DNA from: Desmodesmus armatus
Taxonomy: Eukaryota > Chlorophyta > Chlorophyceae > Sphaeropleales > Scenedesmaceae
NCBI GenBank assembly: GCA_007449985.2
Contig: VIIQ02000592.1
Span: 186,001 to 250,000, forward strand
Reading direction: 5' to 3'
DNA length: 64,000 nucleotides
The position numbers and the translations under genes are program-made. Positions 1-64,000 of the stretch are shown piece by piece. The notes beneath the pieces were generated by a model that ran no database searches, was not told the DNA's origin, and saw nothing but the letters and a program-made list of their open reading frames with translations. How positions within the stretch are numbered: position 1 is the stretch's first letter; each line of letters begins with the position of its first letter.

Positions 1-169
1 ACTCTAGTGTCTTAGCTGACTGCCGTGACTGCCCTGACTGCCGTTGCTTCACTGTCAACTGCCTGTTGGGGTCAAGTAAGCTGTATGCTGCGCTGCCAAG
101 TGCACCGGACTCTCACACAAGTTTTGGAGTAGGAGCTTCAAATTGACTCGCATCTGTTTGCCTGGCTGC

Positions 170-475
170 CGCCCTGTGTGACTGCCCGGCTGCCCTGTCT
201 TCGTGTGTGACTGCCCTGCCCTGTTGTCATGTGTGACTGCCATAACCTGCTGCCCTGTCCTCGTGTGTGACTGCCCTGCCCTGCTGCCCTGTTGTCATGT
301 GTGACTGCCATAAACTGCTGCCCTGTCCTCAAGTGTGACTGCCCTGCCCTGCTGCCCTGTCGTCATGTGTGAGTGCCATAATGGTTTTTTTTGGCGAAAA
401 GGTCCATGTAACACCCCCCCCCCCCAATAAACTGCTGCCCTGCCCCCGTGTGTGACTGCTGCCCTGTTGGCCTGT
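170..475. repeat. CTGCC-rich degenerate minisatellite, intronic
   Basis: Short units built from CTGCC, GTGTGACTGCC and CCATAA(A)CTGCTG recur many times with small changes, including GTCATGTGTGACTGCCATAA at several places. A run of twelve C lies at 414-425. The tract sits upstream of the last exon of the gene ending at 842, so it is most likely inside an intron of that gene. Small frames read through it (Ser, His, Gly, Gln-rich on the minus strand) are products of the repeat, not genes. Confidence 0.75.
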
Positions 476-479
476 GCAG

Positions 480-549
480 CTGCCTGAGGACCCCAGGTGT
501 TGATACAGGATGCGAAAGCATCCGGCAAGCGCAGTGTAGTGGCCTACCT
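480..549 (+). pseudogene. Decayed duplicate of the terminal exon
   Basis: The sequence after the TGCAG at 475-479 matches the start of the true last exon at 636 over about 70 bases (shared CTGCCTGAGGACCCC, TGATACAGGA and GCGCAGTG). It carries a one-base loss in the C run, which shifts the frame onto a stop (CCC AGG TGT TGA). The acceptor-like CTGTGCAG is kept. This is a partial exon-plus-intron duplication that can no longer code. A still weaker third copy may lie at about 58-150. Confidence 0.7.
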
Positions 550-635
550 CCTTCTCTTTGAACTGACTACCACATGTCTGCTCTGCTGTCGTCATGTGAC
601 ACTGCCCCGCCCTGCTGCCCTGTCACCCTGTGCAG

Positions 636-842
636 CTGCCTGAGGACCCCCAAGTGCTGATACAGGACATCAAGGCGTCAGGCAGGCGCAGTGCGCTGGC
701 CTGCGCCAGGACTGACCGCAAACCCCTGGGCATGCTGAAGCAGGAGAAGACGCGGAAGAAACGCAAGATCAACCTCAAGCACGTCACCAACACACATCTG
801 GCGCAGATGTTTGTTGGCGACCAGTACACGTCTATTGACTGA
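636..842 (+). CDS. C-terminal exon of an unrecognised basic protein (5' end outside the window)
   Basis: The last exon follows the acceptor CCCTGTGCAG at 626-635 and is open to TGA at 840-842. The 68 residues begin LPEDPQVLIQDIKASG and include a strongly basic stretch (KQEKTRKKRKINLKHVTN) before the acidic-polar end GDQYTSID. The K/R-rich part resembles nuclear or nucleolar proteins, but I do not recognise the family and assign no function. There is no in-frame ATG at the start, so this is an internal or terminal exon and the rest of the gene lies to the left. A TGTAA at 938-942 fits its 3' end. The upstream minisatellite holds a broken copy of the same exon. Confidence 0.6.
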   Translation: MPEDPQVLIQDIKASGRRSALACARTDRKPLGMLKQEKTRKKRKINLKHVTNTHLAQMFVGDQYTSID

Positions 843-937
843 TAGGTTGAGATGGGGCATCGTGCATGGTGGAGGCATGGTCGGGTGAATACTGCAGCAG
901 GCTGTAGCAGGGTGTGCGGCACTTGCAGGGGAGGGGG

Positions 938-942
938 TGTAA
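938..942 (+). terminator. TGTAA polyadenylation signal candidate
   Basis: TGTAA, the common green-algal polyadenylation signal, lies about 95 bases after the stop at 842. The match is short and could be chance. Confidence 0.4.
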
Positions 943-1571
943 GGGAGAGAGGGGCAGGCGGTGGTGGTTTTTCGAGGTTTCGGATATTGCATGCTGCACA
1001 GTGCAATTGAAGGTCTTGCAGCTGCCAGCGTTGGTTGTGGAATCGATGTTGCTGTTGTTTGTCAGCCACTTAGTGGATCACAATCCGGCACCCCCTGGTG
1101 CCTGCATCCTTTTGGGGTCTACCCCGCGCCACCAAAGTGCTACTTGGCGCTTCTTCTGTCCGTCAGCAGGTGTTATTCTCATGCGTCAAGGGCAGGTCGG
1201 GGGCCTCGCGGCTGGTTGATGGAGCCTGTGGTTGCACAAGGGTCTCACTTGATGCGTCGTCTACATACCGTGCCTGCTGCATCGTGTGCTTGTACTGTGT
1301 CGTACTGGAGTGCGTTCGGCTGAGAGCCTGCCTAGTTGGCGCCTGCTGAGACTGTCTTGTGCTAGTGTTGTGTGTGTGTTGATGTTGGCTTCAGCTTTCT
1401 TGTTGGCCTCGCCTTTGGTGTGCTGCCCGCATCCGGGCTTGGAAAGTTCACAGGCGGCAATGCCCTGCCAGCCTGATTGTTGTGGTCTTGTGCTGTTTTC
1501 CAAACACTTCATCGCCATCGTGCTGGATAACTTGCAGTACAGCGTTTGAATTGTGCAAAGCAAGATCTCAA

Positions 1572-1576
1572 TTACA
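1572..1576 (-). terminator. TGTAA polyadenylation signal candidate (minus strand)
   Basis: TTACA on the plus strand reads TGTAA on the minus strand, about 365 bases past the stop of the zinc-knuckle/GYF-like gene at 1942. Chance is possible for a five-base motif. Confidence 0.35.
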
Positions 1577-1941
1577 CAACCATGCAGGCCTGTCAAGCGA
1601 GGCGGTCTGCTGACCTTCATGTTTCCTTGGTGCGCAGTTTCTGGCATCTGATCTCCTACCTACCGCAGTTGAGCTTTGGGGACAATATCACATCAGCCTC
1701 CTTTACAAGACAAAGCTGGCAGCCAAACAACAGCACCTAGTGAGTCTGTGGCCACCTCTTGATCCATTCTATGCTGCCTGCGATCACACAGCCCAACTGC
1801 AGCCACCAATCACATGACCTCAACCACGGTTTTCCAACAGGGCGCCATAGCAAGCGGCGCTGGTGCCAATGCTGCGTCTCTCCTCTTTTGCGCCCTGTCA
1901 AACATAACCAACACCCTCCCAGGCTCTGTTCAGGTCTCATC

Positions 1942-4900
1942 CTAGCTTGGGACGTTCCAGCCAGGCCCAGGGAAGCCCTTGGCTAGGTCCGCCCTCGTGA
2001 CAGGGCTGTAGCCCATGCCAGCAGAGACGGCAGCACTCAGGTTGTCAAGTGGCAGGTAGAACCTCAGGCCTGCATACAGCAAGCATCAACACACACTCAG
2101 CTGTGACACCGGTGCAGGGGGCTCAGACTATGAAACCTGCCATGTAGTGTGTCATGCAAAATCTGTCGCGAGACTGCAGGGTTCACTTGAAGCGTGTTTG
2201 CCCGTTCAAACGCCGCAAACTGCAGCGCACAGTAAAGCCCCAGTGTCCCACGGGGATATGGAGCTCTTCACCACACGGTACCGTACACAATGCCATGCGT
2301 GGGGTATACAAACAGGGGGGTACCTGGCAGCTTCTGCTGGTTGTAGTCCTTGGCATGAATGCCACACAGCTTGAGAGATCCAGGGTTGGCTTTCACCTCC
2401 TTGGCATCTTCCTTGGAGACACCCTTGGGCGCACTGCCACCCCCTGCCAGCCAAGACAGCAGCTCCTTGCCTGTATACAGACCCAACCTATCCCCGCTGG
2501 GCATCACTGCCCGCCACTTCACATCGCCAGGACCCAGCAGCTGCTGCAGCCCTGCTTTGGAGCTGCTGCTGCCTGCTGCTGTGCTGCCGCTGGCCTTGCT
2601 GGGTGCGCTGCTGCTCTCCACTGCTGGGTTGAGCCAGTGAGCAAGCTTGCCGCCCGCTGGCTTGCTCACAGATGAACTGCTACTAGTAGTGGGCAGCTGT
2701 CTGGCTGGAGGCCCGGCGTCTGCATCAACATCCCCTGCTGCTGCTGCGGTGGTTGAGGTGGGTGCTTCATTCCAGCCGGGTGCAGGGAAGCCCTTGGTCA
2801 GGTCTCCCTTGGTGACTGGGCTGTAGACCAGACCGGCTGCCACAGCAGGGAGCAGGGTGGACAGAGACTTGTAGAACTTGACACCTTGAAGAAGCAAAAG
2901 CACGCAGCACAGGAGCAGCACAGCAAGCCATCAGCAAGAGCTGATCTGAGCAGATGTTAGACAACCTTGGTAAGCTTTGGGCCTGGGCAGACGCCTGGGC
3001 AGAGAACAAGACCAGCAAGCTCATGGGGCAGACCAGTAACACCCTGTCTTCTTCACAGCGTTTCACTTGCAGCACTCCTCAGGACAATCATCATGTACAG
3101 CTTTACTGCCAGTGCCATGCGTGCGGCACTGGCAGTATAGTATCATCACTATGTGTCTGATACGATGGAGGCCTTCCAGGCCCAATCGGAAGTCATGTGT
3201 GCCCGCGCAAATGCAGCTACTAGTAGCCATGCACGCTGGCTGGACAAGCTGCATATGCACGTCAGTTGCACGCATGTGCACTTTCAGCACCCACCTGGCA
3301 GGGCCTGAGGGTTGTAGCTCTTGCCGTCGATGGCACACACCAGCAGGGCTCCCTGGTCAGCCACCAGCGCACGTGCGTCTGCACCTCCCAGGCCCTTGGG
3401 CGCGCGCCCAGCCCCAGCCAGCCACCCGATCATATCACCCGAGCTGAAGGGCCCCACGCGGTCCCCGCTGGGCAGGATAGCACGCCACTTGATGGCGTTG
3501 GGTGCAGAGACAGACAGCAGACGCTTCAGAGCTGCCATCCAGTCAGGGCTGCAAGGCTGCAGCAGCGCGGCAGAGGGTGAGGCGCCGCCACTACTGCTGC
3601 TGCTGCCCCTGCCTGTGGACAGCTTCCCAGCAGTCTTGCTGCTGCTGATGCCCCTGGATGTGCTGTAGGTGTTGGTGAGTGCTGAGGAGGCAGCTGCAGC
3701 TGCCTTTTTTGCCTTGCCAGCCTTGCGAACACGGCTGAAGCCATAGCCATAGTCGCTGTCATCCGAGTCTACTGCATCATCGACATCTAAGGGCACACCT
3801 GTGTCATCTGCATCACCTGGGGAGCCGTACTCTGCTGCTGCTGGTGCTGCCGCTGTATAGGAAGCTGGTGCTGGTGGCACTGCGGGAGCAGCATCTGCCC
3901 TCTTGACCTTGGCGAGCATCCCTGTGCCTCTGCGCATGCCCTGGGGTGCTGCAGCTGGTGCTGCTGAGGTCTCTGGCTTGAGCATTTCTGGGTGACACTG
4001 GCCGCCTGTGAACGTGTCTGCCACACCCCCATTGGCCTCCCAGCTGCTGCTGCTGCTGCTGCCTGCCCCTGATGCCATGCTGTGGGTTGCAGAAGGCCTG
4101 CTGTACTGCAGCCCATGAACCTCACCAGACTGCCCCATCTTCATGAGGCGAACGTCCTGACTGCCGACAACAGCAGCTGCACTGCGCTGGTGCATGACTG
4201 GCTGCGGGCCCCGGCTGTGTGAGCCCTCCCCACTGGCTTGCCCCATGGAACGCACGTCCTGGCTGCCAAATCCAGCAGTTGCCCTGCGCTGGTGCACGAC
4301 CGGCTGCGGGTCTTGGCTGTGCGGGTTGTCCCCACTAGCCTGCGCCACAAAGCGGATGTCCTGAGTTCCAACATGCTGTACAGCAGCTGCTGGCCTGCGC
4401 TGCTGGCGCACCCCCGGCTGCTGAACCTGGCTGGATAGGTCCTCCCCACCAGCCTGTCCCAGTCCATACGCAGTGGAGCGCACATCCTGACTGCCGGCAG
4501 CAGCAGCCTTGCGCTGGGGCATGATAGGCTGTGGACCCTGGCTGCTCAGGTCCCGCCCCACCCCGTCCCCAAGCTGGCCAGCATTACCCGCCATGAAGCG
4601 CACATCCTGTGTGCTAACAGCAGCTGAGGGCCACCACTGCTGCTGCTGCGGCGGCGGCTGCTGCTGCTGCTGCTGCAGTGCTGTGTGGGTGTCCCTGGGC
4701 TTGTGCTGGTCCCCTGGGGGGCTGGGGAGGCTGTCCTGAATGTGCTGCAGGGGGCACTGGAAGGTGTTGTGGCCGGTGGTGTTGCAGAGCTTGCAGCGCC
4801 GAACGGTGCACTCCTCTGTGGTGTGACCTCCAGTGCGGCACTTGCGGCAGTAACCTGCAGGTGACAGCAAACGAAGCTTTCTGTCACTGCTGAAGAAGAA

Positions 4901-7900
4901 GATGTGCAGCAGAGACAGCTCAGAAGACAAAGGCACGAAGCAACTGCTGTCATGGGTAGTACCTGTACGGGTGCATGTGTGCATGTAGTACAGCCTGCCG
5001 CAGGTGCAACATCCCAACCACGCAACCACCACCAGCTGCACAAATGCATCTACCAGCCTCAGGTTTACACGTACCAGGGCACAGCTCCCGTGCATGCCCC
5101 CAGCATTGGCACCTGCACAAGCACAGGGACATACAGCCCCAGATCTTGTCAGTAGACGAAGCCATTGCAGCTGACATAACAACTCAGCTGCCTGTGTCTG
5201 GTGCCAGGCACCCGTCGGTCCACCCAAACCCAGCATTTGTGCAGAACAACAGGCTGATGCCAGCGGCAGTGCCACATGGACCAAAACTTGTGTGATGTGT
5301 TCAGCACGTGCGAGGAAGCAGCCGCAGCTGTGCTGTGCTTCTTGTGTGCTTGCTAGTCAATTGGCTCATGCGCACGAGGAAAGTTGCATGCAAGCCAGTT
5401 GAAACTCCACCCACCTGTTGCACTGTGAGGCTGGGCAGTGAGTGTGGTGATGTCCCCACAGACAGCACTCCAGGCAGCGCTCATGCTGGCAATCCCTGTC
5501 AAGGGGGCCCTGGTGCTGCCACCCACATGTGCTGCAGGCAGTTGCGCAAGTGCCCTCTGAATGTCCAAACTGCAGCACAGGCAGCAAGACACAGCTAAGG
5601 TTGAGATGGTTGCACTGCCCCGTGACTGTACAGCTGCACCTGGACTGTACTTGCTGCGCAGCTCAGGGCAATCAACAAGCAAGACAGCATACACTTAGCC
5701 ACATAGGTGCTGTGCTGGAGGCTAGCAGTGTGCAGAACCAAGGATGCTTCTTGTGGTCGCACACCCGACGGACACTGTCACCACGATGGTTGCATCTGAA
5801 AGACCCCACCAGCGCTTACCAGGTTGCACCTCTCACACAGAGGGGTGCTGCAGTTCGCCTCCTCATGGCCTGCAGCTCCACACTCCCTGCACACCGGACC
5901 AGCCACAAACAGGAACCGGCGCGCCTGCTGCGAGCCCCTGTCAGCTGCATCAGCAGCAGTCGCAGCTGCTGCCTGGTGTGCCGCTGTCACAGCAGTGCAG
6001 TGCACTGGCTGGTCAAGCCAATCTGTTTCGCCCACTGGCTGACCTCCCAGCCGGCTGGCTAGCCGCTGGCTGAGCGGCAAACGGTGCTCACTACTGCCCA
6101 GCGAGGTGCTGTGCTGCAGTGGCTGCTGACCGAACCGCTGACTCAGCGACATACTAAGACGCTGCTCATCCCGGCCCAGGGAAGTGGTCTGCTGCAACGG
6201 CTGCTGCTGTTGACCCACCAGGGCTGGTGGCACCCCGCTCAGCTGCTGCACCTCTGGGTGGGACACTAAGGCAGCTTGAATGCGTAGGGCACGTCCCTCA
6301 AACCCAGGAGGCATGTCAGCAAGGCCTGCAGCTGCAATGCAGGCGGCCCTTGGCGGCTCCCTGCCCTCAAAACCAGGGGGCCTGCTGATGTTTTCGAAGC
6401 CAGGTGGCACATCATCATCGCTGTCCTCACCCACAATGCCTGCAGCAACAGCCGCAGCACTGCTGGTGGCTGAGCCATGCATACCGCTGGTGTAGTGGAA
6501 ATGTGCTGGCTGGCCTGTGTGGCCATGTGCATAGCTGTCAGCAGCGCTGCTGCGGGCAGGGTAGGCTGCACCAATGGGGTTTGCTGTTGCAGCAGAACCT
6601 GCAGCTGTGCTGAAGGTGCTGGTGGGTGCCGCCTGGCCTGCAGTCTGCTGCACGGCTGCACCCGAGAAGAGATCGCTGTACCTGTCTGGCTGCAGTGAGC
6701 TTGAAGTGCTGGTCCTGATGCTGTCAGAGGTGACAGTGTAAGTGTAGTAGTCGGACTCCGTGCTCTGCCTGTGTGCGGGGCACGCCCCGGACTGCTCCCA
6801 CTGGCTGACTGCATCATTGCCAGCAGCTGATGCCCTGCGTTGGAAGGGTGCTGCTGTTGGTGCCGCCCTTGCTGCCCCACCGACAGGTGACCTGTCGTGT
6901 CCTGCACCCGCCCTGTCCCTGGCTGCTGCTGCAAAGTGCAGGGCTGCCAGCCTCTTGGCCCCAACCATTGCCTCAGCTGGCTGCCCAGCCCTGCTGTCCC
7001 AGCTGTAAGCACCAGGTTTCTGCCCAGCCGTGGCCCCCCAGCCGTCAGCAGCAGGGTGCAGCTCAGCCCTGCCCTCCCAGCTGTCAGCACCATTGCCGTG
7101 CTGAGCAGAGCTGTCCCAGCTGCCTGCACCATTGCCTTGCCCAGCCGTGCCCTCCCAGCTTTTGGCACCACGCTGCCCCTGCTCATGCACAGCACCTTCA
7201 GCGCCAACACAGCCGCTGCCAGCAGTGCCAGGCTGCTGGAATGCGCCCTTGGGGGCGGCGAAGGGGCTGCGGGCGTGCTGGGCATGAGGTTGCCGCCTGC
7301 CAGCGGCTTTGAGTTCGGCAGCAGCAGCCTCAGCCTGCCAGAGCTGCTTGATGCGCTGCTTCTCTTCAGTAGGGTCCATGTTCGGGGTTTGACTGGGTGG
7401 TGCTGCCTGTGGCTGGCCTGCTGCACTGTCGGCTGCCTTACCCTTTTCATAGGCCATGTCTGCATGCGTCTGCTGGTGGTGCTGCTGCTGGCTGCCTTGC
7501 CCTGTGCCGCTGCCCTCACCTGCAGCCCCTGTCGTTGACGATGGGTCTGCTGTGCAGTGGGACTTGGCGGGCCAAGACTTGCCTCGATGATGTTGGGCCC
7601 AGGCCTGCTGCTGGTGCTGCTCCTGCTCCTGCTCAGCAGCAGCCTGTTGAGCCCACAGCCGCTTGATGCGCTCAATCTCCTCCCTAGCGTCCTTGCTGCT
7701 CTGCCACCCACTGGCAGTGGGTGCTGCCGCCGCCGCCGCTGCTGCTGTCGTGCTGGATGGTGCTGCATCTGACTGGCCGGAGGCTGCTGCTGGCTCAGGC
7801 ATGGCCGGTGGTGGCAGCTTCTCTGCCTGCCGCTGCTGTGGCTGCTGCTGCTGCCCTTGCTGTGTGCTGTCATCCCTTGCACAGCCTGCATCTGCAGATG

Positions 7901-10314
7901 CAGGGGGGCTAGAAGGGGCCTGCACGGGTGCTGCTGTGTGGCTGTCCACACTGCTGGCCTGGCATGCAGCTGGCAGGTGGCCAAAGCACCCACAAGCTGA
8001 GCACTGGTTGTGGGGACACTGCGCCCGTGTGTGGCCGGCCAAGCTGCACTGCTGGCAGAAGGGGGTGCTGCAGGTGCCGTCTGGTGCAGCTTCGTGGTAG
8101 TGGCCGCAGTTTGAGCAGGCCTCTGCGCACCTGCAGGACATGAGGACAGGGAGCAGGCAGCAGGACAGAGTCATGTATGCTGCAGCTGCACAAGGAATGG
8201 GATTGCATGACACATGGGTACATGTGCTGGCATTGTGTGGGCGCAGCCTAGTGCGGGAAGGGGGCTGGGCAACCAGACACATACAACACATGTCAACAAC
8301 AGTTTCCGTGCAACAGCCCCAGAACACAACGATTTCCTTGCCGCAGGTCCCAGACGGTGTAATGTCAGCTATGGAGGCACACGCATGTGTGCTGACAGAA
8401 AAGGAAGTAACATCAGCATCACCCCACCACACCATGACCCCAAGCTAGGGCTGGGCAGCCAGACACTGCCGACCTGTCAGCCAGTCTCCTTGCTGCATAT
8501 CGTGCCACGGCTGTCGGACAGCGGCTGTCCAAGTAAGACAACAAGGGGCATACATGTGCTAGCACAATGATTATACCACAGATGTGTCAGCTACACATAG
8601 CATGGACCACCGAAAAGGGACTGGCAACCATTGCCTTGTAGATTGTCTAGATGCAAACTAGCAGGCAGTCTGTCAACTGAAGAATCAGGAGGCCAAGAAA
8701 TTTCCTTGCAGCAGGCCACATGCTCTCAACAGACATGGAGGCCTGCAGGAAATGAACACAGGCAACAGCAAGCGATGCATGGCCCATGCAGATCTGTCTA
8801 GACCGGGTCTCTCACCTTGCCGCATCATGGCCAAACCAGCAGCATTCGGTGCAGAAGGCAGTCCTGCAGGTGTTGGCAGCATGCCCCAGTGCCCCACAGA
8901 CGCTGCACACCAGCGGCCCATAGTACACCAGCTCCCGGTGTGCGATCTTCACCACCTGGGGTGCAGCCGCTGCACCAGAGTTTGGTGCTGGGCCAGGACT
9001 CTCCTGCATGCTGGGGTTGCTGCCCTGGATGATGTGCTGGGAAGTGCACTCCGCACCTGGCACTGCTGGAGGAGGACTGTGCTGCTGGGGACTGTGCTGG
9101 GGACTGTCCTGGGCACCTGCTGCTGGTGGTGGAGGACTGCGTACCTCGCTGGGTGCTGCCAGCAGCAACGGTGACACTGCTGCTGCAAGCTCCGAGTCTC
9201 CTGGGTCTTCTGAGTCTTCTGGAGTGGCAGGTGCCTGGGGCGAGCCTGAGATGGCTGCACTGCTGAGTGGGCACTGGGGGCCTGCCAGGCTGGTGGAAGC
9301 AGCAGCAGCTTCAAGGCCCAGGGCAGCTGAACGTGTGGTGTCCATGTGTGGCTGAGTGGCTGGGGTGGTGCCTGTCCTGCAGGTGCCAGGCGCATGCTGC
9401 TGAATGCTGAAGGCCTCTTGAAGTGCTGCTGCAGGCTGGCTGCTTGCTGCTGCCATGCATACAGCCACAGCAGCAGGACTTGCAGGTTGCTGTGTCAGCA
9501 TGGAGTGGAGGGCTGCAGCCGGTGCCTGCAGCTCAAGGTCAGCAGCAGCGGCTGCTGCTGCATGAGGTGCTGGACTGCAGTTTTCCTGTGTGCTGGGGCT
9601 GGAGCTCATGATGGGACCAACACTGACTGCTGTGACTGGGGACTGTGATGCCACACTGCAACCTCCCTGTGGGCTGGGGCTTGATGTGGCTGTGGAGCCC
9701 ATGCTGACTGCTGGGTGCGGGGACTGTGCTGGGGACCATGTTGGGAACTGTGGTGGGGAATGTGCTGGGGACTGTGCAGCAGAGGCATCCACCTGGGGCT
9801 CCTGGGTGTTGGCAACTGCTGCCTCCTCTGCTGCAGTGCTGGCTGGGGGCGCCACACTTGCAGGCATGGCGCTGCAGGCCTGCATGCCGGTGGCCTGTGG
9901 CAGGGCCCCATCTGTGGTGGTGGCTGGGGGTGTGGGTGCCTCTGTGGGTGCTCCAGCGGTTGTGCTGGCTGGTGGTGGTGGAGAAGGGGCACCTGCTGCG
10001 TGCTGTGGTGCACCACGGGAGTTGCTGCTGTCAGGCATGGCAAGCACGCCGGTGGTGCTGCTGCTGTTGGCACGTGCTGCCTGTTCCTGCATGGAACCTG
10101 CAACCGTGCAGTCTGCTTGGTGCTGTTGGCAGGAAGGTTCTGCCGCTGCCCCATGGCTCTTGTGTGTCTTGAGGGGCAGTATGGCAACAGTGACTGATGC
10201 ATCATGGGTACTGTCTTGCTCTGACGTGACGATCACGCCAGCAAGTGCTCCTGGCGGCACGACTGGCTGTATATCATCCATAGTGGGCGGCCAAGCACCA
10301 CACGAGAGCTCCAT
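1942..10314 (-). CDS. Multi zinc-knuckle (CCHC x12), GYF-like repeat protein with PPGF and Trp repeats
   Basis: Seven exons: 10314-8816, 8130-5820, 5569-5415, 5112-5075 (38 nt), 4854-3295, 2884-2324, 2069-1942. They sum to 6252 nt (2083 residues plus TAG), and every join is in phase. The start is the first ATG after an in-frame stop. Residues 1-460 are low complexity (Ala, Pro, Ser, Gln). Five CCHC knuckles follow at about 470-555 (CSVCGALGHAANTC first). Then comes a disordered region with two ERIKRLW/QRIKQLW coils, Trp-spaced SWEG/SWDS/GWGA repeats and three PPGFE motifs. Seven more knuckles lie at about 1245-1370. Two ~125-residue repeats end the protein, each with KWRA..PSGDR, a GPFSSGDM-type segment, LC.I....YN.Q.LPG and KGFP.PGWN; the first half of each resembles a GYF domain. 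RNA binding is likely from the knuckle family. A role in RNA silencing or decay is inference only. Confidence 0.85.
3104..3137. repeat. Perfect 13-bp hairpin in an intron
   Basis: TACTGCCAGTGCC at 3104-3116 and its exact reverse complement at 3125-3137 flank an 8-base loop. It lies in the 2885-3294 intron of the zinc-knuckle gene. Confidence 0.8.
5075..5112 (-). other. 38-nt microexon completing a zinc knuckle
   Basis: Between the acceptor CTTGTGCAG and the donor GTACGTG lie 38 coding bases for CQCWGHARELCP. Joined to the exon ending CNR at 5415, they give CNRCQCWGHARELC, an exact CX2CX4HX4C. The phases (2 in, 1 out) are the only ones that keep both neighbouring exons in frame. Skipping it shifts the downstream frame. 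Confidence 0.85.
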
Positions 10315-11287
10315 GCTGCGCACGAGTTCACAGGCACCAGATCAGATGCCGAGTGTTATCACCATCCTTTGCTGTCGCTGTGCGTGGGGTGTGCTGCTGG
10401 CTAACATGAGCCTTAATTAAAGATGTTCTCCGTGCTGGATCATCCATGCTGCCGACACGCGTGTTCAAATCAGCGCGGGCTTTTCAAACTTCACGACAGC
10501 TTACAACCGTTGATGAATCATCAACAGAGGCTTTGAGCGGCCAGGACGACATGTAATGTGGTTTGTACGTCGCGGTTACATTACTTCAAAGCACAGTCAC
10601 AGTCACTACAACGTAGGTGCGGCCTGGGATGCCCAACTGCTGTGCTGGCATGCACCAGCCGCCGACTACCGTGCCCACTTTACACACACCCATCAGGCTG
10701 ACCCCCATGTCAACCATCAACCCGAACGCACCAGGACAAGCACAATGCGGGCCAGGGCCTTCTATGCGAGAGCTCTCAATTCTATACGAGAGCTCTCAAA
10801 AACTGCGGCGCACACAAACACCCAGTAACACTTTCCGGAACATGCAAGCCTGCAAACTCGTGTGGCAGGGCCACAGGCTGTGGTCCACAGCACTAGCAGC
10901 AGCAGTCATGCACTGGCTGGCATCACACAATCAACGGCACCGCAAGAAACGAGAATCCTTGCTGACCAAAAAGTAAAGCACTTGGCATGGTGGGACTGCC
11001 ATGAGATCTGCACCACCTGCAAGTGTTGCTCACACCGGCACATCAGTGGCATGATGCCATTCGGCGGCCTGCTCGACAGACCTTCGAGATTCGCTCAGCC
11101 CTGACAAACGTCTTGGCTTGACCACTTACGCAGTGGCCTTCAAGCAAGAGAGGGTTTGGTTCAGAACACAGCCTTGATTCAAAAACCAGCCGTCAGCACT
11201 CTCAGAACATCCTGTACAATGATCATCACCTGAAACTACTGGCCGGCAGCTGCAGCCACAAACAAGTGCCACCTGTCACCAGCCTGT
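10315..11287. promoter_or_regulatory. Upstream region of the zinc-knuckle gene; 3' region of the FAD gene
   Basis: These 0.97 kb separate two minus-strand genes. They should hold the promoter and 5' UTR of the gene starting at 10314 and the 3' UTR of the gene ending at 11288. Apart from the tandem repeat at 10761-10800, I see no TATA box or other clear site. The small frames (10556-11104 plus) lack coding signs. Confidence 0.5.
10761..10800. repeat. Two 20-bp tandem repeats with GAGAGCTCTC palindrome
   Basis: Two 20-base units (10761-10780 and 10781-10800) differ at two positions. Each carries the 10-bp palindrome GAGAGCTCTC. They lie about 450-490 bases upstream of the start at 10314 and could be a paired protein-binding site, though this is not shown. 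Confidence 0.7.
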
Positions 11288-14200
11288 TCACAGCAGAGGG
11301 CTCTTGATGCCAAAGGCGTCAAACACGCCCCGGGCAGACCGGTTAACCGTTTTGAGTGCCGTAATATGGGGCTCATCAGGCTCTGTATCCAGCACCATCG
11401 CTTTCTGACCTACACCACACTTGTCAATGACAAGGTTGGCAGCTGTAAGGCCTGTGACGTAAGCGCGCTCTTGGCTCAGGCCGTTCGCCCCGTGGGACAC
11501 CTGCAGAAGCAGCATACACAAGCATGTCACGATGAGGGGTACTACATACACATGGCAGAAGGCCTTGTATGCCATATGTCACTGACGTCACTCTGAAGCC
11601 TGCATTCCTGCAACAGCCTTGCAGAAGCTGCCCTGCAACTTCAGCAGGAACGCACAACCGCATGGAGAGCCCCTACGGCAAGCTGGTTTCCTGCGCTGTC
11701 CTGTCTTCGCCACCCAGCCCCAGGCTACAACACATGCGTCCACTCACCCCTTTGACCCAGTCCCCTGCCAGGAAGCAGTTGGGGATGCCGGTGACCTGAT
11801 AAGGCCGTGAGGGGTAAGAGCCAGGCGAGAAGTGGGTTACCGCCTTGGGGAACCTCAGCACAGCACTGTCGATAACCGTGGCGTCCTTGAACCCTGGTTC
11901 ACACGTCTCGATGTGTGACTTGAGGCGCTGAACAATTTCATCATCGGTGAGGGGCAGCAGGGCTGAGGCACCGTAAAAATCTGCAGGGCACATGCAAGCA
12001 GGGCAAGCATGTCGTGCAAGATGAGCAGTGCAGCCCTAATCGGATGCATGACCCAATCGGGTAAGACAAGTAGGGCAAGCAGGGCACATGCAACATTGTA
12101 TTGGGCGCCTCTCAAGCATACCCCTCAGATACGCCAACAGAGGACCTGCCAACTGTTAAGCATCTATGCTGGCTGTCAACTACATCTGTTCTGTGCAGGG
12201 TGTGCTGACAGCCCTTGTCTGCACTTGCTGCAGCTCCGGCCCTGTAGAAAAGCACTGCCGGTGCACGATGCGGCACGCATGTGTGTGGCCAAAATGCAGC
12301 AGCTGACGGCGCCAACAGGAAGCGACGTCCCCCAAGTCGACATGCCTGCCTGTGTCTGCAGATGCCGCATATGCAAGGCGCCATGCCCAATAAGTGCACC
12401 CAACGCATGTCGGTGTCGAGAGAGGGTTGCTAGCCACCATGCAGCGCACCTGCAGTGATGACGGAGCCTGGTGCATCCTTATACTCATCCTGTCACAGAC
12501 ACACACGCAGACAGACCACGTACTAGGCTTCAGCAGCTGCAGATTCTGGTGCTGTCTCCGGTTCTCACACTGGGTGCAATGGCTGAGCCTGTTCTGGTGT
12601 TGCCTGGCATTGTTCAGGGAGCCCCTCGACAGGGCAAGGCACGCAAACAATTCTGCACCAGCGCAAACTGCGCAAGCCCGATGCTGCAGTGTGTTGGGGT
12701 TGGACACATGGATGAGTGACCATACCTAGTGAGCACTCATCTCAAAGTCAAGCCGTACCAACATGCATGCATGTGCAAGCAAGCGGCCCTGGTCCTGCCA
12801 GTTTGCGTGCAACAGGAGCTGAAACACCTGCCAGCTCTAATACCACAGGAGTACAAACCTGCAGCTCGTTCAGGTTGAAGAAGGTTGCGCCGGCTGCAGC
12901 CTCAAACCCTGACAGCACATTGGCTGGGTACCGCGTCTTGACCAATCGGTCAAACCTGCAGGTGGGGGCACACAGCAGTAGGGAATACGGGCGCAACCTG
13001 GGTGGCTGGGCTGATCACCGCACAGCACAGCCCCTGGCTGCCTGTGACACTGCCGGGCGTCCGCAACAGTGCGGCAAATGCGCAGATGCATGTTGAGTAG
13101 GTAACAATGCAGCCAGGTGCCCCTGCAAGTTGCACGATGTTGGCTGCACAGAGTGTTTGCGCATGGTGACTCCCTACCAACCTGTCCATTGACAAGAGCA
13201 GTCGATGGGTCACTGATCTGAGACACGTTCATGCAGACAACCACTACATAGACCTCATGAACGCAACAACCGAGCTTTGGGTAGACCCGCCCAAGCGTAG
13301 CTTATGACATACCAGAGGCGGGTGGCAATGACGTCAATGGACCTCAGGTTCATGACATTCCTGAACTCCTGCCTGTCCCCCAGGATCCTGCACTGCTGCA
13401 CCAGCTTCTGCATGCCTGTGATGCCGATAGCAAACACCACTGCATCTGCCTGATAGCTGCTGCTCTGGCCGGTGGCAACATCACGCGCCACCACGGTCCC
13501 TATGCTCCTGCCGTCAACCCCGGGCTTCAAATCTGTCACCAGCTGCCCACCCATGACCTGCGGGCAGTCAGATCATGGCGACACACACATCATACGTGCT
13601 GAAACAACTTGATGGGATGTACTTATAGAGTAGCCCCAGTGTTGGCAGTACAAGGCTACACGGCAGACCCAGACTGCCAGCACAGCAGGTACTACAGCAG
13701 CTGTACCCCAATCAAAAGGGAACAGCTTAGCACGTGCTGCTGCCCAGACCCCAACCAAAATGGGATCCAAGTGGTTACAGGAGCCTGGAGGTGCACTTCC
13801 GCTGCAGACTGTGCAGTAAAAGGTCTCGGCGCAACTTAGGTGCGGATATTTGTACAGCACCACCTCACCTGGCCCCCAGCTGCCTTGATCCTATCCACCA
13901 TGGGGGTGAAGATGGTCTCAGCAATGGACCCACGCGGCCAGCACACATCAAAGTCGTTCTGATGCGCCAGAGCGTAGAAGTAAAGTGTCTCCAACATAGA
14001 GGCAGCACTGCATGTCATGACGGTGATCACCAGTACAACACGGCACACCATCATGATAAAGTTTGTCAAGGTAGGTATGCCCGATACACTGTGGTGCATG
14101 CAGCATGGGGACTGAGTCGTCCACCCGATGATGTGTTACAATGTACATGGCATGTACATAGTAGGTGACAGGTTGATGTCAACACGTTGCTCAAGGGCTG

Positions 14201-16738
14201 CTTGCCAAGCTCTCCCACCTTCAAACCACACAACGCCCTGGCTTTCTGTACCAAAGTCAATGTTTGACTATCCTTGTAGGACTGATTCTAGTAAGCATGC
14301 ATGAGTACGCATGCAATCCCTCTGCTGACACACACCTGATGTCCTCTGGTGGAGCAAACAGGCCCACCAACAGTGTGGGTCGCAGGAACTGCACATCAAC
14401 AAGCACAGCGCAGCATGTCTGATGCAGTACAAGCATAGCACGTCAATTTCAAAGCAAGGTGAAATTGAATTATGATAGGTATGGATGCACAACAGTCGTG
14501 CTCACTGGACAGTGCACCTCAGCACACTGCACCACACTTCAAGTGCCCGCCACAGCTGCTGACTGCTACATATGGAGGTCACAGCCAGCCCCTGCCCCCT
14601 GTGCCTACCTCCTCATAGCACCGCTGGCTCACGCCCCACTGCCTGAACAGCTCCCTAGCACTCATCTTGTCGTACCTGCATACACATGTAACATAACACG
14701 CACAAACCTTACACAAACCAAAGCCCCAGCATCCCACAGCACGTGCCTGTTGCCGCACTAAGATGGCGGTGTTGTTGGTTCAGCTGTACCATGCATTAGC
14801 AAGGGGGTAGGACAGCTGCAGGTCGCATACTGACAGCACCTTCAGCATGCTGGCATCTGGGTAACTGCGCAGTTACCGCACCGTTCATACACCTCAGGGC
14901 TGGCATCAAAGTCGACAAAGCTCAGGAGGAAGGGCAGCATGGTGAGGCGCTCCTGCAGACAGCACACATGTGACAGCACTTGAGCGCATGACTAGCACTA
15001 GCACTAGCACAACCACAGCATAGCATTGCCAGTATATGCCCTGCGTGTGCACGGCAGACATATACATGGCACTGACAGAGCCTGACTCATATGCAGCGGC
15101 AGCATCAGCCGCTGATGGTGACCACATCCAGGTATCCCGCTCATTGTCAGTTGTGCTGCCTCGCTGCCCAGTCGCATTTGTGCTTGCAAGCTGAACATGC
15201 CTGCGGATGGTCAGCGAGCTGAGCAACACCGCCTACTGCAATTTCGATACCCCAATGTACCATGGTACTGCCAGTACCACGGTGTAGCATCCCCATGCTG
15301 CACCCCCTCACCTCCAATGGTAGCGCCCAAAACAATGGAGCTGTGTGCACAAACTGACCCAGGAGGGTCGGCAGCCGCGGCAGCTTGCTGAAGACTGGGG
15401 CCTCAGTGACCAGGCCCTGCGGGCTCCAGAAGCCACTGGTTGTCCAGTCCGTCAGGGGCCACTCCCCACCCAGGTCCTGTGGCGGCAGGATTCAAATACA
15501 CATACGCAGCTTGTTGACAGCTGGCTTGCAGGCAGCACTGCTAGTAGTGCCTGGTGAGCAACTGCAAACCATGCAGCAGTACCAGCCTGGCGGCATGAGT
15601 GCTGTGCACCGTGTGTGCATGCAAGGTCACTGATTATGTGTCGGCTTTTCTCGAACACCTGCCAGGCCATGGCACACGCACGTCGTGCATGCTGAGCCTA
15701 CCTACCTTGAGCAGGGAAAAGATGTTGGCGTACTGGTACCCTGCACAGGCACAAACAAGCAACAACACATGTTTGTTTAACATGGCCATGCGAATGAGAA
15801 GCACCCAATGTGGCTGGGGCTGGATATTGACATGGGGCTGAGCTTTGGGACCATGCCAGAATCCCAACTGATCCTGATGTCTGTGGCACACAGCACATGC
15901 AGTGTCTTGCAGTGCCATGCTGCCAGCATAACTCACAGAATCCTTTCATCCCGGCCTCAACAACCTTGCCAGATGAGGTCCTGAAACCTGCAAGCGCAGA
16001 CACTGACGCCCTCAGCACACAAGCTCACAGGCAACACAGTACAGTGACAGCGTGAGCATTGCATCACAGCTACTTGGGGTAGCTGGCAGCTGACTATGAT
16101 TGCTTGATTCCGGCTATTCTGCACTGTCAGTGTTGAGTGTGGTCACACTGCCAGTATGGAGTGCACACACAGGCTGGAATGTGTGTGTGCAACCAGGACT
16201 TTCCAGCATCACTTGCTCAGCTGCTGTCATTGAACAGCAGCTGCCTCAGGCACACACACCTCCTGAGAGGCCACCAGGGTTTTTGGACGCCTCCAGCAAA
16301 GTGACAGCATAGCCCTGCTCTGTAAGGTGTTTGGCAGCGCCAAAGCCTGCCCAGCCACCCCCCACCACCACGACCTTCTTCCTAGGGTCGTAGGTGGCTG
16401 GTGTATGTGTGGCCCTGACTGCATAGCTGCTGGTGCTGCTGCTGCTGCTGCTGCTGGCGCTGCTGCAAGTCACCATTCGCGCATGGCGGGGTGTGTTGGT
16501 CGGGACCAAGCTGCTGATGAGAGTGTGTCGTTGCACCGGGGCAGTCTGCTTGGCACCAAACAATGGCTGCTTTAGTGCACATTGAGCTTCAGGCTGCACC
16601 TGCACCCTGGGGCATGACCTGCAGGCACACATGTGCGGTGTTGGTGGTAGGGTGGTGGGTTGTGGTGTGGAGTGAGTGCACAGCTGAACACATTCACACA
16701 ACCTTGCTGACTTACCCAGCGGTGGAACGCATCAGCAT
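11288..16738 (-). CDS. FAD-dependent amine oxidase / phytoene-desaturase-like oxidoreductase, probably plastid
   Basis: Fifteen exons: 16738-16716, 16618-16260, 15987-15937, 15740-15706, 15476-15312, 14952-14893, 14815-14790, 14675-14609, 14388-14336, 14007-13869, 13557-13313, 12955-12859, 12489-12450, 11980-11748, 11500-11288. They total 1806 nt (601 residues) with all phases consistent. The N-terminus (about 85 residues, Ser/Arg-rich, almost no acid) looks like a chloroplast transit peptide. KKVVVVGGGWAGFGAAKHL (about 88-106) is the FAD-binding dinucleotide fold, followed by NPGGLSGG. Later blocks GWPL-type TDWT, AHQNDFDVCWPRGSI, GGQVMGGQLVTDL, RFPKAVTHFSPGSY and FLAGDWVKGVSHGANGLSQE match the plant FAD/NAD(P)-binding oxidoreductase family related to carotenoid isomerases and desaturases. 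Substrate is unknown. The weakest joins are the 23-nt first exon and the 26-nt exon 14790-14815. If the first exon is wrong, the start would be the ATG at 16632. Confidence 0.88.
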
Positions 16739-17064
16739 ACTGTGGCTTGTTGTAGACCCACTTTGAAACTAGAGGGGCTGCAGTCAGGACTTGTTTGTGT
16801 GTGGATCAAAAATGCCAGGTTGGCACAGACTTGCTCTCTCAGGGCGTTCGACGTGTCCCATTAACAGACCACACAACCAGATTTGTCATAGGAATCACCC
16901 AACAAACATTAAACGTTACAAGGGCGATGAAAGTCACTCCATGAAACCAGGTTTCAGGCTCTCGAGAGAAACACACGGCGTGGGCACACTTCGGTGTGAT
17001 ATGTTTCGGAATCGTCAAAGGCCGAGAGGAGACGCTGGAGCGAGTGATGAGATAGCGGAGAGAC
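16739..17064. promoter_or_regulatory. Divergent promoter region and 5' UTR of the plus-strand zinc-knuckle gene
   Basis: About 325 bases separate the ATG of the FAD gene (minus) from the split ATG of the second zinc-knuckle gene (plus), so both promoters should lie here. The plus-strand frame 16791-17105 has no family features; its end overlaps the non-coding first exon inferred for the zinc-knuckle gene. No clear core promoter motif was found. Confidence 0.45.
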
Positions 17065-20000
17065 ATGTGAGTGCGCGCATGGGCAAGACAGCAGCTGAGG
17101 GCTGAGATCTTGTGTTTGATGTGCGTATAAGGCTTCTTGCGGTCGTGGCAGGGCTTGATTTCGCCTCGCCCTTGTTCGCAACACGGCAGACAGACCGCGG
17201 ACTCCCTCATGCGTGCCCCACTGCACACTCCTTTGATTGTCTCTTGTGTACATCAAACACCGGACTTCACTGCTGGCCAGCAGCACGTGCACACTCCCTG
17301 GCTTTGCTGAAGGCTGGCTCCCCACTGCTCCTTACTGCTGCTGCTCTTCACTGCTGCTCCTTTCTGCTGCTGATTCCTGATGGGATTCTTGCGAGCAGGT
17401 ATCAGTTCAATTTACTCTTGGAGGAGAACCAGATTCCTGACAGCAAGCCCAGTAGCACCAGCTCCAAGGCCACCACAAAAGCAGCAGCAGCAAAGGGCAC
17501 CAAGCCCCATGCAAACGGCAAAGCACCAGCACAGCAGCAGCCAGCAGTACCAGCAGCACCTGCAGCCAACGGCCCTGCACCAGGCAGGTCAGCCGATGGC
17601 AAGCCTATCTGTTACAAGTGTGGCAGCAAAGGCCACACGGGGGACCGCTGCAAGCAGCCCTTCTGCGAGCGCTGCCAGCAGTTCAGGCATGTTGCAGGCG
17701 AGTGCAACCGCGCATGCAGAAAGTGCGGGTCTCTAGAGCACCGCCTGGACGGCGGCCTGCCCTGCAAGAACTACCAGTGCAAGGAGTGCGGCCTATTCGG
17801 CCATGTGTACGCAGAGTGCCCCAACATTCTGTGCAACACATGCAACGAGTACGGCCACCTCAGCAGGGACTGCCCCACCCGCAGCAAGCCGCGCGCAGAC
17901 CCCAGCGCCATGGGCCCCACAGCTACTGCCGCCATCGCAGCCCAGCAGGCCAAGCTGCAGCAGCAGCAGGCTGCTGCAGCGGCCGCAGCAGCACAGGCCC
18001 GCCTGCAGGCTCCTGCGCAGGCAGCAGCACCGGCAGCGGCAGCGGCGCCTCCGCCCCAGCAGCAGCCAGCACAGGCGCCGGTGCTGCCGCAGCCGGTGCT
18101 GACCCCGCAGCTAGAGCAGCGCCGCGTGTACGTCATGGACCTGCTGATGTCCCGTGCTGAGGACTATGCCCTCACACTAGTGAGCGAAGACCAGAAGCTT
18201 ACCCTGCTGGCGCAGCTCACAGACGCAGAGCTGCATGCAGCGCTGTCCAGCAGCAACAAGGGGCAGGCCCTCGACGCAGCAGCAAATGCCAGGCTGCAGA
18301 AGCAGCAGGCAGCGGCGGCGAGCGCAGCAGCGGGTGTGATTATAGCCCCCACCAAGCAGCCAGGGGCAGCAGCAGCCAAGCAGGCGGCCTCGTCCGCCCC
18401 AGCACCAGCTCCAGCAGCGGCTGCAGCGGCAGCTGCTGCTGGTGGGGAGGGGATGACCCCAGACATGCTGGCGAGGGCGATGGTGTGCGGCCGCTGCGGG
18501 GACAGGGGTCACAACAAGGAGCGCTGTACCACGCCCTACTGTGACACCTGCGGGCTGTTCAGGCACACCACAGGGCCGCAGTGCAAGCAGTGCTGCCAGG
18601 CGTGCGGTGCCCTGGACCACAAGTCTGGGCACGGCCACCCCCTGTGCAAGAGCTACAAGTGCCGCGAGTGTGGGCTGTACGGCCACGTCTACGCAGAGTG
18701 CCCCAACATCGTGTGCAACCTGTGCAAGCAGGTGGGCCACAAGGCGCTCGACTGCCCCAGCATTGCTTGCCACATCTGCGGGCAGAAGGGGCACAAGGCG
18801 CGGGACTGCACGGCCTGCACCCGCTGCGGCCAGCACGGGCACAAGGCAAAGGATTGCCAGGGTGCTCGTGCTGAGGTGCGCTGTGTGCACTGCGGGGAGT
18901 GGGGCCACATGGCTAGCAGATGCCCGGGCCCCTCCGCTGCAGGAGCAGCGGCAGCAGCAGCAGATGAGGAGGAGTACGATGCCCCAGCAGAACTGGCAGC
19001 AGCAGCAGCAGCAGAGGTGCCAGCACTGATGGGTGCTCCTGCTGCTGCCCATAAGCCCCCAGCACCAGCAGCAGCTGCAGGTGGCCAGGCAGCACAGCTG
19101 CCCCTGCCCGCCGCCGCTCCTGCAGCCGCAGCAGCGGCAGCTCCTGCAGCCCTGCCCAAGCCTCGGGTGGTGGGTGCCGGTGGGGCGGGCGCCTGGGCAG
19201 CAGCAGTGGCAGGCGTCCGTGTGGTGACGCCCAATAACGTGCGGCTGCTGCCTGTGCCAGCCGCAGTCGACGCAGCAGAGGAGGAGCGGCGGCAGAAGCT
19301 TGTCAATGGGCTTATGCCGCGCATGGAGGGCTTTGCGCTGGGGCTAGTGGGCAGCGAGGAGCGGCTGGGGGCCCTCAGCAGGATCATGGATGAAGACCTC
19401 CGCGCCCTGCTGAACACCCCCACACCCGAGCAGCACCTGGAGGCAGCCATCCGGCACGTGAAGCTGACAGAGGAGCAGGAGGCAGCTGCAGCCGCAGCTG
19501 CGGCAGCAGCGGCCGAGGAGGAGCGCAACCGGCCGCCGCCCCTGCAGCAGCCGGCAGCCAATGGCCCTGAGTCAGCCTCATATGAGGGCGAGCTATCGCC
19601 GGGTGCCTCCATGGGCCGTGGGGAGGGAGTGAAGCCTAAGCAGCTGCTGCCGCAGCATGCAGCCGCGCTGGAGAAGGAGTTCCCTGGGTACTTCCCCAGT
19701 GACTGGCAGCAGTATGCGTCCTGGAGGCAGCTGGAGGAGGGGATGTACTTCCCCGAGCCCTGCAACAAGCACAGGGCGCAGTACCGCCAGCGCCGGCAGC
19801 ACTACCAGGCACTCACGGCGGCGGCTGTGCAGCAGCAGCAGCAGCACCAGGCAGCACGCGCCCAGCAGCAGCAGCAGCAGCAGCACCAGGCGCCGGCGCC
19901 TCCACCACAGCAGCCCAGCACACCTGCACAGAGGCCTTGGCTGGCCGCTGTGGCTGCCGGCACACCAGCTGCCGCAGCCGCAGCAGGTGCGACCCCTCAG

Positions 20001-21754
20001 CCTGAGGCAGCAGCTGTGCGCAGCAGCTTTGAAGCCCCAGCAGCCGAGCCTGCTGCTGAAGCTGATGCCGTGCCACCCCCAGCAGCAGCTACAGTGCAGC
20101 CCCCTGCTGCCCCAGACGCAGCTCCAGTGGGTGCAGGGAGTGGTCCTGCTCCTGTGGCTGTCGGCTACCCTGGTGTCCCAGTAGCACCCCCGCCAGCCGC
20201 CCCAGCAGCAGCAGCAGCAGCAGGCCCCAAGCCCCTGGCACTGAGTGATGTCAGGCTGCTGCCTGCTGGCTCACTGAGTGAGGATGAGCAGTGTGACAGG
20301 TTCTCCAAGGTGCTCGACTTCCTGCTGCCCACCTACGAGTCCTTTGTGACCTCACTGGGTGAGGAGCAGTGGCACGTGCTGGCTCGCATCTACTATGAAG
20401 ACCTGCAGACCTTGCTGCAGGGACCACAGCCGCTGCAGCAGCTGCAGGCCCTGCTTGCCTACTGGCTGCGGAAGGATCAGGAGGCAGCAGCGGCGGCGGC
20501 AGCAGCGGCACAGCAGATGGAGCAGGAGCTGCTGCAACAGCAGCAGGCAGCGGCGGCCGAGCAGCAGCGGCAGCGGGAGCTTGAGGAGGAGCAGCAGCGC
20601 CAGCAGCAGCTGCAGCTGCAGGAGCAACAACGGCAGCAGCAGCAGCAGGAGGCTCTGATGGAGCAGCAGAGGCAACAGCAGCTGCAAGAGCAGCTGCGCC
20701 AGCAGGAGCTGCAGGAGCAGCAACGCCAGCAGCAGCTGCAGGAGCAGCAGCGCCAGCAGCACGAGCAGCAGCTGCGCGAACAGCAGCGGCAGCAGGAGCT
20801 CCAGAAGCAACAGCAGCAAGCCCAGTATGAGCAGCAGCGCCAGCAGCAGTACCAGCATCAGCAGCAGATGCAGTACCAGATGCAGCAGCAGGGTGCTGCC
20901 AAGGCACCTCAAGCCACTCACCTTGACCCACAGGGTGCAGCAGCACAAGCAGGGTCTGCCAGGGGGGGCCCATCAGCAGCTCAGGCACAGCAGGGAGCAC
21001 AGAGCGCTTACTCCCAGGCACCAGGGGCACCGGTGTCCCAGGCAGCACCAGGAGCAGCAGTGCCCCAGTCACAGGCTCAGACCCAGCTGCACCTGCAGCA
21101 GCAGCAGCAGGCGGCAGCCAGGCTGCCTCCCCAGCTGCAGCCACAGCGGCTGCAGCCCCAGACAGATGCCCAGCTGTCAATGGCTCACTCAGCAGCACCC
21201 CAGGCCCCACTGGCTGCCCAGGTGCCGCTGCCCTTCCACCTGCAGGGCGCACTTGGCCAGCACCGCTTGCAGCAGCAGCAGCAGATGCCGCTGCACGCCT
21301 CCCACCTGCCCCCACAGCTGCCCCTGGCCCTGCAGCAGCAGGCCTACCAGCAGCAGCAGGCACAGCACCACTTCCTGGGGCAGCGCATCCCTGGGGCGGG
21401 GCTCGGCATGCCTGGGCTGGGGCTCGGCATGGGCCATCTGGGCCTAGGCCTCCCTGGCATGGGGCACCTTGGGGGTCCTGCAGTCACTGCAGCAGCAGTA
21501 GGGGCACCCTCAGCTCTGGGGCAGTGCCACCGGCATCTATGGGTGCTGTGGGGCTGGGCATGCAGCAGATGCTGGGCGTCCCAGGGGTGCCGCAGTACGG
21601 CCAGCCTGGCATGCTGCCGGGGCAGCAGCCAGGTGCTGGGCTAAACCCTGCATACGGCCAGCCCTATGGCCAGCGCAGGTCCTCTGTGGCTGACACCCTG
21701 GAGGCCGGCCAGGAGCAGGACATGGAGCACATGATTAAGTTCCTGGGCATGTGA
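17065..21754 (+). CDS. Second multi zinc-knuckle polyQ protein with three helical repeats
   Basis: The reading frame from 17399 has no ATG before the knuckles. Exon 1 ends ...GAGACAT before GTGAGT (17067) and exon 2 starts G TAT CAG after GCGAGCAG, so AT|G forms the start codon (M-YQFNLLLEEN) across a 332-nt intron. Thirteen CCHC knuckles form two arrays, at residues ~72-160 and ~364-509 (CYKCGSKGHTGDRC first, CVHCGEWGHMASRC last). The third knuckle of each array is enlarged (CX2CX4HX7-8C). Three ~60-residue repeats follow the patterns LMSRAEDYALTLV, LMPRMEGFALGLV and LLPTYESFVTSL at about 243, 628 and 966, and look helical. Then come long Gln-rich coils and a Gly/Met/Pro tail. Near 21480-21523 the frame must change to reach the fitting tail that ends HMIKFLGM at 21754; without it the protein stops at 21644. 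Nucleic-acid binding is likely from the family. Confidence 0.8.
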
Positions 21755-23727
21755 TCGAGCAGCAGCTGCTGCGCAGTGGTGCGATGCTATGGTGTGGACA
21801 GCGGGTCGCCCAGCAGGGGTGGCTGGTGAGGTGGTGACACGATGCGGCAGTTGGTGCATGGGGCACTGCCCTTGGGCTGCAGCGGCAGGCCAGGTTGTGT
21901 TCCAGAGGTTCGTGTGCAGGAGGCACACGGCGGGAGGTTGAGGTTGAGCAGCAGCGGTTGTTGTGATGGACATTGTGTGAGCTGCAGCGGCAGCTTTACC
22001 AGGTCTGTCAGATGTTATCGATACAGATCAGCACACCTGCCATAGACTCCATAGGTGCATATGGAAGCAGGTCGTGTTCAAGTTGAAGCTTGGGACAACA
22101 GCAAAGCCTGTCCAGTTATAGCACGTCATTCAAGCTTGTGCAGTGAGGTGTAAGCCGTATGCATGGCCCAGAGACGGCATGCAAGGGCAGCTTTGGGGTG
22201 GTTGCTGTGTGTTGGGGCATGCAGCAGCTGCTTTGATGGCTTGCCAGGATGGTGGTTGGTGGCTTTCACTGTGTTGCAGATGTGTGTTTCATCAATGTGC
22301 CTTTTTGGTGCTTTGTTTTTTTGTAACATGCAGTGTTGACTCACAAGGCATGCTTGTAGGTCACATTGTTCCCAGTTGCTTACGGGATTTCCAAAACCAG
22401 TGTTTTGACACATCAGCCCCCAGTTCAATCCATTCAGTTTTGAGAGGAGCCGGAGGAGTTGCTTCAGTGATGTGCTAGGTCTACAGTTGTGGCTCTGCAT
22501 ATGATGGCAATGTCTAGGCAACGAGGAGATTCAGGCTTGCATCTGACAATGATCGAGTCAACAGTGTCCCACCAGGTCTTGGATATGCCACCAGGGTTTT
22601 GCATGTGGACATGTGAGTGAGGTCCCAGAACGGTCCTGCAAAAGCTGGCTGTCACAAGTCAGTCAAGCTACATAGCCAAGCTATGGGTCAGCAGACAACC
22701 AACTCATGTGTGACCGCCAATCCCCATGCAGTGCACAGCGCCAGACGCACAGTGGCAGCTTGTCTTGAAGTCACAAATGCTGCCTGTCAACAGGTCCACG
22801 CTATGATATAATCTGCAAGCGCACGCCCCTGCTGGCTTCTGAGCACGCACAGTGCACGACGACCCAGGGTGCACAAGAAGGTTGCACCTGTGGTCATGCG
22901 GCATGATTCAAGACACACGCCGGCCAAAGGGCACATGCACGGCAAGCTGCTGTAACCATTCCCGATGCAAAAACTTACAGCCTTTGCCACAAAAGGCTCC
23001 ACAACATAGCAGCCATGGATTTGGGCTCAAGCTCAACAATCCAAATCCACCCATGCACTGAATCCTGCCCCAAAAAGGCTGCCCTCCACATGCACTAGCA
23101 AAACGCCCCAACGACACAAAGCGTACACCCACACCCACACACACCTGTCAGCCCATCATACAGTGTCAAGAAACATTGAGTACACACGCATGCATCACTG
23201 CATGCACAAGCTGCAGCGGCTGCAGCACAGACCCCTGCGCATCATCTCAAGCGCATGTGCAGGCACAGGCAGCTCGACCCTGCAGCAGGGCCGTCTCACA
23301 GCACCCCAAGATACACAGTGCAACACAGCAACACCCCCTGCACCCAATTCTTTTGAAACTTCTGGGCGCACTGGCTCCTCTAATGCTGATGCCGCTGGCG
23401 GATACTCCTGGTGCTAACATGCAGGCAACCCAAGCCAACAGCATGCCCTGCGCAAGTGCAGAGCTTTGCAACTGCTGCTGGCTTACCTCCACAAGAGGGT
23501 GAGCTGGGCGTGCCATCACAGCTACAAGTGCACTGCCGTCGCTGCCTCACACTGCAGGCAGGTGGCTGAGGGTGTGAGGCAGCAGCAGGGGCAACATTTG
23601 GGGACACCAGCGGCACTGTACCGCCTGCAAGCAGGCGCCGCTGTTGTCCTGTCTTGCAGGCAAATTGCAAGGGCTTTCTAGACAACGCCTCCGCTTGCAA
23701 CTGTCCGTCCATCCTGTCTGCTGAACC
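21755..23727. other. Convergent 3' intergenic region
   Basis: About 2 kb between the stop of the plus-strand zinc-knuckle gene and the stop of ORMDL (minus). It should hold both 3' UTRs. The frames here (for example 22143-22478 plus, 22126-22521 minus) have no recognisable domain or splice partners. I see no RNA gene or mobile element. Confidence 0.55.
22322..22326 (+). terminator. TGTAA polyadenylation signal candidate
   Basis: TGTAA in a T-rich context (GTTTTTTTGTAACATG) about 570 bases after the stop at 21754. It is a plausible 3' end of the plus-strand zinc-knuckle gene. Confidence 0.45.
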
Positions 23728-24493
23728 TTAGTACTGGTTGATACCAAAGATCCTGACCTTGTGCAGGGCAGGCATCTTGGCTATCAGCAGGATCAGCACG
23801 ACCGCCAGATTGAGCCCCAGGGGCTGCTTGCGGAAGTCAGCACCATGCGTTGCCAACACAAACAGCACGATTGGCACAGCTGTGAAAAACTTCCTGTTGC
23901 CGGTTCCATATGTCTGGTTGTCCAGCTGCTCCCACACAGTGAGCCTGTCATACAGGCCCTGGTCTGTGGGGTCTCCAGGAGACATGGAGCCCTTGCTCCA
24001 GTGCAGGAGGTAGTAAGAGATCACGCCGTGAACGAGGTGGACGTAGGTCCATGCCAAACCAGGGTCGTTGGTGACAGCTGATATGAGGAGCCAACCTGGC
24101 AGCAGCAACAGCAGGGCCAAAGGAGCACGCAGGCAGGCAGCCACGTGAGGAAGCTGGAGTGATGCAGCTGTGCTGCATGCAGTTTTTGGCAATTTTCTGA
24201 CGGCTGCAGCATACTTTTGGCTGACTAACGTTGATGGGCTAATTGTCCTTCAAAATGCACCACCCTCCCGCTGTTGTCACGTAGCGTACATGCACTAGCT
24301 TGTGCTGGATGCATTTCCTGTTGCTGGAGCACTGCACAGGGGTGAAGGGGTGGCGTATCATGCGCTGTGCCCACTTGAGTGACCCACCTGCAACTATGAG
24401 AGACAGGTACCACGTCCAAACCCCCGGTGAACTGAGCCAGTTGACAGACTTGTTGCAGTCCACCTCTGACGGTTGTCTCCTGTGCCCTGGCAT
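23728..24493 (-). CDS. ORMDL: ORMDL-family regulator of serine palmitoyltransferase
   Basis: Two exons, 24493-24388 and 24167-23728, joined in phase 1 (G|CT) to give 181 residues. ORMDL proteins are small ER membrane proteins that bind and inhibit serine palmitoyltransferase, the first enzyme of sphingolipid synthesis. The family signature is clear: an N-terminal CNKSVNWLSSPGVWTWYLSL, hydrophobic segments (ALLLLLPGWLLISAV), LVHGVISYYLLHWSKG, DQGLYDRLTVWEQLD, NRKFFTAVPIVLFVL and the C-terminal PALHKVRIFGINQY. The length is somewhat above the usual ~155, from a longer N-terminus and a short Ala-rich insert at the join. The start is the first ATG in the exon. The gene lies divergent to the penta-EF-hand gene and shares an ~0.9 kb region with it. 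Confidence 0.93.
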
Positions 24494-25401
24494 CCCTGCT
24501 GACTCAGAGCCGGGCCTGGGGCCCAAGCACAAAGCAGTCCTGCCTGTCCTGAAGGGTCTGGCTGTGCCTTGATAAGCTCCCTGCTGTGCAAAGCTGCTTC
24601 AGAGGCTGCCGGACAGCTGGCAGGTGTAAGGTACTGTGTACACCCAGTGCGCTGGCTCTAGGCCTTCAGCTGACTCCAGGCACTCAATAATACTGTGCTT
24701 TCTCAGCCTGAACGTGCAATCCCCAAGGGCAACAACAAAGGGGCATACACAGCAGACCAAGGAGGGATGGACAAAAACGTCAACTAAGCAACACGAGGCA
24801 GGCAAGAGATAGACGTGCTTGAGGCACACCAGACAACGTGGATGATTGTGCATGCAGACAAACGGCTCTCGGTTGGGGGGCTTTGTCTCGCGAGGTTTGA
24901 CATGGTTGGCCTCTATCACGGCAACCAGCAGTCCGGAAATAATTGGAAGCTGCTTACTGCAATTTGGACACGCTGACGAGCCTTGCATACAACTCTTGCC
25001 ACCAGCCTAGCAGCACAGGTAACACAACCCGTGGCCTGCTGCCCAAAAAGAGCTATAACAATTCTAGTTTATCACTGTTGGGCTTATTATTGTCAGCTGC
25101 CAGCCTGCGGGGCTGGGGATCAGCCAGAAGCAACCCACACAGCCTTTCACCAGTCTGCTGCAGCATGATGATGGTCTTGCCCAAGCCATAGCCTGTAGCT
25201 GCTGTCATTGCAGTATTGTGGTGCCACAATAAAGCCTCAGGATGACAGCACAACGTCCCACGCCTGCCCAGCTGCGAAAGGTGAGTGGCTGGACCTGTCT
25301 TCCAGGGGCGTTCCACCTGACCTGTCAGCTTCTGGTGGTTGCTTGTGGTGACAGACAGGCCTCCCACACATACTTTGTCTGTTCACACCCAACTGCTGCA
25401 G
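24494..25401. promoter_or_regulatory. Divergent region between ORMDL and the penta-EF-hand gene
   Basis: This stretch should hold the ORMDL promoter and the 5' exon(s) of the penta-EF-hand gene. I could not fix those exons. A frame at 24943-25019 ending before a GTAACA donor (AYNSCHQPSST) is a weak candidate but lacks a convincing ATG. Confidence 0.4.
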
Positions 25402-26420
25402 TGGTTTGATGCCATAGACAAGGATGGCAATGGCCAGCTCACCCCAATGGAGCTGCAGGCAGCCCTGCAGCTGGGTCACCTAAATTTCAGCCTGGCCACA
25501 GTAGCCCACATCATTCGGATCCATGACAAGACAGGCTCTGGCACCATCAGCTTTGACGAGTTTGGCAAGCTCCACGAGTTCTTGACCAACGTGCAGCAGA
25601 GGTGGGCTCGACACTAGCTCATGTGACTGATTTTGTGTGTGTGTGTTCAACACCAACAGCGTGCAGTGGGCGCCAGTTGGCATGCAGACATACCTGCTGT
25701 CATCTCTAGGGATCTGGTGGTGGTGGCTGCTGTCTGATCATACTGTTTCATCAAGCATCCTGCCTTATAACAAGTTGTTTACCAACTTGTAAAGCCCATC
25801 GGACCCACACTGATGTTGCTGACACCCTCAATGTTGCACGGTGTGTTGTCCTGCAGCTTTGAGTTCTTTGACAAGGACCAAACCAACACCCTTAACTTTG
25901 ATGAAATCCAATGCGCCCTACAGCATGCGGGTAGGACTGTCAGCCTGGATGCGGCATCAGCTTGTGCCAGCAGCAGCAGCACTCTCCTGGCCAAATGTTT
26001 TGGGGCAGCGCGATGCAGCAGCAGCAGGAGGCTGTGCAAATGGGGCCGTGACACTGCTTTGAAGAGTACTTCTGCTCCAGCATCTCAATGCATGTGCCCC
26101 AAGCTGCTGATGGCTTGTCCTGCATGGCGCCAAGTGAATGCCCTCAGCAGCTGCGGCTGTGACACTGACCACCAGATGGGCTCAAAGCTGTTGTGCACCT
26201 ATGTTGTCTTGTCTTGTTTGCAGGATACCGCTTGGATCCCCCAGCGCTGCGTGTGCTGTTCAACCGGTTTGACCCATCGGGCAGCGGCTCCCTGCAGCTG
26301 ACAGAGTTCCTGGCCCTTACCCTGTTCATGCGCAGCGCTACAGCCACCTTCAACGCATTCGATGCGAACAGGGTGGGCACAATCACTCTGAACTTCAACC
26401 AGTTTATTTACAGCTGGTGA
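25402..26420 (+). CDS. Penta-EF-hand calcium-binding protein (PEF family), 5' end unresolved
   Basis: Three exons are clear: 25402-25601, 25857-25930 and 26224-26420 (TGA), with consistent phases (AG|C, G|GA). Five EF-hand units are seen. Loop 1 is DKDGNGQLTPME, loop 2 DKTGSGTISFDE, loop 3 DKDQTNTLNFDE and loop 4 DPSGSGSLQLTE. The fifth, degenerate unit (FDANRVGTITLNFNQF) lacks acidic ligands at key positions, as is usual for the pairing EF5 of PEF proteins (ALG-2/PDCD6, sorcin). HAGYRLDPPALRVLFNRFD between EF3 and EF4 is family-typical. Plants have cytosolic PEF proteins of this type, acting as calcium-dependent adaptors. The exon may start earlier (the HTQLLQ just upstream also fits), and the Gly/Pro-rich N-terminal exon was not found. 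The stop directly after FIYSW overlaps a donor-like GTGAGT, so a further exon is possible. Confidence 0.82.
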
Positions 26421-27887
26421 GTGGTGGCTGCAGCACGGATCCAGTGCCCGCATTCACTCAAGCCATAGGCAGCTGCTCGTGTTCGCCAGTGTTACAGCAC
26501 TAACACCAGCATGTGCTGGCCGGCTATTGGTCATCTGGGTATCTTGTAGCTGCGGTCTTGAACTCAGCCACCGGCTGAGTGTGTGCAGTTGGCAGCCAGT
26601 TGCGAGCAGCATCACATTATAGCTGTGTGTACAGCTACATACTGGGTATGCGCAGCCGGCCAGACATCAGATGACTGTCAACAAAACCTGTCCTGTTGCT
26701 GCTGCTGTGCTGTTGCAGTGCGCATTGCATATGAGGCTGTGGCTGGGTTGCAGTGTTTGCCGTCGGAGTGAGGCCAACAGGCTGCCAGCAGCAGTAGCAG
26801 CAGCAGGCTGCCACCGCCAATGCAGTGCAGCAGCCCCTCGACGAAATTGCAAAGCAGAATACTGGCAATTTACTGACTATGGGGCATGTACTTTTGTGTG
26901 GGGTGCGGGGTGCACTTGCATTCCGTACAGTTGACCTTATTTGGTAGAGCTTTAGTTGTGCTGGTGCGTGCCTGTTTCTGGCTGCCCAGTGTCATATGTG
27001 TGCTGCAGTTGAGCCGTTGTTCTCTGTCATCCCTACAACATAGGTTGGGGCTCAGTCGTTCTGTGTCAGCCTGGCATGGCAGTGGGGCATGATGTGGGAA
27101 GCTGCAGTGCTCAGGGAATATTCCCAGAGCTTTTTTGTGTATGAGACTGTGAAGCACAATTTCACGGACCATAGTATACATACACATGTGTTGGAGGCAG
27201 TATGGTTTGTTGGTTGGTTTGTTGGGTGTGCTGCCTGTGAGGTCTGTGGGCTTTCGCCCTCTGTGCGGTTCAAGCTGAACTCAGCTTGCTCTCTGTGCTG
27301 TACAATTCTCTGTGCTGTACAAGCTGATGTTCTTACAACTAGGTGTGTGCAGCTCCACAGACTGCAGGCAGCATGTCAGTGGCACTGTGCTGGCCTTCCC
27401 AATGTGCTGGTTTAGCCAGAGCTTTCAGGACGCGGTATTCAAGTGACCCAACCCTGGGCGTTGCTTATACCTTGTGTTGCAGGGTATCTGTCCTAGTCTA
27501 CTGTCTGGTGTCATGACTAGCTACCAACTCATGATATCCTTTGGTGTGGTATCAAGGTGGTGCCAACCTCGGACAGCAATCGACGCACTCCGTCAGTGAT
27601 AAGATCCCCTTCTCTGAGCATCAACCGTAAACATTGAGTAGGCAAGTCAAGTGCCAAGACACTGTCTTGAAGACAGCAAAGATCGGCTGTGAACGATGGG
27701 ATGGGCTGGGAACGACTTTGTCACTAACAGGGTCAGCAGTGAGGTTTTTGGGTAGCCAATGCTCAGCATTGCTGGGTGGTTAGTATGATCTCAGCTTCAC
27801 GAGGCATCGTTTCGTTCACAGAGAACGCGCCTACAACATACTAGCCGGGCTAGGTCGAAGAAAGTAGATCTTGAGGTGCAGATCTTC
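26421..27887. other. Intergenic region between the PEF gene and the acyltransferase
   Basis: About 1.5 kb between two plus-strand genes. It is T/G-rich in places (TTGGTTTG runs near 27200). No domain-bearing frame, RNA gene or repeat family was recognised. The reading frame of the acyltransferase stays open upstream of its ATG to about 27830, so an extra 5' exon cannot be excluded. Confidence 0.5.
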
Positions 27888-30613
27888 ATGGGGCAAAAGT
27901 ACAATGTTCTCAAAAGCCCTTACATCGAGCTTGAAACCCCCTTTACAGCATGGTATGTTGTGTGTGATGCAGCTTGGTGCAGGGCTAACATGGTCACAGA
28001 CCTCCCTGAACTCCCGCCTTGACCATGCCAGACGTGCTGCGTTGGCAGAAGTGTCCATCTCAGCAGTGGCGTGACTGAAAAGCTGATGATGGACCATGCT
28101 GTGTTGCAGGGAGGCTTTCAAAATGGTGTTGCTGTTACCTACAGTCCCCATCCGCCTGGTCATTATGATTGCCTCGATCATCACAGTGGCACTGGTCAAC
28201 ACCCTAGCCATCCTGGGCTGGTAAGGCACCAACAGCTCCCCTCTGCACTACAACCATAAAAACACTGATACTCATCACTGTCATGCATGAAGGTTGTCTT
28301 GGACCTGATAAAAAGATGGTGTTTGAGGCCCTTGACACTGGCACATGCATGCTGTACTGCTGCAGTGACTTGGAGAAGCCGCTGCCGCGCTGGCGAAGGA
28401 GGCTGGTGGAAATCAGCAGTCAGAGCTGCTGTCGAGTGTTCCTGTTCTGCATGGGGTTCTGGCAGCCAAAGCTGATTGGCGCTGAAAACTACAAGAAGGG
28501 TCAAGAGATGGGAGCGGTGGGTAGTCTGATGCTGCACCATGTTGCTGGTTGATTGTTGGAAAGAGCTTCAAGATGCTGTGTAGCTTCACCCCAGGGCGGT
28601 AGTCCACCACTCTATGAAACTGGTGGACCCGATATTGCTTATAGTCGACACAGTGCAAGCAGTGTGTCATGTTGGTCATGTTTTGCAGCATGTACCCTGT
28701 GTCACCATGCAGCTGCCGCAGACAGCAGCTGAGTACACTGGAATGCAGCTGAGTGCAGCTTGCTCCTCATAAGTGCTTACACTGCCCTCGCTCCTTCAGA
28801 AGCCGCCACCGCCACCACTCACGACATCCTGTCTGCTGCTTGGCTGTGCTGCTGTCTGCCTTTCCAGATCGGCATCTTCAACCATGTGTCCTACCTGGAC
28901 GCCTTTGTGGTGGTGTGGGCCTTCTGTGTTGCTGGCGTCACGTTCAACTTCTCAAAGCACCTGCCAGTCCTGGGCTACGGTGTGCGGGCACTGCAGAACC
29001 TCTACTTGCCTCCTGACACTGATAAGGCCAGGCAGCAGAAGAGCATGGTGCAGCTGATCAAAGAAAGGTGGGCTTGAGCTTGGGTTTGGGCTGGGGCTTG
29101 GGTGGGCCTGGAGCATGGGCTGCTCCTGACATCTGTAAGTGGGCGCGCGCTTGCCGGGGTACCTTCCCCTTGCAAGGCTGCACAGTGCGTACTATGGGTG
29201 TCAATGGCAACATGCATGCATGCATCCCTGCCTGCAGGGTCTCAAACCCAGCAATGCCTATGCTGTCAGTGGCCCCAGAGGGCACATTGAGCCACGGACG
29301 GTGTGTCCTCAACTTCAAGACAGGCGCGTTTGTGGCTGGCTGTCCCGTGGTGCCCTTTGTGCTGCGCTACAAGCTGGTGCCACACAACCCTGCCTGGACA
29401 GTCATCATTCCCTTCTGGCATGTGGTGAGGGGGGAAAACTGGTAAATTCCAGTGATGGAAGTGGGCTATGGGGGCAACATAGCGGCTGGCCGCAGGTTTG
29501 TTGGGGCTTGAATCATTGGCGGCATGCTGCCGTCTCGCTACACGCATGACACTGTGGGTGCACCCGCCTTGCATGTGTTTGGCTGTGCCTTTGGATTGTT
29601 TGAGTTTGTGCCACGCCCAATCCACCAGAATCCTCCTCACTTTCTGCTGCTGTGGTTTGGGAGAACCTCCAGGTTGTAGCGGGCAAATCTAAGTTCTGCC
29701 GTCACTGGCTGCTGCTTGTTGCATGCGTGCAGTTGCGGTTGATGTGCCAATTCTCAAACAGGATCACAGTGGAGGTACGTGACCAATGTTTGTAGGGTTG
29801 TGTGGGGCCCTGCATTGCAAATATTATGCGCTGATTTCACCCAACATGCAGCTCGACATCGCCTAATCACATACAGTCCTGCCTCCGAGTCAGCACGAAT
29901 GTCAGTGATCAGGAGGGGGTCGGCGCGATTATTGTGCTGTGTGGTTGTGCCTGCAGGTGATGCCTCCTTACATCCCCAGCCAGGCTGAGAAGGACGACCC
30001 AGCACTGTACGCTGCCAACATCAGGAAACTCATCGTGAGTCCCTCAGCACACCTGCACTACATCCCCAAAATGCTGGGCGTGCTCCCTGCTTGAAACATG
30101 CGGTACATCCCAGCCTGCAGTACCCCTTGCTGACCCGTGTAACTGCTCAATTGTAAGGTCTCTATCATGCAGTGGATGTTGCTCGCATTGCCATGTGGAG
30201 AGGTGCACAAGAGAGGCATACATATGATTCATATGATATGAAGGAGAAAGCGAGAGGCTGAGAATTCCCCACCTACATGTGTGCTGTCACAGCAGAACGG
30301 TTCACCTGCCCTACTACGTACCTGCAGTAGAGAAAAGGCAGGGGAGGGGGCGGTGCAACGGTATCTTCAATGTATCCTCAGTTTGAAGCACACTGACGTT
30401 TGCCTGCTGCCCCTGCAGGCTGACAAGCTTGGTGTGCCTCTGGTAGAGGAGGACCGCAGCCACTGGCTGGCCATTGTGAACGCAAAGATCGGTGTCAGCT
30501 GGGACGGGCGCAGCATTGTGGATCCACGGGGCATTGTGGATGAGCAGGGCATGTGTGACCTGGAGCCGTTCATGCCTGCAAACTTCAAGAAAGACGGCAA
30601 GAAGCAGCAGTGA
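27888..30613 (+). CDS. LPCAT/LPEAT-like lysophospholipid acyltransferase
   Basis: Eight exons: 27888-27952, 28110-28220, 28366-28516, 28868-29067, 29238-29424, 29733-29774, 29957-30034 and 30419-30613. They total 1029 nt (342 residues), all in phase. The enzyme transfers an acyl group from acyl-CoA to a lysophospholipid at the ER. The PlsC/LPLAT motifs are present: NHVSYLD (block I, H115 and D120), a long membrane segment at about 26-58 (VLLLPTVPIRLVIMIASI), APEGTLSHG (block III, about 188-196), GCPVVPFVL, and the LPEAT/LPCAT signature PYIPSQAEKDDPALYAANIRKLI, followed by a C-terminus ending KKDGKKQQ. There is no C-terminal EF-hand pair, so it resembles LPEAT1-type rather than EF-hand-bearing LPEAT2/LPCAT1-2 enzymes. 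Acyl acceptor is not predictable. The end of exon 3 was set at GCG|GTGGGT because this gives EMGAIGIFNH in frame. The frame is also open upstream of the chosen ATG. Confidence 0.92.
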
Positions 30614-31702
30614 CGTGTGTTTGGCAGTGGCGTATATGCAGCAAATTTATGCAGGGTGAAGGGGCCAGGCGGTGGCAATCACCGTGCATAGAAGTGGATG
30701 GAAGTAAGAATTGTAGCTGAGGGGTGAGGTACACGCCGCACATGTGTTTGAGCTGAAGTGTGCTTGAGCACACAGTGACAGTGGCTGCGTACAAAGCATG
30801 TGGAAACAATGATTGGTGTGCTTTTACATCTGTTTCATCACTTTGCAGTGATTGTGCTTGGGTTGTCGCAGCTGCAACATAGCAGTGGTAGCCCAGACAT
30901 CCATAATGGATGCGGTATGATACCGCACCAGATTGCGCTCTGTAAGAATAGGTCACCGTGGCACAGCATCCCGTGTTCACCCGAAGGGGGATGGACCTGT
31001 GCCAAAGTGGGCAAAGCTGATCTCCAAGTGCACTTCAATACAATTCTAGGTGTCGCCTGTGAAAGTCTCGTTTTTGGCACTAGCCAGCAGGCCACATGCT
31101 GAGGATAGCACCACACAAGCTAGCACTATGCTGCATAGTCTATGCACAATGCTGCACTCCTGAAGCACTTGAGGACCCTGCTGGAGTGAGTTAGCAAATA
31201 TACCACAAGCACTAGCAGCATGAAGGATGCTGCTGGCTTTTATGCTCCTCCTGTGATCCACAGACTGGTAGGAGACACTTTGTGCCACCATATCAGCAAC
31301 AGGCTGTACGCATGCGCATGCGCAGCACATCTCACAGCTGGCATGCCATGTAGCCGATGCGAACAAGGCAGCGGGGTTTTGTAGAGCCACCAAAAGTCTG
31401 TTCAGCTAACACACTGCATGTTCAGGTGGTGCGATTCTCCCACCAGGCTAGGTGTGGTCAGTGACAAAGCCAACCACATTCAGTTGTTATGACAAGGCTG
31501 TAGCATGCGGACTGCCGCTGTGTCCGCAAACCCGACCGGAAACTTATTGTGATTAACTCCAAGCTTACGATCGCTGGATACTGGTTAAAAGCAAGCGCCA
31601 TCTTTCCAACAGTACACACTTTCCGGCTCCTTGTGCCGAATACACTCTTTGGGGCTGCAGCAGAACAGGGAGAAATCTAATAGGTTTGTCATCTACAGCG
31701 AG
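30614..31702. other. Intergenic region between the acyltransferase and PP2C genes
   Basis: About 1.1 kb between two plus-strand genes, holding one 3' UTR and one promoter/5' UTR. No coding frame or RNA gene is supported. Confidence 0.5.
30941..30945 (+). terminator. TGTAA polyadenylation signal candidate
   Basis: TGTAA about 330 bases after the acyltransferase stop at 30613. Confidence 0.35.
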
Positions 31703-34267
31703 ATGGGCTGTCTGCCCCTGCACAGTCGGCAGGACCGGGGCAGCTCGGGGATGGTTGCAAGACAGAAGCTCGCAGCTGCCAGCCAGTCAGGCATCCTGCT
31801 TCAGGTCAGGTGCTACCCTTCAGATGAGGGTTCGGAAAGCGGCAACAGCTGCAGCCAGGGCGCATGCGCAGGGGTCCCTCCAGCAGGGCCAGACAGGCCC
31901 AAGTTCAGCAGGAACACCAGCAGTGCCAGCAAGGCCAGTGACTGCGGCCGAAAGTCTTTTCGAAAGAGGTCCGGGAAAACAGCAAGACAGAGATTGGCAG
32001 CAGCGGCAGCAGCCTACAAGCAGCTAGTCAGCAAGAAGGCCCACAGCGAGGACAGTTCACTACACGACAGCAACGCAGTCCTGCAGCCAAGAATCAGCAG
32101 CAGCAGTGGGTCAAAGTGTGCTGACAGGAGTGCTTTCAGTAGCACAGGTGCAGCTTTGGCAGCTGTGGAGGCATACAGGCTGGAGCAGAATGCCATCTGG
32201 GCCAGCACAGTGCAGAAGGCCAACAGCAGCAGCAGGGCGTCCTTCCTGTCTTGCTGTCTGAAGCCCCAATGCAACAAGGCCAGTGACATTCAGCAGCCCT
32301 GGCTCCTGTGGCCAACTCACACACAGTATCTGCACCAGAGTCAATCACTGCTGCTAGCACAGCCCACGCCGTGCAGCCTGCTTGCAGAGGCAGCAGCAGC
32401 AGTATTGACTGCGGTGGCAGCATCAGGGTGGACAGCGTGGTGGGTGACGGCATCATCAACGCACCTGCGGCAACACCTATTGCGCCAGCTGTGGAGTGTG
32501 ATGAGGACACTGCCCGGGTGAGCACTTGCATGGGGGGAATTGCACAGCCTGCAGGACACCAGCAAAGTGACATGTCATGCCCTCATCATGCCAGCTCTCA
32601 ATCACCTGGCGCGCCTAGATGACTTGCACGCAGACCGTGAGTAGAAAAAGTTTACTGTTGGCGTGCGCAATGCACTGCGGCACATTCCTCCTGATCGTGG
32701 GCAAACTCTCACATGGTGTGTGTGCTGCATTTCCCGCCTCGCCCCTGTTCACAGGCTGCCTCTGAGGTCAACGAGGCCGAGCCGCGTATCGCCACCAAGA
32801 CTACCAGCCACCTGCCCCTGGCCCTCGTGATCAACTCCCACCCAGCATGTGCCCCAGGGCTGGGCTCTCCGAGTGACAGTGTGTTTTCCGAGCAGCAGCT
32901 GCACACTCCAGCTAGTGAGGACACCAGCAGCGGCATCGGCTGTGCCCGGGGCAGCATCAGCATCAGCTCACGCAGCATCACTGTGATGGAGGGAGGCATT
33001 GACAGCGCACCTGCAGGACCACCTGCTGAGTCAGCTGTGCAGTGTGTGGAGCACAAGGTGAGCTCGTCACCAGCCGGTCATGACGGCTGTGTGTTGCAAT
33101 GCAAGGCCACCAGCGGCATGGACTCTGTCTCGTGCTCAGAACATACCTTTGCCGTATCACTAGTGGTTTGAGCCCTGCCATGCATGTGTGGGAGACGTGC
33201 GCGCATACTCTTGTGAGAGGCCGTCACGGGCCAAGGTTGGACACCCAGTTTGGCACACAGTATCCCCGCGTCAAAGCTCAACCTCAACAGCAATCTGCTT
33301 CCTTGATCTGCTGCTGCATATGCTTTGCTTACAGGCCATCCCCGCCCCAGATGTCCCCACCAGCGACAGTGTCAGCTGGAGCTTCGGCAGCAGCAGCGAG
33401 CAGAACGGCCGCACCCACATGGAGGACCGCCTTCTCACAGCAGAGCTCACCAGTGATGCAGCCTTTGCTGGTGCTGAGCGTGCCATGCTTGTGGGTGTGT
33501 TTGACGGCCACGCTGGCAGTGACACCGCCCAGTACCTCAGCAGCAGTTTGGTGGGCCACCTGCTGGCTGAGGGAGCAGCGGCACTGCAGCAGGACCCTGC
33601 AGGAAGCCTGGAGCGCGCCGTGGGCCGTGCTGAGGGTGAGCTGATGGCCAGCTGGGACCCTGACTCTGGCCCAGCATCCGGCAGCACGCTGTGCATGGGG
33701 CTGGTGCTGGGCAGCATGCTGCATGTGGCGCATGCGGGTGACAGCAGGGCTGTGCTGGCGCGCAGTGGGCGGGCACTGCAGCTCACGCAGGATCACAAGC
33801 CTAGCAGTGCGGCAGAGCAGCAGCGGATCCATGCAGCAGACCCCAGCGCGCATGTGTCCAGTGATGGCTACATGTATGGCGAGCTGGGCGTGTCACGCGG
33901 CCTGGGCTCAGCACACGTCAAGGCTGATGCGTCAAAGACTGCCTACATCGCAGCCCCCGAGGTGCGCTGCCTGCAGCTTGAGGCGAGGGATGACTTCCTT
34001 ATCCTGGCCTCTGATGGGCTGTGGGACGTGATGAGCTCTAGCGAGGCGGTGACAGCAGCACGCAAGAGTCTGGCGGCGAAGAGGGATGCCGCAGCAGCAG
34101 CGGCTGTGTTGGTTGAGCGTGCTAAGCAGATGGGCTCTGCTGACAACATCAGTGTGGTGGTGCTGCTGCTGCATGGGCGCCCGATCACGCTGGCAGCGAG
34201 CAATAGCCGTCTGTTCAGGCGGCCTGCAGCAACAACGCCAGCAGCAGCAGGAGAGGCTGCAGCGTGA
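31703..34267 (+). CDS. PP2C-type protein phosphatase with MGC N-terminus and duplicated exon
   Basis: Exons 31703-32147, 32294-32517, 32755-33057 and 33335-34267 give 634 residues. The catalytic PP2C domain fills exon 4 (residues ~325-610), with the metal-binding motifs HMEDR, VFDGHAG, GSTLCMGLVLG...HAGDSRAVL, LTQDHKP, GELGVSRGLG, FLILASDGLWDVMSS and GSADNISVVVLLL. It is a Mg/Mn-dependent Ser/Thr phosphatase. The protein starts MGCLPLHSRQ; Gly2 and Cys3 fit N-myristoylation plus palmitoylation, so it may sit at a membrane. The N-terminal 320 residues are Ser/Ala-rich with no domain. Exons 2 and 3 share a common plan (LA.V.NSH...AP, then SS.I.C..GSI, GI..AP..P...AV.C.E) and both end at a phase-0 donor, so one is a tandem copy. 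The end of exon 1 is the least certain point: the frame also stays open to 32521. Confidence 0.85.
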
Positions 34268-37200
34268 GCTGCCAGTGTCGAATTGTGCTGGCCACAGAGC
34301 ATCTAGTGGCATGGAAACGCTCTCGTCAGCTGACGCCTGTCTTTGGCACTGCAAGGCTAAAATTTGATGCGCGCTTTGCCACCAAGGTTGGGCATGCCAG
34401 CGAGGTTGTTCCAGGTACCTGCAGGCCTGCTCTCTGTGGGCTATCAGGTGGAGTGACTTGGCAAAGAGCAGTGCGTTGTGCCAGTTGTTTGCTCTGTGAC
34501 CGTTCTTACCACCAGTTCATGCCGTGTGTCACATATCACAGCCGCTGTGATGCATGGTACAATTGTTGCCCCAGTAAGGTATGCTGTCAGCGCCAGGCTG
34601 GACCCTGGCCTTCTGTCAGGGCTTCAACAAACCTACTTTTGGGGGCTTTCATCACCCATCATGCTGCCTGCCTGCCGAGCAGGCAGTTGTGTGCTTGACC
34701 TGACACCACCGTGACTGTGTTGTCTATGTGACTAGTGCAATTGTGCGGGGCTTGTGGCGGGTGTGTGCACATGTGCTGCAAGCATGCAGAAGGCACACAA
34801 CCCGTGATGGCAGCACTGACACCAGTGCATTGCAGTGTGCTGTGTGCGCATGTGCACCCCAATGACTGCTGCTGGCAGTGGCATGAGCCATGCTTTGATG
34901 CGAACTGCATGATGTGTATGGTCGTCGGTATGTGTGTGCTATGTTGAGTTGGTGCCTCATGCCCAGCAGTGGCACAAGTTTGGCTGTCCGGTCTGCCTTT
35001 GCAAGCAGCTTGGAATGGCAATGCGGCAGGTTGCAGGTGCTGGTCTTGCATGATTGGCGCTGCTGTGGACACAAACAATTGCGCACACAGCGTCATGATG
35101 GGTCCTGATAAAAGCTCATGACCAATACCGTTGGAAAGGTGGCAGATGTTGCAGTTGTGGGTCGTCCACATGTTGACCCGCACTGTGTCTGTCAAGATGG
35201 CCTCAGAGAGACAATGTAACAGGTTTGCTACCGGGACTGCAACAAAGCTTATGTTACACACACACCTTGATGGAACATACCAACAGCCACAGTCCCACAA
35301 AGCAAGCATGCTGGCGCCCTGCACACACCTGGGGGCTTGCAAATACATACACCCTTATGCTCTCAACCCACGTCCCGTCTCAGCTCCCACCAACAAAGCA
35401 CCCTCCCAGCACAATGCTGTCACATGATGAGCACTGCGCTGGCAGGCTTCCATACAACACGTCGACGGGCCATGCAAACACAGAGGTCCACACCCAGCCA
35501 TGATGCAGTTGTTCACTGCATTGTTCCCGCCCCGCCAAACAGCAGCACAACCCAGCACCATGCAGAGTCTGCCCAGTGGATGACCATGGACTTCTAGCAG
35601 TGTATGGAGTCACACTGTAAGCGATGCAAGTGCACGTGTGGTGTGGATGGTATGCAGGAGCATGCCAACCACGCGCCTTCAACACTACCGACACGATTGT
35701 GCACTGAAGCCAGCAGCTGGCTGCATTGGTCAGCTGACAGGCAAGCACAAGTTTTGTTACAGGCATGGCGCAACACGCTGGTACGTGATGCCGTGACAGC
35801 TAGCCTCACAGACACCGAACACAAGCCTTAAGCCCAAACAACACATGAGGTTTGCGACCCACCCACCCCGCCCAGCATCCACTCCCCTTGGCCTCGGAAC
35901 CCCCTCTGCATGCAGCACATAAAGACCTGTTTTTGACACCCCACGCGCATTCGACCCAACGGCCCCACCCAGCAGCATCACCCTCACAGAAAGCTCAGAG
36001 TCTACATGGGTGCACATGCCATAGATAGCTAGCCTGCTGCGGGCCCAGCCTCCAACCATGATACATGCCAGCAGCATGCCACAGGGTCACACGCGCTACG
36101 GCTATCTACACGTAGTGTACACACAGGACGGTCACAATGGCAACACCACAAATGCCATGCCCAACACACCCTGGAATCTGGTGCTATGCAATACAGCTAC
36201 AACGGAAACACCCTTGGAACAGGGCTGCCACAACCCAAACAGTCCCACCCACACCCTCCTCACACAAAGGCGTACTCAGTGTAGCTGTAGCACGCCAATA
36301 CAGCAACCGGGAGCAAAAATATCACACAGCAACAGTGTCAGGTGCAGCCAGGAGGGGACACGGGTTGGGGTGGTGTACAAGAAAGATGCTGGGGGGCATG
36401 ACTTGGCTCACACAAGACGGCAGCTGCTGATAAGTTAGTCAACACACAATCACCCCGCGACACACACCGACCGACCTTCCCTACACATGCCTCCACGGTG
36501 CCCCCCGCCCACTCTGTCCGTCAAGCACGCGAATCACTCTCAAGCTGCAAACAACCCCTCTTCACCCAAAACAACTCAGCATCCGCCTCCTGCAGGTAAC
36601 AACTACCCCCAGCCTGCAAGCAATGGTGCACACACAGAACAGATGTAGCCCTCCTCCCAGTAGTGACCCCCAACAATCCTAGCAGAACCCAGCAGTGACC
36701 CCCGACAATCCTAGCAGAACCCAAACAAGCAAACCGCCTGCATTGCAGCAGGGTGATCAGTCTGGCGCCACACCTCAGCGGCAACCCCTAAAAAGAACAG
36801 AGGGGGTGCATGGCATGGCCATCATCAAGCAAGGCATGGCTCAGGCACTCTCCCACAATCGTGCGTGAAGGCACTCAATGGTGTATCAAACATTAAACTT
36901 TGCGCAAATCATGGACGTACGCACATGCTACTTCAAAAACTACATGGAGGACAGCAAGCGCCCGGGCGGTGGAATCGAAACGGCGCACACAAGTCAAGCT
37001 CAACAGCACAGGCCTTATGCCAAGCCTGCTTGATGCCTTGCCAGTCATGAGCAAGTTTCTGTGACGACGACAGGGACAAGCACCAGACACCACATGGGAA
37101 GCAGCAGAACCAACAGGCACAAGCATGCAGACGTGAACATGCACAGAGACCGCGAAACTTGGGATGCTTCAAAATCAGCCAGGCATGGCACAACAGATGC

Positions 37201-37476
37201 CACAGCTGCTGTGTGTTAAGCACCCCAACCAACCAACACCAAAACCGTACAAGTACACGCCCTGCACCGCAAAAATGCCACAGCCCTTGCCTCGCAACCA
37301 AGGGACTGTGACCTCCGCTGCAGCAGGCTTCCTCCACACGTGCGCACACATGCCGGCAACACATGCTCTCATGCATGATTTGCGACATGTGCCGCGCACG
37401 TCAAGTGCGCACACGTGCTATCAACGCGTGCAACAATGCTGCGCATTCAAGCTGCCCACCATGCACTCCGTCTCGC
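34268..37476. other. 3.2-kb gene-poor convergent region
   Basis: This lies between the PP2C stop (plus) and the stop of the SPD1/Ycf45-like gene (minus). It should hold two 3' UTRs, but it is longer than needed. Long frames such as 34659-35348 (minus) have no domain and no coherent codon pattern. The part from about 35830 to 37440 is rich in CA/ACC words on the plus strand. No tRNA or rRNA was seen. It holds one short tandem repeat (36658-36721). Confidence 0.55.
36658..36721. repeat. Two 32-bp tandem repeats
   Basis: Two 32-base units (36658-36689 and 36690-36721) differ at two positions. They share GTGACCCCC and ACAATCCTAGCAGAACC. This is probably a simple slippage duplication. Confidence 0.8.
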
Positions 37477-40400
37477 TCAATTCCTCCTTGCGTTGGCCTT
37501 GGTCATGCGCTTCTTCTTCTTCTGGCCAGCAGCTGCGGCAGGAGCCGGGCCCCGCCCAAAGGCAAAGCCGCCCGTGCCCCGTGGCCTCAGCACGCCCGCC
37601 TGTCCATTCAGGTACTTCAACACCTGCAGCTCCTGCAGAGCCTCTGCCTCAGTCAGACCCTTGAACCGCTCCAGCCACACCCCAGGCTCCACACCCTCCA
37701 GGTCGGACCAGCTGCCACTGGGGCTGCTGCTGCCGGAGCTGCCGGCGGCCGCAGCGGTGCGGCCGCCGACGCCGCTGGCGAGCAGTGAGGAGACCAGCTC
37801 GTCAATGCTGGCTGCGTTGTTGGCATCAGTGGCGGCAGCACGTGCTGCTGCGGCCTCGCTGGCCTCTGGGCCGCTGCCCTGAGCCACCTGGGCCAGGATC
37901 TGGTCCTCCACCTGGTCGTAGGCCACCTCCAGGCAGGTCAGGCCATCAGGGCTGCTGGTCTCACGCATGCGCAGCTGCGGGGCGGGCGACAGCAGGGCGC
38001 GGCGGGAGCAGCAGTTCCAACGCCGTCAAATGGGGCACACACAGAGCGAGAGCAGACCATCTAGGCACAGCATGCGCAACAGATGCAGCAAGGACAAGCA
38101 GGGATGCCCACCCAACAAAAATCCCAATGGCAAAATCAGTGTTTGTGGTCTCGCATCACTTCCATGCGCAGGGCTCTGTACGAACGCCTAATCGGCCGAC
38201 TGAACCAAAATTAAACGGCTAACTGGCAGTTTCACACGTCCACAGGGTCCCAAGCAGTACTGCTGTGACAACATAGCACTAGGGCTGTGGCAACATAGCC
38301 GTTTGCCTCACCTGGACCTTGGGGATCTTGCTCTTCAGCAGGGTGTCCACACTGTCAGACGTGTCGTGTGCCACCCAGGCACTCCTGTCACGCATCTCCA
38401 CCACGATGGGGAAGGTAGGGGGGCCCTTCCGCTCCAGCACACTCTTCTGGGTGCCGCGGGTGCGGGCCTCCTCGTCGCCCAGTGTCACAGATGCAACACC
38501 ACCCACCAGGTCTGCGCCATGAACACGTACAGGCACACCAACAGGCAGCAGCTTCTGTTAGGACACAAACGTGTCTGCAGCACAGCCAAGCCTGGCTGCA
38601 TGCAGCTGCAGGTGGCATGCAGACACCTCTGGCTGTCCTGCAGACCACGAGCACACTTGGACTGATGCAAGGGTGCAAAAGAGGGCACACAACAGCACAG
38701 CACTAAGCTTCCATTCCTATTCTGCCACACTTCAGTGTCACAGCCTTGTCCCCACCTACCTGAGAGTGTAGGGTTCTTGATCAGGTTCTCCAGGAAGCAG
38801 CCGTGCGCTGTGCCGATCAGCACAACACCCCGCTCAGCGATGGTGCGGCAGGCCAGGGCTTCAGCCTCTGTGCCGATCTCATCCACAATCAGGATCTCAG
38901 GCATGTGGTTCTCAACAGCCTCAATCTGCACAGCAAGGGTTGCACAGCAACAATGGTCTGATTCTGTCCAATCATGCAGGCCAGTCACGCAGAGCAGGGT
39001 GCAGCATCAACCCAGGCTCTGCTGTTCAGTGGTTGGAAGAAGGCTCGACAAAAGCACATACACTGCACCAGTCAAGCCCACCATCAGCACTGCACCAGGG
39101 TCCACGTCCCAAGGCAAGCAAAATGCAGGCGTGATTGAGTCAACATGACGTGCCACAGCAGCAGCAGCACCGCCGTACAGCCCTCGCCTTGGAACACTCA
39201 GCCACCCACCATGACGTCATGCTGGCGGGTGGCGTCAGCCACCTGCATCCTGCGCGCATTGCCGATGGCAGGGTGTGGCACATCGCCATCACCGCCGATC
39301 TCGTTTGACGTGTCCACGATCACCACGCGCTTGTGCAGCTGGTCGGCCAGGGTACGCGCAATCTCACGGATTGCCGTTGTCTTGCCTGCGGTGCATTGAG
39401 GCAGATGGGACAAAATGTGTGAGCGCCTCTAGCAACACTGCCTGCTTAGGCGACAACTGACTGTCTTGCTGGCCCCCATGCACCAGCTCTGCAAAGCACC
39501 ATAGCCTGCCAATAAGTATGTGTTGGAACTCACCTACACCAGGACGACCCAGGAACAGCACTGACATGTTGGCTGCAGCAGCAGAATAAAGCACAGCACA
39601 GCAGAGCACGGCAGTGTGAGCAGTGCATTTATGCATGCGGACGCCTGCCCCAAACAGAGTGCAAATGCGCCCAGTTGCAGAGGCCTTGCGAGCAGACAAT
39701 TGGTGGATGGCACGTGCAGAGCTTCAGCAGCTTACAAGGTGTGCATTTGGCCCAGCGGCTGTGTCAGTGTCTGTGTGCAAGTGCGCTGTCATGCAGCTGT
39801 TGCGACTCCCACCAATCCTGTAGATACCCCTACTCCTCACCTTCCAGGATGTCGCGCACCATGTCAGCGTGGCCAGACACCGCCCGCCCCACCCTGCAGG
39901 TGAGCCCCACCACCGCCCCGCTGCGGCTGCGCAGCGCGCTGATGCGGTGCAGCGTGCCGGGGATGCCTGCGCGGTTGTCACTGCCAAACTCGCCCACGCT
40001 GCCTGCTGCAGCCTCAAGCTCCTCACGGGACACCTGGCGGTACAGCAATTGGTTGCGCAAGGCAAATTGTAACACACCGTCACATGTAATGCAACACTCC
40101 CTGCACGACATGCCCATGTCCACGGAATAGTGGCAAAATAACAAGCAAGCACAACACACACAGCATGCGGGTGCAAGTCACGGAAATGTCATGGGTGAAT
40201 GGGCAGACACAGGGCAGCTGCAGTAAGGGTGATCAAGGCCTCCTCATCAGTGACATCAGGGTCACTGCACTGGCGTGAGCCTGATGATGAGCTGATACAG
40301 TGTCAGCGGGGTGGTAGCGCAGTCGACTCACAGGTGCGTCTCTAAGGTATTCTGCGGGCAGCCCCTGGAAGCGGGCCTCAGGGCGCCTGCCAAGGTCCAG

Positions 40401-41022
40401 CACCACCTGCAGCAACGTGGCACCCCCCACAGACACAAACAGCAGCTTAGCCACGTGCATTGTTGTGTGCAAGCGCAACAACAGGTAGCATCTCAAGCAT
40501 CAGACAGCATCTGGGGAGGTATCTTGTCGTCCAAGGCGCAGTCTAAGCTTTGTTGGGGGTCTGTGACAAGGGTGCACTTGCAGCAAAGAGCCTGGGTCCG
40601 TACCTCAATAAGCTGGGGACGCTTTGGGTGGTTGATGAGCAGGCTGCCAAGGTCAGCTGGCAGCATGTCCAGCAGCTGGTCCAGGTCGTCCTGCACCACC
40701 ACTTGCTGGGGTTCAACTGCATCTGCACAACAACAGACATGGCAACGGAACCGTGAGCTATGAGCAGGCTGGGTGGCTGGCACACTTGCTTGCGTACTGC
40801 AACTGGCCAGCGCCCTGCATTCTTCTTGGACGCATGAGGGCGTACCTGTTGACACTGTCTCCTGCTCAATGGCCACTGATCGAACCTTCTGTGTGAGGCT
40901 TAGCAGCTGGGGCCTGCTGCCTGAACTGGTGGGGTGTTGTTGAGGCCTCAAGTGAACCACCAAGGCATGATGCTGACAGTGACGCGTTTGTGAAGTGTGG
41001 GGTCTCCGCGTGCATGCGGCCC
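37477..41022 (-). CDS. SPD1/Ycf45 (SpoIIIAA-like) P-loop ATPase, 5' end unresolved
   Basis: Exons (minus): ~41022-40846, 40722-40604, 40406-40332, 40033-39841, 39572-39534, 39385-39210, 38925-38760, 38511-38312 and 37974-37477 (TGA). All joins are in phase. The order of blocks matches plastid Ycf45/SPD1 ATPases, which are needed for plastid development in plants. They are [67 protein letters not shown] and the Walker [19 protein letters not shown], which is split by an intron after a 39-nt exon. Then come [34 protein letters not shown], the Walker B region [27 protein letters not shown] and [20 protein letters not shown]. The C-terminus is lineage-specific and ends with a very basic [13 protein letters not shown]. 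The N-terminal exon with the start codon and transit peptide was not fixed. An in-frame TGA at 41027-41029 bounds the first exon shown. Confidence 0.88.
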
Positions 41023-42949
41023 TGATTCAAGCACAGAACATATCACAAAACACAGGCAAGCGTCAGGGATCACTGCCTTCACTGGGAACAACAAGGTTTG
41101 ACGTGTGATGGAATGTCGCTGACAACCAACCGCATGCGTGCAGCCTGTGGGCTGTCTGCATTCATATCACTCACCCGGAGGGCATTGTAAGTGTGGTGAA
41201 TGCCATGGGAGATCTCTTTCTGAAGGACCTGCTGACTGTTTTGTTGTTGGTGCAGCAAAGAAAGCAAGCAGCTCTTTACAGCAGCTTTGTTTGATGAGAG
41301 ATTCACCACCAAGACGATGTGTTGGTCTGCAACCATGATCGGAGCTTTGTCGACCTTCGCCCTTGGACCCCGGTGCGTTTGAAATTGGATGCTGGGGATA
41401 TGCCCTTGCTGACTTAACCTCCCCACAGAAACCAGTTCCTCTTGAGATAATGCTGTCCAAAGGGGTCGAGGCTGCAATCCGCACGTTGTGACTCAGTCAG
41501 TACATGCTACAGCTTCCCCAAGGACAACGTTGAATCTTACTCAGGGGCGGGGCCCGAAACCCGAACAAAGGATATGAGATGGAAGATTACGGAAGTCATG
41601 TCATGACTCAGGCTGTGGCCCTGGGTGTCTACATTCAACAAGTATGATAACAACATTGTGACGTTTGACAAGCCTGCTTGGGCTGTATGCCAAGCTGTGA
41701 TCGCGCCCTGTGATCAAGTATAAAGGCATGATGGCATGAATGCCTAGTGTAATCACCACAATAGCAGGCATTGTTGGTCACACGTAGCCCACAAGCTGCG
41801 TCTTGCATTTGCCAACCTGGCTGACCCTGTTGACCAGTGACAACTTTGAACAAGCGTATGTATCAGTACGGTGCAAAGGGTCTAAGGGTCAACCCAATGG
41901 GATGCACTGGGTTACATCTGCGACTTAACTATGCAAGCAATTTTCAAGCTGCACCAAGGAAGTCAGTTTGCAGCTCAGCACTACAGGACTAGAAGCCCCC
42001 AGGGGACTCTCTGATGCCAGCTGACATCACGTCCACCAGACCTGCACAACAGTTCACATTTCAGCCAAAAGACGACAGCGCTTCTGGCTGTCGTCAATGG
42101 GAAGCACAGGCCATGTGTTGGCCATCATAGCACGGGCGCAGAGGCTGCAGCAGCTGCTGCCAGCCGTGCTGCTGCATCACCACACTCAAGCGGGCTGGGT
42201 GTGCACCTGCTTCTTGCTCATCTGCAGCATCTGCTTCTCAGCATGCTCTATGTTGGCTGAGCATGGTGGGTGGCAGCTAGTGTCAGCACGTGTGTTGCTG
42301 TCTGGGGGCACAATGGTGTGCCCTTCAGGGCCTGTATTGCAACATGCGCTCTCTTGTCTCTCTAATATCCTGGTACCATCACTGGCTGTGTCAAATGAAC
42401 ACAGTGACAGTGTATATATGCATGGTAGTGTGTGCATGCGCATATATCCAGGTGCCATGCGGATGCAGATATACCCTAGCTACAGCTGTAGGAATTCGAA
42501 CACCGTTTACAGTCAGCACGGATACGGTAGCTCATCAGGAAACACTCACACTGCCTCGGGAAAGAGAAGGGACGCTGTGTGCAAAGAAGTGCCACAGCTA
42601 GAGGTCATTGTTGGTGCTGTTCTGCATAGATCACAAGTTCCAACTGCATCTCAGCACGCCCGAGCGCATCCCTCTGGCTGTGCGGCAGACTGAGGCCTGC
42701 AAATTCCTCTGCAAATGTTGAGGTGAGCGCGGTGCTCAGTGTCTGCGTGTGCAAGTCTCTTGCAGCGAAGAGCACAGCTAGCATACACACTTGAGTTGCT
42801 GCACCCCTTGCATTGTGCTTTATTGATAGTTTGTGTGTCCTATAAGTCACGTTGCCTATGAGCATGGTCACCTCGACGATCAACGGCTGTCCAAGGTTTT
42901 TGGGCCAGTAGCGAAGTTTTGTTTGCGTTGCTGGTCCTGTCATGTGCAG
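41023..42949. promoter_or_regulatory. Divergent region between the SPD1-like and RNF213-like genes
   Basis: About 1.9 kb that should hold both promoters, the missing first exon(s) of the SPD1-like gene and any 5' UTR exon of the RNF213-like gene (acceptor CATGTGCAG at 42949). Candidate frames (41167-41484 minus; 42097-42693 plus) have no recognisable content, and I do not call them genes. Confidence 0.45.
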
Positions 42950-42972
42950 GCAGTGCTGCTGAAAGCAGAGAC

Positions 42973-45900
42973 ATGGACCTGGACGATTCACAGGACCCTC
43001 CTGAGCAGCATGTGCCGCCTTCATCACCCCAGGCCAACCAGCAGCAGCAGCAGCAGGGTCAGCTGGTGAGCATGCCTGATTTGCTGGGTTCCAGCAGTCA
43101 GGCTGAGCAGCAGCAGCAACAGCTGTTGCCCTCACCAGCAGTGTCCACTCCATCAGATGCCCCTCAACCCAACTCAGCAGCACCGGCAGCAGGGACATCT
43201 GAGTCTGTCATGGCTGACGACAGTGCAGGCAGCAGCCAGGCAGGCATGCCGCCTACTGCACAGCTGCTGCAGGCAGAGGCTGACCAGCAGCAGGACATGC
43301 AGCTGCAACACCCGCAGCAGCAGGCTCCTGCAGAGCCTGCTGCTGTCACTGCTGCGCCTGCAGCATGGCATCCCCGCCCTGCTGCTGAACCAGACAGCGA
43401 TGGTGTGTTCATCCACGCGTTGCTGCCACACCAGCTGGCGAAGAACTGTGTCCCGACGGTCAGCATCACCCGGCACACCGCAGCAGGTGACAGCAAAAGC
43501 AGCAGGGAGCTGGTGATACTCGACAGGCAGGAAATGCAGCTGTGTGCTGAGCAGCAGCAGCTCCATGTCACACACTGGTGCATTGGTCCCATCATGCTAG
43601 AAGGGGATGGATCAGAGCAGGCCAGCGCCAGCAGCAGCAGCAGTGGCGGCGGCGGAGGCAGTAAGAAAAAAAAGAAGCGCACGGAGTCATCTGGCTCGTC
43701 CAGAGTGACATACAGCGCAACAGTCGCACTGCAGCTGCCTCGACAGGGGTGGGCACTCGGGGCCCGGAAGCAGCAGCTTGAGCAGCAGCTGCTGCCCGGT
43801 TGCACACACCAGTTTGTGCTGCAGTCCTGCATCAAGCCAGCGGACCAGGCTGCTGCTGTGGACCAAGCTGCCGAGCTGCTGGCAGCAATGACAGTGGTGC
43901 TCGTGCAGCAGCTGCACTGTGGTGCAGATCTTGCGCACATCAGCCAACAGCTCGCAGACCTGCTGCAGCACTGCAGCAGTGCCACCCTGGGGGCCAGCAC
44001 TGGCAGCATCGGCGGCAGCAGCAGCCTAAGCAGCTTCGACAACAAGGCCCTCATGCGGATGCAGGCAGTCCTGCTGCTGTCTCAGCACCTGCAGCAGCTG
44101 CAAGAGACCTCCTGCAGTGCAGCTGCTGCTGCTGCCATGGACTGGCAGAGCGAGGCAGCATCTTCTGCTGCGCCGGGGTGGGGATACCAGCCGCAGAACA
44201 GCAGCCCTGCCGCAGCCGCAGCAGCAGCAAGGGAGGCTTCAGCTGTGCTGACAGCCTACATGGTGATCAGACTGCTGGGCCAAGTGCCTACTGCAGCAAT
44301 CAAGAGGCTGGATCAGCACCCGCGCGAGGCTCTCCAGCACGCAGTACCTCTGTGCCTGCAGGCATTTGCGCAGCTGGCCGAGCATGCGCCTGCAGACACC
44401 CAGCCCTCAAACACCAGCGCCCCAACAGACCCGCCAGCCGAGGACAGCATCGTTTGGAAGCAGCAGCTGCGCAGCGTACTCAGCCACAGCATCAGCGTTG
44501 GCTGCATGCAGAACGTGCTGGTGTGCTGCAACCTGCAGGACGACGTTGCATGGCTCGCTGCCCTGCCGGCCCTTGTAGGCTGCATGCAGCAGCCCTCCCT
44601 GAGCTTCCTGTGTGGGGTCCAGGGCCTGCCAGGGCGCTGGGGGCGCCCCCAGCACAGACAGCAGCCCACGCTGCTGCCTGCTGGTGGCTGTGGTGCGTGC
44701 CAGCCAGGCCACTTTGCTGCAATTGCTGGCCGCATGTTTGAGCAGCTTGCCGGCATGCACCCAGACATACTCAGGGAGCCCGCCAGCATGATACTTCTGT
44801 CAGCTGTGCTGGCAGTCGTGCCTGGGCTCCTTGCGCTGCTGCAGCTGTCGCAGCAGATGCAGCTGCTCCTGCAGCGTGTGACAGGACAGTACCAGTGGAA
44901 CAGCACACGCATGCAAGCAAACCAAAAGTTTGCTGCTGCAATCAGGGAGGCCATGCAGCAAGCACCTCTAGCAGAGCTCCTGCACTGCTGGAGCATTTTG
45001 GTGGCACAGGGGGAGGGGGAGGCCTACCGGCCAGCACTGCAGCAGGCAATCGTGGCAGCACTGACAGCACAAGATGCACCAGCTGCGTCCGGTGCCAGCA
45101 GTAGCACCGCTGCTGGTGGCATCAACGAGCAGCTCATGCTCGATCAGCTGCTGCATGGAGACTTGTTTGACAGCGGCCAGCTGCTGCAGCTGTTGTGCAG
45201 GAACCCTGCGCGGAGCTGGCCGCCGTTTGTCTCCCATGTGCTTGTGCCCAGTGCCCTGCAGCAGCAGCTGGAACTTGCACAGCAACAGCAGCAGAGTGGT
45301 GCCCAGCCTGTCGGTGCTGCTGCTGCCAACCCGGCAGGCAGCAGTAAAGCTGCGCCACTGCAGGGCCCAGCGGCTGTAGACCTTGCTACCCTCCAGAAGT
45401 GGGTCAAGCTGTGGCTGCTGCGCCAGCCTGCTGTTGCAGCAGGCAGCAGCACCACCAACAGCACCAGGGTGCCACTGGCTCTGCTGTACAGTGCAGCAGG
45501 CAGCCTCATGCAGGCTTGTCCTGCAGGAGTGTTTGTGCAGCACCAGCAGCTGCAGCAGCAGCCTGAGGCCAGGGCATTGCCATCACTTGGCGATCCAGCA
45601 GGGGCACAGCAGTCGGAGCCAATCAGCACCCAGGATGCCCCCACAGCTCAAAAGCAGCAACCCAGTGAGCAGCCAGACAGCACCACGACCCCTCCACCAG
45701 ACAGCGACATCCAGCCCACCCCTGACCAGCTACCAGCACCAGCGGGTGAGCCTGCAGCATGCAGCGCAGAGCAGCACCCAACCGGCACCAGCGGCGGCAG
45801 CGGCCTCCACGTCGGCCGCTGCACTGTGCTTGATCTGGTGCTACAAGTGCTGGCTGATGCTGTGGAGGAAGCTGTGCTGCCCGGGCGGCTGCAGCTAGCA

Positions 45901-48900
45901 CTGCAGGCAGCAGGCCAAGTAGCCCACTGCTGTGAGCTGCTGCAACAGCACTTCCTGGCAAACATGCGGCTGTTCCTCGGCCCTCTCTCCAGCAGTAGCA
46001 GTGCTGGGCCTGGTAGCAGCAACATGGTGAGGGCAGGACCTGCTGCTGCACCAGCTGAGGGCCCTCAGCCTCTAGGTTCAGGCAGGGAGAAACGAGTGCA
46101 GCAGCATGCCTGGCACAACTGGGAGGTTGCTGATGTGTTTGTGTCAGCACTGCTCGGCTGCCCAGCCGGCCAACAAGGAATCAGTTCACTGGCTGCACAG
46201 CAGCAGCAGTATCAGTGCAGCCAGGCAGCTGAACCGGCAGGGCCTCACTCCGCAGCAGTAGTGGGTGAGTGGGAGGTCGTGAGCAAGAAGCGGCAACGCC
46301 AGGCTTACAAGCGGCAGTTGGCAACAGACGCAGAAGCAGCAGGGGCGGCGCCTTGGCTGCAGCAGCAGCTGCTGCTCCTGCTAGCTGACTGCATGTGGGC
46401 TGCTGCTCAAGATGCTGGTGGCAGCCATGGCAGCAGCGAAGCAGTGAGCTGCACGGTGTTGCAAAATGCACAGGACCTGCTTGCAAGCCACTCCCTGTGG
46501 GTCAAGCTGCTGCACGGCTTGCAGGGTGCAGTAGCAGCAAGTGAAGGTGCAGGTCTTGGCTCTGCACGCAGTGATGAAGGCTCTGCTGGGCCACACAAAG
46601 CGCACCCGCTTGTGCAACAGGTCCTCAGCAGGCTGAGCAGCTTGTGTGAACAGGTGCAGTCCGGCAGCATCACAGTCGAGGGCTTGCAGCAGCTGCAGCA
46701 AGACACCCCAGCCTTGCTGCAGCTTGTGGGGGCCGCAGAGCGTTACACGCAAGCGGGGGATGCAGATACATGCATCCCTGCTGCCGCAGCCTGCAGCAGC
46801 TCCCAGCTGCAAGCAGCCCTTGTTGCTGCAGATTGGCACATGCGCCAGCACCAACGGCAGCAGCAGCAGCTTGAGGCCTTCTACAGCCTGTTATGTCCGT
46901 CCCTTGGCGCCACAGCCGATCTTGCTGCCCATGTGTCTGACTTCAATGAGGTGTCAGTAAGGCTGGGCAGCAGCCCTGTACAGGAGCTGGCCTCGCCTGA
47001 CTTGTGGGGCATGCACTGGGCTCAGCTGCAGGCAGCTGCCCAGGTTAGCGGCCTGCTCAACTTGACACCCTTCCTCAACAGCTGCAGGCAGTTTGCAGCG
47101 GCAGCTGCACCTGGTGCTGGGGAGGACGCTGCTCTTCAGCAGCCGCACCAGGCTGCAGAAAGTGACGCCGGGCTAGCAGCAGGGGGTGCTGGGGATGGTG
47201 GTGTTGCTGTGGGGGGCGGGACTTCTGGGGCGGGGCAAGCTTCAGGTTTAACAGTAGCTCAAGCTGCCCGGCTGGTGCCACAGCTGTTGGAGCACTTCAG
47301 GGCACAGTGGCAGGCAGCAACTGTGCTGAGGGACCAGCCGGAAGTGTCTGGTAGTGCTGGTGCTTCCAGCAGCAGGGCTGGCACAGAGCGCACAGGCTTC
47401 CTGCACCCTACAACGGCTGCTGTGCTGTTGCTGTGGGCTGCTGAGCGTGTGCCAGATGTAGCAGCTGAGTATGCGGCTGTACAGCACGCGCTACATGACA
47501 TGGGCCCCAAGCAAGCAGGAATTGACCCCAGTCTTTTGTTGCCGCCAAGGGCAATCACGTCGCTGCTGCACATGCACTGCAGCAGCCGTGAGGGGCCCTT
47601 GGCGGAGCAGCTGGCAGCACTCCAGGCAGCTTTTGGGCTCTCAGACTCTCCGCTGCTGGAGGCAGTGCTGCTGCTGCCGCAGGAGCAGCTCACAGATGTG
47701 CAGCTGCCAGCCCTTCAGGTTTCAGAGGCCTTTGAAGCAGTCGGGGCTGGCTTGGGGCCGCACCTGGTGGGACAGTTAGGCCTGTTGCAGCAGCTGGGCA
47801 GGAGCGCTGCTCTGCAGGACTTCGTGAGGCAAGCCAGCGCAGATGATCTGAGGCGGATGGTGGACGGAGCCGAGGACCACGGTAAGCTGCTGCATCAGAT
47901 CTTATAGCGTGTTTTGGTGGTTGCATGCGTGCTTGTCGAGGCCAGGCACAGCCCGCCGCGGCAGTACACGCATGCGATGCAGCCACACACGATCAGTCGG
48001 CCTCTGAGCGATCGGCGCCATCCCAACAATTCAATCACTTTTGCTCTCCGCACTTGCTCTTCCTGCGCAGGTGACAGCTTTGTGCGCGGGGCTGTGCTGT
48101 CGGACCTGCTCGAGGTGAACAGGCTGCTACAGCAGCTGCGGCCTGTCAGCACCTCCAGGGCAGCAACACTAGAGCAGCTGCTGGCAGCACTGCAGGACGC
48201 AGCTGCTGCTACTGCACAGCACCAGGCTCTCAATGCACGCCGTGGCATGGCTGCACCCACAGCTCATGGCGATGCAGTCGCCCCTGTGTCTGCTGAAGCC
48301 CTGGCTGCTGTCTTCAACCGCATGGCAGCCCAGCTGCAGGTCTGCAACGAAAACGTTCACAGCTTCAGAGCCTTATACAGCAGACTGGCAGCCAACAGAG
48401 CGGAGCTGACTCGGGAGGTTGTCAGCAGGGTTCTAGAGCAGGGGGTCTACAGGTTTGAAGCCCAACCAGAGCTGGGTGTATCGGCAGTCTGCACCTATGC
48501 TCGCGAGGGAGCAGATAGCGCATGCAGCAGCAGCAACGACGGCAGCAGCCTCCGTATGTTGCAGCTGACAGAGCTGCAGGAGCTGTGCAGCCGTGTTATG
48601 CTCCTGGCTGGCAGCCGTGATGCCAGCAGTGCCACTAAGATTGGCAGGCCTGAGGCTACCAGGGACCTGTCTTCAGCTTCAGCACCAGACACACAGATGG
48701 ACACCAGTCCTGCAACAGCAGCAGGTGACCCAGCTTTGACAGAGTTGCTGTCTGCGTTTGCGCGAGAAGTGTCAGCCACAGCGCAGATTGTTACCACAGT
48801 CTCTCAGCTGCTGGGGCTTGGCTGCTTCAGCTACAGGTCCTGGCAGGTGGAGCTTGCTGCCACACCAGCAGACCCTCTGCAGCGCCTGCAGCAGCTGCAG

Positions 48901-51900
48901 CAGCTGCTGGCTGAACTGCAGCAGGACCTAGGGGCGTGGAAGCAGGAGCTAGATACAGCATATGCTGCCAGCAGCTGGCTGAACTACTTCCAGCCTCGGC
49001 AGCTGTTCCTGCTGCAGCCCCTGCTGTGCCCACAGGCAGCAGCGGCCGCTGTGCTGTCCAACCAGCAGCAGCAGGCCGCGCTGGCGGTGCTCCAGTTTGC
49101 GGACCCGGGGTTGACGCAGCAGCGGGTTGACAGAGTCAGGAGTGTGCCTATGCCGGTCGACAGCAGTGCCAGCAGCAGGGTTGGCTGCAGTGATGCGTTG
49201 GTGGCGGCAGCAGCCACCTGCCGGCAGCTTGCACGCACACTGGAAGTGCTGTTTGCAGACTCCGAAGTGGGCAGCAGCACTGGCATCAGTGGCAGCAGCA
49301 CACAGGCAGCACCACAGCAGGTGCCGGCAGATGCTGGGGCCTCACTTGAGCAGCTAGTGATGCAGGCTACTAGCTCAGGTGCTGCTGCTGACAACAGCAG
49401 CACTGACGGCAGTACAGCACTCATCACAGTTGCTGTGACTGGCCCTGACTGCAGCAGCATGGGGGTGCTGCTGCAGGCGAGGGCAGATGCAGGCTTGGGG
49501 CCTCCACGCCCCTCAGAGGTTGTGTTCTGCAGCAGTAGCACCAGCTGGTCGGAGGTGCAGCTCCTGCTGCAGCGCTGCTTCCCTTCTGTGGCTGCCTCCG
49601 ACACAACAGTCACAGCTGCCGGCAGCATCCAAAAAGGCAGCAACACATCAGCTTCCCCTGGTGATGCACCGGAAGCAGGGGCCAACATGCACACACTGTG
49701 CAACACAGACACCCTCAGTCTCAAGCACCAGGCGCAGCTCGTGCAGCTGCTGAAACAGCTGCAAGGGCTGTTTCCTGGGGCAGCTGGCAGCTCACAGCAC
49801 TTTGCAGCACTGAAGTACAGCTCTCAGCTGCTCATCACCTGCAGCAGCCCAGCCTCACTCTTGGTCACTCAGCTCACAGCTGCGGCGGCTAGTGGAGCTG
49901 CCCCACACCCGGCAGCACACAGCATGTGTATAATTGAAAAGCCTGTGCGCGCATGGCTTGAAGTGCAGCAGTCTCAGCACAGCCTCGGGGTGGCGCAAAT
50001 GGGGCAGCTCATGCATGCTGTCCTGCAGCAGCAGGGCTGCTGTGTTGTGGTGCTGTCATCGGAGCTACCGGGCCAGGGCAAAACTGCTGCAGCAGAACGG
50101 CTGGCAGCGTCTCAGGGCAAGCAGCTGTACCATGTGCTGCTGGCTGATGCACAGTCAGCTTCAGGGGCTTTGATAGACCAGCTGCAGGACTGGGATGGGC
50201 AGCAGCATGTCCTGCATGTTGAGCTGCTGGGCTGCAGCACTCCTGCAGCAGCAGAGCAGGCACTCTTCAGCTTCCTGGTGTTGTCACACCTGACAGATGG
50301 CGAGCGGGCTTACCACAGAGCAGCAGGGCCGTGCTGTGTTGTTGTGGAGGTGGGCAACAGTGCAGTGGGCGGCTTGCTGCAGCAGATGCCGGTGCTGTCA
50401 GCTGCACAGCAGCTGCAGGGGGGGCATGCCCTCCACAGGGTGCTTTGCACCCCACTAGCCGCACCAGCAAGCAACGCAGGCCAGGCCACAGCTGCTGGCA
50501 CTCTCGCTGGTGGCTTTTGGCAGCTGTGCTGCAGCTTCCAGCTATCACAGCTGGATGTGTCAGCACCGGAGACGCAGCTGCTGTGCACCTACCTAGCACT
50601 CCAAGAGGCAGGACAGCTAGACAGGGTGGCAGTAGCAGTGCAGCCAGACGGCTACCTTGCACCTGAGATGGCCCCGCATGTCCCTGGTGCAGAGGCCTGC
50701 CGGCGTCTGCTGCAGGCAGCATTCATAGCTGGCAGGGAGGCCAGCATGACCTACAGTCTGCTACACACGTTCGTCAGCATCGCTGCGCTGCAGCTGCGGC
50801 ACATGTCCTGCAGCGGGTTCTTCCAGCCAGAGATCCTTGACTGGGTGCACCAGGGCGCCTCGAGGGTGCGCAGCCAGCTGCTCACTGCCATCTTGCAAGC
50901 TGCCGCCGGCTTTGCTGCCGACAGCTCGAGTGCAGCTCGCTGCAGGCAGCGGGGCGAGCTTGCGCAGGAGCAAGACGAAGGGCTGCAGCTGGCGGCCCGC
51001 AGCAGCGGCATCGTGCGCTGGTCAGACAGCAACCACCTCCTGCTGCTGTTCAATGCTGCGGACGAGCACCAGAGCATTACAGCATTGTACCGCCAGCCTC
51101 AGCACGTTCCACAGAGCTTCCGGCAGCTGCTGCAGAGTCAGGCAGCGCTCACCTCCGACAGCTCCCGCAGCAGCGCTGGCTTGGTGGACTACGCTGCGTT
51201 GGACAGCACGACACTCCTGGAGACCCTTCTTACCTTAGTCACCAGCAGTACAGGCAGTGAGGCCAGCACAACAGACTGGGAGCGTGTGACTGCATCACCC
51301 TACGTTCTGACAGCTGATAACCTGCTGAAGATGGCACTGATTCACCTCAGGGTGCAGGCAGGGCTGCCTGTGATCACCATGGGGGATACGGGATGTGCCA
51401 AGACAAGTCTGTTGAGTTTCCTTGCAGCGACAGCTGGGGTGCAGCTGGTGGTCCTGAATGTGCATGGAGGGACAACTTGCCAGCAGATCCTGGTGGCAGT
51501 TGACCAGGCCGAGCAAGCTGCAGAGCAGACTGAGCGTCAGGTACGTACTGGACAGATAGGCCTCGCTGAGTGGACACTGCCAGCTTGGCATCTGAGCATG
51601 TTATGCCGCATAACAGTTGAACTGCACCACCAAGCCAGCAGACATGTTGGCATGCAAGCAGACCATCCACGCTGTATACAAACGTCCACCACCTGCCACC
51701 TTTCAAAGTTTGCAAAGTTTGCTTGCAGGTGTGGCTGTTTCTTGATGAAGCCAACACATGCAGTCACCAGGGCCTGCTGGCCTCCATCATCAGCCACCGC
51801 CAACTGCCTGGCAACCGCCGCCTGCATAGGCTAGTGGTGCCCCTGGCTGCCATAAACCCCTACAGGCTTAAAGCCGTCAACAGCAGCGCAGCCAGCACCT

Positions 51901-54900
51901 CTGGCAGCAGCAGCAGTACTGGCAGGGCCGGGGCTGGTTCTGGGGTGCTTGCTACAGCTGGGCTGACGGGCAAGCTGCCCAGTGCTGTCAAGGGCCTGGG
52001 GCGGCTTGTGTACACTGTCAACCCGCTGCCTGAGACTGCAATGGACCATGTGTGGTGGGTGGCTGGTACCTCTTCAAAGTTTCTGAGATGAGCTACTTTT
52101 CTGGCGGACTGTGTCCGATACAAGTTGCCGCCTCAAGAAGGGTTGCAATTCAGCACGTTCGTGTACATCCTGATACTCGCGGCTAGGGTGGCAATGTGTG
52201 TTGACTCTCATGTTGACAGTCACAGGCTGCCTGTGCATGTATGGGTTGCACCTGCAATTGCACCTCAGTAGGTATGCCATGCCAGCACAGTAAGCCGGGG
52301 AGACGAACACAGCATCATCCTTTTGATAGTTGCATAGTGCACACCTTCCTGCTGCCTTGCAGTCCACACTGTTGAGAGCTGGCAGCTCGTCTGGCAGCTC
52401 CCTCCAACTAACCCCCCTGCACGATCCACTCACAAGTTGCTGCCCATCCCTTCTCTCACTGCAGGGACTTTGGTGTGCTGAGTGCGTCAGATGAGCGGTG
52501 CTACATCACAGCCATGGTGGCGAGTGGTCAGGCCATAAGCTCTGCAGGCAGTAGTGGTGCTGCAGCAGCGAGGGCTACCTGCTGCAGCCTGCTAGATCAG
52601 CAGCTCCTGGTGGACCTGCTGTGCACTTCACAAAAGTTTATTCGCAGCTGTGGCCAGGAGTGGGATGTGAGCCTGAGGGATGTGAAGCGCTGCATCAAGC
52701 TGGCTAGGTATGGTGGGACTGTCTAGCGGGGGCAGGTTGTGTTCTGATGCATTTGCTAGGTGCTGGAAGGGCTGGCGGGCGCTGGAACTGGCTCCACTGT
52801 ATGTCATGCCCCACATGCCACCACTGTATGTCAACATTTTCAGCAGATGCAAGATGCAACCCAGAACTAGACTGCATATGGCAAGAGCTGTTATCTTGGC
52901 TTGCCAAGGAGCCACACTGTGGCGCACTGCGGCGCGCTCACAGGTTCTCGACCTCTGCAGCCTCTAACCATGCATACTGCTTCTTTGCTTGCTTGCAGCT
53001 GGTTTGAGACCAACATGTTCAACCGTCCCAAGCCCAAGCGCAAGACCAAGGCAGCTGTCCTCTGGAAGGGCTTCTCCGCCCTGGTCAGCGCAACAGGTCT
53101 GCTGCATCTTCCCGACACAGAGCCCAGCCAGCAGCAGGTGCAGCAGACCCGCGTGCAGCTGCAAGCACTCGTGCTGGCCCTCCTGCACACCTACCACTCC
53201 CGGCTGCCTAGCAGGATGCAGCGGGAGGGCTACCTCCTGCAGTTGGTGGGTGTGCTGAGGCAGCATGGCCGCAACACCAGCTGTGCTGAGCTAGAGGCCA
53301 TTCTGAGAGCCGAGCAGGAGGATTACCTGCGGCGCATGGAGCTGCCAGCAGGCATTGCCGTCAACGATGCTCTGCGGGAGAACGTGTTTGTCACGCTGGT
53401 CTGTCTGCTCAACAAGGTCCCTCTCTTCCTGGTGAGCTGCTGCAGCATTGACCCACAGCATGTATACTGGTGGGCAGGAGAAGCATGCCATGCAGTACAG
53501 CACGGCACAGCATGCATGGCAAAATGCAAACACACTGGCCCGTCTGCTCTTCAGGCAACTAGCGCTACGACACTGGTACGGGCAGGTACATAGTCACACA
53601 GCTTGAAGACTGCTGGAAAATGCAGGTGGTGAGGATCCTGCAGAATCCGCCTGTGCGCACTCCTCCCAAATGTCCTGCCTGCAGGTTGGCAAGCCCGGCA
53701 GCAGCAAGAGCTTGGCACTGCGTCTGATCCATGCCAACCTGCGTGGCCCTGACAGCCCTGATGACTTCTTCAGGAGCCTGCCCTCCGTGAGTGCTGCCAT
53801 TGCTGCTGCGCCATCACAGCCTCACAGGCCTGCTGCTAGCTGGCCACTAGCTCATTGCTATGCCAATTCCCAGTGTTGCAACGCTGATCACACCATTGCA
53901 ATGGCGGTCAGCCAGATGGAAACGGGTGTGGTGTGTTGTCTAGGTCTGCGACAGCCACTACTAGTGGCTACTACTAGCCACTACTAGTGGCTACTACTAG
54001 CCACTACTAGTAGTTGTACTGCCACACTGCTAACCGGCTAGACTAGCAGTGTCAGGCAGGCAGGGCTGCTAACCTGCCAGGCAGACAGTGCCTCACGGCC
54101 TGGAATTGTCTAGACAGATCTTACACACCCTACTAACTGCATGCCGCATGCACCTTTGCACATGCAGTTGCTGTTTTTCAGCTTCCAGGGCTCAGAGTCA
54201 TCCACGTCAGAGGGCATCACCAAGACCTTTGCAGCCGCCAAGGCAGCTGCAGCCGCTGCAGGGCCAGGCACCATTGCTGTGGTGCTGCTGGATGAGGTTG
54301 GGCTGGCTGAGATATCGCCACACAACCCCCTCAAGGTTTGTTCCTGGCGCAAGCATCCTACTGGGGCGCATGGCCTCGAGCAGCTGCAAGCATAAGGCGC
54401 ATTGCCTGTCGTATGCCAACAGCACGTTTTCTGGCCAGCAGCTGGTGTCACGTTGGAGCCCACGTCTCTAAAAGTTTGGACATCCACGTCCACGATGTCC
54501 AGGCGATGTCAGACATCCTGCGATGTCTGACAATGCCTGGATATGGATGTTGGACATCGGCGAGTTAGACATCGCGCTCGGCATCGGGCGCTGGGCATCA
54601 AATGGATATCGAGGCTGACATCGATGTCCAACATCGAAAAGCCATGACTGTAAATATGACGTGCTTGAGCGTTGCGTCGGCGATCCAAGCGCCGCAACGA
54701 TACGTCATGTGCACGTGCAGCACTTTGTGCTCAATCCGGTGGCTGGAAAGCCACCAACATAAACTTGATAATCGCAAAGCCCGATGATAACGATGATGTC
54801 ACGCAACTGCAAGCCACAGCAGTGCATATGCGGCTGTCGGTGATGCACACATGTATCTCAGTAGCATTGTTTCCCCTTGTCATCATCTTAGCTCATTTTA

Positions 54901-57900
54901 GCACTGCTTTGACCTGTGGCGGGAACTCACAACAGCAGTAGAATCAAGTAGCAGCAGCAGTAGTAGGCATGGCGCAAACGCCCTGTGGATAAGTACAAGC
55001 ATAACCACCATATGGATGTTACATTTGTGTGTCAAGCTAGTCTCAGCTACCTTACAGAGTGCTTTTTGCTGACCACCTTGGCTTTTGCTGCTGCAGCACA
55101 ACTGTCAGACATCAACTGCAGCACGCAGCTGAATTTGGGTGTGAGCAACCCCATACCCGTATACTGTGTTGTTCCTCACGGCCTAATCTTCCTCCAACTA
55201 CTCTGCTGTCTTGCACAGTGGCAAAACGTCAAGTGCTTTTTGGTCTGCTGCTGTGCAGTCATATGCGATGCTGTCAACACAGTACTGTCAGCTAGTGGGC
55301 ATGCCATGACCACATCTACATGGGATAGCAGCAGCCCAGCCAGCACACGATGACTGCCTGGGAGGACTTCAGGCCCTGTAGCTACATAGGGGCAACACAT
55401 GCAGTGAATGGCCTGAACGTAGCAGCCGAAGCAGGCTTGCGCACTCCAGTAAGAGGCCAACCCCTTGTTTGGGCCCATACACAGCCCACAGGCCTGCAAT
55501 AGCATCTAAAAGAGAGCTAGGCTGGATGATCAGCCCTCAAAAAGTTGGGCATCAATGTTTAAAGGAATGACATCCATGTCCAGCACTTCGACATCGGCCG
55601 ATGTCTGAAATCGATGTCCAACCGAGGTCGATGTTGGACATCGAAAAACATTCAGTGGCAATCTCGATGTCGATCTCGGCAGATGAACATCGGCGGCCAG
55701 CGATGTTCAACATGAGTCTCAACATCGGGCCCAACTTTAGAGACGCAATGTCTGCAGGTTCATTGTCATGTAGCCGAGTCTGAGGCATGCTGCGCGGCCT
55801 TGCTGGCCATTGTTTGGCAGGCATGAAGCTCAAATGCATGTGCGTGATGTAGTTTTAATCCCGAGTCTTTCTGCCTGCATGCGCACCCGTCTGCCCCGTC
55901 AGGCCCTCCATGCTGAGCTTGAGCCTGGCTACCCCGCTGAGTCACCTGACGTAGCTGTGGTGGGCATCAGCAACTGGGCCCAGGATGCAGCTAAGGTCAA
56001 CAGGGCAGTGCTGCTGTCACGGTGAGGAGCATCGGCCACCGTCACAAGCTGCTGTCATGCCCCTACTTTAGTTCACTCAGCAGGGTCCGTCAGGGGTTGA
56101 CGCTCGCAACACTTCACACAGCATTGTTTGTCTTGCTGTTGTGAGTGTAGGGATGCTCACTGCCAGTGACTGTATCAAAGCCATTCAGTCTTGTGTGCAG
56201 CTGAGTCACCCACCGTCGCTTGTTGCCTGCAACACCTCATGTCCTGCAGGCCTGAGCCAGAGGAGGCTGACCTCGCCAGCACAGCCACCACGATTTGGCA
56301 GGCAGCACACTCAGCAGCTCCAGATGCAGCACAGGAGCGCACACTGGCCTCTGTCGCAGCAGCCTACTACCAGCACTACTGCACACAGAGCAGAGCTGAC
56401 TTCCACGGGCTGCGGGACTTCTATGCCGTGATTAGCACACTGAGGCTGCAGCCGCAGCTGTCACCTGCGCAGCTGTACAAGGCTCTGCTGCGCAACTTTG
56501 GCGGCCCAGCGGAGCAGGTGAAGCAGGTGAGGCTTGGTGGTTGTCAACATGTGTGCTGTGCCGGCCAGAGAATGCTCATTTAGCCGCAAGTACGACCTGC
56601 ACATTATTGCCGACAGAGAGTAGTACTGTGTCTTCTTGCCTACACTCTGCACTCTCGTGACAGTCCACCAACATGACTGCAGTGCGTGTGCATGATATGG
56701 ACTGTGCTGTTAGTCAGCTGCATTTTGCTTGCTTGCATCTGTGCAGGTGATTGCCAGCTTCTCCCAGCATGTCGTCGCCCCACCACCCAACAGCTTGCCG
56801 TCAGTGCTGGAGCTGATCAAGGACAACCTGCATGACAAGTCAGCCAGGTAGGACTGCCAGTCGACGCCTGTGCGGCATCAGTGGTGACTTGGCATGCACC
56901 TGCTGCAGCAGCTGGATTTGGGTTTCTGGCAACAGCAGCTTGCTTACGTCTTGCATCAATGTTGGCATGCAGGCAGGAATTCCGATGTTGGGAGAGCAAC
57001 TGCAGGACAGCGCACTGGCGACTCACGGCATTGGCTGGGCTGACGTTGCGTTTGCTGCTGCTGCCTCTGCCCACTGCAGGCACCTGCTCCTGATTGGCGC
57101 AGACCTTGCTGTGGATGTTGTCAGGTCCAGCTTGGGTACAGGTGCCACTGTGTCTGTCATCTGGGGCAGCCCCTGGCCGGAGGATCAGACAGACGTGTTC
57201 AAGTATAAGTGAGTTCCCTGAGTATGGTTTTTCTGTCTGCAGACACTTGATGCCGCGCAGCCAGTCTCAGCACGCCATCGACTCACGCTCCAAGTCAACA
57301 TCGACGTTTGTTTGTGTGGCGCGCTTTTTATATATCGCAATAGCCCTGGCGTATTTCGGGCAGTAGTCGAGTGTTCCGGCCAGTAGCTGATCGGCGCTCA
57401 CCCCACATTGCGAGGCAAACCTCACACTAGCCTCACACTAGCCGACAAAGCCTTACTCGAATGCCCGCACCCTGCCCCTTCTCTTGCCTGCCACAGCCTG
57501 CTGGGACGCATCATTTTGCACATGGAGCTGGGCCACAAGCTGATCCTGTGGGACTGCGGCATCTTCAGCTCGCTCTATGACATGCTCAACCAGAACTACA
57601 GCACCGTCGGTGGCCAGCGCAACTGCCGCATTGCTCTTGGCCCGCACGCCAACCCGCTGTGTGCTGTGCACGAGGACTTCCGATGTGTTGTGGTAATGAC
57701 GCCAGGCCAGGCAGACGCCGCTGACCCGTCGCTGCTGAACCGCTTTGAGAAGCAGTGGCTGCCACCTGGGCAGCTGCTGCCCCCCAGCCAGCAGCGCCTG
57801 CTGCTGCAGCCCCTGCAGCTGTGGGTAGGCCGCCTAGCTGCAGCTGCCGGCAGCAGCAGCATCAACACCAGCTCCAGCCACCCACAGCAGCAGCACCAAT

Positions 57901-60900
57901 TCCCTGCAGGAGAGCTATTCCTGGGCCTGCATGAGGAGACGCTGCCCAGTCTGATTCTGAGTCTTGGCCAGGCAGCCAGCACTGCAGGAGACAGCGGCCT
58001 GAGCTCCCCTGGGCTGCTAGCTGACCCTCAGAGCCGACACAGGCTCCTCACCCACTGTCAGGAGGTTCTTACCTCAGTGGGGTCACTGGATGGGGTAGCC
58101 AGGGCTTGCTACTCCCACAGCAGGGCCAGCGGCAGCAATGGCGGCAGCAGCAGCAGTGCGACAACAGGGCAGCTCCTCAAGCCCTTTGCTGAGCGCTTTC
58201 TGTCAGCCCCCAGGCACAGCATCCGGCAGTTTGTAGCTACACAAATCTCGCTGCACACCCAGCAGCACGCGCGCAGTGCTGCTGCTGCGGGGTGCTGTAC
58301 AGCCACAGCCCAAGAAGCCCCAGGGCAGGTGGGCCTGTGGTGTGTCACGACCAGGTCAGGCAACAACACCCTCATCGCTCCTTTGTTAGAGGGCCTGGCC
58401 AGCGTGACAGAGCTGCTGCTGCAGCAGATCAGGTCTGAGAGTGAGCTCAGGCACCAGCTCACCACCTTCCTGAGGACAGCATCTGCAGCAGACGCTGGCA
58501 CCACTGCCAGCACAGCAGCATGCAGGGGCAGTGCAGGACAGGCTGAGCTCCTCGTGCTGCATGCAGATGTTCCTGCAGCCTCAGCACAGCTGCGGCACCT
58601 GCGCAGCCTCGTGCTGGAGTGCATCCATGCAGCAGGCCTCACAGCTGCACCCCCGGCCTTCAGGCACGCTGCGGCAGCCGGTGCTGCTGCTTCATGGAGC
58701 AGCAGCATCTATGCCATTGATGATTCTGCCGACAAAGCAGCCGAGCAGCAGCCAGGCCGCACCGCACCCCTTGTGGCTGTGTGCGTGGTGTGCCACGTTC
58801 CAGTTGCTGCAGCTGCGAGCAGTCATGCTCGCGCTGCCATTGGCAGTGCAGCAGGTCAACGGTCAGACCAGCAGGCGCCTGGCAGTAGCAGGCCTGCAGT
58901 AACCCCGCCCCAGCCAGCCACAGTTGTTGAGGATGGCTGGCAGGCAAACTACCTCGGCAGCTGGCAGCTGGTGACCATAGATGCTGTGGAGGGGGTGCAG
59001 CCATGGCTGTGGCAGCTGCTGTGCAGCAGCATCAACGCGGCAGCAGGGCTGCCGCTGCCGGCGCTGTGTCCAGCACAGGCTGATGTGTCTCTTGCCAGTG
59101 CTGCACCGTTGGAACCAGCAGCACCAGTAGCAGATGTCAGCTTGCTGGCCAGGGTGTGCGTAGCTGCCCTGCCGCTTGAGCAGCTTATGCGCTCAATGCT
59201 GCTGCGTGTGCTGTGCAGCCTGCCGTACCCCAACACGCAGCAGGCAGCTCTGCGTATCAAGACACTGGCAGACAAGCTGCTAGCAGCGTCCCCAGCAGCA
59301 GCTAGCAGTGCTGAGTCTGTGCCACAGGGTTTGTGGGCCACTCTGCGGGCTGCTGTGTGCAGCCGCATGCTGCAGTGGGGCGGCTGGGACCAGCTTGCTG
59401 TCCTGCAGCCGGCAGGAGATGCAGCAGCTTTGCAGATGCACGGAAGCTTTGTCACAGCTGCTGAGGCTGTCGTGACTGGGGAGGTGTGCAGGCTGCTGGG
59501 CCAGCTGCTGCTGGGCCTTGAGGCACACCATGCGCTGGACTCGTACTGGGACGCCCAGCCCAAAACGCAGCAGGTAAGTGCATGTGCGGTTCGCACTGGC
59601 TTGTTTTTGCAGCTTGCCATATTTTTGCTCACCATCCACCATGGATGGTGTGCTAACGGCAGCGTGCCAACGTGTAGAAGCAGCGCATCGCTTTGATCCG
59701 TCCCGCCGAGGGCCGCGCGAGCTAGCAAGGTATCAAAAGTTGAATTAGCGGGTGCCAAAAACTGTGTGTGTGTGTGTGTGTGTGTGTTGTCTGTCACAGG
59801 TGGTGCTCGAGCTGCTGTGCAGTGGCGACTTCAGCGTGTCCAGCCAACCCCAGGCGACAGTGCAGCTGCCGCTCTTGAGCCTGCAGCTGCCTGTCAGCGG
59901 GCTTTGCTACAGCAGGCTACAGGCCGCCAGTAGCAGGTTCGATGAGCTGCAGCTCAGCCATCTGCTGGCAGAGGCCCAGCCAGACACAGCTGCTGCTGCC
60001 AGGCATGCCAGCAGCAGCCCTCATGTTGAGCAGCTTCAGTACCGTCTGGATGCTTTGCTGGTGGATGCGCTGCACAGCAAGGGCTTGGCAGACGTCCTCG
60101 CTCAGCACCCCAATGAATTTGCAGAGGACTTGCTGCTGCTGTCTCTAGCAGAAGAGGGGCTGGTCAGCAGCTTCTGCAGTCAGCAGCTTGGGCGTGATGC
60201 AGCAGCCCAGGCAGCGGCAGAGTCAACCAACACGGGTAGCAGCAGCAGCAGCCGTAGCGGCAGTGACAGCAGCGGCACCAGCAGTGGTATCAAGCCGCTG
60301 TTGGAGCTGCTGAGGCTGCTGCTGCTCAGCCGCAGACCGCCAGGACTGCGCAGCATGCAGCACCCTGTGCTGTGGATGATGCTGATCCAGCAACAGAGGC
60401 AGTACCTGCAGGCCTTTGCCCACATCTGCTCAGCAGCAGCAGCAGCGCCGGCACCAGGACCTGCACCAGCGGGGCCTATCGGCAGCGGACAGCCAGTGTG
60501 TGTGCCAGCTGCCAGCGTGACCCCAGCTGCAGCCACCAGCAGCGCAGATGCGCTGGCCATACCGCTCAACCAGCTAGATGCACTTGTGTGGCAGCTGTAC
60601 CAAGCAATGCTGCCTACCCAAGCTACCCTAGCTGGCAGCTCCGGGGTGGAGGGTTGGAGGGTGGCCTGTGCTGACACCCTACAGCATCTGGTAGTGCTGC
60701 AGCCGCTGCTGTCAGCACACAGCAAAGCCCTGGCCCAGAATCTAGAGTGTGTCCTGCAGCTGGCAGCAGCAGCATTGCAGCATGCAAGCGCTGCAGCAGC
60801 TGACAGCGGCATGGCTGATGGCCAGCTGCTGCAGCTGCTGGAGCAGCAGCTGAATATGCTTGCGCAGCAGCTGCAAGGAGGCTCACAGGCAGTAGCTGAT

Positions 60901-63900
60901 GCAGCCACGCTTGGCACTGTGCTGGCGTGTGTGCAGCAGCTGCAGCAGGCCGGCAGTGCTGTTACAGGCAGCCGCAACGGTTGCTATGGCCGCTTTGTGG
61001 GTTGGCTTCTTCAATGCACTCTAGATGTGCTGGTAGCCGACACACACCTCTTGGCTGCGAACCCTGCCACCACTGCAGCTCCCAGCACCCCCAGCAGCAA
61101 CACCAGCAAGCTGTCGGAGCTACTGCAGCTAGTTGCCAACGTCCTGCTGCAACCGCAGTGCACGGCAGCCTTGCTGCCTCAGCTGCTGCAGCTGCTGACG
61201 CTCTCAGCAGTGGATAGCTGGCAGGACCTGCTGGGAAGCAACATGCAGTGTGTCAGCAGGCAGTGTCCAGTATGGAACAGCTTGCAGGCCAGCCTACAGG
61301 GCTGCAGCCCTGACGACACACAAGTGGCCCTGCTGGTAACAGCAGTGCAGCAGCGCTGGTTCAGCGGGGATCTGTTGGAGCTTCTTGGACCAGTGTCACC
61401 AGACCATGCAGCGGGTGCAGGTGCAGCTGCGAGTTGCATCGAGGCCGCTGGGCGGCTACTGTGCAGACAAGACACAGAGCCTGCGCAGCTTGCAGTGGCG
61501 GTAGCGTTCTTGAGGGCGGTCGTGGATACCGTAGCGCCTGCACTTGCAGCACCAGCAGTGGCGGTGGAGGCTGCCGTCAGCAGCGCAACTGCAGCAGCAG
61601 CTGCTGCATCCAGCTCAAGAGGCTTCGGTTGGGCGTGGCTGCCCTCCACAGCTGCTGCTGGTACCAGCAGCATAGTGGGTGCCGGTGACAACAGCAGCAG
61701 CAGCCTGCTGGGTCCGCTAGCCAAGCTGCTGGCCAAGCACAGGGAGTCTGAGCGGGTTCACAGCTTGCTGCTGTACCTTCTGAAGGTCATAAAGGGTGAT
61801 GAGCCCTTCACAGTGCTGCAGCAAATAGCCCAGGGCATTGCACAGCATGCCAGGCACCCCCTGCAGCCGTGCTTCTCTCAGCTTCTTGGCCCTGTAGCTG
61901 CAGCGGACGGCGCAGACCAACACCAACAGCAGCTGCTGCTGCCCCTAGACCCCTACCAAGGGGTGCCCGGGTATGGTCAGGTGCAGCAGCTGCTAACACA
62001 GGCTGCAGGGTTCCCTGCTTCTGCTGGCGAGCTGCTACAAGGCAAGATTCGCGAGGCAAGCACAGGCAGTGCAGCTGCTCAGCCGCTGCTTGCTGCTGTC
62101 AGCCGGCAGCTGTACCTCACCTGGGGCCTGCAGGGTGGTGGTCTGAGCGAGGGGATGGCAGCGATGCGTGGTGTACTGGAGAAGCTGCTACAGGAGCAGC
62201 CAGGGCAGGCAGCTGCTGGTCAGCTCCTGCAAAGCTTTGTGCGGAATAGGTGGCATGATGGCGGCAGCTCTAGCAGTGGGAGCGGCAGTGGTGGGATGAT
62301 GTGTCTGCAGCCCAACGCCTCCCAGCAGCAGCTGTACCTGTGCGCCATCTCAGCACACCTTGGAGCAATGCTGGTGTCCTCAGCAGGCAATGGCGCTGGC
62401 AGCGGCAGCGCTGCTAGCAGCAATGGTGCCAGCAGCAGCAGCGGCGGCCGTGGTGCTGGCAGCAGCACTTTGCTTGCGCCGCTGCTGATGTACCTCACTG
62501 ACCCTGAGTCTGCCGCCCAGCAGCTGATGCTTGGCATGCCTGGCGATGAGGCCACACAAGTCCTCAACAGTACTGCAGGACAGGTGGATGCTAGTGCGGT
62601 GTACAGGTGTGCCTGCGGCATGAAGTACCTCATTGGGGAGTGCGGCAATCCAGCAACTGCTCGCCCTTGCCCCAACTGCACACGCACACTAGGCGGCAGC
62701 GGTCACACACCAGCACAGGGACAGGCCATTGTAGGCAGGACAGGGGCGCTGACGGAGCAGCAGCAGCGAGGGTTTGTCAGCACGATCATCGCCGCTGACA
62801 GTACCACAGGGCAGGTGTCCGCCGCTGTAGCTACCCTGGGGGTTAGGGGCCTGAGCCCTAGCAGCTGCCAGCTGCTGCGGCTGCTGGTGCATGCCGCACT
62901 GCTGCTAGGGAGTGCAGCGGGGGTGCAGCCCCCAGGGGCTCTGAGGAGGCTCCTGGGTGCTTCTAGTGATGCAGCAGCGCAGGAAACTGTGCAGCAGGTG
63001 CTGCAGCAGCAGTGGCAGCTGCTGCGGGTGTCATGCCAGGCCAGTGAGGAGCAGCTGCTAGCAGTGGTGCACTCAGCCATACATGCACTTGGCGAGGTTT
63101 CATCTCCGCAGTCTCAAGGCCAGGGTGCTGCCTTAGTAGCTGCAGGCCGTGCCTGGCAAATGCTGACCAGCGACAGTGACCGGCGCGCGTGGGAGCAGGC
63201 ATTCCAGCAGCACGTGGCTTCGCCCCTCACATCAGACCCTTCCAGAGCCCTGCAGCAGCTTCTGTCTGCCAGGGATGCAAATGTGAGCGGGCCTCAGGCT
63301 GACGCAGCAGCAGCAGCAGCGCCCGCACAGCTGTATGTGCAGTGTGCCGTACAAGAGGGCCTGGATATTACTGTCTCCAGCAGCTACCGCCGCCTGCACC
63401 TACCAACGCTGTTCAGAAGCATCGCCCACCAGCCGTTCCTAGGGGCCCTCGCTGCCCACTTCTGGGCAGACCCTCAGAATGCACAGCGGTACCCTGTAAC
63501 GCTGGCAGTGTTGCAGGAGCAGCAGCAGCAGCAGGGGCTGCAGCTGCTGCCGCACCTCAGCACGCTTGCAGGTTTTGAGGCAGGGTTCAGGCGGCGCTGG
63601 GGCGGCGTGCTGAGCCGTGCTGAGGCCCGTGCAGTGCCGCTGCTGACCCTCCTGCAGTCAAGCAAGGCCGGCAGGGGCACAGCAGCAGCAGCACTAGCGC
63701 CAGCAGGCAGCGATGCTGAACAGCAGCAACAGCAGCAGCAGGCTCCCAATCAAGCTGCTGCTGAGTTTGTCGCAGCTTGGAATGCAGTTGGCAGGGTCAC
63801 CAACAGGTATGAGTGCAAGGATATTGAGGTGCCTGTGCTGGAGCTGCAGACTGCACCAGCAGCAGTTGCCTGCCTGGCTGCCCGTGATGAGGGGCTGCTA

Positions 63901-64000
63901 CTGCTTGCAATGCTGTCAGAGCTTGCACAGAGGCAGAACAGGTTCCTGCAGGCAGCCACAGGTCAGGAGCAGCAGCCCGCAGCAGCCGCTGCCTCCAACA
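42973..64000 (+). CDS. RNF213: RNF213/mysterin-like giant AAA protein with RZ zinc finger (3' end outside the window)
   Basis: Thirteen exons: 42973-47881, 48071-51540, 51729-52054, 52465-52707, 52999-53431, 53685-53786, 54189-54335, 55903-56021, 56250-56526, 56747-56847, 57080-57208, 57497-59573 and 59800-64000 (open). They give more than 5,500 residues, all in phase. RNF213 is a dynein-like AAA machine with E3 ubiquitin-ligase activity. Two active-type ATPase units are clear: MGDTGCAKTSLLSF with VVLNVHGGTT and VWLFLDEANT (about 2739-2800), then VGKPGSSKSLA (~3128) with VVLLDEVGLAEISPHNPLK. A degenerate P-loop ELPGQGKTAAA lies at ~2300. Further hallmarks are VYTVNPLPETAMDHVWDFGV, ASFIRSCGQ-type arm, VVGISNWAQDAAKVNR, LYDMLNQNY...GGQRN and PSLLNRFEKQWL. 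The RZ finger CACGMKYLIGECG...CPNC lies at ~5047. The ~1600-residue N-terminal arm is Gln/Ala-rich with GGGGGSKKKKKR. I found no RING. The acceptor of exon 7 is uncertain. The ATG chosen follows an upstream acceptor at 42949. Confidence 0.9.
53955..54013. repeat. Palindromic 23-bp tandem repeat in an intron
   Basis: A 23-base unit made of CCACTACTAGTGG plus CTACTACTAG is present twice (53955-53977 and 53978-54000), with a partial third copy to about 54013. Each unit contains the palindrome CCACTAcTAGTGG, so single strands can fold. It lies in intron 6 of the RNF213-like gene. Confidence 0.8.
54463..55746. mobile_element. MITE/foldback-like element in an RNF213-like intron
   Basis: The left edge (CGTCTCTAAAAGTTTGG) and the reverse complement of the right edge (GCGTCTCTAAAGTTGGG) form terminal inverted repeats about 1.28 kb apart. 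Blocks of about 180-210 bp at each end (54463-54640 and 55538-55746) are packed with GATGTC/GACATC words and are themselves self-complementary. The element has no transposase frame, so it would be non-autonomous. No clear target-site duplication was found. It accounts for most of the 1.57-kb intron 54336-55902, while neighbouring introns are about 100-400 bases. Confidence 0.6.
59763..59786. repeat. (TG)12 microsatellite next to a splice acceptor
   Basis: Twelve TG units end 13 bases before the acceptor CTGTCACAG at 59799. They form part of the pyrimidine/GT tract of intron 12 of the RNF213-like gene. Confidence 0.9.

Follow-up and report, generated by a model that had tools for sequence, protein, structure and literature searches.

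An ordered five-slot zinc-knuckle module in two divergent genes of Desmodesmus armatus and in a family of scenedesmacean algal proteins

Results

Two zinc-knuckle genes on opposite strands

The window analysed here, a 64,000-nucleotide stretch of Desmodesmus armatus DNA, carries two genes that encode arrays of CCHC zinc knuckles, a minus-strand gene (M) and a plus-strand gene (P). Each contains two blocks of five knuckles (k1 to k5), and the blocks lie among further domains and motifs as follows.

10314-1942, minus strand: gene M, 7 exons, 2083 aa, modelled as a single open frame from ATG to stop
10314-8816, 8130-5820, 5569-5415, 5112-5075, 4854-3295, 2884-2324 and 2069-1942, minus strand: exons of M in the splice model
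8907-7962, minus strand: block M1, five knuckles, k3 CSNCGHYHEAAPDGTC, intron within k2 (spliced model)
6300-6407, minus strand: three PPGF motifs, residues 1075, 1084 and 1107, from a motif search of M
5891-4754, minus strand: block M2, five knuckles followed by k6 and k7, k3 CSTCGWQHQGPLDRDC (spliced model)
5112-5075, minus strand: 38-base microexon completing k5 of M2 (CNRCQCWGHARELC), predicted from fitting phases
2769-3541, minus strand: first of two variant GYF domains, extended C-terminally and interrupted by the intron at 3294-2885 (alignment-based)
1954-2558, minus strand: second of the variant GYF domains, extended C-terminally and interrupted by the intron at 2323-2070 (alignment-based)
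17001-21754, plus strand: gene P, tentative exon 1 at 17001-17066, main exon from 17406
17610-17873, plus strand: block P1, five knuckles, k3 CRKCGSLEHRLDGGLPC
18102-18305, plus strand: helical repeat (A4), copy 1, weakly MLLE-like
18486-18923, plus strand: block P2, five knuckles and a further three, k3 CQACGALDHKSGHGHPLC
19269-19472, plus strand: helical repeat (A4), copy 2
19626-19832, plus strand: LLP..W..SW helical domain (A3), no known fold matched
20277-20474, plus strand: helical repeat (A4), copy 3

The preliminary description had reported four such blocks in the two genes, with the same knuckle order and linkers of 3-4 residues throughout, and we recover all of them together with every third knuckle that it quoted. 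The linkers are RTAF/AEA/STPF/PHNQ in M1, STPL/ATA/QHER/PASQ in M2, KQPF/NRA/KNYQ/PNIL in P1 and TTPY/KQC/KSYK/PNIV in P2, so that 4/4 blocks have the stated spacing. Two of the four exceed five knuckles: M2, whose first five occupy 5891-5079, extends to seven (the extra knuckles being CRKCRTGGHTTEEC and CKLCNTTGHNTFQC), and P2, whose first five occupy 18486-18755, continues to eight and ends at 18923.

The start codon and first exon of M are modelled, and its six predicted introns are all GT-AG with consistent phases. An intron splits k2 in both M1 and M2, block M2 is interrupted by introns at 5819-5570, 5414-5113 and 5074-4855, and its k5 would be complete only with the 38-base microexon spliced in, a predicted event whose phases fit. 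By-eye reading of a paralogue of M, gene G, finds the four block-located introns again, as well as a 38-base counterpart of the microexon. The 3' end of P is perhaps at 21754, with a frame change at about 21.5 kb that may be an intron or an indel.

Knuckles keep their slots

Slot order was examined in knuckles of 14 residues from slots 1, 2, 4 and 5, with the C and H positions excluded. By permutation test, knuckles sharing a slot resemble one another across blocks or genes more closely than knuckles of different slots do: 3/5000 within-block permutations reach the observed slot similarity in the four window blocks, and for 15 blocks with 53 knuckles, counting only comparisons between gene groups, 0/2000 label permutations reach the observed value. 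These 15 blocks are 14 of this genome and one of Tetradesmus obliquus; the modules of P0001 and P0005-P0008 are included in the alignment or tree and lie outside the 15-block counts, and C3, where a weak match to the module contains two internal stops, was excluded before counting. When module HMMs are applied to six held-out family members with permuted knuckles, the native order ranks 1-4 of 120 or 1-4 of 24, the weakest ranks being those of C139 (4 of 24, one HMM) and of Tob and P0005a (4 of 120). On these comparisons the slot order of the knuckles is real, and the common core can be written k1-xTPx-k2-xxA-k3-linker-k4-Pxxx-k5, typically with five slots.

The third slot had been described as always enlarged, which holds in 4/4 window blocks and fails in the wider family, where k3 exceeds 14 residues in 10 of the 15 blocks. 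It has 13 residues in three blocks and 14 in two, and enlargement as a family rule is accordingly false. A length other than 14 residues is found in k3 in 13/15 cases compared with 1/54 for the other slots; k3 is the length-variable slot of the family.

Variant GYF domains and helical domains

The GYF copies in the window have no Pfam match, do not appear among the genome's 12 matches to PF02213 and are recognised by profile comparison only, the alignment of the variant domains (A9) matching the alga's canonical GYF domains with an E value of 4.4e-13 (hhalign). Against the PF02213 cut-off of 25.7, paralogue G reaches only 16 bits, and the T. obliquus proteins P0002 and P0004 reach 34.5 and 35.9 bits. 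A plant GYF domain protein located in P-bodies binds PPGF, and Tyr-575 of the GYF motif of PSIG1 is needed for this binding (available text of PMC5657617). The GYF-motif tyrosine is replaced in five aligned copies, by Arg in four and Ser in one, where equivalence of the position to Tyr-575 is presumed, and PPGF binding may therefore be lost. Gene M has three PPGF motifs against a mean of 0.27 and a maximum of 3 in 500 shuffles. Plant PSIG1 and GIGYF/SMY2 likewise combine GYF domains and PPGF motifs in one protein (available text of PMC5657617), but the algal protein differs from them in the replaced tyrosine, in a long C-terminal extension and in the added knuckle array.

The plus gene yielded no GYF domain; its helical domains are A4 and A3. 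The A4 repeat may resemble the MLLE domain of PABP/UBR5 in having five short helices, and gives a weak collinear match to it. An MLLE identity is at most suggested: none of the three copies has a Pfam MLLE match, and the profile PF00658 finds only two other loci at E values up to 10 (two candidates scored). The A3 domain is common to P, to its paralogue Q, to G, to the C564 gene and to T. obliquus proteins. Its helical model is confident; the best Foldseek E value is 8.5, VIA gives no match, and sequence matches in the PDB are weak (best E 0.03, DHDDS).

A dispersed family with a duplicated gene pair

The module is found at seven further gene loci of this genome and in T. obliquus. A second pair of both gene types (G and Q) lies about 150 kb away, with M matching G in direct and P matching Q in inverted orientation, and the module also occurs at C564, C25, C94, C139 and C6, so the family is dispersed. 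The preliminary description had proposed that the module was duplicated within each gene and shared between the two, both of which are borne out, and that local inverted duplication relates the plus gene to the minus gene. This last proposal is not supported as a recent event: in the tree the plus-gene blocks cluster with Q and with OEZ85_010310 of T. obliquus (support 97/97), M1 joins G1 (84/79) and, with moderate support, M2 joins G2 (90/49). The locally duplicated unit is, on these matches, the gene pair, and block doubling in the minus gene appears to predate its gene duplication. Linkage in a sister alga also agrees with the earlier expectation, as OEZ85_010309 (GYF and module) and OEZ85_010310 (plus-gene-type module) have consecutive tags in T. 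obliquus, each on a contig of equal length, and are by their tags probably adjacent.

An HMM of the four window blocks separates the family from ordinary arrays, as had been predicted: 11 held-out modules score 73-135 bits and eight control arrays 10-66 bits. The closest control, CNBP, reaches 65.7 bits and the weakest family member 73.0, so the separation is not wide. Homologue searches gave 3 hits among 7982 scored candidates, 3 among 44 (one being the query itself) and 7 among 1841, combining to eight proteins, four from T. obliquus and four from JGI, of which the named ones are all from T. obliquus. P0002 of that species combines the module with an A3 domain and two GYF domains. The T. obliquus members of the family have only the generic names 'hypothetical protein' and 'CCHC-type domain-containing protein', and none of the papers listed in literature searches describes this module. 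The exact signature given in the preliminary description has to be reworded, k3 being variable in length and not invariably enlarged. Pfam zf-CCHC (PF00098, cut-off 20.8) catches the family poorly, matching the plus gene (62.2 bits, E 3.1e-17) and P0001 (24.6 bits) and missing the long minus-gene exons and P0002-P0008. The family has so far been found only in scenedesmacean green algae and relatives.

Discussion

Zinc-knuckle arrays are often viewed as interchangeable RNA-binding beads. The module described here, its knuckle order, the family with its shared domains and the paralogous pair are read directly from the sequences, and knuckles with fixed places and different chemistry in paralogues of at least two species suggest a testable division of labour within an array. 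The family further carries variant GYF domains, a weakly MLLE-like helical repeat and a second helical domain with no known match, and for algal biology it points to adaptor proteins that have multiplied in a widely cultured algal family.

Function, including every binding activity, we infer. The proteins probably handle messenger RNA or build protein assemblies, and we see about an even chance that they form a lineage-restricted family of large, low-complexity-rich, multivalent adaptors acting as mRNP or condensate-like scaffolds. A more specific version, which we offer tentatively and hold to be rather improbable as a whole, is a hybrid array of five ordered slots: slot 1 would bind RNA, slots 2, 4 and 5 would bind protein in the manner of CLIP-170, slot 3 would be a length-tuned spacer, and with the GYF and helical domains the array would form an mRNP/condensate scaffold family that arose and expanded among scenedesmacean algae. 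In the broader adaptor reading, the resemblance of k1 to nucleic-acid-binding CNBP knuckles suggests that k1 and the extra CNBP-like knuckles may contact RNA; k2, k4 and most k5 have an aromatic residue directly before Gly-His, as in the protein-binding CLIP-170 knuckle, and these other slots, with the GYF and helical domains, could hold protein partners. Variation in k3 length would change the geometry between the module halves. With the module flanked by variant GYF domains and PPGF motifs in the minus gene, or by helical repeats in the plus gene, the repeats might build a ribonucleoprotein or condensate-like assembly. We also note that three PPGF motifs are reached among the shuffles, which counts against the GYF/PPGF part of such a scheme.

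A plain RNA- or single-stranded DNA-binding array acting like CNBP/GIS2, with its slot differences arising by drift, is a serious if doubtful possibility. Tandem CX2CX4HX4C knuckles and short linkers are shared with CNBP/GIS2, the C/H ligands are kept in nearly all knuckles, k1 is alike in both (on average it scores best against CNBP and NC knuckles), the plus gene matches zf-CCHC, and CNBP comes near the weakest family member in the HMM scores. However, the module is unlike CNBP/GIS2 in its ordered slots, its length-variable k3 and its aromatics at position 7 rather than position 2. CNBP knuckles are uniform in length, with 14 residues, from which k3 deviates as given above. A position-2 aromatic, which we take from our own reading of the control sequences to be the CNBP/GIS2 hallmark, occurs in 25 of 33 control knuckles, but in 0/45 of k2-k4, 4/14 of k1 and 1/11 of k5. 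At position 7 an aromatic is present in one control knuckle, and in the module in 13/15 of k2 and 12/15 of k4 (25/30 combined), 8/11 of k5, 0/14 of k1 and 2/15 of k3. The native CNBP knuckle order, moreover, ranks 41, 89 and 95 of 120 with three module HMMs, against 1-4 for family members.

That the knuckles bind a CAP-Gly protein, placing the family in a microtubule plus-end system like that of CLIP-170, is unlikely, although the second zinc knuckle of CLIP-170 (2hqh, 3e2u) has the Aromatic-Gly-His motif also seen in k2 and k4 and tops the PDB matches for each of two single-k2 queries (E 0.0014 and 0.033). CLIP-170 gives the highest mean scores for k2 and k4, in favour of the adaptor reading above, but these means are negative, it is the best of five references in only 7/14 k2 and 7/14 k4, and k5 scores best with Air2; the resemblance rests on one short motif. 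To our knowledge CLIP-170 has no five-slot array. Four of eight weak CLIP1_ZNF (PF16641) matches in the genome fall in family knuckles (G, M, P and C6), and one lies beside the C564 modules, but all are below the cut-off of 25 (best family match 21.6 bits) and the best of them lies outside the family, at C104. CLIP-170 condensates require its second knuckle, which favours the scaffold proposed above, and RNA is excluded from CLIP-170 patches (available text of PMC8664194); the latter observation counts against combining RNA and protein roles in that scaffold.

An identity as exosome cofactors of the Air1/Air2/ZCCHC7 type (TRAMP) looked strong at first and is now disfavoured as very improbable. 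Yeast Air1/Air2 likewise have a knuckle array with one long knuckle, a profile of 20 modules has Air2 as its best PDB match (E 1.4e-6), the long second knuckle of Air2 being aligned to k3, and an Air2 piece matches Q (2.1e-4) and P (1.5e-3) among three genome matches. An ordinary array at C87 is, however, matched just as well by that piece (2.0e-4), and the native Air2 order fails the permutation control at ranks 13, 13 and 17 of 24, so that the Air2-k3 register is not special and the similarity is not order-specific. Air1/Air2 have a conserved IWRXY motif (title of a reference in PMC7305330), and [IV]W[RK]xY is present in 0/12 protein sequences, G being represented by its first exon only.

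Derivation from a host-captured retroelement Gag nucleocapsid is likewise very improbable. In its favour, Gag proteins typically contain zinc knuckles, and the PDB matches ranking next after Air2 are retroviral nucleocapsids. Against it, the five-slot order, the introns within knuckles and the GYF neighbours are host-gene features, a Pfam scan of the window's long exons has no retroelement domain, and two scans of viral contigs confirmed no relative.

The FAD enzyme that lies between the two genes was considered as part of the duplicated unit and rejected: the matches to a 43-residue piece of the enzyme lie at C706 and, more weakly, at C275, and not at the second pair.

An ordered knuckle module in the window genes and their relatives

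The four blocks of five CCHC zinc knuckles attributed to two window genes in the preliminary description, M1 and M2 in the minus-strand gene M and P1 and P2 in the plus-strand gene P, were all recovered (4/4) by regular-expression search and splicing. The window occupies bases 186001-250000 of a 1.04-Mb contig (genome 116 Mb; GC 0.588), and single-module searches of the genome found more copies at seven other gene loci, among them G and Q, paralogues of M and P on the same contig.

Knuckle genes, module copies and the intervening gene
Window 10314 down to 1942, minus: gene M; modelled with seven exons in a single frame, 2083 residues and six GT-AG introns
Window 11673-16731, minus: FAD-dependent oxidoreductase gene, matching NAD_binding_8, DAO and Amino_oxidase
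Contig about 353.8-366.7 kb, minus: gene G, GYF type, second pair; module copies in exons at 359-362 kb (single-module search)
Contig 369.6-374.0 kb, minus: gene Q, plus-gene type, second pair; module copies at 371.6-373.6 kb (single-module search)
Contigs C564 (two), C25, C94, C139 and C6: further module copies (single-module search)

In the splice model of M, three introns split block M2, whose fifth knuckle (k5) would depend on a predicted 38-base microexon of compatible phases (2 in, 1 out). Both blocks of P lie within a single long exon; the P frame is broken at window 21400-21754, about 200 bases ahead of a plausible C-terminus, by an unplaced intron or an indel. The oxidoreductase gene sits between M and P, head-to-head with P.

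The third knuckle (k3) had been described as always enlarged, and at family scale it exceeds 14 residues in ten of 15 modules, but three have 13 and two have 14. Only one of the 54 knuckles in the remaining slots deviates from 14 residues, and the third slot is therefore the site of length variation. The C94, C139 and Q2 modules have four slots only, that of C6 is interrupted at the fifth knuckle by a stop or an intron, and one knuckle of G2 is without its final Cys. In the C25 gene (L050, C25:310500-320499), irregular Cys-rich motifs such as CRNCWQDHEYSKELIC follow the five knuckles at 4621-4965.

The module is real, ordered and family-wide. Same-slot knuckles resemble each other more than different-slot ones, with 0 of 2000 permutations as high (15 modules, 53 knuckles, between-gene-group comparisons); this test was confined to 14-residue knuckles from slots 1, 2, 4 and 5 and excluded the C and H positions, which are of necessity common to all slots. 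For the four window modules alone, 3 of 5000 permutations match the observed similarity. An HMM built on these four, the check proposed at the outset, gave 73-135 bits for held-out family modules (n=11) and 10-66 bits for control sequences (n=8), which included CNBP, GIS2, ZCCHC7 and ZCCHC9. Against permutations of knuckle order, six held-out family members had their native arrangement ranked 1-4 of 120 or 1-4 of 24 (two HMMs), whereas native Air2 ranked 13-17 of 24 and native CNBP 41-95 of 120 (three HMMs).

Three large-database protein searches matched 3 of 7982, 3 of 44 (query included) and 7 of 1841 scored candidates, together eight proteins, four from Tetradesmus obliquus and four from JGI. 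Candidates had to fall in a length window and have five-letter words in common with the query, and the 7982-candidate search scored only the top word-sharers, so distant relatives may escape detection. As for the suggestion that the genes be sought as neighbours in a related alga, OEZ85_010309 and OEZ85_010310 of T. obliquus are of the two types and carry consecutive tags on a contig of 7,636,537 bases, from which we infer that they are adjacent. A short acidic-LG tail (e.g. ELDDKLGVLGVLGLQ, ELQELLGLLGV) ends Q and the homologues P0001, P0008, P0002 and P0003, which include both gene types, and may be a linear interaction motif.

Slot chemistry and a proposed scaffold

Position 2 of a knuckle stacks on bases in known complexes. 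Control knuckles (CNBP-type and others) have an aromatic residue there in 25/33 and at position 7 in 1/33; in the family, position 7 is aromatic in 13/15 k2, 12/15 k4, 8/11 k5, 2/15 k3 and 0/14 k1. By mean score k1 is closest to CNBP and NC knuckles, k2 and k4 to CLIP-170, and k5 to Air2. A CLIP-170 knuckle was the first PDB match of two single-k2 queries (E 0.0014 and 0.033) and outscores both NC knuckles for 23/54 family versus 1/33 control knuckles, although it is the top reference for only 7/14 k2 and 7/14 k4. CLIP-170 knuckles contact the protein's own CAP-Gly domain (PMC12820607); CLIP-170 patches require the second knuckle, and RNA is kept out of them (PMC8664194).

The slot chemistry and the likeness to CLIP-170 lead us to favour a model in which the module would be a hybrid array inside a multivalent scaffold. 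The plant GYF protein PSIG1 binds PPGF motifs, has a PPGF of its own and is located in P-bodies (PMC5657617). M, whose gene type carries GYF domains, contains three PPGF motifs, where 500 shuffles gave 0.27 on average and at most 3, a parallel to PSIG1 that is suggestive only. The locus L054 (C728:253500-263499) encodes a canonical GYF and a variant GYF with an extension in successive exons, and no knuckle cluster is among the listed matches in the 10 kb scanned. No description of the knuckle module was among the papers listed by the literature searches; the module consists of known parts, newly arranged.

Duplication history

Each of the four introns within M1 and M2 has a counterpart in G at identical place and phase, as does the microexon, and G carries one additional intron in k4 of its first block (both read by eye). 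Seven blastn matches link the two regions, five of them M-G, direct and mostly collinear, and two P-Q and inverted. In the module tree, where only 4 of 16 inner branches have good support, P/Q modules and OEZ85_010310 form one clade (97/97), M1 groups with G1 (84/79) and M2 with G2 (90/49). On the simplest reading, the local duplication and inversion proposed earlier would have involved a gene pair, of which one member was inverted, once the blocks of the M/G gene had already doubled.

The 40 residues that P2 and Q1 have in common over k4-k5 are encoded with 4/120 base differences, a synonymous divergence far below that of the adjacent k1-k2 (dS 1.38); the blastn match spans 208 columns at 87% identity (window 18593-18799, C563:373266-373472, 207 bases). 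Local gene conversion may account for this patch, the two paralogues lying about 169 kb from each other. For the joined module, dN of 0.18 and dS of 0.50 are consistent with purifying selection. Within a G intron at about 359.4-360.2 kb of the contig (L046) lie apparent decayed tandem copies of the exon with k2-k3 of the second block.
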